Shown here in pieces: positions 1-35,130 of a DNA stretch of 35,130 nt. Each line of letters begins with the position of its first letter. The first letter of the stretch is position 1. Below the pieces are notes generated by a model. That model was not told the DNA's origin, ran no database searches, and saw only the letters and a list, made by a program, of their open reading frames with translations. This stretch comes from a virus, in the IMG/VR virus record IMGVR_UViG_3300031578_000179, positions 1 through 35,130 of that record; one strand, given 5' to 3'. The position numbers were made by a program, and so were the translations under genes.

Positions 1-109
1 CAATGGCAGTACCATCAGTATGAAGTGTTATAAAATGATATTGTTGTGCAGCAAGAGTTGTTGCACCGCAAACTAAAGTTATATCTAAAGCTCCAACAGC
101 CTGAGACAT
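1..109 (-). CDS. DUF2190-like protein B, N-terminal part (duplicate of the gene at 34735-35112)
   Basis: This is the first 36 codons of the same gene that is complete at 34735-35112, seen a second time because of the terminal repeat. The start codon is at 109, preceded on the minus strand by a GGAAGTGA ribosome binding site. It runs off the left edge of the window. It is not a separate gene and should be counted once. Confidence 0.9.
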   Translation of the reverse strand, partial: MSQAVGALDITLVCGATTLAAQQYHFITLHTDGTAI

Positions 110-127
110 AAAAAATCACTTCCTTTC
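1..127. repeat. 127-bp terminal direct repeat (circle junction), left copy
   Basis: Bases 1-127 are identical to bases 35004-35130. The repeat falls inside the start of a DUF2190 gene and its ribosome binding site, with no sign of a special end structure. An exact 127-base overlap is what a de Bruijn assembler with k=127 leaves when a circular or circularly permuted genome closes, so I read it as an assembly overlap rather than a packaged terminal repeat. The unique genome is then 35,003 bp. Confidence 0.95.
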
Positions 128-138
128 TTTTTAATATT

Positions 139-522
139 TTATGCTGCCTGTGATGCAGGAACATACGTATGGATTAGTAAAACCTCTATGATATCATTTT
201 GAGCAGTAGCTTCTTCTAAACATATTGCTCCAGCAAATTCATCGACACCATCCACGACTTCACCAGCCCCAGTTGTAGTAGAGGTTATCATTATTATTGG
301 AGCAACTGGTTCATTCATCACCAATTTACTCGTTCCTAATACCCTTACTCTGGCAGCCTCTCCACTTTCTGGGGTATTCTGTAAAATCCCGATAGATACT
401 TCATTAGCACCACAAGCAACAGCTTTGCCATCAGCATCAAGTGTAATGAAATGGTATTGAATAGTAGAAAGGTCATCACCGGCAACGATAGTTATATCTA
501 AACATCCAACGGCTTGGGACAT
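139..522 (-). CDS. DUF2190-like capsid decoration protein, copy A
   Basis: A 127-aa protein resembling the DUF2190 family of small virion proteins, which are often predicted to decorate or stabilise the capsid. It is clearly paralogous to the next gene (34735-35112): both begin MSQAVG, share LDIT, QYHFITL, VSIGILQNTP and ARVRVLGTSKLVM, and both end in a short IEVLL or VEVLL strand. It has no membrane segment or signal peptide. It follows the protease/scaffold gene (stop at 559) and uses an ATG with an AGAGGTG site upstream. Position between the protease and the major capsid gene fits a head protein. The family assignment is from recognised sequence; the decoration role is inference. Confidence 0.75.
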   Translation of the reverse strand: MSQAVGCLDITIVAGDDLSTIQYHFITLDADGKAVACGANEVSIGILQNTPESGEAARVRVLGTSKLVMNEPVAPIIMITSTTTGAGEVVDGVDEFAGAICLEEATAQNDIIEVLLIHTYVPASQAA

Positions 523-558
523 TATTTAACACCTCTTTTCTTTCTTTATTTTATTAAA

Positions 559-1137
559 TTATTTTTTCTTCTTTTCTTCGGTAGCATCCAGGACAGCTAA
601 AACAGCTTCTCGATAACTTACGCCCTTATTTTCAGCCATGTATTTCTGGACCTTCTTTTCTTCCGGAATCGATTTATCTTTGCCTTCTTCTTTTTCCTCT
701 TCTCCCTTGCTTAATTCAGCAAAAATGGAGTCAGAGAAATTCGGTTGAAGCTCGATAAATTTTTCCAGTAATTCTCGCTGTGAAAGTTCAGTCTCTTTGT
801 CATCTACCGTAAACTTGATCTTCTTTTCGTCAGAAGTGGACTCTACAAGAGCCATCAAAACTTCTTTCTGTTTAGGTAGAAATCGCATGTCTTTTTCGGA
901 GCAGTGATCATCGATAAAGGTTTTAATTTCAGCTTCTCTTTTTTCCTTAGAGATTTTGCCTAGCTTTTCTTCTGCCTCTTTGGATTTTTTCTCTTCGGCT
1001 TCAAACTTTTCTTTGAATCCTTTGGCTGTTTCCTTCTCTTTATCTATTGTCTCCTTCTCCTTTTCCAGTTTCTCATAATCTTCCACTGCGACAAATTTCT
1101 TTCCCTCTACTTCAGTGACCTTGATTCCGTTTGGCAT
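559..1137 (-). CDS. Nested scaffold protein from an internal start
   Basis: An in-frame ATG at 1137 (Met265 of the long protein) has a near-consensus GAAAGGAGA site 9 nt upstream (1147-1150 is the GGAG core on the minus strand). Translation from here gives a 192-aa acidic/basic coiled-coil protein without the protease domain. Nested scaffold genes inside the protease gene are known in phage Mu (I/Z) and lambda (C/Nu3). The site and frame are seen directly; expression is inferred. Confidence 0.7.
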   Translation of the reverse strand: MPNGIKVTEVEGKKFVAVEDYEKLEKEKETIDKEKETAKGFKEKFEAEEKKSKEAEEKLGKISKEKREAEIKTFIDDHCSEKDMRFLPKQKEVLMALVESTSDEKKIKFTVDDKETELSQRELLEKFIELQPNFSDSIFAELSKGEEEKEEGKDKSIPEEKKVQKYMAENKGVSYREAVLAVLDATEEKKKK

Positions 1138-1929
1138 GATATAAGTCTCCTTTCTTTTTTTATCGACCTTTTTAGTCGTTTTCTTTTCTTCCTTCTCGTA
1201 TATAATTAAATTGGCACTCTCATCAGCATCGTATAGGGCAGCAATGTCCTTTAAATTGGTTACCGCCGGTAGATCAGCCCCCAAAAAGGCTATGGCCGAG
1301 AGGACCTTTTTATATACTTTTTTGGTGCTGGGCTCGGCATAATTGGTTAAGATCTCACTGGATATCCTCTTATAAGCCCCATTCTTGATTAATTGATATA
1401 AGACTTTAGGCACTTCCTTTATGTCCACTAAAATTTTATCCCCTGCTCTTTTTAATCTGGTGATCCAGCCACCAGCGGGATATCCTGTCCTTTGTAATAA
1501 CGCCTGTTTATTATCATGGCCTAATTTTACCTTGGGCTTTAACTTATCGATTATTTCATTAGTGCCACTTACAATATTGTCAAGATCCTCACCGGTTATT
1601 TTATTACCTTTCCATACCCCAACACCAAATACCTCAACATCTCTTAACTCATAGGTCTGGGAATAAGCTTCCAATATTGCTAGTTCCATTGTAGTTAAGT
1701 TTCCCTGCTCTTCGGTTTTAACCCAGTTACCCTCTTTATCTTTTTTCCAACCTGCTTTTTTGAGGGCTGCCCAGGCTGTAGCATTGGCTAAACCTTCTCT
1801 TTCCGGCCTATCTTTGTACTGCTCGAAGGCATTATTGTAAATATCGATCCAGGTTTTCTGGGCTTCAGCCGGTAGACCTTTTATCCCTTCCGGGATATTA
1901 TCCGGATAACGATAGGGCATATAACTCAT
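559..1929 (-). CDS. ChaB domain-prohead protease-scaffold polyprotein (Mu gpI-like)
   Basis: A 456-aa protein with three parts. Residues 10-70 match the ChaB fold (IPEGIKGLPAEAQ, then WAALKKAGWKK). Residues 90-235 resemble the Mu gpI-type head maturation protease, with the candidate catalytic His in LGHD (His138) and a Ser in RISSEI (Ser190/191). Residues 265-456 are a highly charged Lys/Glu coiled coil typical of scaffolds. The start overlaps the portal stop by 32 bp, so the two are probably translationally coupled. A strong internal start at Met265 would make the scaffold part alone. The protease cleaves scaffold and head proteins during capsid maturation in known relatives. ChaB fused to the protease is less usual; its role here is unknown. 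Confidence 0.8.
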   Translation of the reverse strand: MSYMPYRYPDNIPEGIKGLPAEAQKTWIDIYNNAFEQYKDRPEREGLANATAWAALKKAGWKKDKEGNWVKTEEQGNLTTMELAILEAYSQTYELRDVEVFGVGVWKGNKITGEDLDNIVSGTNEIIDKLKPKVKLGHDNKQALLQRTGYPAGGWITRLKRAGDKILVDIKEVPKVLYQLIKNGAYKRISSEILTNYAEPSTKKVYKKVLSAIAFLGADLPAVTNLKDIAALYDADESANLIIYEKEEKKTTKKVDKKRKETYIMPNGIKVTEVEGKKFVAVEDYEKLEKEKETIDKEKETAKGFKEKFEAEEKKSKEAEEKLGKISKEKREAEIKTFIDDHCSEKDMRFLPKQKEVLMALVESTSDEKKIKFTVDDKETELSQRELLEKFIELQPNFSDSIFAELSKGEEEKEEGKDKSIPEEKKVQKYMAENKGVSYREAVLAVLDATEEKKKK

Positions 1930-4075
1930 CTCCTTCCATATTTATAAAATTTTTACCTTTCATTGGTAAAGCTCTAGCCTTTAATTCTGGTTTGATCGGT
2001 TCAAACTTTTCGTATATAGTCACTGGCACCAGGGTTGACCTACAATCGAAATGTAAAGGTGGGGTAAATCTAGCTAAATCTGGATCGCCCTGTTCAAATA
2101 CTTGGCCATCAAGTGCCTCGCAAACTTCGGTGGTCCTCTCGTCAATTATTGCCGAAAACATTACCCCGGCTATCATTTCTTTTACATCTTTATCTTCCAT
2201 CATATCCAGTCGACCCTGATTATAAGAATCTGAAAAATTAGTTCGTACTATTGTTTCTAAATGGTGAGGGGTCAATAATTTCCCTTCTCTGGTTTCCACT
2301 CCCGGAGTTCCTATAAATTTTTTAAAAAACTGATCCAGCAAGAACATAATTTCTGGGGTAGTCGAACCATTCTTCATCCCGGTATATAATATTCCTTTGG
2401 CATCTTTTAAAATGGCATCCCTTGTTATCCCAGCGATCCAAAAAGATTTATTTTTTAGATATTGCATTGCCTTTTCTGCAGGCAACCCCACAAATCTTTT
2501 AATTTTTAATTCACTCTCTACCTCACTCATACCATATCTAAATAACTCCTGTAACCAATTCTTAATACAATCCCTAAATTCGCCCACATAAGATAACTGT
2601 AATTTCTCCACTTCCCGGGCATTCTGGGATTCCATAATCTTGGCTTTGGTTATTGATTTTTTAAGTGCCTCTTTTTGTCTAATTAAAATCTCTCCAAGTT
2701 CTTCTTTAGCCTTTACTTCAAAGTTATCTAAATTTTTTACTATCCTGGTAAAGTTACATTTTTTTTCGTATTGATTAGTTTGCCTTTTTAGCCTTGCTTG
2801 ATATTCTTCTGCAAAGCCCCCGCCTTTGGGTTTGGGTTCAGGTAAAATTATCCCTTCTTCTTTGGCCGGGATCTTCAGGAATCCCCGGACCCATTCCTCT
2901 TCTGGATTGATCAACCCTGCGTCAACCAACATCTTGGCAATTTCAGCTTTTGCCTTCTGATCATCTTTAATCAGGGATTCAAATTTAAAGTAGGGATATT
3001 TGGGTTGAGAGAAATTAAAATCTATCAACCGTTTTATGATCTGTTCCCGGATTATAGTATCTTCGGTTTCTGTACCTAAATAATCAAGAATATAAATAAA
3101 AATATCAAAGTGAGTTTTAGATAAAGCCCAGGAGCCCTTTTCCCCGGTGTCCATTAGAAGGGTCCCCACCAGCAGGGCCCGGGCAATCATTGCATTATTA
3201 GTGTCAAAAGCTGACTTATAACCTGCATCTCCTCTTCTGGTAGCTTCCAAAAGTTCAGCCTCCAAACCCTTTGGCATAACCATCGCGGTATTGGTCTGAA
3301 TGTTCTTCAATATTTCCAAATACTCATCCTGTTTATCCTTGGGGGTACCGGCTTCATAGCGACCTATGACGGTGGGTTGGCCAAACTTTTCTAAAAAGAC
3401 ATTCCAGAATCTTTGTACAATGTCATTAGAGAAATAATACCGGTAGACAGCCCTAAAATCGGATTCGCCATATAAGCTGTCTGCATCGTCATCATTGGGA
3501 TTATAGGCAAAGAGAATAAATTTATTGACCGGTAAAGGTCTGTTGCCTGATTCAATCAAGCCTTTTTCTTCAACATTGCCATGCTCGTCACATTTAAACA
3601 TATAATTTACAGCTTTCCGGACTTTGATATTGTCAATCCCGATCATCCCCTTAAATTCTCCATCGGGAAGGATCTTATAATTCATTTCAGCCACCGAATA
3701 ACCATCTCTCATGGCATTCCAAATTTTAAGCAGGGTATTATTTATATTCCCCTTCATCTCAGAAAAGCAATGCTCTATAAATTCAGCCTGTTTTACTGCA
3801 TCCTGATCATCCTCATCTTCCGCCCTGATACTCCAGGGAGTAGATAACCGGGCATGTTTCTTTAACATAAAGATAGCTTTAACCTGGCCATCCCGCCTTT
3901 GCATGGTCCGGTAAATTTCTAACCCTTTTTTCTCCACCAGGTCATCAGGATTATAGATAGGAAGATTACCAATACCCCAGATATCAGTACCCGATTTGGA
4001 CATTTCGCCCATGTCCGGTTTAACCAATTTCTTTATAGTCTCTTTGGTATTTTGATATATCTCTTTTATGTCCAT
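1898..4075 (-). CDS. Portal protein (DUF935, Mu gp29-like) fused to MuF head morphogenesis domain
   Basis: A 725-aa protein. The N-terminal 430 residues resemble the Mu gp29/DUF935 portal, the dodecameric ring through which DNA enters the capsid. The C-terminal part (about residues 605-705) has the MuF signature: an RTNFSDSYNQGRL helix, then IIDERTTEVCEALDGQVF and PPLHFDCRSTLVPV with the conserved Cys and His residues. In Mu these are two genes (29 and 30), so this is a fusion, and it explains the length compared with a roughly 500-aa portal. The start has an AAAGGGG site. It follows a terminator-like leader and its own promoter. MuF domains act in head assembly and some are injected with DNA; which applies here is unknown. 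Confidence 0.88.
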   Translation of the reverse strand: MDIKEIYQNTKETIKKLVKPDMGEMSKSGTDIWGIGNLPIYNPDDLVEKKGLEIYRTMQRRDGQVKAIFMLKKHARLSTPWSIRAEDEDDQDAVKQAEFIEHCFSEMKGNINNTLLKIWNAMRDGYSVAEMNYKILPDGEFKGMIGIDNIKVRKAVNYMFKCDEHGNVEEKGLIESGNRPLPVNKFILFAYNPNDDDADSLYGESDFRAVYRYYFSNDIVQRFWNVFLEKFGQPTVIGRYEAGTPKDKQDEYLEILKNIQTNTAMVMPKGLEAELLEATRRGDAGYKSAFDTNNAMIARALLVGTLLMDTGEKGSWALSKTHFDIFIYILDYLGTETEDTIIREQIIKRLIDFNFSQPKYPYFKFESLIKDDQKAKAEIAKMLVDAGLINPEEEWVRGFLKIPAKEEGIILPEPKPKGGGFAEEYQARLKRQTNQYEKKCNFTRIVKNLDNFEVKAKEELGEILIRQKEALKKSITKAKIMESQNAREVEKLQLSYVGEFRDCIKNWLQELFRYGMSEVESELKIKRFVGLPAEKAMQYLKNKSFWIAGITRDAILKDAKGILYTGMKNGSTTPEIMFLLDQFFKKFIGTPGVETREGKLLTPHHLETIVRTNFSDSYNQGRLDMMEDKDVKEMIAGVMFSAIIDERTTEVCEALDGQVFEQGDPDLARFTPPLHFDCRSTLVPVTIYEKFEPIKPELKARALPMKGKNFINMEGDELYALSLSG

Positions 4076-4093
4076 AAATCCCCTTTAGAAATA

Positions 4094-4146
4094 AAAAAAG
4101 AGAACCAGTCAAAGAATGCTTTCGGCATTCTCAAACCTGGCTCTCT
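4094..4146 (-). terminator. Intrinsic terminator or attenuator upstream of the portal gene
   Basis: On the minus strand an outer stem (4137-4145 with 4100-4108, one mismatch) encloses a perfect inner hairpin (4125-4130 with 4114-4119, 5-nt loop) and is followed by seven U (4093-4099). It sits inside the leader between the promoter at 4208-4236 and the portal start at 4075, so it can act as an attenuator. A competing pairing is described in the findings. Confidence 0.7.
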
Positions 4147-4207
4147 ATAGTTAATCAAATTATTAAGTATATCCCGGGGCTCACTTTGAGAATATTTATT
4201 TTTTTTC

Positions 4208-4236
4208 AGAATAACATAAAATTATTTAGTAGTCAA
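4208..4236 (-). promoter_or_regulatory. Sigma-70-like promoter upstream of the portal leader
   Basis: On the minus strand: TTGACT (4231-4236), 17-bp spacer, TATTCT (4208-4213), with a TG one base before the -10 (extended -10). Transcription would start near 4201 and give a leader of about 125 nt before the portal gene. It lies in the only sizeable gap of the head-gene block. Confidence 0.6.
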
Positions 4237-4274
4237 ATATTTTACTTTACATAAATAAAATTATAATACCCTTA

Positions 4275-5801
4275 TCACCAATCCTGCTCGGCACTTGGTC
4301 GTTCCCCGGCACTCTTTCCTTCTATTATAAACTCCGACTCTTCCGGAGCAGTCACCGCTCCATAGACCGCCATAGCCAAAGCAATGGCCAGGTCGATTTT
4401 TTTTGTTCCTGATTTTTTGACGATTCTCCAACCCCGGGAAGAATAAACCACCTTACAATTAATCAGGGATAGCCTGAATTCTTCTGATTCATAGAAGATT
4501 ATCCCCTGGCTTTTAATCAGATTAAAAAGGCATTGACTAAAGGCTATGCAATTCCCCTGAGTTTGAGGCAATTCCACCATATTAATCTTTTCTTTTTTTA
4601 GGTCCTGACTTAATTGAATAGCCTGGTAAGGGTCAAAATACAAACTTTGAATATCATAAATTTTAGATAATTCGATCAAGTATCTTTTAACATCATCAAA
4701 TTGTAATTCCAATTCTTCGGTTTCCAGGGGAATATAAACTTTATGTTCCACCGAAAAAATTTTATTACCAACTTTCCCTACTCCACAAATAGCGGTATAA
4801 TCGTTTCTATATCCCACATCAAGCCCTAACCATATAGGGATTTTTATCTTCGGTCTTCTGACCAGCTTATAATCGATACAAGCCCTAAATTCCTCATCAG
4901 TTATGAAAGAATCTTCTTCGCTTACCCAAAGATTTTTATGCAACCGCTTAAATAGATTGGGTCTCATTCCCGGTTTATGCTCTTGGCTATCTAAATATTT
5001 TTGAGTTACAAAACTGCTCGGGTTTGCCTCTTCTCCTTGCTTGATATAGAAATAACTTTCCGGGGTATTACCTTTTTTTGATTCTTTAACTAAATCCCAC
5101 AAGATCCCTTCTTCTGATCTTCCAGCAGTAGAAGTTACCAGGATAAGAGGATATTTGTATACCGGGGATAATTGCAGTTCCTCAAAAAAGAATCTTAACG
5201 AATCCGTATCAAAAGAGGCCAGCTCGTCAATACAAATTAAGAGGCAATTAAGACCAGCGCTTGACCGGTAAGACGAACTTAAACATCTTAAAATCGTTCC
5301 AGTTTTAATATTCTCGATATAATCGGCATAGATTCGGCACTTTTCATTAAGCTTCGGATTCTTTCTAATCATAGAAATAATTTTCCGATAAGTGATAAAG
5401 CTGGATTGGTCCTTGCTATTAGAGCAAATATAAATTTCCCCAGGCTCTTGGGTGACCAAAAACCAACTTAAAACTATTGCCGAAAAGGTAGATTTACCAT
5501 TTTTTTTAGCCAGGGATACGAGGATCAATCGAGGCCTGTTTTTATAAAAGCAGTCTGTAAAAACCTCTCGCTCCCAGTTCTCGAGTTTAGTTAATTCTCC
5601 TTTTCCTTCCGGTAGATAAATCTCTTTTTCTGCAAACTGGATTATATCTTCTTTATATTTCAGGATAGAAAAGCCCTCACTTTTACCAGTCTTTAATTTT
5701 TCCGGCCATCTTTGTTTACGTCCTTCAGCTTGCTTTTTTTTCGCTTTTTGAGTTTTAACTCGATAGCTTTCTTTCAATCTCTTTTTTACATTTTTAGCCA
5801 T
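4275..5801 (-). CDS. terL: Terminase large subunit (Terminase_1 type)
   Basis: A 508-aa DNA packaging motor. The ATPase half has Walker A SLAKKNGKST (residues 96-105) and Walker B LLICIDE (187-193). The nuclease half has the RNase H-like acidic residues Asp328 (LGLDVG), Asp390 (YFDPY) and Asp470 (KKIDLAIALAMA). The order and length fit the Terminase_1 family, normally paired with HK97-type portals, whereas the portal here is Mu-like, so the module is mosaic. The N-terminal 40 residues are strongly basic and might bind DNA. The start has an AGGGGAT site that lies inside the end of a small upstream ORF. No small terminase subunit is recognisable. Confidence 0.93.
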   Translation of the reverse strand: MAKNVKKRLKESYRVKTQKAKKKQAEGRKQRWPEKLKTGKSEGFSILKYKEDIIQFAEKEIYLPEGKGELTKLENWEREVFTDCFYKNRPRLILVSLAKKNGKSTFSAIVLSWFLVTQEPGEIYICSNSKDQSSFITYRKIISMIRKNPKLNEKCRIYADYIENIKTGTILRCLSSSYRSSAGLNCLLICIDELASFDTDSLRFFFEELQLSPVYKYPLILVTSTAGRSEEGILWDLVKESKKGNTPESYFYIKQGEEANPSSFVTQKYLDSQEHKPGMRPNLFKRLHKNLWVSEEDSFITDEEFRACIDYKLVRRPKIKIPIWLGLDVGYRNDYTAICGVGKVGNKIFSVEHKVYIPLETEELELQFDDVKRYLIELSKIYDIQSLYFDPYQAIQLSQDLKKEKINMVELPQTQGNCIAFSQCLFNLIKSQGIIFYESEEFRLSLINCKVVYSSRGWRIVKKSGTKKIDLAIALAMAVYGAVTAPEESEFIIEGKSAGERPSAEQDW

Positions 5802-5807
5802 ATTAAA

Positions 5808-5981
5808 TTATCCCCTTATCATTTGTTCAAAATATTGGACCTGGTCAAAGCACCGAACGAAGGCCAGATCCGGCCTGAAAGATAGATCATAGGCAATGAT
5901 ACTATATATCGTCTTATCGCCAAAGAAAGAACTAAAATTTTGCGTTTTAAAGCCCCTGTTTTTTTGAATAGGTATAATCAT
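5808..5981 (-). CDS. Hypothetical protein, 57 aa, immediately upstream of terL
   Basis: An open frame from ATG at 5981 to TAA at 5808, ending 6 bp before the terminase start. The product has no recognised domain; it is mixed alpha/beta in composition (MIIPIQKNRGF, then FVRCFDQVQYFEQMIRG). No good Shine-Dalgarno site is visible. It fills what would otherwise be a 235-bp gap in a densely coding operon, which is the main support for it. It might be a truncated or very short terminase partner, but nothing in the sequence shows that. Confidence 0.45.
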   Translation of the reverse strand: MIIPIQKNRGFKTQNFSSFFGDKTIYSIIAYDLSFRPDLAFVRCFDQVQYFEQMIRG

Positions 5982-6036
5982 AAGCGTATATTCGCTAATA
6001 TCGTTAAAAACTTATCCCTTTTAGTCCTGGCCGATC

Positions 6037-6252
6037 TCAAAGATTTTTGGTAAATGTGGTTTTACAAAGAGATCCTTTCTTGACCCCTGCCTTTTTGCAC
6101 ATCTCTTTAAATTCTTTCTTACTGAGATTCCCCTTAGTTAATTTCTTTTTACGTTTCCGGTTATATAATTTTAACCGGTCCGATTTCAACTTATGCTTAT
6201 TGCACCACTCTAAAGCACGATCCAACCGGTCATTATCCTCATTGTTTAACAC
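6037..6252 (-). CDS. Hypothetical small basic protein, 71 aa
   Basis: Starts at a GTG (6252) with an AGGAGTG site 9 nt upstream. The protein is very rich in Lys and Arg (LYNRKRKKKLTKG) and has three Cys residues that do not form a recognisable zinc motif. It lies second in the late unit, ahead of terL. Its position and charge would fit a DNA-binding packaging partner such as a small terminase, but it is shorter than usual and no family motif is visible, so function is unassigned. Confidence 0.55.
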   Translation of the reverse strand: MLNNEDNDRLDRALEWCNKHKLKSDRLKLYNRKRKKKLTKGNLSKKEFKEMCKKAGVKKGSLCKTTFTKNL

Positions 6253-6350
6253 AGATTTATCACTCCTTTTTATTGATAAAATGTATTAGAGACCTTTTGT
6301 TTATAAGGGTTTTAATAACGTCTTATAAGATACCTTATGTATAGTAACCT

Positions 6351-6584
6351 TTATTTCTTATTATTAAAAATATACCAAAATGATATCTTCTTCCATCTTT
6401 CTCCTATGGCACTAATATTTTTTGTTCTTATCCCGCTTTCTTTTCTGATTTCTTCGCTGACTATTCTAACATCATCAATAGAAATACTACCATTTATCAT
6501 CGCCTCTGCAATAGTTTCTAATAATTTCATAGTATCATCTATTCCACCATAAATAATATTTCCCGAGATATCTTTTAATTCCAT
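6351..6584 (-). CDS. Hypothetical protein, 77 aa, first gene after the late promoter
   Basis: Begins MELKDISG at 6584 with a GGGGAT ribosome binding site. Residues 10-55 are predicted helical (DDTMKLLETIAEAMINGS, then DDVRIVSEEIRKESG). No recognised family. It is the first gene downstream of the promoter at 6617-6645 and is followed by a 98-bp gap before the next gene. Possible roles are packaging or late regulation; neither can be shown. Confidence 0.5.
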   Translation of the reverse strand: MELKDISGNIIYGGIDDTMKLLETIAEAMINGSISIDDVRIVSEEIRKESGIRTKNISAIGERWKKISFWYIFNNKK

Positions 6585-6616
6585 CTCATTGATCCCCTTT
6601 CATTATAAAAATAATA

Positions 6617-6645
6617 TTTATATTCTAACCCTCTTTTTTTCTCAA
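6617..6645 (-). promoter_or_regulatory. Sigma-70-like promoter for the late (packaging/head/tail) unit
   Basis: On the minus strand: TTGAGA (6640-6645), 17-bp spacer, TATAAA (6617-6622). It lies 33 bp upstream of the first gene of a long run of same-strand genes through packaging, head, tail and lysis. Confidence 0.55.
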
Positions 6646-6949
6646 AAAATGTAGTTAAGGCTTTTTTAGCATCATGTTGAATCCCATACAAAACGAAAGG
6701 CTAACTCTCTTTTTTTTTAATTTTTTAGCGAAAGTTATTTTATTTTTAGCTTATTTTCGAGCATTAGAAATAAAACCTGTTTTATGGTCTTGAAACGCCT
6801 ATATATAAAGGGTTTCAGCGACCCCTAAAACCCGCTTAAATTATTTTTAGCCCATTTAAGAGGTTTGGCCAATGCTCTTTTTTTTCTAAAAAATAAAAAT
6901 TCATTTTTTTTATTTTGAATTTTTTTCTTTTTTTTTCACAATTTTTACT

Positions 6950-7190
6950 TTTGAAATTTTTCAATTTTACTTTTTATTTTTTGCCGAAAAATTTTGTTTG
7001 TGATTTCAAAAAATTCTATTTGTTTTTTCGTTAAAATTTTAATTTCATTTTTTTGAAAAATTCTGTTTTCCATTTTGCGAAAAAAAAGTTTTAATAATTT
7101 TGAAAATTTCTATTTTGTTTTTCTTTAAAAAAATCTTTTCATAATTTTAAAATTTTCTATTTGTTTTTTTGCTTAAATTTTATTTTTAGA
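6950..7190. repeat. Degenerate tandem repeat, period about 46-55 bp, five units
   Basis: Five related units begin near 6950, 7004, 7051, 7097 and 7144. Each has a core like TTTGAAAATTTCTATTTTG followed by a T run and then an AAATTTTAAT-like stretch. The last three units are spaced 46-47 bp. The copies are imperfect and extremely AT-rich, so low complexity inflates the similarity, but the recurring TTCT(A/G)TTT core at constant spacing argues for real repeats. Confidence 0.5.
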
Positions 7191-7255
7191 ATTTATAAAA
7201 AATGTCCTCATTTACGGTAACACAAAATCCACAAATAGTAACACTAAAGCCTTCC

Positions 7256-7834
7256 CTATATCCCGAATCCATTAATGACTTCTTTGTTTTCGTCATCATC
7301 GATCCCGATATACCTGAAAGTTACTTTAATGTTCCGGTGATTCAACAGGTTAGAGATCCTTTCAATACTGACCCCCTGCATACGCAAGTGGTAGCCAAAG
7401 GTTTTTCTAAGTGTATGACCCCCAACTTTATGCTTGATCCCAACTTCCCGGCACCACTCATTAATTAACTGATAGGCTCTTATCCTGGTAATTGCTTTAT
7501 TCTTTTTTGATTTCTCGTTAGTGAATAGGTATTGATCCAGGTTAAATATACCGGTCTTTTCCAGGAAATAGTTTAAGGCCTCTTTGATCTGCTTATTGAA
7601 GAAAACTCTCCGGGTCTTTCCGGTCTTTTGCTCTTTGATATCTAAATGATCTTTTAGATTCCCCTGGTCATCTTTGACGTTTGCAAGTTTCAGGGATAAT
7701 ATATCCCCAATCCTCAGGCCGGAGTTAATACCAAAGACAAAAAGTAAATAATCCCGGGGATTTTTCTGTCGGTATAAATTCCCCCGGATCTGCTTTATTT
7801 GATTTTCTGATCTGATCGGTTCAACGATATTCAT
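7256..7834 (-). CDS. Tyrosine recombinase, catalytic domain only
   Basis: A 192-aa phage-integrase-family protein. The catalytic residues are in order: Arg41 (GLRIGD), a Lys near 70-73, His140 and Arg143 (GGHTLRKTF), His166 (LLNHRN) and the nucleophile Tyr175 (TFRYIG). It lacks the N-terminal arm-binding and core-binding domains of lambda-type integrases, like small FimB/XerC-like proteins. I choose the ATG at 7834 because GGGGGGT lies 10 nt upstream; an earlier ATG at 7852 has no site. A promoter lies at 7877-7905. It probably integrates the phage or resolves circular multimers; which is not shown. Confidence 0.88.
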   Translation of the reverse strand: MNIVEPIRSENQIKQIRGNLYRQKNPRDYLLFVFGINSGLRIGDILSLKLANVKDDQGNLKDHLDIKEQKTGKTRRVFFNKQIKEALNYFLEKTGIFNLDQYLFTNEKSKKNKAITRIRAYQLINEWCREVGIKHKVGGHTLRKTFGYHLRMQGVSIERISNLLNHRNIKVTFRYIGIDDDENKEVINGFGI

Positions 7835-7858
7835 AAATTTTTTACCCCCCATATTTTG

Positions 7859-7911
7859 TTTAATCTATCTAACCAAATTATAATATAGGTTAAACAAAAA
7901 AGCAAGTATCC
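7859..7911. repeat. 53-bp direct repeat, copy 1 (overlaps recombinase promoter)
   Basis: Bases 7859-7911 and 8221-8273 align without gaps at 45 of 53 positions. Both begin TTTAAT(C/T)TATCTAAC, share TAATATAGGT in the middle and end TATCC. This copy contains the -10 and -35 of the recombinase promoter on the minus strand. Confidence 0.85.
7877..7905 (-). promoter_or_regulatory. Promoter of the recombinase gene
   Basis: On the minus strand: TTGCTT (7900-7905), 17-bp spacer, perfect TATAAT (7877-7882). It lies within the first 53-bp repeat. The second copy of the repeat has a degraded -10 (TTACGAT), so only this copy looks like an active promoter. Confidence 0.6.
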
Positions 7912-8089
7912 TATCAAAATAAATTCAAGTATCCTGTAACCCTTATTTTATATGGCTTTTTGTATTATACAGATTAGACATTGTGTTAAATACAAATCTT
8001 TCCGGACCACACCAAAAAAGAAGATTCACACCACACCACACCGAGAAACGAAAAAAATCTTATAGCCCTTTTTAACCTGTTTTTTGGAC

Positions 8090-8129
8090 CGAGCCACACC
8101 GATAAGATCGAGCCACACCGAGCCACACC
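8090..8129. repeat. CGAGCCACACC direct repeats
   Basis: Perfect 11-bp copies start at 8090, 8109 and 8119, the latter two overlapping by one base; a fourth is at 8332-8342. A GATAAG follows the first and third copies. The GC-rich motif stands out from its AT-rich surroundings, which suggests protein binding sites. Confidence 0.8.
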
Positions 8130-8220
8130 GATAAGCGAAAAACAAGATCCTGTAACCGTTGAAAACAAACGATTTTATTTTTCTTATTTTTGACCTTTTT
8201 TCACTTTTCAAAATATTATA

Positions 8221-8273
8221 TTTAATTTATCTAACAAAATCGTAATATAGGTCAAATAAAAAAACAAATATCC
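8221..8273. repeat. 53-bp direct repeat, copy 2
   Basis: Second copy of the repeat described at 7859-7911, 85% identical, 362 bp away and in the same orientation. Confidence 0.85.
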
Positions 8274-8299
8274 CTTTTTTTTTATTCTTATATATCCCC

Positions 8300-8324
8300 A
8301 AAAGATACTTTTGTTAAATAAAAA
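8300..8324. repeat. 25-bp inverted repeat, left arm
   Basis: Pairs with 8493-8517 at 24 of 25 positions. The arm contains AAAGATACTTTTGTTAA. The two arms are separated by 168 bp. Confidence 0.85.
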
Positions 8325-8492
8325 ATGACCCCGAGCCACACCAACGAATTAAGATATACTAACCCTCACAGCGTTTTTATTTTTTAACTCTTTCCATATT
8401 ATACATAAGACCAATTAAATCAAATAAGAAATAAATGCCTGATCCCGGTTTTTAAGAAAATCTTACACTCTATTTTCCGGCCTTAACTGGCC

Positions 8493-8517
8493 TTTTTACT
8501 TAACAAAAGTATCTTTT
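8493..8517. repeat. 25-bp inverted repeat, right arm
   Basis: Reverse complement of 8300-8324 with one mismatch. Contains AACAAAAGTATCTTTT, so it also carries the AAGTATC box seen elsewhere in this region. Confidence 0.85.
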
Positions 8518-8558
8518 TAAATCTTTAATTTCCTTATGGTCATCCTTTTTTTTAATTT

Positions 8559-8762
8559 TCATTTTTTTAACCTCACAATCACCTTTTCAACTATCTCACT
8601 GCTAATTAAATTCATGGCCCCACACCTGGGGCATTTAACTTCAATTATTTTTGCCTTATTGGTAATCATATTAAATCCAGGCATTCCACTAGCCAATTTT
8701 CTATTACAAGGTTCTCCCCGATATGTTCCCTTACACCTTATCTCTTCCTCTTTTATTTTAAT
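8559..8762 (-). CDS. Com-like zinc-finger protein with a non-standard start
   Basis: An open frame of about 67 codons whose product has the pattern of the Mu Com family: IRCKGTYRGEPCNRKLA, then IIEVKCPRCGAMNLI, with Cys at residues 10, 19, 44 and 47. In Mu, Com is an RNA-binding translational activator of mom. No ATG, GTG or TTG lies ahead of the first Cys; the frame opens after TGA at 8763-8765, leaving ATT (8762) or ATA (8756) as start. The ATA is 7 nt after AGGTG. I set the start at ATT with low certainty. It follows the nuclease-like gene (stop 8784). A 20-codon frame overlaps its stop as ATGA and is too short to support. Confidence 0.55.
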   Translation of the reverse strand: MKIKEEEIRCKGTYRGEPCNRKLASGMPGFNMITNKAKIIEVKCPRCGAMNLISSEIVEKVIVRLKK

Positions 8763-8783
8763 TCACCTACTTTAATTAGTTAA

Positions 8784-9035
8784 TCATTCCCACCCGGGGA
8801 TCAACCCGCTATATTTTTCTATTTCTTTATAGGTTATTATTTCTTCAAAATCTATTCCCAGATCATCACATAGAAATTTAATCATTTCTCCGTTGGCTTT
8901 ATCCCTTGCATATTTATCAGGGATTATAAATTTTAATCTCTTAAATTCTTCCGGATAATATTTCTTGAATCTCCTCAGCTTTGTTTTATCAACTGGTCTG
9001 GAATAGCCCTTTACCTCAATTATTGTTATTTCCAT
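8784..9035 (-). CDS. PDDEXK-like nuclease fragment (DUF1064-like C-terminal half)
   Basis: An 83-aa protein beginning MEITIIEVKGYSRPVDKTKLRRFKKYYP. The IEVKGY strand is the E-x-K half of a restriction-endonuclease-like active site as seen in DUF1064-type phage nucleases, which are normally longer with an N-terminal half carrying the first acidic residue. That half is absent, and the start has a good AGGAGAAGTG site, so it is either a truncated nuclease or a small stand-alone member. It closes a run of small coupled genes downstream of the replication genes. Family resemblance is from memory of the motif, not a search. Confidence 0.5.
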   Translation of the reverse strand: MEITIIEVKGYSRPVDKTKLRRFKKYYPEEFKRLKFIIPDKYARDKANGEMIKFLCDDLGIDFEEIITYKEIEKYSGLIPGWE

Positions 9036-9040
9036 TTAAT

Positions 9041-9265
9041 TCACTTCTCCTTTTTATCTTTACTTTCTTCCAGGCTTTTTTTGTATTTATAAATCTCAAA
9101 AAAATCTACTGCCGATAAATCCTTTACAGAAACATAAGGTCCGGGTGAACCACCAACAAATGTACCTTTTCTATTTTCTATAATAACTAAACGCCAATCA
9201 AGACTATTTTCTAATTTATCATTCGTAACTACTGCATTAAGAATTTCTATGCTTTGTTTATTCAT
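9041..9265 (-). CDS. Hypothetical protein, 74 aa
   Basis: Starts MNKQSIEILNAVV and includes LENSLDWRLVIIENRKGTFVGGSPGPYVSV, a beta-rich segment with a Gly/Pro turn, then a Lys/Glu-rich tail. No family recognised. Its start overlaps the stop of the upstream gene by 4 bp (ATGA-type), so it is translationally coupled within the small-gene run. Confidence 0.65.
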   Translation of the reverse strand: MNKQSIEILNAVVTNDKLENSLDWRLVIIENRKGTFVGGSPGPYVSVKDLSAVDFFEIYKYKKSLEESKDKKEK

Positions 9266-9564
9266 TTAATCACTTCCCTTAAAATTTCTATAATTGATTT
9301 ATACAACTTTCTACCCATATTCCCGAATAATCTATCAATCGAATATCCCATTTCCTTTTTAAGCAAATCATTAATTTTATCAAAATCTTCCTTTTCAATA
9401 GGCAAAAAAACATCTTCGGGATATGGATTTTCCTTTTCCAAAAATTGAATTAATTCTCCCTCGATCTTCTCCCCACGTTTTAGAAGCTTAATAGTATCAT
9501 TGGCATTATCGGAATTCATTACTAAAGAATGTTTGAGCCACTCTATCGCTTTTTTAGTATTCAT
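9262..9564 (-). CDS. Hypothetical phage protein, 100 aa
   Basis: An alpha-helical protein with an unusual central loop, FLEKENPYPEDVFLPI, followed by a GYSIDRLFGNMGRKL segment. No enzymatic motif is visible and I cannot name a family with confidence. Its start overlaps the stop of the upstream gene (9561), and its stop overlaps the downstream start (9265), so three genes are tightly coupled. Confidence 0.65.
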   Translation of the reverse strand: MNTKKAIEWLKHSLVMNSDNANDTIKLLKRGEKIEGELIQFLEKENPYPEDVFLPIEKEDFDKINDLLKKEMGYSIDRLFGNMGRKLYKSIIEILREVIK

Positions 9565-9755
9565 ATAATCTTTCCCTCTAATCCTTTAATTTTATTTTTC
9601 AGGTCTATTGCAGTATCACTATTATCTTGCAATTTCCTTAACATTTTTTTCCATTTCCTAATTTTATTTTTTTCTCGGTGGTTGTTCTGTATATACTTAG
9701 CGCAACTCTCTTTATTCCGGCCTGTCTTTCCGGCTCCTCCACCTTGTACTTTCAT
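9561..9755 (-). CDS. Hypothetical small basic protein, 64 aa
   Basis: Begins MKVQGGGAGKTGRNKE with a consensus AAAGGAG site upstream. The rest is a basic helix (REKNKIRKWKKMLRKL). GGAGKTG resembles a P-loop superficially, but nothing else of an ATPase is present. Possibly nucleic-acid binding. It begins the coupled run 9755 to 9041, just downstream of the helicase loader. Confidence 0.5.
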   Translation of the reverse strand: MKVQGGGAGKTGRNKESCAKYIQNNHREKNKIRKWKKMLRKLQDNSDTAIDLKNKIKGLEGKII

Positions 9756-9784
9756 ACTATCTCCTTTCTTTATTTAAAAAGACT

Positions 9785-10351
9785 TTATTTTATTTTTTCC
9801 TTTAATAATTTTTTCCCTTTTACTTTAGTACCATCAAGAAGCCTACCATATCTTTCTATCATATATTCCTCGCTATAGCCTTTCTGGTTATTTTCCAGTT
9901 CAAAAATCCCAGTCAATTTCTCCGGATGATTTCTTCTCCTCTTCATAATAGGATACAGTTTTATAAACTCCTTTTTTATCCATTTTTCTTCTTTAACTGG
10001 AGTATCACATATCTTTACCCAACCACCCAGCGCCTCCGCTACTGAGCCTATTATTGGGTTTTCAGGAAAGGACACAGACATATACCCATCATATCTTTCT
10101 ATCTTCTCTTTTAGAATTAACCAGGCAATCTCTGCTTCATCTTCAATATTCCCTTCAATCATCTCTATAATTTCAGATATCTTGGGGAAGAATTTCAATT
10201 CCCGGATAGACTTAACTACCGCTTTTTTTATTTCTATATCAGAATAACCTTTTAATATATCCCAATATATTTTTGCTCTGCCCTCACTCACTTTTTCCCC
10301 AAAGGCAGATTCTAAACTATTTAAACTTTGTATAAATAATTTTTTATCCAT
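9785..10351 (-). CDS. Putative replicative helicase loader
   Basis: A 188-aa protein whose N-terminal half (SLNSLESAFGEKVSEGRAKI, then a run of helices ending FFPKISEIIEMI) resembles the loader/inhibitor family of Gram-positive phages such as SPP1 G39P: helical bundle followed by a disordered, basic C-terminal tail. It lies 13 bp downstream of the initiator-like gene, the usual arrangement in phages that recruit host DnaB/DnaC. No ATPase motif is present, unlike DnaC. No polymerase, primase or helicase gene is in the genome, so replication must depend on host enzymes. The start has an AAAGGAG site. Confidence 0.6.
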   Translation of the reverse strand: MDKKLFIQSLNSLESAFGEKVSEGRAKIYWDILKGYSDIEIKKAVVKSIRELKFFPKISEIIEMIEGNIEDEAEIAWLILKEKIERYDGYMSVSFPENPIIGSVAEALGGWVKICDTPVKEEKWIKKEFIKLYPIMKRRRNHPEKLTGIFELENNQKGYSEEYMIERYGRLLDGTKVKGKKLLKEKIK

Positions 10352-10363
10352 TTTACTCCTTTC

Positions 10364-11206
10364 TTAATCCACATCATCAAGCCGATGGTCCGTTTCTATT
10401 TTTTCTTCTAGGCTCTTACCTCGGTCTATTACCTCTTTATAAAATCTCGGATAGTGTTTTCGTAAACTGGCTGGACACAGAATATTTTTAGCCCAGAATT
10501 TATCTTCTACTACCCAGTCTATTATCTTTTTTATTTCATTAGGTTTGGCTTTATCCATACGAATAAGATAATCCATGTCTTTACACCAGGATTGTATTTG
10601 AGATTCATCTCTTTTCTGGATACTCTTATTATTTTCTCTTATCTTACCTTCAAAATATAAAGTTAATTGATACACCACCGCCTCTTTATCAAAAGAGGCT
10701 TTACTTAGTGTCTTTTCTTTTGTATTATTTTCTTTTGTTAGTTTTCTTTTGTATGCCCCTTTTTTGGTGACACTTCCTATCCCCTTTTTTGGTGATACCC
10801 TATCCCCTTTTTTGGTGATAGTCCCCTTTTTTGGTGATAGTCCCCATTTATCTGAATCCTTTTGTATTCCGTAGTTACAGACTGTAATATCCCCTTTTTT
10901 GGTGATAGTTTTTATTATTAAATTCTTTTTCAATAATTGATTTAAAATACCCCATATTTTTCTTCTATTAATACCAGTAAATTTTTCAAATTGTGAATGT
11001 GATATTCGATCCATTTTCTTTTTAGCCAACATTCCACTTTTATCTTTATATGGCTTTCCATCTTTTAAATCACAATATCCCCAAGTTTGCCTGAATATTG
11101 CCATCATCACTTGCCATTCTCTACCGGATAAATGGGTTTTCATTAATGAATCTATTAATTTATTAGCTATATCAACGTGACCATCTTCTCTTTGGGGATT
11201 TGCCAT
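10364..11206 (-). CDS. Replication initiator (phage O-like) containing origin iterons
   Basis: A 280-aa protein. Residues 10-100 resemble the winged-helix N-terminal domain of lambda O-type initiators (DIANKLIDSLMKTHLSGREWQ, then FEKFTGINRRKIWGILNQLLKK). Residues 100-165 form a Lys-rich linker made of ITKKG and SPKKG units, and the C-terminal 110 residues (about 180-265) are DnaD-like helices. The linker is encoded by five 17-bp iterons (10756-10907), just as lambda ori lies inside gene O. The next gene is the helicase loader. The start has an AGGAGAT site. Initiator role is inferred from domain resemblance plus embedded iterons. Confidence 0.75.
   Translation of the reverse strand: MANPQREDGHVDIANKLIDSLMKTHLSGREWQVMMAIFRQTWGYCDLKDGKPYKDKSGMLAKKKMDRISHSQFEKFTGINRRKIWGILNQLLKKNLIIKTITKKGDITVCNYGIQKDSDKWGLSPKKGTITKKGDRVSPKKGIGSVTKKGAYKRKLTKENNTKEKTLSKASFDKEAVVYQLTLYFEGKIRENNKSIQKRDESQIQSWCKDMDYLIRMDKAKPNEIKKIIDWVVEDKFWAKNILCPASLRKHYPRFYKEVIDRGKSLEEKIETDHRLDDVD
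10756..10907. repeat. Five 17-bp iterons: candidate replication origin
   Basis: CCCCTTTTTTGGTGA(T/C)A starts at 10756, 10781, 10804, 10823 and 10891. Four copies are identical and the first has one change. All point the same way. The flank beyond 10907 is very AT-rich (10907-10955), as expected of a DNA unwinding element. The copies fall in two different reading frames of the host gene (TKKG three times, SPKKG twice), so DNA sequence rather than protein is being conserved. Confidence 0.8.
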
Positions 11207-11234
11207 GGTTTAAAAATCTCCTCTAAACTCCTTT

Positions 11235-11440
11235 TATTTTCGGAGGGCAGGCCGAAACATTTTAAAACCCACCCCCTTTCTAACCTAAACACCCCACATG
11301 ATAACCGGGAAGTTAGCCCCTAATAACATATACATCACCTACCTTAAATCAGCCCTGCCCTACTTCTCAAGGTTTTTATATCGTAGGGCAGGGAACGGCA
11401 ATCCGGAGAACTCCGGAGAAGTAAGCCGGATTACCGGGAT
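11235..11440. other. Non-coding region with clustered hairpins upstream of the initiator gene
   Basis: The 244 bp between the initiator start and the next small gene hold a perfect 11-bp stem (CCCTGCCCTAC at 11363-11373 with GTAGGGCAGGG at 11393-11403), a perfect CCGGAG/CTCCGG hairpin with a 2-nt loop (about 11413-11426), a surrounding AATCCGG/CCGGATT pair and a TTTCGG/CCGAAA pair near 11238-11257. None is followed by a U run on the minus strand, so they do not look like terminators. They may be leader RNA structure or origin structure. Confidence 0.65.
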
Positions 11441-11450
11441 TCAATTCCTT

Positions 11451-11528
11451 TTATTTCTTCTTCTTAAAGACTAAATATATGATGATTACCACTACTGCTA
11501 TAATTCCTATGATCCAACCCCATTCCAT
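11451..11528 (-). CDS. Micro-membrane peptide, 25 aa
   Basis: ATG at 11528 with a perfect AAAGGAGGTGA site upstream. The product MEWGWIIGIIAVVVIIIYLV plus FKKKK is one transmembrane helix with a basic cytoplasmic end. No family assigned. It is the third of three consecutive tiny membrane peptides. The ribosome binding site is the strongest evidence that it is translated. Confidence 0.7.
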   Translation of the reverse strand: MEWGWIIGIIAVVVIIIYLVFKKKK

Positions 11529-11598
11529 ATTATTCACCTCCTTTTTTATAGAAATACGATAATTTTTTATAGTATTTCTAATATTTATCGCAAAATAA

Positions 11599-11733
11599 TT
11601 ATAGTTCCATAACTCTATCCACAACCCAATCCCACACTCTAAGCAATAAACTATATAGTATTTCGGGAATCACCAACAAAATAAAAGCCAGAACTATAAT
11701 TCCATATTCCCAAAATGTCCATTTTGTTTTCAT
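11599..11733 (-). CDS. Small membrane protein, 44 aa
   Basis: ATG at 11733, overlapping the stop of the preceding 22-aa frame as ATGA, and TAA at 11599. The product has one hydrophobic helix (YGIIVLAFILLVIPEILYSL) followed by a Trp/Arg/Asp amphipathic tail. The coupling by ATGA supports translation. Function unknown; size and topology would fit a holin-like, antiholin-like or regulatory membrane peptide. Confidence 0.55.
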   Translation of the reverse strand: MKTKWTFWEYGIIVLAFILLVIPEILYSLLLRVWDWVVDRVMEL

Positions 11734-11798
11734 CTTAAAAATACCCAGTAAAACAACACCATTATTGCCGAGCCAATTAGGTATTCTATAAATGTCAT
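11730..11798 (-). CDS. Micro-membrane peptide, 22 aa
   Basis: ATG at 11798, 8 nt after a GGGGG stretch, ending in the ATGA overlap with the 44-aa protein. The product MTFIEYLIGSAIMVLFYWVF plus LR is a single hydrophobic helix. It may be a leader peptide coupling translation of the next gene. Confidence is limited by its length. Confidence 0.45.
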   Translation of the reverse strand: MTFIEYLIGSAIMVLFYWVFLR

Positions 11799-11810
11799 CT
11801 TATTTGCCCC

Positions 11811-12356
11811 CTAAAAAATTCTTTGCTGGACTTTAGCTATCCTCTTATATGACATATCAATATATTCTTGTTTTATCAGCCAAGATAATATTCTTACATT
11901 ATGAAAACCACCGGGCAACAATAACCATAATTTTCTACGTTTAAATCCTTTTATCATTGGCGCACAATAATCAAGCCACAAAACATTATCGGTATGTTTA
12001 GTAGCATAGGTTCGTATTAAAGTTCTCAATACTACATCAGCCGTAAAAGGCATTTGTATTTTATATTTTTCTGTTTTAATTTTCCTCATTAGATTATAGG
12101 GGGGATCAAGTAGCATCCAATCCCAATCTCTATTATCATTCTTTAAAAAATCCTTTACATTTATTCGTTTGGTAGCATTGATGTGTTCTATATCAATTCT
12201 TTCTTCTCCAATTTCACTTTGACCGGAGAATAAATGCAGAACTTTACCATAAATAGTAGCTTCTATAATTTTTTTTACAGTAGGAGTAAATGCCCCGGGA
12301 TACCCCGTAATATTAAAGCCCATCCCAGTAACTTCTATATCAAAATTTTTATTCAT
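11811..12356 (-). CDS. Putative DNA methyltransferase (DPPY motif)
   Basis: A 181-aa protein with a probable catalytic motif DPPY at residues 84-87 (WMLLDPPYNL) and an AdoMet-binding-like segment VLHLFSGQSEIGEERIDIE at 39-57. This fits a small orphan N6-adenine methyltransferase; I see no clear target-recognition domain and no restriction endonuclease beside it. Phages use such enzymes to evade restriction or to time replication. Its start overlaps the upstream stop as ATGA (12353-12356). Cytosine or RNA methylation cannot be excluded from the motif alone. Confidence 0.65.
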   Translation of the reverse strand: MNKNFDIEVTGMGFNITGYPGAFTPTVKKIIEATIYGKVLHLFSGQSEIGEERIDIEHINATKRINVKDFLKNDNRDWDWMLLDPPYNLMRKIKTEKYKIQMPFTADVVLRTLIRTYATKHTDNVLWLDYCAPMIKGFKRRKLWLLLPGGFHNVRILSWLIKQEYIDMSYKRIAKVQQRIF

Positions 12357-12538
12357 TTAGGCATAGTTTCCTTTTGAATCTTTTTATAATTTCTTCTTCT
12401 TAGATATTCCCATAACTTTAAAAGTTTAATATCGTTCTCTTTAATAAATTCCTTTAATTCTTTTAAATTTCTGCGGAATTTACTTTTTCTTGCCAAACCT
12501 CTTTTTATATTTTTTCTTTGATATACGCCACTCGTCAT
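12353..12538 (-). CDS. Hypothetical small basic protein, 61 aa
   Basis: MTSGVYQRKNIKRGLARKSK, then a basic helix with LKLLKLWEYLRRRNYKKI. It is coupled at both ends by 4-bp overlaps (12535-12538 upstream, 12353-12356 downstream). Lys and Arg make up a large part of the protein, suggesting nucleic-acid binding. No family recognised. Confidence 0.55.
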   Translation of the reverse strand: MTSGVYQRKNIKRGLARKSKFRRNLKELKEFIKENDIKLLKLWEYLRRRNYKKIQKETMPK

Positions 12539-12717
12539 TTTTTACTCCCAGTTATTTTTTCAATTACTTTTCTCTTTATTTTTTCCAATAAAGTTAGCGC
12601 ACATATTTTATGGTAAAGCCTATGATCATGCATAACCATATCGTCTATACTAAGGATCTTTTCCCCGCATCTGAAGCATATCCAGGCAAGGCCTTCTTGT
12701 AATCTGTATTTTTTCAT
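12535..12717 (-). CDS. Small zinc-finger-like protein, 60 aa
   Basis: Contains CFRCGEKI at residues 14-21 and HDHRLYHKIC at 30-39, giving C-x2-C plus H/C ligands, a LIM- or treble-clef-like pattern, followed by a basic C-terminal helix. Likely a structural zinc site and possible DNA or protein binding. It precedes the basic 61-aa gene and the methyltransferase in a coupled set. Confidence 0.6.
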   Translation of the reverse strand: MKKYRLQEGLAWICFRCGEKILSIDDMVMHDHRLYHKICALTLLEKIKRKVIEKITGSKK

Positions 12718-12718
12718 T

Positions 12719-13150
12719 TCAATCCTCCAATATATAGACCTCTACCGGTTCGATTCCCCATTTTTTAGCTTCTCCATAATCTTCTTTGTAGATATCCAAA
12801 TTCCAAAAGTCAAAATGCAGGTTCTTCTCGGTAAAATATCCTGTATCCTCGACCGAGAAATAACCAATATTTTTAATATAAATTTTTTGGCCTAATTTCA
12901 AAGGACTTTTGACCTGCCATTTATCATCGATCCAGTCCACATTGATGGCCACCACTCCCTCTCTTACCGGTGTCATCGTTGCGGTATAGCCATCATTCCA
13001 TTTTTTGGCAATACAGTCAGGATGCCGGGAGTAGGCCGTCGAGGTCATGATAAAATATTTTATCTCTTCCCCATTCCCTTGTTTTGGTATAGCCATATAA
13101 ATTATCAGAATCAATATTATAATTTCAATTAAGATTATCAATTTTTTCAT
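12719..13150 (-). CDS. 3D-domain (MltA-like) cell-wall-active protein with N-terminal anchor
   Basis: A 143-aa protein: a hydrophobic signal/anchor at residues 3-20 and then a 3D domain with the three hallmark Asp-containing strands VAINVDWID (66-74), FSVEDTG (98-104) and HFDFWNLDI (112-120), as in the C-terminal domain of MltA-like lytic transglycosylases. I choose ATG at 13150, which has GGAG 6 nt upstream, rather than the TTG at 13162. It lies beside lipoprotein genes rather than with the endolysin, so it may act on the wall at entry or in lysogeny, or assist lysis. Confidence 0.75.
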   Translation of the reverse strand: MKKLIILIEIIILILIIYMAIPKQGNGEEIKYFIMTSTAYSRHPDCIAKKWNDGYTATMTPVREGVVAINVDWIDDKWQVKSPLKLGQKIYIKNIGYFSVEDTGYFTEKNLHFDFWNLDIYKEDYGEAKKWGIEPVEVYILED

Positions 13151-13167
13151 TGTTATCTCCAAATTTG

Positions 13168-13207
13168 CCTACCCTGGTAGTATTACCCCATACCATCCCA
13201 GGGTAGG
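13168..13207 (-). other. Intergenic RNA hairpin
   Basis: A perfect 10-bp stem, CCTACCCTGG (13168-13177) with CCAGGGTAGG (13198-13207), enclosing 20 nt that can form a smaller stem. It lies between the 132-aa lipoprotein stop and the 3D-protein start. There is no U run after it on either strand, so a terminator is unlikely; a processing or mRNA-stabilising hairpin is possible. Confidence 0.6.
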
Positions 13208-13222
13208 TCATTGTTTCATTTT

Positions 13223-13621
13223 TCACTCAGATAACTCCCATGTAACAGATACAGATTCCGGTATAGCATTACCGTATGGTGCTAGTGTTATATCGCCACT
13301 ATGCATATCTCCAACTTCAAGATAGGTTTTTGTCAATTCGATAGTAATGCGGTCTTTTGCTATATCAGGATATTCTACTTCAAATGTCAGCGTATACTCT
13401 CTAATAAATGTATCTCCTGTATTTACGATAGACCACTCTATAGTCCAGCATTCCTCTACTCCATCTATCACCGCTTCTACTTCAACTAACTCTGCGAGTG
13501 CCACAGCCTCCATTACTGATTCTGGTTCAGGTCCAGGACCTGGAGTTATCCCAGGAATACAACCGACCAAAGCCAAAACTAATAATAGAATGGGAATTAA
13601 TATTAATATCTTGTTTCTCAT
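13223..13621 (-). CDS. Surface lipoprotein with beta-sandwich domain
   Basis: A 132-aa protein with a lipoprotein signal (MRNKILILIPILLLVLALVG, lipidated Cys21), a Pro/Gly linker, then an acidic domain containing IEWSIVNTGDTFIREYTLTF. The same pattern (FNIENTGADIQEYTVTF) occurs at the C-terminus of the next upstream lipoprotein, so the two are paralogous there. I choose ATG at 13621, after AGGAGGTG; the earlier GTG at 13633 is inside that site. The protein should sit on the outer face of the host membrane. Phage lipoproteins of this sort are often lysogenic conversion or superinfection-exclusion factors; that is inference. Confidence 0.75.
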   Translation of the reverse strand: MRNKILILIPILLLVLALVGCIPGITPGPGPEPESVMEAVALAELVEVEAVIDGVEECWTIEWSIVNTGDTFIREYTLTFEVEYPDIAKDRITIELTKTYLEVGDMHSGDITLAPYGNAIPESVSVTWELSE

Positions 13622-13669
13622 CTTTTTTTTCACCTCCTCTCATTTTTTATTTTTCCTCCTTTCATATTT

Positions 13670-14773
13670 TTATTGAAGTTCTAAACTTGCTAATTCAACC
13701 CAAACTACTTTGTCATTCGCTACATCAATCTGAGCAAAAGAATCCCTATCTTCTCCAGCAGCTAAATTTACTCCAGTCACAGAACCTGTATAGGTTGTAT
13801 AATCTGTTGATTTAATCGGAGTTCCAATGCCTGGTGTAACGCCATACGCTGTAAAGGTAACTGTATATTCCTGAATATCAGCGCCGGTATTTTCTATATT
13901 GAAGTAAATATAAACATATTTATCGAACTCTGAATTCCAAATCGGTAAATCTACATTTACATCGCCACAATCTACCGGTACTTCCACATCTACATCAGGA
14001 GTATTTACAATTATAGTATCGGGAGTATCACAGCAATCTGGACAGTCACAATCTACATCACAGTTACAATCTCCACAATTACAACCCTTCTCAAAATGAG
14101 CAGTTATAGTTGCATTCCTATAAGGCATACTAAAATAAGTACTTGCAGCGGTTGAATAATTGAAAGTTCCAAAATTTGCTGTCCAATTAACAAACTCCCA
14201 ACCAGTTTTAGCTGTAGCTTCAATATCTACCCATTTATTAGGACAGTATTTGCCTGCTCCTGATACAGTTCCTGAATCCAATGGATCGGCTAGCATTGCT
14301 AATATATGCTTAGTACAAAAGTTAGCGGTTATCTCTACATTCTTGCAAGGCATATAAAATTTAGTGCTTGCAGAATTTGGGCTAATGATAGTTACACCAC
14401 TTGTAGAAGTTGTCCATTTAACAAATTCATAATTATCTTTAGCTGTAGCTGTAATTGTTACCATAGTATGCTCTTTATACCCGTTGGGGGCACAAACGCC
14501 ATGAATACCATCGTGAGATAAAGTTTGTGCCGAATTATTAGGATCGTCATTTAAGTCTACGCTATGGCAATCTGGACAAGGATCACCATTGCGGTCTACC
14601 TCTTTAGTCTGCCACCAATTGATATCTTGTCCCCACATGCTTTCTGGAGCATCAATTATCTTGACTACAGCACTGAGTTCTCCATTAGCTCCTGGCCAAA
14701 TAGAATCACATCCAGAAAATAACAAAGCACCTATCGCTATTAACACAGCCATTAATATTGTTAACTTTTTCAT
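13670..14773 (-). CDS. Surface lipoprotein with two InlB-B-like repeats and a Cys cluster
   Basis: A 367-aa protein. A lipobox LLFSGC gives lipidated Cys22. Residues about 100-152 and 157-228 are two repeats of the divergent InlB B-repeat/Flg_new_2 type (ITATAKDNYEFVKW; IEATAKTGWEFVNW, each ending ITA-F). Residues 231-248 are a Cys-rich linker with eight Cys in 18 residues. The C-terminal domain (about 280-367) matches the neighbouring lipoprotein. The ATG at 14773 has AGGAGGTGA upstream; the frame is open 42 codons further but that stretch forms an RNA stem. It is likely displayed on the host surface or carried as an adhesin. Metal binding by the Cys cluster is possible. Confidence 0.75.
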   Translation of the reverse strand: MKKLTILMAVLIAIGALLFSGCDSIWPGANGELSAVVKIIDAPESMWGQDINWWQTKEVDRNGDPCPDCHSVDLNDDPNNSAQTLSHDGIHGVCAPNGYKEHTMVTITATAKDNYEFVKWTTSTSGVTIISPNSASTKFYMPCKNVEITANFCTKHILAMLADPLDSGTVSGAGKYCPNKWVDIEATAKTGWEFVNWTANFGTFNYSTAASTYFSMPYRNATITAHFEKGCNCGDCNCDVDCDCPDCCDTPDTIIVNTPDVDVEVPVDCGDVNVDLPIWNSEFDKYVYIYFNIENTGADIQEYTVTFTAYGVTPGIGTPIKSTDYTTYTGSVTGVNLAAGEDRDSFAQIDVANDKVVWVELASLELQ

Positions 14774-14799
14774 TTTCTTTTTTTCACCTCCTTTCTTGT

Positions 14800-14878
14800 G
14801 GGACCTGGCCCGGTTAAAGGGTCGATAAATTACAGCGGTCCTTACTTCACCATAATCTACAATAACCGAGCCAGACCC
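14800..14878 (-). promoter_or_regulatory. Structured RNA leader upstream of the large lipoprotein gene
   Basis: On the minus-strand transcript, 14863-14878 pairs with 14800-14816 to form a long stem (13 continuous pairs including G-U, then a bulge and GGG/CCC) closing a 46-nt loop that can fold further. The stem is GC-rich in an AT-rich genome. It ends 10 nt before the ribosome binding site and has no U run, so it looks like a translational control or stability element rather than a terminator. I do not recognise a known riboswitch. Confidence 0.6.
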
Positions 14879-14892
14879 GATTTTTACTCTGC

Positions 14893-14908
14893 ATACCAAT
14901 TTTGGTAT
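14893..14908. promoter_or_regulatory. Palindrome, possible operator
   Basis: ATACCAATTTTGGTAT is a perfect 6-bp inverted repeat with a 4-bp centre, just downstream of an AGAGGTG site and ahead of the structured leader. It may be an operator or part of the leader structure. Confidence 0.35.
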
Positions 14909-14939
14909 ATAAAATCACCTCTTTAAAAATTTTATTTTT

Positions 14940-15080
14940 CTACCACCTAAAACGCCCATTAAAATATTTTCGCATCCCCCCTTTACTGATAGTCATTTGT
15001 TCTTTTTCTTTCTTGCCTCTACAGATATTCCAGGCTATCATTAAGATTAACCATGCAAAAACAATATAAACAAAGCTCAT
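14940..15080 (-). CDS. Small membrane protein, 46 aa
   Basis: ATG at 15080 with GGGGGTGA upstream. One transmembrane helix (FVYIVFAWLILMIAW), then a basic tail (RGKKEKEQ, MRKYFNGRFRW). No family recognised. It lies between a 56-aa gene and the lipoprotein leader, so it may belong to the same surface-protein group. Confidence 0.65.
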   Translation of the reverse strand: MSFVYIVFAWLILMIAWNICRGKKEKEQMTISKGGMRKYFNGRFRW

Positions 15081-15092
15081 AGAATCACCCCC

Positions 15093-15263
15093 TTATTTAT
15101 TATTAATTCGGATCTTTACTTCATAAACTAATTGATCAGCTATTTTATTAAAATATTCATCTGTCTCTTTCAGCCTTATCATGTTGTCGTAACCCTTATC
15201 AAAAACTTTTTTAGCAGTAGATCTGAATATCTTTTTTAACTGCTCCAACCTTTCCTTTTTCAA
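15093..15263 (-). CDS. Hypothetical helical protein, 56 aa
   Basis: Begins at TTG (15263) downstream of a G-rich site (nine G followed by TGAGG on the minus strand). The product is helical and charged (MKKERLEQLKKIFRSTAKKV, ending YEVKIRINNK). No family recognised. The G9 tract inside its translation initiation region is unusual and could vary in length. Confidence 0.55.
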   Translation of the reverse strand: MKKERLEQLKKIFRSTAKKVFDKGYDNMIRLKETDEYFNKIADQLVYEVKIRINNK

Positions 15264-15281
15264 TTCCTCACCCCCCCCCTT

Positions 15282-15764
15282 TTATGTAAATAATGCAGGT
15301 TGAAATGGTTTATCTAATTTATTGTGTTTACTCAAATTCTCTTTTTTTGGCAATAATCTCAAATTGCCCAAAGCCCAACACCGCTTGAAATCTGGGTCTT
15401 TTGATGTATTAAATTTAAATATATATATAGGTGTAATGTGGTCAATATGTAATCTCTTCTCGAGATAGTCCGCCCAAATATAACCTTTGGGCATGGTCTT
15501 TTTTAATCGTTTAATTAATTTACTTAGGCTGTAACCTACTAAGTCTTCCCAGCGCCTACCATTCTTATTGCCTTTTAAAGAACCTCTTATCTCTCTTGAC
15601 ATTTTCTTGGTAATATTAAATTTTAAATCTGTTTTGTATCTATTTCTTTCATATTCATTGCGTTCTTTTTTATGTCCTTGATGATATTTTCTATAATATT
15701 CCAAATTATTTTTATAAGATTTTCTACGATATTCTTTTTGTTTTTCTTTATCTTTGTATGGCAA
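15282..15764 (-). CDS. HNH endonuclease
   Basis: A 160-aa protein. The N-terminal 60 residues are a basic, Tyr/Lys/Arg-rich helix likely to bind DNA. The nuclease motif is HIDHI at residues 106-110, followed by NLRLLPKKENLSKHNKL (134-150) with the conserved Asn and His. It starts at a TTG with GGAGG six bases upstream. It is not next to the terminase, unlike packaging-associated HNH genes, so a free-standing homing-type or accessory nuclease is more likely. A terminator-like leader lies just upstream. Confidence 0.85.
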   Translation of the reverse strand: MPYKDKEKQKEYRRKSYKNNLEYYRKYHQGHKKERNEYERNRYKTDLKFNITKKMSREIRGSLKGNKNGRRWEDLVGYSLSKLIKRLKKTMPKGYIWADYLEKRLHIDHITPIYIFKFNTSKDPDFKRCWALGNLRLLPKKENLSKHNKLDKPFQPALFT

Positions 15765-15791
15765 AATCTACCTCCCCAATAAAAAATGACC

Positions 15792-15845
15792 AAATAAAAG
15801 CCCGGAAACATACAGGCAAGCGTCAAACCTGCTTGTATCCGAGCT
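15792..15845 (-). terminator. Terminator-like leader hairpin upstream of the HNH gene
   Basis: On the minus strand an outer stem (TCCG-A-GCT at 15838-15845 with AGC-C-CGGA at 15799-15806) encloses an inner stem (15831-15838 with 15810-15817, one G-U), followed by CUUUUAUUU. It has the same two-level shape and the same CAGGTTTGA segment as the structure upstream of the portal gene. Confidence 0.5.
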
Positions 15846-16031
15846 AATTACTTGGCCATATTAAATTTTAAATTATTAAACTTTTTTAAAGATACTTACA
15901 TATGATAAACATACGATATATTATCGGACGTTGTAAAAACTCTAAAAAAATAAAAATGTTACCCGGATACCCGCCACTTATTCAATTGTGGTAACTAAGG
16001 GCATTTGAGTATCATAACGCTTTTTCCCCTT
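15846..16031. promoter_or_regulatory. Non-coding gap with possible operator half-sites
   Basis: Between the HNH leader and the HTH gene. Contains the related pair ACATATGAT (about 15897) and ACATACGAT (about 15908), and CGATATATTATCG (15912-15924), a small palindrome. A third ACATATGA lies at 16274 inside the HTH gene promoter. These could be operator sites of the HTH protein; no good promoter for the HNH gene is visible. Confidence 0.35.
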
Positions 16032-16250
16032 TTATTTTAATTTATCTATGATATTATCTATAACTGCCCTGGTATTCTCGCTTTGAGGGACAGTCTTACC
16101 TTGCTGGTATCTGTTATATGTAACGTAACTCACTCCGATAAAATGAGCCATTGAGGTAGGACTTATATCGTGTTTTATGGCCAGGCTTATCAGCTTCTTG
16201 ATTCTCTCATCTTTTATTAAATTTATATCTATTACATTTCTTTTTCCCAT
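16032..16250 (-). CDS. HTH protein, Cro/CI-like regulator
   Basis: A 72-aa protein with an XRE-type helix-turn-helix at about residues 28-62 (ISPTSMAHFIGVSYVTYNRY, then QQGKTVPQ). It has no C-terminal oligomerisation domain, so it is Cro-sized. It has its own near-consensus promoter (16269-16297), unlike its neighbours, which suggests separate control, possibly autoregulation. It is the only clear repressor candidate in the genome. Confidence 0.75.
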   Translation of the reverse strand: MGKRNVIDINLIKDERIKKLISLAIKHDISPTSMAHFIGVSYVTYNRYQQGKTVPQSENTRAVIDNIIDKLK

Positions 16251-16268
16251 AAGTTTCCACCCACAAAA

Positions 16269-16297
16269 ATAATAACATATGAGTGTATATTTGTCAA
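16269..16297 (-). promoter_or_regulatory. Near-consensus promoter of the HTH gene
   Basis: On the minus strand: TTGACA (16292-16297), 17-bp spacer, TATTAT (16269-16274) with TG one base upstream. An ACATATGA-like box overlaps the -10 side of the spacer, a plausible operator. Confidence 0.7.
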
Positions 16298-16303
16298 ATT
16301 TAT

Positions 16304-16597
16304 TTAATTATTTCTTACTTCATCGACAAATTTCTTTTTGGCAATTAGTTTTTGATGCACCATATTTAGATCCTGATCCACCACATTATTTAAATAATTA
16401 AGTAGATTAGGATATGTTTTTTTCTTTGCCAGGAAAGATTCGCTAAATTCAACTAAATATCCTTTTTCTGTAATATCTATCGCACCAATTGTATAAACCT
16501 GGTCAGTTTTTTTTACGGTCATATCGCATTTTTTATATTGAAATTTTGCAATCATTTCAAAAGATATAATATCATTATTGGTTATTTTATGCCCCAC
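16304..16597 (-). CDS. Hypothetical protein, 97 aa
   Basis: GTG start at 16597 with AAGGGG 9 nt upstream. A mixed alpha/beta soluble protein (FEMIAKFQYKKCDMTVKKTD, then IDITEKGYLVEFSESF). No family recognised. It lies between the ribbon-helix-helix-like gene and the HTH gene, so a regulatory or anti-host role is possible but not shown. Confidence 0.6.
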   Translation of the reverse strand: MGHKITNNDIISFEMIAKFQYKKCDMTVKKTDQVYTIGAIDITEKGYLVEFSESFLAKKKTYPNLLNYLNNVVDQDLNMVHQKLIAKKKFVDEVRNN

Positions 16598-16695
16598 CCG
16601 ACTATCCCCTTAAACAAATATTTTTTTATCTTCTATATCTTGTTACTATATAGAATTAAGAAATCCTTCTTTTTTTAAAATATTTTTTAGTATTT

Positions 16696-16905
16696 TTAAT
16701 AATCCCAGTTATCTCTTTTGCCTTCTTTAACCTTTTCCATAAATTCTTTTAATGCTATCTGGCAAAAATTGGATAAACTGAGCTTAATAGGTTTAAATTT
16801 CCTGGCCAGTTCCCGGGCTTCCTCTTTCACTTTGGCAGATCCCGCGTTAAAAGTGATTCTATCATCTTCTTCTTCTTTGATTCCGGTAATTTCTTTTTTA
16901 GCCAT
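16696..16905 (-). CDS. Ribbon-helix-helix-like small protein, 69 aa
   Basis: Starts MAKKEITGIKEEEDDRITF at ATG 16905 with AAAGGAG upstream. A short strand (RITFNAG) followed by two helices (VKEEARELARKFKPIKL, then SNFCQIALKEFMEKVKEG) resembles the ribbon-helix-helix fold of CopG/Arc-type regulators. A TTG extension to 16947 has no binding site. Possible DNA-binding regulator of the early unit. Confidence 0.55.
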   Translation of the reverse strand: MAKKEITGIKEEEDDRITFNAGSAKVKEEARELARKFKPIKLSLSNFCQIALKEFMEKVKEGKRDNWDY

Positions 16906-17003
16906 TATAATACTCCTTTCATTTTTTAATGAGTAGTCACAAACCAAGGGACTTTTTTAAAATCTCCTGGGATCTAACTGCTCATAAAGATTTATTAACT
17001 AAT

Positions 17004-17375
17004 TTAATATAGATCCGAATATTTACTTTCCACTTTAGGTTTACAACCCTTAGGACATTGCCAGGAGCCTCGAGCAAAATGGCCATCACTATTAGTTTGT
17101 GGATGTAAAACTTGACCGCAAATTTTGCATTTAAAAACCATTTTATGTTTATATTCAATACCGAAAAAAGAATAAGTTAAAAAACGAATCTCTACCATTT
17201 CTTCAGGTATGCTTTTAGTGAAATTCTCCGCCTTTTCAAAAAAATCAGGGGGAACTTTAAAATTTCTTCTTTCTAATTTATTCTTCAAGTTTAAACATAG
17301 ACGAATTAATAGAAATAATAAAAGGCCAGTTATTAGTAAGGCAACACATAATCCCATTATTGTATCTATATCCAT
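17004..17375 (-). CDS. Membrane-anchored zinc-ribbon protein, 123 aa
   Basis: First gene after the early promoter. One N-terminal transmembrane helix (MGLCVALLITGLLLFLLIRL), a helical linker, then a zinc ribbon with CKICG (residues 82-86) and CPKGC (108-112) plus His residues between. The ATG has AGAGGG upstream. No family is recognised. The topology puts the zinc ribbon in the cytoplasm by the positive-inside rule (basic LKNKLERR after the helix). It could tether DNA or a protein to the membrane; that is speculation. Confidence 0.65.
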   Translation of the reverse strand: MDIDTIMGLCVALLITGLLLFLLIRLCLNLKNKLERRNFKVPPDFFEKAENFTKSIPEEMVEIRFLTYSFFGIEYKHKMVFKCKICGQVLHPQTNSDGHFARGSWQCPKGCKPKVESKYSDLY

Positions 17376-17453
17376 AATATCCCTCTTTTTGTATTTAATA
17401 TCTCGCTCACAATACCACTAAAACCCCTCTATTTTTACCTTCTATCTATTTAT

Positions 17454-17482
17454 GATATATTCCTTTTATCAAACTTTGTCAA
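17454..17482 (-). promoter_or_regulatory. Early promoter
   Basis: On the minus strand: perfect TTGACA (17477-17482), 17-bp spacer, TATATC (17454-17459). It lies 78 bp upstream of the membrane zinc-ribbon gene and just past the terminator of the late unit, so it defines the start of the early/accessory unit. Confidence 0.6.
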
Positions 17483-17671
17483 GTGTTTTCTGCAAATAAT
17501 TTAAAATTCTATATCTTTTTTCATATATTTATATAATAATTAGTTAAATCGAATTTAAGGGGTCTGTGGGGCTCGTATTAACATTTCTTGCTTTTTACAT
17601 ACAATCCTAAGTGTATATATCAAGATATCGCAGAATAATAGCAGAATTAGATTAGAATTTTATAATCAAAC

Positions 17672-17706
17672 AAAAACTCCCTGTATTATTTTTCAAATAC
17701 AGGGAG
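17672..17706 (-). terminator. Intrinsic terminator of the late operon
   Basis: Perfect 11-bp stem, CTCCCTGTATT (17677-17687) with AATACAGGGAG (17696-17706), 8-nt loop, followed on the minus strand by UUUUUGUUU. It ends transcription from the tail and lysis genes before the early promoter. Confidence 0.88.
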
Positions 17707-17728
17707 CAAAATTATGGAGGTAATTTTA

Positions 17729-17785
17729 ATGAAAGATCACATGCGAGGCGGAGAAGCCCGTCTTTTTCAAAGGGCGGTTGATTAA
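17729..17785 (+). other. Plus-strand micro-ORF over a sequence resembling an IS200/IS605 right end
   Basis: ATG at 17729 with GGAGG (17716-17720) encodes 18 codons (MKDHMRGGEARLFQRAVD). The same DNA, with GAAGCCCG, a short spacer and GGGCGGTTGATTAA, resembles the 3-prime end of IS605-type TnpB elements, where the ωRNA stem lies. No TnpB or TnpA is in the genome. The match is from memory of that pattern, so either reading is tentative. Confidence 0.3.
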
Positions 17786-17790
17786 TCTTC

Positions 17791-18021
17791 CTATTCTCCT
17801 TTGGGAAGATCCGGACATACAAATTCTTTTTTCCGGAAAAAATCTTTAAGAAGTTCTTCAGCCTGGGCCTTATTTATTGATCTAACTCTTTCCTGGATAT
17901 CATTAGTAACCAATTTAATGTAGGTCTTATACCTTTTAGAGTGTATATATTGCCTATATTTGTTATGGTAATCGGCTTTGTAAATTCCCCAGGCTTTAAA
18001 TAGTTTTTCCCACTTAGGCAT
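17791..18021 (-). CDS. Hypothetical protein, 76 aa, last gene of the late unit
   Basis: A basic, Tyr-rich helical protein (KADYHNKYRQYIHSKRYKTY) with no recognised family. It lies 26 bp below the holin-like gene and has only a weak ribosome binding site. It is the last gene before the terminator at 17672-17706. Perhaps a lysis-module accessory. Confidence 0.55.
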   Translation of the reverse strand: MPKWEKLFKAWGIYKADYHNKYRQYIHSKRYKTYIKLVTNDIQERVRSINKAQAEELLKDFFRKKEFVCPDLPKGE

Positions 18022-18047
18022 AGTTATTTTTTCTAACCAGGAATCGC

Positions 18048-18326
18048 CTAGGTACTGACGGTAGGGTTTTTATGTTTAAACCAGCCGACTATATTAAAGA
18101 ACGCTACCGCAATCTCAATAAAGCTCCCGGCAAGCCCTAATAGTTTTTCTTTAGTTATAGGTAGGGTATTACCTTCGGCCAGCTTATCATAGAATAAAGC
18201 AATGGCATCCAGTATGGCCTTCTTCTTCTCGGCCCCAAAGCCTGGGGTCTCAAATTCTTTAATTAGAGTTAAGATTATAGGAACGATCCCACCTATAAGA
18301 GCCAATAATTTCAATATGCTACTCAT
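18048..18326 (-). CDS. Holin-like protein, 92 aa
   Basis: Two hydrophobic segments (LLALIGGIVPIILTLI near residues 6-21 and a C-terminal IEIAVAFFNIVGWF) flank a polar helical region. Size, topology and position, two genes downstream of the M15 endolysin, match small phage holins that permeabilise the membrane for endolysin release. The ATG has AAAGGTGGTG upstream. Confidence 0.65.
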   Translation of the reverse strand: MSSILKLLALIGGIVPIILTLIKEFETPGFGAEKKKAILDAIALFYDKLAEGNTLPITKEKLLGLAGSFIEIAVAFFNIVGWFKHKNPTVST

Positions 18327-18357
18327 CTGTTTTCACCACCTTTCCTTTTTTAATTTA

Positions 18358-18450
18358 TCACTCTTTGTTAAAATACCAAACCAAATAAGCCACTACCGCC
18401 ACAATACCGGCATACCAGTACCAGGCCAAACCTGACAACCAATCAAACAT
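18358..18450 (-). CDS. Micro-membrane peptide, 30 aa
   Basis: ATG at 18450 with AAAGGAGAG upstream; stop at 18358. MFDWLSGLAWYWYAGIVAVV plus AYLVWYFNKE is one aromatic-rich transmembrane helix. Its start overlaps the endolysin stop by 8 bp, so it is coupled to it. It sits between endolysin and holin, suggesting a lysis regulator. Confidence 0.7.
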   Translation of the reverse strand: MFDWLSGLAWYWYAGIVAVVAYLVWYFNKE

Positions 18451-18916
18451 ATTTTTCACTCTCCTTTCCTGTTATTATCCGGTAGAATTTTATCAAGCTA
18501 GTATTTTCTATACTCCCTGAGTATATGATGTCATTTTCATAAATCCAAAACTTACTAGGATTAGGCTTTCTTACATCAAGATGAACGAAGGTATCCCCTA
18601 TTCCTATTCGCATCCCTCCAACTCTCTCCGCAGCTAACCCTATATCAATGGGGTCTAATTCCACCATCTTTATATCAGCAGCCTCTCCATTTGGATTAGG
18701 AACATGAGCCGAGTCAGAAAACCCATTTATAACCCTGTTATAGTCAGGACATCTGTTACCGCTGTTTATGTATATAGGTTCATTGCCAAGGTCAGACCTT
18801 AACATCTCCAATTTAAATAATAGTAGACTACTAACCCTCACCTTTATTTTTCTGCATTTCGGACAAGGGCATCTAAACTCATACGAATAAAAGTTAGTTG
18901 AAAGATCACCTAACAT
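18443..18916 (-). CDS. Endolysin, peptidase M15 family
   Basis: A 157-aa D-Ala-D-Ala carboxypeptidase-type enzyme (M15_3-like). The zinc-binding set is visible: SAHVPNPNGEAADI gives His71 and Asp81, and VHLDVR gives His112 with Asp114. The N-terminus carries a CPCPKC cluster that may bind another metal. No signal peptide, so it depends on the holin for release. It should cut peptide bonds of peptidoglycan stems. It lies between a BhlA-like membrane protein and a micro-membrane peptide. Confidence 0.88.
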   Translation of the reverse strand: MLGDLSTNFYSYEFRCPCPKCRKIKVRVSSLLLFKLEMLRSDLGNEPIYINSGNRCPDYNRVINGFSDSAHVPNPNGEAADIKMVELDPIDIGLAAERVGGMRIGIGDTFVHLDVRKPNPSKFWIYENDIIYSGSIENTSLIKFYRIITGKESEKYV

Positions 18917-18924
18917 TTAATTAC

Positions 18925-19254
18925 CTACTTTTTACCATTTATTTTTCTATCAACACTTTCTATTAATTTACACAGTTTATTTTGGTTCTCACCTATACCC
19001 TTGAGCAACACTATGCTCTGATTATTTAAGTCGGCATTTTTTACGCTGTCATTGTGTAAACTCTTTAAATCATTATTGACTAAAGTTCTGTAAAATAGCC
19101 TTTCTTCTTCCTGTATTTTATCGTGCTTATCTTCCCTTTTGGTCTGTCGTCTTATCAAATACCATACCAAGCCAACTACCAAGATTAACATTACCGCTGT
19201 TATAATCGGCGTTCCAACTTCAGCTATTGCCTTGCCTAATTCTATTGGGTTCAT
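18925..19254 (-). CDS. BhlA-like holin or membrane coiled-coil protein
   Basis: A 109-aa protein with one N-terminal transmembrane helix (ITAVMLILVVGLVWYLI) followed by a charged coiled coil (RRQTKREDKHDKIQEEERLF and on to the end). This is the topology of BhlA/UviB bacteriocin-like holins. It lies 8 bp upstream of the endolysin. A two-holin lysis cassette with the 92-aa protein is common in Gram-positive phages. Confidence 0.65.
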   Translation of the reverse strand: MNPIELGKAIAEVGTPIITAVMLILVVGLVWYLIRRQTKREDKHDKIQEEERLFYRTLVNNDLKSLHNDSVKNADLNNQSIVLLKGIGENQNKLCKLIESVDRKINGKK

Positions 19255-19273
19255 TTACATCATCTCCTTTTAC

Positions 19274-19858
19274 TTAAAAATTAGTTCCCATCATTATTGC
19301 ATTACCACCTACTGCTTCTGCTCCAAGACCCTGAAAGCTAAAATGCCTTGTTGAATAATCTATCTTGGTAAATTCGACATTTGTACAAGGGATATTATCT
19401 GCTACTGTGAGATAATAACTTTCCCCTCCAACTATATCAGCTTCTAGTTTACCGTGAGTAAAAAATATCCCAATACAATCTCCAATCTCTATTGACATAC
19501 TAATTGGATTACTTCCGCTATCTTCGGTAAAAGTCTGTTTCCCAGCTTTGGGTGTTACCGTCCCAAGATGTATATCAGCACGAGTAGTGAAATGGTCTGC
19601 AGATACTTCGTAAAAAATACCTATTTGAGTATTATACATAGGGTCGGAAGTGGTTGTGTGGGGATAAATCTCTATAGAAGTTATTGTTCCTGCAGTTGTT
19701 GCGGGGTTGCTCATAGAAATAACGGTTCTGCCAGTCGTCCCAGGGGCATATTCTGTAGCCCTATCAGTAGCCTCATCACCAATAGTAATAGCAGTTGCCA
19801 AAACCACCATCTGAAATATTGCCATTATAAGAACAATAATTAATAATATCTTTTTCAT
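19274..19858 (-). CDS. Exported beta-rich protein next to the tail fibre
   Basis: A 194-aa protein with a classical signal peptide (MKKILLIIVLIMAIFQMVVL, then ATA-I) followed by a beta-rich domain (ITSIEIYPHTTTSDPMYN, ending QGLGAEAVGGNAIMM). No catalytic motif. Similar short jelly-roll-like domains occur in phage fibre regions. It is 10 bp below the fibre gene at 19868, so probably part of the same adhesion set. Export of a phage virion-region protein is unusual. Confidence 0.65.
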   Translation of the reverse strand: MKKILLIIVLIMAIFQMVVLATAITIGDEATDRATEYAPGTTGRTVISMSNPATTAGTITSIEIYPHTTTSDPMYNTQIGIFYEVSADHFTTRADIHLGTVTPKAGKQTFTEDSGSNPISMSIEIGDCIGIFFTHGKLEADIVGGESYYLTVADNIPCTNVEFTKIDYSTRHFSFQGLGAEAVGGNAIMMGTNF

Positions 19859-19867
19859 ATCTTCTCC

Positions 19868-21631
19868 TTAATAAAAATCGTTATTTAAAACTGCATACCA
19901 TTGTTTATCAGCAGTTTTATAGGTTAATGCTAATATATCTTCTGCTCCAGCATCTGTAGTCAGGACTCCCAAAGTTCCACCTGACCATTTTACTAATTGC
20001 TGAACAGTATGAGTACCTGTGCCATCATCGGTTAAATTCACAGCCGTTCCAGCTATAGCAAGAGCCTTTGTGGTTGCCACTTGTATATGATTCTCTGAAG
20101 TCCTAATAGCCCAATAAATAGTATCTGCTACCAAAGGTGCGGGAACGGTAGTTGAACTTTTAAATCTAATTCTTGCTCCTGTAGGAATATCAATGGTTAA
20201 ATCTATAATCTCTGTATCTATATGAACTTCAGCTTCAGCGATTGCAGCATCTGATTGAGTTACAATCTCATCCATCACCCTTGTGCCAGTGCCGTCTTGA
20301 GTAACTATTAATTGAGCATTTAAGGCTCCAGATGGTGCAGTTATCGTAATAGTGAAATTATGTGCTGCTGTTAAAGTCGCTTTGTTACTATTCCCAAGAT
20401 TCCAAGCTATGGTAGTTCCAGAAGTCAATACTTGTTCTGTAAAATTAATACTGTGTGCTCCTGATTGAAGTTGCCCACCTAATTGTGGGGTAGTGTCTTC
20501 TACTATATTTGCTAAAAATGCTAATTCCGTATAATCATAGCCTGTCGCAGTAGCATTTACAGTTAAACAATATTCAGCAGTTCCTATAGGTATTTCTCCG
20601 AAAGCAGTAGTTCCTGATAAATAAGGTATAGCATATAAAGTCCAAGATGATTTTTCAGTTCCACCTGCAGCTACATCAATATCTCCATCATCGTCGGTAT
20701 CATAAGTAGCTTTCAACATATCACCACCGCCACCGAGAGTTACAAACTCCAAGGCAGTTTCTCCAACATTGACCCTGACATGTTTTAATGAACTGCCAGT
20801 ATAATTGGCTGGAGTATCGGTTAACCCTGTAAAAGTTCCGCCGCCACCTGTTTCATCCTCACATTCCCAATTCCCCGAAGTTGAATTATATTTTAATATT
20901 TTTAAATTGGCTATATCAGTCATGTCTACATCAGATAAATCACCTAAGCTTTCCCCAGTTATATTAGTAAGATAGTTACCTAAATCACTAATGTCAGTTT
21001 CAACTAATGCCCTTGACTCCCAGCTATCGCCATCAGCCACTAATACATATTTATCGGTAGGAGTAGTTACGCCTACATCGGACATATCAGAAAGTTGATA
21101 AGCAAGGTCAGTTTTAACTTCCGAATATTCTCTACCTTCAATAGTAGTTGCGTCTGTAAAACGTGCAAAGTCATATTGAACAGGAGTTCCGCTTGTGGTA
21201 ACTGTTCCACCACCAACAGGAGTTCCAAACTCTAAAGCTGTTTCACCAGCGTTAACTTTTACATATTTTCCTGCCTGGTCTGTGTAGTTAGCAGGAGTAT
21301 CGGTCAATGCCACAAAGGTAGAAGCTCCTCCACCTGTCTCTTCTTGCCAGTGCATTTTTCCTGAATCAGCTTCCCAGGTTAATACATATTCATCAGCAGG
21401 AGAATTATCTATATCTAATTTTGCTTCTGGGATAGATTCATCAGGAACAGTAATATCAGTTATAGACAATAATGTATCGCCAATATAATAACCATGTCCA
21501 GCAGTTACTCCAATATCCCCATCGATTAATGAAGTTGGGCCCAAATTTACATAAGTTGCACCGAGTAAAACCAATCCCAGTATAGTTATTAATATTATTA
21601 CTCCTATATTATTTCTTATTTTTTTAAACAT
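19868..21631 (-). CDS. Tail fibre-like protein with N-terminal membrane/signal segment
   Basis: A 587-aa protein. It begins with a hydrophobic segment (IGVIILITILGLVLLGATYV) that looks like a signal anchor. It then has Gly/Thr-rich beta repeats including two copies of a roughly 30-residue unit, FVALTDTPANYTDQAGKYVK and FTGLTDTPANYTGSSLKHVR, each ending in GETALEF. The C-terminal region is beta-rich. This is the pattern of side tail fibres that bind host surface glycans, apart from the N-terminal hydrophobic segment. The ATG has AGGAGG upstream. Confidence 0.7.
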   Translation of the reverse strand: MFKKIRNNIGVIILITILGLVLLGATYVNLGPTSLIDGDIGVTAGHGYYIGDTLLSITDITVPDESIPEAKLDIDNSPADEYVLTWEADSGKMHWQEETGGGASTFVALTDTPANYTDQAGKYVKVNAGETALEFGTPVGGGTVTTSGTPVQYDFARFTDATTIEGREYSEVKTDLAYQLSDMSDVGVTTPTDKYVLVADGDSWESRALVETDISDLGNYLTNITGESLGDLSDVDMTDIANLKILKYNSTSGNWECEDETGGGGTFTGLTDTPANYTGSSLKHVRVNVGETALEFVTLGGGGDMLKATYDTDDDGDIDVAAGGTEKSSWTLYAIPYLSGTTAFGEIPIGTAEYCLTVNATATGYDYTELAFLANIVEDTTPQLGGQLQSGAHSINFTEQVLTSGTTIAWNLGNSNKATLTAAHNFTITITAPSGALNAQLIVTQDGTGTRVMDEIVTQSDAAIAEAEVHIDTEIIDLTIDIPTGARIRFKSSTTVPAPLVADTIYWAIRTSENHIQVATTKALAIAGTAVNLTDDGTGTHTVQQLVKWSGGTLGVLTTDAGAEDILALTYKTADKQWYAVLNNDFY

Positions 21632-21644
21632 AAGATTACCTCCT

Positions 21645-22967
21645 TTATATAGTCAAAATACTTTTATATTTCAATAACATATCTTCGTTAGCCACAATAG
21701 TTGCACAATCTACCGTATGATATGTCGCGCTAACTTTCCCGGATAATTCGGAAGTTTTATCCTCATTATTAACTTTCTTTTTAAATACATCCCCGGCTAC
21801 CACAATGGGATTATCTAGTCCGATCTTATCGCTAAATCCTATAGTTACTGTATCGGAAGCTGACACTCCGGCAGGTATTACAATTTTAGTTACTATATCG
21901 AAAGCCTTATTTCCATATGCAATACTACCGGCTATTATGGTTATTTCTTCCTCATCATTCTTCCCTCTTACCAGGCCTATGATCTTAACGTTCCCGGAAG
22001 GAGAAGCAATATTGGTCGTTGTTATAGAGCTATTTCTGGCATAATCTGGATTGGTTATCCCATTTGTAATATTTTGGATTGCTCCTGTCCCGGTGATAGC
22101 TGCATGAATACCTGAGGCATTAGCAGCAAGTAGATCTTGAAAATGCTGGGGTATGATCCTCTGCATTATGAAATTCCTTTTATCGGTTACTGCTGTTGCC
22201 ACTCCACCCGCTACAACTACCCTATTTAATTCGATACTATTTGCAGGGATTGAAGAAGTGCTTATTATTGCACTGATCACCCCTACCGAAGTTAAATATA
22301 ATTTATAAGTCCCATTACTTAATTCTGAAACATTATATTGCTGGGCAGCCCCATAATAAGCTTCAAGATTATCAATCAAAGCAAGGCCTTTTTCAATATC
22401 TAAATTTGAGGCAGGTGAACCAATACTAACCGCAAAAGCCCCACCGGATTGATAGACTATGCCATTCCCATGAAGCCCGGTGGTCCATTTAGCGATAGGG
22501 GTAGAAGGTTCCTGGTTTAAGGTTATTATTTGAAAAGTAACTGGTCCTTCTATACCACTATTGGGAATATGAACTCTTACCATTATTTTACGGTAACAAT
22601 CAGCGGGTATATCACCTATAATAAGGGGAGCATAAAGTCCTACCGGTTGAAATTCGGTCATGTTATCATCGGTCTCACCAGAAGCATCTCCACCATTCTC
22701 ACCCTCATGAATGGTAAGAGATTTTATTTCAGGCCAGTGTTGCTTAGTAATATTTTTGACTTCATCTCCGTTATCATCCCTGGCACTTACCCTGACACAA
22801 ATCATTTTGGAAGATCCTTTTACCATGCCCTTGTCATTCCAGACATGATATTCTGTCCCTGCTTCTGATAATAAATAAGCCCCGGCATCACCTATGCCAT
22901 AGTTTATCGCTGTTACTTCTTCGGTATCAGTAGCATTATATATTTTTGGATTTGGATCTACTGCCAT
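21645..22967 (-). CDS. Baseplate or tail fibre protein
   Basis: A 440-aa protein between the OB-fold/propeller protein and the fibre. The N-terminal part (AVDPNPKIYNATDTEEVTAI) and repeated beta strands suggest a virion adhesion or wedge component. A region near residues 190-270 describes a helical ALIDNLEAYYGAAQQYN unit then Ile-rich beta strands. No exact family is recognised. Function is given by position. Confidence 0.6.
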   Translation of the reverse strand: MAVDPNPKIYNATDTEEVTAINYGIGDAGAYLLSEAGTEYHVWNDKGMVKGSSKMICVRVSARDDNGDEVKNITKQHWPEIKSLTIHEGENGGDASGETDDNMTEFQPVGLYAPLIIGDIPADCYRKIMVRVHIPNSGIEGPVTFQIITLNQEPSTPIAKWTTGLHGNGIVYQSGGAFAVSIGSPASNLDIEKGLALIDNLEAYYGAAQQYNVSELSNGTYKLYLTSVGVISAIISTSSIPANSIELNRVVVAGGVATAVTDKRNFIMQRIIPQHFQDLLAANASGIHAAITGTGAIQNITNGITNPDYARNSSITTTNIASPSGNVKIIGLVRGKNDEEEITIIAGSIAYGNKAFDIVTKIVIPAGVSASDTVTIGFSDKIGLDNPIVVAGDVFKKKVNNEDKTSELSGKVSATYHTVDCATIVANEDMLLKYKSILTI

Positions 22968-22980
22968 AAAATCACCTCAT

Positions 22981-23877
22981 TTATCGAAAATATGTTAAAC
23001 CATTTATTCTTTTACATCCTGTCGGAGCGGAAAAACTGCTCAAAATCGTTCCTGTTACTCCAGAATGAATATAAACTAAATCATCTTCTACGCCATAAGT
23101 ACCATTATCCCCACTAATTAGATTATTTCCGTCATTGGTCAATCCATTGGGCTGCGGTTTTGGACTTGCAAAACTGCTTTTAATAGTAGAAGTTATTCCA
23201 TTATGAATATAGATCATATCGTTATTTGCATCACCGCTAACTAAATCTCCATTTATTATTGTTAACCCTCTGGGAAAGGTAGAGGGGCTGTTAAAACTGC
23301 TTAAAATTGAGGAACTTAAACCATTATGAATATATATTTTCTTTTTTAACCAATCACAACTAATTAAATTTGTTCCATCAAAAGCTAAACCATTATTATA
23401 ATAATATGGAGGCTCAAACTGATCTAAAATCGTTTCTGAAAATCTATCATGGACAAAAATATATTCATAATTCGCACTAATTAAATTACCATTAGCGATA
23501 GTCAAGCCAGACGGATTGCTAATATTAGTTAAAGTATCTATAATTTCATTAGATATTCCTTTACATCTCCATATTTTATGGGTCTCAAAACAGCAGACAA
23601 TTAAATCTCCGATTATTGCAATCGGTTTTTCTGGTGGCCATATAATCGGATTATTTTTATCTCCATTTTTATATAAAATTCTTACAGTATCCCCTATTGC
23701 TATATCAGGGTCTCTGGCTAAAGTAAAAATCCTGGGATATGCTTTTGGGTCCCCAGCTATGAATACGCCATAACTGCCATCGCCATTGTCAACTGCCACT
23801 TCCCCGGTTACTACAGATAACCGATGGATTATATTCCCCACAGTATTTCTTATAATTTCACTAATCGGTCTTAACAT
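22981..23877 (-). CDS. Baseplate OB-fold protein fused to a beta-propeller
   Basis: A 298-aa protein. Residues 1-90 resemble the neighbouring 100-aa protein (both start MLR and contain VGNI, then NGDGSYGV or NGNGSYDV), the OB-fold of gpV-type baseplate spikes. From residue about 110 on it has four or more repeats of a roughly 42-residue unit, each around IHNG, SSF, P and GL-NGDL-SGD, the look of a beta-propeller. The propeller may bind a receptor or sugar. The start has AGGGGTG. Confidence 0.65.
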   Translation of the reverse strand: MLRPISEIIRNTVGNIIHRLSVVTGEVAVDNGDGSYGVFIAGDPKAYPRIFTLARDPDIAIGDTVRILYKNGDKNNPIIWPPEKPIAIIGDLIVCCFETHKIWRCKGISNEIIDTLTNISNPSGLTIANGNLISANYEYIFVHDRFSETILDQFEPPYYYNNGLAFDGTNLISCDWLKKKIYIHNGLSSSILSSFNSPSTFPRGLTIINGDLVSGDANNDMIYIHNGITSTIKSSFASPKPQPNGLTNDGNNLISGDNGTYGVEDDLVYIHSGVTGTILSSFSAPTGCKRINGLTYFR

Positions 23878-23879
23878 AA

Positions 23880-24182
23880 TTACACCCCTAGAGAATCAAC
23901 AGAAGCGGTTACTTCTATTTGCTTAATATCCTTTAATACTCCGCATATAGTTCGTTTCTCTTTTATTCCATATTCAAAAACTATCCCTACCGTTTCATTT
24001 ACTATATAATCAGGCTCTTTTTTTGTGGTAAAAATATTCTTAATTGATTTACCACTCCCGGCAATCTCAACATCATAACTACCATTGCCATTGTCAGCAG
24101 TAACTATCCCGGTCATATAAGTACCCCGATGTTTGATATTTCCCACTGCATTGCTTGAAGTGGCTATATTAAATCTAAGCAT
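23880..24182 (-). CDS. Baseplate spike-like OB-fold protein
   Basis: A 100-aa protein containing VTADNGNGSYDVEIAGSGKS, a strand-turn-strand that recurs in the next gene. I choose ATG 24182 because the paralogue also begins MLR and because AGGAT lies 10 nt upstream; a GTG at 24191 is closer to that site than usual. It overlaps the end of the hub gene by 8 bp. It is the likely gpV-like puncturing or OB-fold component of the tail tip. Confidence 0.65.
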   Translation of the reverse strand: MLRFNIATSSNAVGNIKHRGTYMTGIVTADNGNGSYDVEIAGSGKSIKNIFTTKKEPDYIVNETVGIVFEYGIKEKRTICGVLKDIKQIEVTASVDSLGV

Positions 24183-25848
24183 AGAAAACACATCCTATCT
24201 GAGTTCTCGGTTTAATTGCCCCGGTCTCCGGGTCAATATCAAAATAAATCACTATTTCTTCTATGCGCCATCGCCCATTGAAAATGGTATAACCAATCTT
24301 TTTATCGGTCAATTTTACCGCTTCACCTGCTACTATTTTAGGATTAAAATTAACTAAATAATCAGGTTGTTTGGTATATCTATGACTATCTCTAATTCTT
24401 CTTTGCCCTATACCGATACATTGTGCCTCAGTTTCAGCCAAAGGATATTCTTCCGTACCTTCTCCTGGTGGCTTTCTCACTCCATATTTGGCAATTGAGA
24501 CAGGATCATTTACCACTGCCTTAATTTGAGTACGAATTATAGTAGAAACAACTTCTTCAGTAGGATTTTCCTCTTCATATTGCTCTTTCCCGCCATCAGT
24601 CTGTTCTTTGGTTTTAATTGCTATCGATATAGAGAAAGCCTTTTCGGTAAAAACCCAATCAAGAGTGCTTTGAATTTCCCGATGAATATTAAAACTTGTA
24701 TTACTCTCCCAATATTTACCTGCTCCACCTGTAACCGTAAACTCCATATTTTGAACAGTTAAATCAGAATTTAATTTAACAACAGTAAATTTATAATCCT
24801 GATATTTAGGAAAAATAAATCCCGGTGGTTTGGTATAACCTAAATATTTTGTGGTCACCTTGAAATTAGCATCCTCATAAGACCAGGCAGTCACAATTTC
24901 ACCTAAGGCAAAACTTTTATTGACTGTAGTAGTCTGTATGTCATATATCGGCTCATAAGGAGGGACTTCTAAATCGTTTATAGTTATTACTTCTTCCTCA
25001 AAGATTGCCCCTAATATAGTTAATTGATTAATGATCCCTTCCCTTGTAGTAACCAGACCCACTAATATAAATTTATTCTCTCCGTATTCCCAATCAGGAG
25101 TCGGATATAAAGTCTCATTAGTTTTGATCACTTTTTTATAGACTAACATCTTTGCATTTTCATCAAATCTTATTACCCAGCCTTCTATCATCATTTCCTT
25201 TTGGATCATATCTCGGATAAATTGATCCTGGAAAGAATGGTCAATAATGGTTGTGCTTCCAGTAGGCACATCAATATTGGTTATTCCAGCCTGATTGGCC
25301 AGGTATCTTATAATTGCCCCCCTGGTTTTTGCGGTGGCTGCCTCTTGTACAGAAATTAAGGTCATTCGCTTCAATAATTTTTTACCATAACCCGAACCAT
25401 AAATATATAAATTATATTTACCGCTAGCATTAGATCTTGTGCCATCGATCAACCCGGTAAATAGTTTCACTTCCTGGCCATTAACATAGGAAGTTATGAT
25501 TACTTCTTTATCTTCATAATCTCCTACAAGTAACGGTGAATATTGAAAATCGTTCAAATTAAAGGAAAATAAACTGATCAAATTTTCATTATGCTGGATC
25601 ATAACCTGGCCCACCAAGGCATTAGACACATCTTCACCACCAATAGTAATTTTTAGCCTTATACTCTGTGCAGTGGCCAAACAAGCCCCCACTAATACTC
25701 TTTGCACCGTAAGAGAACAATCGATTATTCTTCCGAAAAAATTATCATCATTTTCATTGACATGTAAATTGCAATCTATTGCCTTATAGGTCGGTGAATC
25801 TTCACTTTGCTCGTTTACCGCCAAAAAACAATTAATAACCGTTATCAT
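24175..25848 (-). CDS. Baseplate hub protein (late control gpD/gp44-like)
   Basis: A 557-aa protein with a gpD/gp27-like hub character: IRLKITIGGEDVSNALVGQV and VIITSYVNGQEVKLFTGLID fit the beta-barrel start, and YGKKLLKRMTLISVQEA then ATAKTRGAIIRYLANQAG fit the middle domain. The C-terminus has the WRIEEIVIYFD strand seen in such proteins. It overlaps its upstream neighbour by 4 bp (25845-25848). It should form the central hub of the tail tip that carries the OB-fold spike encoded next. Confidence 0.7.
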   Translation of the reverse strand: MITVINCFLAVNEQSEDSPTYKAIDCNLHVNENDDNFFGRIIDCSLTVQRVLVGACLATAQSIRLKITIGGEDVSNALVGQVMIQHNENLISLFSFNLNDFQYSPLLVGDYEDKEVIITSYVNGQEVKLFTGLIDGTRSNASGKYNLYIYGSGYGKKLLKRMTLISVQEAATAKTRGAIIRYLANQAGITNIDVPTGSTTIIDHSFQDQFIRDMIQKEMMIEGWVIRFDENAKMLVYKKVIKTNETLYPTPDWEYGENKFILVGLVTTREGIINQLTILGAIFEEEVITINDLEVPPYEPIYDIQTTTVNKSFALGEIVTAWSYEDANFKVTTKYLGYTKPPGFIFPKYQDYKFTVVKLNSDLTVQNMEFTVTGGAGKYWESNTSFNIHREIQSTLDWVFTEKAFSISIAIKTKEQTDGGKEQYEEENPTEEVVSTIIRTQIKAVVNDPVSIAKYGVRKPPGEGTEEYPLAETEAQCIGIGQRRIRDSHRYTKQPDYLVNFNPKIVAGEAVKLTDKKIGYTIFNGRWRIEEIVIYFDIDPETGAIKPRTQIGCVFYA

Positions 25849-26438
25849 GGTTTTACTTCCTCACAAATTAATGAAAAATGCCCTACATCCATAATCCTAC
25901 CGATATATTGATAATCTACAATATGCACTATAAATTTAGGCTCGTACCGGATAACAATATTATCGTCTACATCCGGAGGAACGTCCCCGAATATAAACCT
26001 TGCCCGACCACTAACGTTGGCTTTAACATATACGTGGCCGGCTCCCGGGTTGGTATCTTCGGTTACGGTTACAGTTTTAGATACATCACTTAAAGTAACA
26101 ACCGGGACCGGAGTAGCTCCCGACATCTGTCTTTGAGTATAAAATATAGTGGTAGATCCATCCCCGGAAAGCCTTTCGGTTATTTGTAAATAATCAATAT
26201 AATATATATTGCCTATACGTTCTACTTCTGCTTTTATGGCATCCATTTTACTATTTATAAGATCTGATATCTCAAAATGATATACAGAAATAGGCTGATT
26301 TTCAGCATTTACATTTCGATTAATAATCAAAATACCATAGGGAGTGCGTTCATAGTTTTTAAGAAAATTCGCTTTTGCTAGATATCCCACCGGAGTATCT
26401 AAGGTGGTATCTCCTATTGCAATTGTCCCTTCTGACAT
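25845..26438 (-). CDS. Distal tail protein, 197 aa
   Basis: A beta-rich protein after the tape measure, in the position of a distal tail (Dit-like) or tape-associated protein. It contains an Ig-like stretch (PVPVVTLSDVSKTVTVTEDT) and ends FSLICEEVKP. No specific family recognised; it overlaps the hub start by 4 bp. The role is inferred from gene order. Confidence 0.55.
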   Translation of the reverse strand: MSEGTIAIGDTTLDTPVGYLAKANFLKNYERTPYGILIINRNVNAENQPISVYHFEISDLINSKMDAIKAEVERIGNIYYIDYLQITERLSGDGSTTIFYTQRQMSGATPVPVVTLSDVSKTVTVTEDTNPGAGHVYVKANVSGRARFIFGDVPPDVDDNIVIRYEPKFIVHIVDYQYIGRIMDVGHFSLICEEVKP

Positions 26439-26452
26439 GATTTAACTCCCCT

Positions 26453-28540
26453 TTAAACCTGTAATTCAAAACCGCTACGACCATACTGCCTAATAAATTC
26501 TAAAAAAGCCATATTTACCTGTTGTTTAATTTTAGTTATATCATTGTCATTTCTGACTACCGGATTATTTATATTGATATTAATTTCTCTTTTCCCCTGG
26601 TCATAACTTCTTTGGCCAGGTGGATTAATTTCTTCTCCTACATGCACTAATGCTAAAGTTGTTTTAGGAACAGAACGAATACCCACTTGATATTCTGGAA
26701 TATATTCTGGTTTATATCCGGTTTCTTCAATTGTTGGAACCCCAGCTAAGAAGGCTTCAGAAGCTGCCTTTTTGGCTGCTTTTTCTGCAGCTTCTCCAAC
26801 TGCATCTATTTTATTTATCAACCCGGTATATTCATCTGTTATCCCTTTAATCGCCGCTTTCTGAATGTTAGCACTTTCCTCCGTTTTCTTCGCTGTTTCA
26901 ATTAAGGCATCCTGCTGTTCTAATAATTTCTTTTTGATCAAATCAATTTCTTTTTCATACCATTCTCTTATTTTAGTTAATTCTTCTTTTTCCTTTTCAG
27001 CAGATAATCCTGCATCTTTAATTTTATCTTCTAATTGCTGTTTTCTAGTTAACAGATTTTTAGCTGCAACTTCTTCTTCCGTATGAGATAACTCATATAG
27101 TCTATCCTCTACCGGTTGCATTGCATCAGTATATTTTTTATATGCATCTTCAGCAGCTTTTGCCATTTTTTTATTGGCTTCTTCGCTTTCTTCTGCTAAT
27201 CTTGCCACCCATTCATCAAAAGATTCTATTTTATTACCGAATTCATCAAGTGCTTCACCTGCATCCTCAGTTTTTTCTCCAAGTCCGCCCATTGAATCGG
27301 CTAAATTATCTATGGTATCAGCAAATGCTCCAGCTCCGCCGCCACCGCCACCCAAATATTCTGTCAGCTTTGCAAAATTGCCTTTTATACTATCGAAGGC
27401 TTCTATAGTTATATCTCTCATCCCAAAGAGATTAGTTTTCCAGGCAGCATATAAACCACCAACAGCAATACCCACGATTGCGATAGGACCAGCAGCAGCC
27501 CCTAACCAACTATACTTTGCTCCTATTTGTGCTATAGAAGGAATGAGAGTTCCGGTGGTTACCGTTGATGTAGATATCATTTTTGCATCTAAAAGTTTTA
27601 AAGCGGTTACAACCGCCAAAATTCCAAGTTTCATTTTCATAAATGCGCCTACTGCCATTAGAATAGGTCCACCTACCAGAGCAAGACCCCCTAAAATAGC
27701 CCCTGTTTTTACGATCCATTCTGTCAATTTAGGATGTGCATCTATCCATTTATTAATATGAGTTACTACCTCTATAACCTTTCCAACCATCTTTGTGGCC
27801 ATTGGCAATAACTTTTCTCCTAATGCTACCGCTGCATCGCTTATCCTAGCTTTTAATATTCTCATTTGGTTTGCAAAGCCTTCGCTTGTTCGAGAAAAAT
27901 CACCTATAGCATTTTTAGATTGTTCTTGAGCTATTAATAATGTAGCCCAAGCTTTAGCCTGTCTATCAGTTTCAAAGGTTATCCCTTTTTGAGTTAATTC
28001 TAATACTTTTGCCTGGACATCAGTTTCCATAATGGAAATACCCAAACTTTTAACACTCTCACGTTCTCCAAGTAAGGCTTTTGTTAAAGCTGCACTTGCT
28101 CCCTCAGCTCCACCGCTATAATTCGTAAATGAAGCCAAATCCACCGCTAATTCATTAACTTTTGTAGATAAATCAAGGGCTGCTTCTCCAGTAAAACCAA
28201 AGCCAGATAATAAGTCTCCAGTATCAGATAATAATTGTTTGGCTGCTTTAGTACTTAAACCAAAATTATCAGCAAGATTTTTGGCAGTTTTTTCTGCTTC
28301 TTCTGATACATCTTGAAAAACTACTGCAAATTTACTGGCTGTTTCTTCTGCATCACTTGCCATTTTAATTAAACCTATACTTACAGCAGTTATAGCCCCA
28401 CCTACAATGGTCATAGTTTTGCCGATAGATCCAATCTTTTCTGCAAATTTAGTTAATCGATTCTCTGATTCACTCAAAGCAGATTTGAATTTTGATGCAT
28501 CGCCTATTATGCTTATTATTAATTCTTTACCCAATGCCAT
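26453..28540 (-). CDS. Tape measure protein
   Basis: A 695-aa protein, typical of tail-length rulers. It has hydrophobic segments near residues 43-61, 275-310 and 345-369 and a charged coiled coil about 430-570. Residues 397-412 are GGGGGGAGAFADTIDN, which the small plus-strand gene next door nearly copies. The length would predict a tail of roughly 100 nm by the usual ratio. GAGGT lies upstream of ATG. Tape measures enter the host envelope on DNA ejection and help form the channel, so they are common targets of superinfection exclusion. Confidence 0.85.
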   Translation of the reverse strand: MALGKELIISIIGDASKFKSALSESENRLTKFAEKIGSIGKTMTIVGGAITAVSIGLIKMASDAEETASKFAVVFQDVSEEAEKTAKNLADNFGLSTKAAKQLLSDTGDLLSGFGFTGEAALDLSTKVNELAVDLASFTNYSGGAEGASAALTKALLGERESVKSLGISIMETDVQAKVLELTQKGITFETDRQAKAWATLLIAQEQSKNAIGDFSRTSEGFANQMRILKARISDAAVALGEKLLPMATKMVGKVIEVVTHINKWIDAHPKLTEWIVKTGAILGGLALVGGPILMAVGAFMKMKLGILAVVTALKLLDAKMISTSTVTTGTLIPSIAQIGAKYSWLGAAAGPIAIVGIAVGGLYAAWKTNLFGMRDITIEAFDSIKGNFAKLTEYLGGGGGGAGAFADTIDNLADSMGGLGEKTEDAGEALDEFGNKIESFDEWVARLAEESEEANKKMAKAAEDAYKKYTDAMQPVEDRLYELSHTEEEVAAKNLLTRKQQLEDKIKDAGLSAEKEKEELTKIREWYEKEIDLIKKKLLEQQDALIETAKKTEESANIQKAAIKGITDEYTGLINKIDAVGEAAEKAAKKAASEAFLAGVPTIEETGYKPEYIPEYQVGIRSVPKTTLALVHVGEEINPPGQRSYDQGKREINININNPVVRNDNDITKIKQQVNMAFLEFIRQYGRSGFELQV

Positions 28541-28575
28541 TTAGTTACCTCGATTATTTATTTATTTTTCAATTA

Positions 28576-28584
28576 TGGTATAAT
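28576..28584 (+). promoter_or_regulatory. Extended -10 promoter of the plus-strand gene
   Basis: TG at 28576-28577, one base, then a perfect TATAAT at 28579-28584. No consensus -35 is visible, which extended -10 promoters do not need. It lies 29 bp upstream of the ATG of the 51-aa gene and directs transcription against the tail operon. Confidence 0.7.
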
Positions 28585-28613
28585 TACAATTAAAAAATAG
28601 GAGGTATATTATT

Positions 28614-28769
28614 ATGAAAAAGTATATTTTAATTTTAATTATCTCTTTCATTGGTTTTTTATTAATTAGAAGTTATATAAATTTAAAATCAGAAATACCC
28701 ACATCCCAATCTGGAGGTGGTGGTGGTGCAAGTGCTTTTTCAGAAACTATCGATAATTCAGAAAAATAA
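28614..28769 (+). CDS. Moron: 51-aa membrane peptide mimicking the tape measure
   Basis: The only well-supported gene on the plus strand. ATG at 28614 has AGGAGG (28599-28604) 9 nt upstream and an extended -10 promoter. The product has a hydrophobic helix (residues 4-18, YILILIISFIGFLLI), then RSYINLKSEIPTSQS and finally GGGGGASAFSETIDNSEK. The 15-residue block GGGGGASAFSETIDN is identical at 12 positions, with conservative changes at the other three, to residues 398-412 of the tape measure protein. It sits between the tail chaperone and the tape measure, and stops 4 bp before the frameshift extension of the chaperone. A superinfection-exclusion or anti-tape-measure role is inference; a signal peptide releasing a communication peptide is an alternative. 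Confidence 0.85.
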   Translation: MKKYILILIISFIGFLLIRSYINLKSEIPTSQSGGGGGASAFSETIDNSEK

Positions 28770-28773
28770 TCAT

Positions 28774-29228
28774 TCAATTATGTATTTTTTCAATTCCCAT
28801 TCTTTCTATTTTTGCTTTATATAAGACTTCTACATCATCTATGAAATCAACAATTTCATCTAAGGGGATTGACATTATTTCGTTATATCCATAACCAAAA
28901 CCAATGGTAAATTTCTTTATTATTTCTTGCCAATCCCAGGGGTTAAATTTTTTGATGTTATCTTTTCTATATATTTATTGAATCCAGAGAAATCATTAAT
29001 TTCTTTCCTTACTCGGTCAATGTCTCCTATATCTAATAATTCATCGAATTCATCAATAGTCATTTTAAGATCAGGATTCCCCTTTTGTAAATTATAAAGA
29101 ATAACATAAGTATCAAAATCTAAAGCATCCAATTTATTTTCCGTTCTATATCTTTCCATCTTCTTAATATCTTTATTTTTTAATCGACTTATTATATATT
29201 CTTTATCACCAATTTTTACCTTAGCCAT
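28774..29228 (-). CDS. Tail assembly chaperone gpGT-like fusion via -1 frameshift
   Basis: A -1 slip at the AAATTTA site (28944-28950) after codon 93 of the 102-aa chaperone joins it to a second open frame reading NPWDWQEIIKKF and on to KIERMGIEKIHN, ending TGA at 28774-28776. The fusion is 151 aa. This is the standard gpG/gpGT arrangement of long-tailed phages, in which the extended form recruits the tape measure and tube. Here the tape measure gene follows. Confidence 0.75.
28920..29228 (-). CDS. Tail assembly chaperone gpG-like, unshifted product
   Basis: A 102-aa helical protein (MAKVKIGDKEYIISRLKNKD, then FDTYVILYNLQKGNPDL and MTIDEFDELLDIGDIDRVRK) in the position of gpG between tail tube and tape measure. 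The ATG at 29228 has AAGGAG upstream. It ends NLTPGIGKK at the slip site. It should coat the tape measure during tail assembly and is not in mature virions in known phages. Confidence 0.75.
   Translation of the reverse strand: MAKVKIGDKEYIISRLKNKDIKKMERYRTENKLDALDFDTYVILYNLQKGNPDLKMTIDEFDELLDIGDIDRVRKEINDFSGFNKYIEKITSKNLTPGIGKK
28944..28950 (-). promoter_or_regulatory. Programmed -1 frameshift site AAATTTA
   Basis: On the minus strand A AAT TTA in the zero frame of the chaperone fits the X-XXY-YYZ slippery pattern exactly (AAT at codon 94, TTA at 95). A second candidate, A AAA AAT, overlaps it just upstream. A 56-codon open frame continues in the -1 frame. Confidence 0.75.
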
Positions 29229-29315
29229 AATTACTCCTTCCTTTTGATATAATTCTTCAGAATACCCTCAAATCGCTAACCTGAATACCCTACATAATGA
29301 AATTTTACCTTACCC

Positions 29316-29332
29316 TTAGGGTTTTACCCTAA
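29316..29332 (-). other. Intergenic hairpin between tube and chaperone genes
   Basis: TTAGGGT (29316-29322) pairs with ACCCTAA (29326-29332) around a 3-nt loop. There is no long U run on the minus strand. It lies in the 120-bp gap below the highly expressed tube gene, where a partial terminator or mRNA-stabilising hairpin would fit. Confidence 0.5.
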
Positions 29333-29347
29333 AGTTTTATATTGTCA

Positions 29348-30820
29348 TCAGGCTGCATATTCCGCAGTGTCTTTAAGGTTGATCAGGGTTGCTAAAAGGG
29401 CATAACCAGCAGCGTCATATTTTGCTTTCCCGGTAACTGCACAGGTTAATCTTCCCGGGCCACCGATATTAATAGGATAGGCAAGATATCTAACTAATGG
29501 CAAATCAATTTGTAAAGTATAATAGACATCAGGCTCGGGAGTGGCATCACATACTGCACCCACAAGTTTGATCCGGAATTGTCGTTCTGTACCAAGAATA
29601 AAATAATCGTACTCGGTCCTGTTTACAAAATCGATGACAAAACTGACCGGTATGGTCCTGAATCCATCTCGAATAATCTTTCCGGGAATGGCAGTATTAT
29701 TTAAGAAATACTTGGCCACACATTTATTGTCCCAAGTCAAACTAAAACTTTCCAAGTCATTACATCTATTACCCGGGTCTGCTACTCCACCTATATAGAT
29801 TTTTGCATCTTGCCAAACAAAGGGCTTGGTAGCCTCAAGCGATAAACCTGTTTTCGATACACTGCCTATATTTTTAGCAATGATCCCGCAAGTGGCCTTT
29901 AAGACCTTGTCGGTAGTAGAGAAATTTAAGGCCAGAGTATTAACTATAGCCCCTAAAAACTGGAATGCATTTCCCTGATCCCTGTAAACCTCTAAAGTAT
30001 AAGGGTTAATTGGACAGTCTGCATGAAAATCGGTTGCCTGTCTGGGAGTAAATATGTGCTGTTTGGCAGTGGTAGAAGCCCCAGCTATCAAGTATCTTAT
30101 ATCATCAAGACGAACTTCAAAATCAGCTAATTCAATATGCATTATCAGTGCAACACTAATTACTGCGGCTAAATCCGTTGCATCGGTTATAACGACGGTG
30201 CATTCCTGCCAAACTCCAGCAGCTAATATAGGCACGTTCATATCTTCAAAAGCTTCGGGGGTATTAGCGCCGAGAGCATTCTCACTAACTCTTAAAACTA
30301 AGTCCCCATCAGCAGTAATTTTGGAACATTTTATCCAAAATTTAATATGAGTGGCACCCACCATATTTGCAGATACTATGAAAGAACCCAAGATATCATC
30401 AGGAGCTACGCTTGGAGTAACCTGCAATCTTGCTGAATATGTACCTTTCTTTTTATCATTAGGATCTACGCTGGCTACTACTCCTTCATCGGGTGTCCAG
30501 GCTGCCTCACAACTGCATAACTCGGTTTCGGTTGTTCCCGCAGCGGTTGCTTCTGCCGGTACATTTAAAGCACTACGCAAGATATGACCGATACTCGTCG
30601 GATGTGCTTCTATCACAACATCACCACCGAAAGATTTTTCTCCTTGGTATGATTTTGGCTCATCAAGTATCCCCCTTTGTGCAGCAGATAAAAGTTCTTC
30701 AATATTCTCGGTCAAAGTTTCACTGGCAAACGGTAAGAAAAGATCATTGGCCCCTGCTACTTTTTCGCCCCAAGTAGTCTCTTTTTTAATTCCTATGTGT
30801 CCTCTTGATCCTTGTGGCAT
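29348..30820 (-). CDS. Major tail tube protein with an inserted carbohydrate-binding-like domain
   Basis: A 490-aa protein. The start GSRGHIGIKKETTWGE and the later EVYRDQGNAFQFLGAIVNTL and LKATCGIIAK segments match Phage_tube_2-type tube proteins, usually about 300 aa. The extra length is mainly residues 101-247, a beta-sandwich-like block (THIKFWIKCSKITADGDLVL, then FEVRLDDIRYL) resembling CBM- or laminin-type jelly rolls. It would project from the tail surface. AAGGAG lies upstream. The start overlaps the end of the preceding small gene by 35 bp. Confidence 0.75.
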   Translation of the reverse strand: MPQGSRGHIGIKKETTWGEKVAGANDLFLPFASETLTENIEELLSAAQRGILDEPKSYQGEKSFGGDVVIEAHPTSIGHILRSALNVPAEATAAGTTETELCSCEAAWTPDEGVVASVDPNDKKKGTYSARLQVTPSVAPDDILGSFIVSANMVGATHIKFWIKCSKITADGDLVLRVSENALGANTPEAFEDMNVPILAAGVWQECTVVITDATDLAAVISVALIMHIELADFEVRLDDIRYLIAGASTTAKQHIFTPRQATDFHADCPINPYTLEVYRDQGNAFQFLGAIVNTLALNFSTTDKVLKATCGIIAKNIGSVSKTGLSLEATKPFVWQDAKIYIGGVADPGNRCNDLESFSLTWDNKCVAKYFLNNTAIPGKIIRDGFRTIPVSFVIDFVNRTEYDYFILGTERQFRIKLVGAVCDATPEPDVYYTLQIDLPLVRYLAYPINIGGPGRLTCAVTGKAKYDAAGYALLATLINLKDTAEYAA

Positions 30821-31007
30821 TATTTGTCAACTCCTTTCTTTTTATTTTTCTAACTTTTTTCTTTTTTTCTTTAACTAAATCGAAATATCCGGAATCTAGA
30901 TATTTTTTTGCCTTCTCTTCATCTCCGACTACTACAAATTGATCAGGCTGAAAAATACCGAATCCAACTACTTCTAATTCACTATTTCGATTATATTTTA
31001 ATAACAT
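30786..31007 (-). CDS. Small tail protein, 73 aa
   Basis: MLLKYNRNSELEVVGFGIFQ followed by PDQFVVVGDEEKAKKYLDSG and a basic tail rich in Lys and Arg. It lies between tail terminator and tube, the place of Mu gp38/DUF2635-type small proteins, but the match is positional only. It overlaps the tube start by 35 bp, and the basic tail is read over the tube start region. AAGGTGA lies upstream of ATG. Confidence 0.6.
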   Translation of the reverse strand: MLLKYNRNSELEVVGFGIFQPDQFVVVGDEEKAKKYLDSGYFDLVKEKKKKVRKIKRKELTNNATRIKRTHRN

Positions 31008-31022
31008 AAGATCACCTTCTTT

Positions 31023-31706
31023 TTATTCCCTGGTTACAAAGCTCTGCCTTAAAGTTATTTGCATATCTATCTCTACCCCCCTGAACGGATAAGAGCTAAA
31101 ATCAAATCTGGTATTCGGGAAGCTGAAATATAGACATTCGTTATCTAAATCAATGTGCCCGCCAAGAGCTTTCTTTATATCAAAATTTAAATCAAGAATA
31201 CCTTTAATAATATTGATGGTTAGAATATTTATAGTGGCTCCACTCCCACTCCCACCGGTTACCGCCAAACCGTTAGCCACAGCATAACCAGAACCTCCAT
31301 TTAAAAGAGTTACGGTTAAAATAACACCGGAACCATTAACAGTATTGACGGTTACCGTTCCAAGAGAACCGCCTGTCTGAACCACAGTGATAATATCCCC
31401 TTCGGTATATCCTGTTCCGCCAGATCCGAGTGATATCGTTTTAATGGTGGTATCCCCGACTATCTGTTTATCAACATCAAAGATCTTTATATAACCAAAT
31501 ATGGTTAGAGTAAAATTAATCTCCGTATTATGGGGCATAGTTACCGGCTCTTCCGGTGCATTGGTAGGCTCTAAGATAATACAGGGAAATAAATTTACCG
31601 GAATATCGTCCCGGGTCCCAGAATAAACCACTTTAATATAAGGGCTTAAAACACCATCCTCTTCTAAAATGGCTTTAATTTTATTCCAAATTGTCTCTAT
31701 TTTCAT
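31023..31706 (-). CDS. Tail terminator-like protein with Gly-rich insertion
   Basis: A 227-aa protein. Residues 1-86 (ILEEDGVLSPYIKVVYSGTR, then LFPCIILEP) and 163-227 look like a gpU/Mu gp37-type tail terminator domain. Residues 87-162 are a Gly/Thr/Val-rich insertion with two half-repeats, GGTGYTEGDIITVVQTGG and GGSGYAVANGLAVTGGSG, of a type found in phage fibres. It overlaps the preceding gpG-like gene by 4 bp. It should close the tail tube at the head-proximal end. Confidence 0.65.
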   Translation of the reverse strand: MKIETIWNKIKAILEEDGVLSPYIKVVYSGTRDDIPVNLFPCIILEPTNAPEEPVTMPHNTEINFTLTIFGYIKIFDVDKQIVGDTTIKTISLGSGGTGYTEGDIITVVQTGGSLGTVTVNTVNGSGVILTVTLLNGGSGYAVANGLAVTGGSGSGATINILTINIIKGILDLNFDIKKALGGHIDLDNECLYFSFPNTRFDFSSYPFRGVEIDMQITLRQSFVTRE

Positions 31707-32260
31707 CTGGTTATTTCCTCTAAATATTCGGTAAAGACTTTAACAATATTTGTTTTATCCTCTTTCTGGAAGAGTAAAAATTTACGCTGGGGTATCTTGG
31801 CCGTTCTGGCTTTTTGATGGACATGCATTGCGAAAACATCTTTGCCATCCGAAACCCAATGTAAGGCCTTCGCTTTTACCGGGTAGATATCCCTGGCTGG
31901 TATCTTAATTGAACCGCCTTCCTGGTGTATCTTCATATAACCAAGATTAGTTCCGATCTGGACTTTCTGATTAGAAACTACTTTATAGACAATAGATCCT
32001 TTTCCATGTCCGGTATCCTGCAGGATCTTTGCTCCTTTTCCTTCTTTTCTCCGCATAGCTATAGTCATGGGGCTAAGCGGGGCCCATTTTTTAGGCCTAC
32101 CTTCTGCTCTAAAGTTTTTATCGATAGAGCTTAACATTAAAATCCCGCATCGCTTTAAAGGAATCCTGAGATCCTTAGCTTTATTACCGGCCTTTTTTAA
32201 TAAAGCCTTTACCTTCTCATCGTTTTTAATTTCATAACTGATTAATGCTCCGTTAGCCAT
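31703..32260 (-). CDS. Mu gpG-like virion morphogenesis protein
   Basis: A 185-aa protein resembling the Phage_tail_S / Mu gpG family: FRAEGRPKKWAPLSPMTIAM, then ILQDTGHGKGSIVY, GYMKIHQEGGSIKIPARDI and IPQRKFLLF. In Mu this protein joins head completion and tail attachment. It overlaps DUF1320 upstream by 8 bp and the tail terminator downstream by 4 bp, so all three are translationally coupled. Confidence 0.8.
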   Translation of the reverse strand: MANGALISYEIKNDEKVKALLKKAGNKAKDLRIPLKRCGILMLSSIDKNFRAEGRPKKWAPLSPMTIAMRRKEGKGAKILQDTGHGKGSIVYKVVSNQKVQIGTNLGYMKIHQEGGSIKIPARDIYPVKAKALHWVSDGKDVFAMHVHQKARTAKIPQRKFLLFQKEDKTNIVKVFTEYLEEITR

Positions 32261-32699
32261 TAGCTAAATCCTCTAATTTATTAGGATCAATCCCCCAGTC
32301 AGTTTCATCCCTTTCATCAAAGGTCCTTTTATAGTCTTTTGTGGTAGATTGAATTGCCCCCACATCTACGGTAATACCTTCAATCTGTTTTCTACCTTCG
32401 GCAATTTCTTTAAGGGTATCTTTTGCCTCTTTGTATCGGTCAATCCATTCATTGGTGCTCGGCATCTTCCCCGAATACAGGCCTCGCATAACATAATAAG
32501 AGGCAATATCCTCAGCCAAAGATTTTATTATAGCCGGGATAGTCTCCAGGGCATCAAGGGCAGCCAACAGATCAGATGAAAAGGCTGCCCTTATTTCTGC
32601 ATCAGCTTTAATAATAGCCTTAGCCAATAGTGCAACAGGTACGTTGGTTGCTTCCATATTCAAATTAGTTAATACGTCAGTGGTTATACAAAAAGCCAT
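32253..32699 (-). CDS. DUF1320 head-tail connector (Mu gp36-like)
   Basis: A 148-aa helical protein with the DUF1320 pattern: CITTDVLTNLN at the start, AKAIIKADAEIRAAF and LAEDIASYYVMRGLY in the middle, and a C-terminal DERDETDWGIDP. Family members form connector rings between portal and tail. AGGAGAGG lies upstream. The start follows the beta-helix gene by 60 bp. Confidence 0.78.
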   Translation of the reverse strand: MAFCITTDVLTNLNMEATNVPVALLAKAIIKADAEIRAAFSSDLLAALDALETIPAIIKSLAEDIASYYVMRGLYSGKMPSTNEWIDRYKEAKDTLKEIAEGRKQIEGITVDVGAIQSTTKDYKRTFDERDETDWGIDPNKLEDLANG

Positions 32700-32759
32700 T
32701 TATACCTCTCCTATTTATTTTAGTGACGTTCACAAAAACACGCCGCAAAGCCTTTAATT

Positions 32760-33704
32760 TTAACTTCCAACATCTTCTATTGCACCAATTTCGCCTTCTA
32801 CAACGTGATTATCTACACACATCCATTGCGCCCGGTTTGTAGAATAACCACTGGCAAAATAGATTGCATCAGCAGCAGATATCCAATTATGGATAATTTG
32901 TATATACCACTGATTATTTGTATCCATAAGTTTAATTCCATAAGCCATTTGATCTTCCGCTACTGGGTCATTCTTACAAATAACATTATCTTTAATTAGC
33001 ATTTGATAACAAGTGGTTGAAGGATGGCAAATTATGATCCCAGCAGTTTTAGCGTTAATGTGATTGCCTATAATGTCTCCTTTTGTAGAAACAGGTCCAT
33101 CCATTTGAATACCGGTTACACATAGAGGATTGCCGACAAATTTGCAATTTATCACTTTAAAATTAGCTATACTTCCAATTTGTAATCCTATAGTAGGAGT
33201 AGCTTTTAATGAACCATCAAATATGCAATTATGAAATTCAATTCCATGAGAGTCATCACAAACCCTGAAACATGGTATAGATGCAGTATTTGTAAGGAAC
33301 GTAAAATTAAATATACGAGTATTTTTTGTAGCAACAGCAATAGAATGAGTTCCTTTAATTGATATTAGTCCAGAATATCCATTACCACATCCAATCACAT
33401 CAGTTTGTGCTGGTAAAGTAGTTATATCTTCGGCAAAACCATCCCAGGCATCACTCATTCCACCTACATATATTCTATTTCTAAATCTTTCATTCCCAGA
33501 TTTAGCAATATAAGCATTGCTTGCAGCAAAAGCAGCAGCTAAAGTTGTAAAAGCATTCTTCCAATTTAACCCATTAGAATTGTTTCCAGTCAGACTAACA
33601 AAATAAGTCTTTCCAGCAATTGGGTAAACTCCACCAAAAAATTCAATTCCCCCCACTGATAAAGCTGGAAATGCTCCTCTTCTATAAAATTTATCAATAC
33701 CCAT
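32760..33704 (-). CDS. Right-handed beta-helix protein in the head module
   Basis: A 314-aa protein. Residues 25-60 have the TYFVSLTGNNSNGLNWKNAF lead-in typical of pectate-lyase-fold proteins, and residues 80-310 are repeated short strands with Asn and Cys ladders (IRNFT-like, HGIEFHNCIF, FKVINCKFVG, MLIKDNVICK, IHNWISAADAI). No catalytic triad is evident. Such folds usually form tailspikes or depolymerases, yet this gene lies between the major capsid and connector genes. It may be a capsid-attached fibre or adhesin. AGGAG lies upstream of ATG. Confidence 0.7.
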   Translation of the reverse strand: MGIDKFYRRGAFPALSVGGIEFFGGVYPIAGKTYFVSLTGNNSNGLNWKNAFTTLAAAFAASNAYIAKSGNERFRNRIYVGGMSDAWDGFAEDITTLPAQTDVIGCGNGYSGLISIKGTHSIAVATKNTRIFNFTFLTNTASIPCFRVCDDSHGIEFHNCIFDGSLKATPTIGLQIGSIANFKVINCKFVGNPLCVTGIQMDGPVSTKGDIIGNHINAKTAGIIICHPSTTCYQMLIKDNVICKNDPVAEDQMAYGIKLMDTNNQWYIQIIHNWISAADAIYFASGYSTNRAQWMCVDNHVVEGEIGAIEDVGS

Positions 33705-33737
33705 AATATTAAATCTCCTTTCTTTTATAATCTTTTA

Positions 33738-33762
33738 AGAGGGGGGCAATTATCCCCCCTCT
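33738..33762 (-). terminator. Strong hairpin downstream of the major capsid gene
   Basis: Perfect 9-bp stem AGAGGGGGG (33738-33746) with CCCCCCTCT (33754-33762) around a 7-nt loop. Only UUAAAAG follows on the minus strand, so it is a partial terminator or an mRNA 3-prime stabiliser, commonly seen after capsid genes. Confidence 0.6.
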
Positions 33763-33782
33763 GTTGTTATATCTTTAGTTGT

Positions 33783-34697
33783 TTAAGTTATACAAGCCTT
33801 CATCAAGTAACTACAATCGACCGAAACTAATTTCTCATCGACTATCATTGAAGGCTCAAACCAATCACTATGTTTTACTTCTATCCGGGCCCTGCGAGTT
33901 ATATTTTGTCCAACCTTAAAGGTATAACCTAGAGAGAATTTTTTGATTCCGGGTCTTGGTTCTACATAAGCAAGTAGAGCATGTTTGCCCCACATATAAC
34001 CATAAATCGCAGTCTGTCCCTCTTTTTTGGTGTTATACCCGGCAGCACCGATTATTACTTTATCTACTTCAAATATTGAAGCCATAAGTTCAGCAGTAAC
34101 TACACCTTTTTGGACATATTTAATCCGGTCTAAAATATCAGGATGGTGTTTTAATTGGTCATAAACTTGTACACCCAATAATAATGTATTCGGATATCTG
34201 AATATCCTGCTATGGACATCCTGTTTCCCGGTTTCAATATCAGCAATAGGATTAGAATTGGTATAATCTTCCCATTTAGTGGTAATGGTAGCATTATGAG
34301 TCATGCCTGCCCCAGTCAATAAATCGACTATTCTTTTTTCCTGGGCAAGTTCAATAATATCAGTTAAAAATTCTACGGTATCTACTTCTAAATTTATGGG
34401 CTTATCAGCATTATTTTTCTCTCGATCATCTATCAAATCATTTAGAGCATGTTCCTCGCATTGATAAGTCCCGGTTGTTACTTTCCAATCCACAGTCTTT
34501 GATTCGGTCTTAGGAGCCCTCAAAGTTACAGGAATCCTAAATCTATCTGCTTTAGAATCATATTTATAATATTTATCACTTTCTTTTTTAACCGGCACAA
34601 CCGGCAATAATTGCAATCCCACATAAGCAGCATTGCTATATTTTTGAGAAATATTACTTAAAATTGCGTCAATGTGAACATTTTCAACTTCTGGCAT
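33783..34697 (-). CDS. Major capsid protein
   Basis: A 304-aa protein resembling Mu-type/HK97-fold major capsid proteins: YVGLQLLPVVPVKKESDKYY, KTVDWKVTTGTYQCEEHALN, a DIIELAQEKRIVDLLTGAGM helix, FRYPNTLLLGVQVYDQLKHH and the C-terminal SDWFEPSMIVDEKLVSVDCS. It follows the DUF2190 pair and is followed by a strong hairpin as expected of a highly expressed gene. AGGAGTTG lies upstream. It forms the capsid shell. Confidence 0.85.
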   Translation of the reverse strand: MPEVENVHIDAILSNISQKYSNAAYVGLQLLPVVPVKKESDKYYKYDSKADRFRIPVTLRAPKTESKTVDWKVTTGTYQCEEHALNDLIDDREKNNADKPINLEVDTVEFLTDIIELAQEKRIVDLLTGAGMTHNATITTKWEDYTNSNPIADIETGKQDVHSRIFRYPNTLLLGVQVYDQLKHHPDILDRIKYVQKGVVTAELMASIFEVDKVIIGAAGYNTKKEGQTAIYGYMWGKHALLAYVEPRPGIKKFSLGYTFKVGQNITRRARIEVKHSDWFEPSMIVDEKLVSVDCSYLMKACIT

Positions 34698-34734
34698 TTA
34701 ATTTCAACTCCTTTCTTTTTTAATATTTATTTTA

Positions 34735-35112
34735 TTATGTTACGGCATAATACATATGAGTTAATAAAACTTCTACGATATCATTTTGAAGGGTAGCCGC
34801 TTCCAGATCTATTGCTCCGGCATAATCCTCATCGGCAGTAACTGGAGTGCCAGCCCCACCGGCAATAGACTTTATAGGAACCCCTTCATCAACTGCCGCA
34901 TCCATTACTAATTTACTTGTTCCCAATACTCTTACCCTGGCAGCTTTACCAACAGCAGGAGTATTTTGCAAAATACCAATAGACACTCCACCGGCACCGC
35001 AAACAATGGCAGTACCATCAGTATGAAGTGTTATAAAATGATATTGTTGTGCAGCAAGAGTTGTTGCACCGCAAACTAAAGTTATATCTAAAGCTCCAAC
35101 AGCCTGAGACAT
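34735..35112 (-). CDS. DUF2190-like capsid decoration protein, copy B
   Basis: A 125-aa paralogue of the gene at 139-522, which precedes it on the circular map. Shared segments are MSQAVG, LDIT, QYHFITL, VSIGILQNTP and ARVRVLGTSKLVM; the region after that differs (AAVDEGVPIKSIAGGAG here). GGAAGTGA lies upstream of ATG 35112. It is immediately upstream of the major capsid gene, so a role on the capsid is likely. Confidence 0.75.
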   Translation of the reverse strand: MSQAVGALDITLVCGATTLAAQQYHFITLHTDGTAIVCGAGGVSIGILQNTPAVGKAARVRVLGTSKLVMDAAVDEGVPIKSIAGGAGTPVTADEDYAGAIDLEAATLQNDIVEVLLTHMYYAVT

Positions 35113-35130
35113 AAAAAATCACTTCCTTTC
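35004..35130. repeat. 127-bp terminal direct repeat (circle junction), right copy
   Basis: Exact copy of bases 1-127. Joining the two copies restores a continuous late operon: the DUF2190 gene at 139-522 is followed on the minus strand by the second DUF2190 gene at 34735-35112 and then the capsid gene. Confidence 0.95.

Follow-up and report, generated by a model that had tools for sequence, protein, structure and literature searches.

The stretch of DNA analysed here (the window, 35,130 nucleotides, the whole of IMG/VR virus record IMGVR_UViG_3300031578_000179) carries, between two tail genes of the minus strand, a small gene at 28614..28769 on the plus strand, with its ATG at 28614 and its stop codon at 28767-28769. 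Its 51-aa translation product, MKKYILILIISFIGFLLIRSYINLKSEIPTSQSGGGGGASAFSETIDNSEK, has a single hydrophobic segment, strong over residues 1-26 (Kyte-Doolittle peak 2.27), and both the translation and the relatives described below are in keeping with a membrane-anchored peptide, as the initial annotation had predicted. The structure model places a helix at residues 3-26, then a disordered Gly linker and a short low-confidence helix at 39-50, the confidence being low beyond the membrane helix. In front of the gene, the extended -10 element TGnTATAAT (TGGTATAAT, 28576..28584, plus strand) and an AGGAGG ribosome-binding site (28599..28604, plus strand) are indeed present as had been claimed, and this ribosome-binding site, the start codon and the first codons make up a conserved leader, AGGAGGTATATTATTATGAAAAA (28599..28621, plus strand), which occurs once in the window even when 3 mismatches are allowed. 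No convincing -35 element was found for this promoter by a consensus scan, and no intrinsic terminator around the gene in 28450-29000; an own terminator was taken as usual, not required, for a moron, and the other two features, namely the inserted gene and its own promoter, carry the assignment. It is plausible that this is the only convincing plus-strand gene of the genome.

The peptide gene diverges from the gene of the tail tape measure protein (TMP) and converges with a tail chaperone gene, its position between the two having been given correctly in the initial annotation. The TMP (695 aa, 26453..28540, minus strand) matches PHROG 991 with an E-value of 2.6e-24, plus other TMP families, and contains a Gly-hinge, GGGGGAGAFADTIDN, at residues 398-412 (27305..27349, minus strand), about 25-28 residues past its last hydrophobic segment. 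Upstream of the TMP lies a small tail assembly chaperone-like protein with weak PHROG matches (tail assembly chaperone/XkdN-like), whose zero-frame product has 102 aa (28920..29228, minus strand) and whose -1 frame extension, KKFNPWDWQEIIKKFTIGFGYGYNEIMSIPLDEIVDFIDDVEVLYKAKIERMGIEKIHN (28774..28953, minus strand), has a slippery AAAAAAT at 28947-28953 and ends 4 nt from the stop of the moron. Both the extension (KKFNPWDWQEI...) and the heptamer, together with its frame, are conserved in the related loci L003, L004, L019, and L038, and by these sequence features they constitute a programmed frameshift of the G/GT type, as in other siphophages. The phage of the window is probably temperate, because an integrase is encoded at 7256-7852.

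The slot in related phages

Exact matches to the leader were found in 11 viral contigs, all of them, to the extent that the contigs allow this to be seen, between chaperone and TMP, and wherever a contig spans both neighbours, the match opens a gene that diverges from the TMP and converges with the chaperone. A scan based on the chaperone, whose homologues adjoining the same slot are 77-86% identical to that of the window, added four further occupied loci (L038, L040, L041, and L042) and six empty ones (L043-L048). When contigs with the same cargo sequence are collapsed, the occupied loci number 14 including the window. The small opposite-strand gene that the initial annotation had proposed to look for in related phages therefore does recur, at 13 further loci with the same place and orientation, but what it encodes there is mostly unrelated exported cargo. 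The gene is also an extra one between genes that are adjacent in relatives, as expected of a moron, given that in seven related loci (L008 and L043-L048) the chaperone and the TMP adjoin each other with no recognisable gene between them.

The other mark of a moron, a promoter of its own, is likewise present as judged from the sequence, with an extended -10 and a strong ribosome-binding site conserved among the loci. Of the 14 aligned loci, 11 have TGnTATAAT ahead of the slot gene; the promoter is a different one in L009 and L017, and none is recognisable in L040, the leader being kept by most. The conservation of the leader is biased in ten loci, where the leader itself was the search criterion; of the loci recovered with the chaperone, three (L038, L041, and L042) have a few differences from the leader and L040 has more. 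In bacterial genomes, a slightly degenerate form of the leader gave 6 matches, all starting unrelated genes, and no host was found thereby. A leader-like site in another virus (L035, at 12204, plus strand) opens the gene of an unusual secreted protein that consists of YDKSGNKTGSYK-like repeats in tandem, but as a match to the leader it is probably due to chance.

The cargo of the slot falls into several types. Type A, the peptide of the window, is shared with L002/L004/L005 and L019; type B, in L003, L017/L027, L040, and L042, is a lipoprotein of ~129 aa with an FxLYD domain; type C, in L009, L023-L025, and L038, has ~183-200 aa, with a signal peptide, a Pro/Glu-rich stalk and an FxLYD domain; and type D, in L020 and L041, is another lipoprotein, of ~135 aa. 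The exported FxLYD cargo is thus either lipid-anchored or stalked (L003 4540-4926, minus strand; L025 1108-1656, plus strand; L038 6472-7026, minus strand; and relatives), and with the NCBIfam model NF038353 (FxLYD; curated cut-off 23) one member of each type was scored, both passing, at 30.3 bits for type B and 26.8 bits for type C. The structure model of type B has a pLDDT >95 in the domain, which is all beta, and a fold search with the FxLYD cargo returned generic beta-sandwich matches only (best Foldseek E 3.6e-4), while tblastn with L003 as query found no FxLYD cargo in named phages.

The exchange of cargo is clearest between close relatives. The TMPs of the window (type A) and of L003 (type B) are 78% identical, and L019 (type A) and L038 (type C) have chaperones 77% and 75% identical to that of the window together with TMP N-termini that are much alike; since close relatives carry different cargo, the cargo has been exchanged independently of its neighbours. 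The slot is, on the sequence evidence, an exchangeable moron site for exported proteins with at least four cargo types, which mostly share one promoter and leader. Types A and D both start with MKK (MKKYIL in L020) and go on with hydrophobic runs that are alike, and the type D signal, MKKYILISIILLFCILLVGC, runs on into a lipobox; because its start and hydrophobic run resemble this lipoprotein signal, the tail of the type A peptide probably lies outside the cytoplasm.

Conservation of the peptide and its resemblance to the tape measure protein

A close relative of the peptide, 92% identical and in the same place, is encoded in IMG/VR by contig 3300031673_000703 (L002/L004), and a second contig (L005/L022, sample 3300031578) has the same peptide as this one. 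Between the peptide genes of the window and of 3300031673_000703 there are 11 synonymous and 4 non-synonymous nucleotide changes, and therefore the reading frame is under purifying selection, as seen in the sequences of these two phages. A more distant type A relative, with about 70% identity, is found in L019 (contig 3300031772_000950, 1192-1377, plus strand), where the membrane helix is kept and the end reads ...SGGGGRTSAFFETK. The L019 peptide has an additional segment, GDGGGFSHGVISDAT, ahead of the Gly run, and the length of the type A tail thus varies, SGGGGxxSAFxET being kept. Searches with the peptide returned no record of a named phage at E<=10, no Pfam, NCBIfam or PADLOC match, only an E 0.34 match on the signal part in PHROGs, and no sequence match to known exclusion proteins or families.

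The initial annotation had drawn attention to a likeness between the end of the peptide and the adjacent TMP, and this likeness is real: the block GGGGGASAFSETIDN (codons 34-48, 28713..28757, plus strand) is identical at 12/15 positions to TMP residues 398-412, and among 100,000 shuffles of the tail in which the Gly run was kept, none reaches 12 and one reaches 11. The next best match of the block to other ORFs of the window (minus strand) does not exceed 8/15, and the controls, that is, unrelated slot cargoes against their own TMPs and HK97 gp15 against its TMP, give 6-7/15, with gp15 itself at 7/15. Chance or a pure Gly-run effect in the window is accordingly rejected by the shuffles. BLASTP with composition adjustment gives the peptide and the TMP an E-value of 0.06-0.2, which is weak because this adjustment discounts the Gly run. 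At the DNA level, the two blocks agree at 32/45 nt, and randomly chosen synonymous codons would be expected to give 32.7; thus, there has been no recent DNA copying, a recent duplication of TMP DNA is rejected, and the earlier remark that the codons differ too much for a fresh duplication was right.

In contrast, the further claim that the block is conserved as a copy of the phage's own TMP did not hold up. In 3300031673_000703 the peptide keeps SAFSETIDN, but the adjoining TMP reads GGGGGGAGAFFEEGITPPG, without TIDN: it is nearly identical to the window TMP shortly ahead of and through LGGGGGGAGAF and then switches to FEEGITPPG. The peptide of this relative consequently matches its own TMP at 8/15 positions (shuffle P = 0.013) and the TMP of the window at 11/15 (P 5e-5), so that the co-variation of the block with the own TMP, which had been suggested as a check, is mostly contradicted, in a comparison made up of two peptide/TMP pairs; the L019 contig stops within the TMP gene, just before the hinge, and a search for the TMP hinge of this phage matched only its own incomplete contig. 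Hinges similar to that of the window TMP occur in L003, L004, L007, and L009, and those of L003 and L009 (GGGGTVEAFAEDID and GGGGALGAFGDEAK) adjoin FxLYD cargo and not a type A peptide. Given the loss of TIDN from the relative's TMP and the presence of hinge-bearing TMPs beside FxLYD cargo, the full match of the peptide to self is not maintained, and the proposal that it is kept as a mimic of its own TMP is weakened by these sequence comparisons.

What the peptides and the hinges share more widely is a core of the form GGGGxxxAFx[DE], found in all three peptides and in at least most of the hinge-bearing TMPs (window, L003, L004, L007, and L009), where the three peptides represent about one lineage and the five TMPs about another. 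Such a core (Gly run, spacer, AF, acidic residue) arises in 0.2-0.5% of shuffled tails. A slightly stricter form of it, scanned at the DNA level in 2.9 million viral contigs, gave 22 stretches, three of which are these peptides; the others lie in 19 other contigs, mostly in Gly-rich proteins, and the core alone is therefore weak evidence. The suspicion that the block is just a generic Gly-rich sequence gains some ground from the strict core and is contradicted for the full match, which beats the shuffles. The distance from the last hydrophobic segment to the hinge is 23-37 residues in the TMPs, and that from the helix to the Gly run is 8 residues in the peptide.

The TMPs of L004 and of the window, nearly identical shortly ahead of and through GGGGGGAGAF and unrelated over a stretch beyond it (residue ~406), have what appears from the alignment to be a recombination joint within the block, at the Gly hinge; this suggests that Gly hinges may be module borders of TMPs.

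Superinfection exclusion and other possible roles

The closest known counterpart of the peptide gene is in HK97, whose record has gp15, of 62 aa and labelled 'moron product', in the interval that separates the frameshifted tail protein from the TMP. In the literature, gp15 is described as a superinfection-exclusion protein from which phages escape by exchanging tail tube/TMP genes, and escape by changes in the TMP or tail genes is described for exclusion proteins of this kind (PMC10883804). Both genes encode a small membrane protein, occupy the same chaperone/TMP interval and are morons of temperate phages, whereas gp15 lies on the strand of the tail genes with its own terminator and lacks the TMP resemblance (7/15 against 12/15), the gene of the window being on the opposite strand. 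No homology of the peptide to gp15 was detected, since no phage record was returned at E<=10 from a collection that includes HK97, and the gp15 sequence differs. A moron at the chaperone/TMP junction was already known, but a limited literature search turned up no slot on the opposite strand in which four or more exported cargoes share one leader.

Other systems also act on the TMP. Ltp of the Streptococcus phage TP-J34 is an exported lipoprotein, a membrane-anchored prophage moron that acts externally on TMPs (PMC3952083). Ltp of TP-J34 and its relatives are comparable to the lipoproteins carried in the slot, although the repeat domains of Ltp are said to bind the C-terminal region of the TMP by charge, whereas the FxLYD cargo is a beta domain and the peptide has no domain. 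The ltp gene is not known to lie at the chaperone/TMP junction. According to recent work, TMPs contact inner-membrane proteins during entry, and a lambda-like TMP region at 300-400 has been linked to the use of ManYZ (PMC13190303). SNIPE, like the mechanism considered here, is a membrane-bound defence at TMP-mediated DNA entry, but it is a large nuclease with a TMP-binding domain and not a moron peptide (PMC13190303).

We prefer, with about even confidence, to see the function of the peptide in superinfection exclusion that takes effect when DNA enters, because this is an exported, exchangeable gene with its own promoter between chaperone and TMP, as is HK97 gp15, and because Ltp acts on TMPs. 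The moron would be a cassette that a temperate phage transcribes independently, on the opposite strand between the frameshifted chaperone and the TMP, and the prophage would make the peptide from this promoter of its own. Its N-terminal helix would then hold the peptide in the cytoplasmic membrane, the short Gly-linked tail lying outside the cytoplasm, and the peptide would alter the envelope of the lysogen in such a way that other siphophages can no longer bring in their DNA by means of the TMP, as happens with HK97 gp15; the likeness of the tail to the post-membrane hinge of the TMP may aid its action at this step. Exclusion had already been suggested in the initial annotation, and as a best functional guess for a membrane moron beside the TMP it would stand, without the copy of the 'self' TMP that had been attached to it.

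Proteins that prophages export may also benefit the host in ways unrelated to phage. The peptide gene might accordingly be a lysogenic conversion gene for the host envelope (adhesion, stress, surface change), unconnected with incoming phages, a role that the diversity of the exported cargo, including FxLYD, a domain that NCBI applies to cellular proteins, and the lack of any match to defence models would suit, but the position beside the TMP in the interval of HK97 gp15 and the small size of the peptide, which could hardly accommodate a domain for catalysis or binding, make it rather unlikely. The peptide could instead be a TMP decoy that imitates the post-membrane part of an incoming TMP (hydrophobic helix, linker, Gly run, AFx(E/D) helix) and either vies with it for a partner in the envelope or disrupts the assembly of the TMP in the membrane, the target of the peptide being the hinge TMPs of other phages and not necessarily its own. 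The block match that no shuffle equals, the core common to the peptides and the hinges, their parallel layout behind a hydrophobic segment and the 11/15 match of the related peptide to the window TMP all speak for such a decoy, which we nevertheless consider improbable, given that the relative's own TMP has lost the TIDN that its peptide kept, that unrelated cargo sits beside the hinge-bearing TMPs of L003 and L009, that the stricter core recurs in unrelated Gly-rich viral proteins, that HK97 gp15 has no such match, and that the peptides and the TMPs each amount to about one lineage. Mimicry of the hinge type, not of 'self', is what the sequences would leave as a minority reading, and it seems just as doubtful, if anything slightly more so, that the peptide, tethered to the membrane, mimics the Gly-hinge that follows the membrane segments of siphophage TMPs and excludes by imitating and not by binding, its targets being those TMPs in which AF and an acidic residue come after a Gly run.

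A late action on the TMP or chaperone, of the own phage or of others, would make the peptide an assembly modulator comparable to Tab of JBD26, which works in the cytoplasm. Tab is likewise a small prophage moron that targets the TMP, but it blocks tail and virion assembly within the cell, its gene lies between terminase genes, and no membrane anchor is described for it there (PMC10884400). The place of the peptide gene between chaperone and TMP would fit such a modulator, but its hydrophobic anchor and the lipoprotein signals of the alternative cargoes suggest a location outside the cytoplasm, away from the site of tail assembly, and its promoter opposes the late operon, so that we regard this role as very unlikely. 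Least probable of all, and hardly to be expected, is a secreted signalling pre-peptide of the arbitrium kind: the product is short, looks exported and has its own promoter, but no receptor-like regulator was seen among the window proteins scanned, the alternates in the slot are proteins of at least 129 aa and not peptides, and the membrane helix belongs to the conserved part.

The slot is of interest as a hot spot in uncharacterised temperate phages, where exported proteins are swapped behind a single conserved promoter and leader next to the TMP gene, whose product drives DNA entry, and as a source of candidate superinfection-exclusion proteins (the membrane peptide, two FxLYD architectures and another lipoprotein), each cargo having related phages without it as controls. 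If the hinge likeness matters, it would also mark a TMP segment with a role at the membrane while DNA enters. Elsewhere in the window, at 13670-14899 on the minus strand, a 409-aa protein has a divergent InlB B-repeat (Flg_new_2) match with an E-value of 2.1e-29, and it is possibly a second surface-type protein of this phage.
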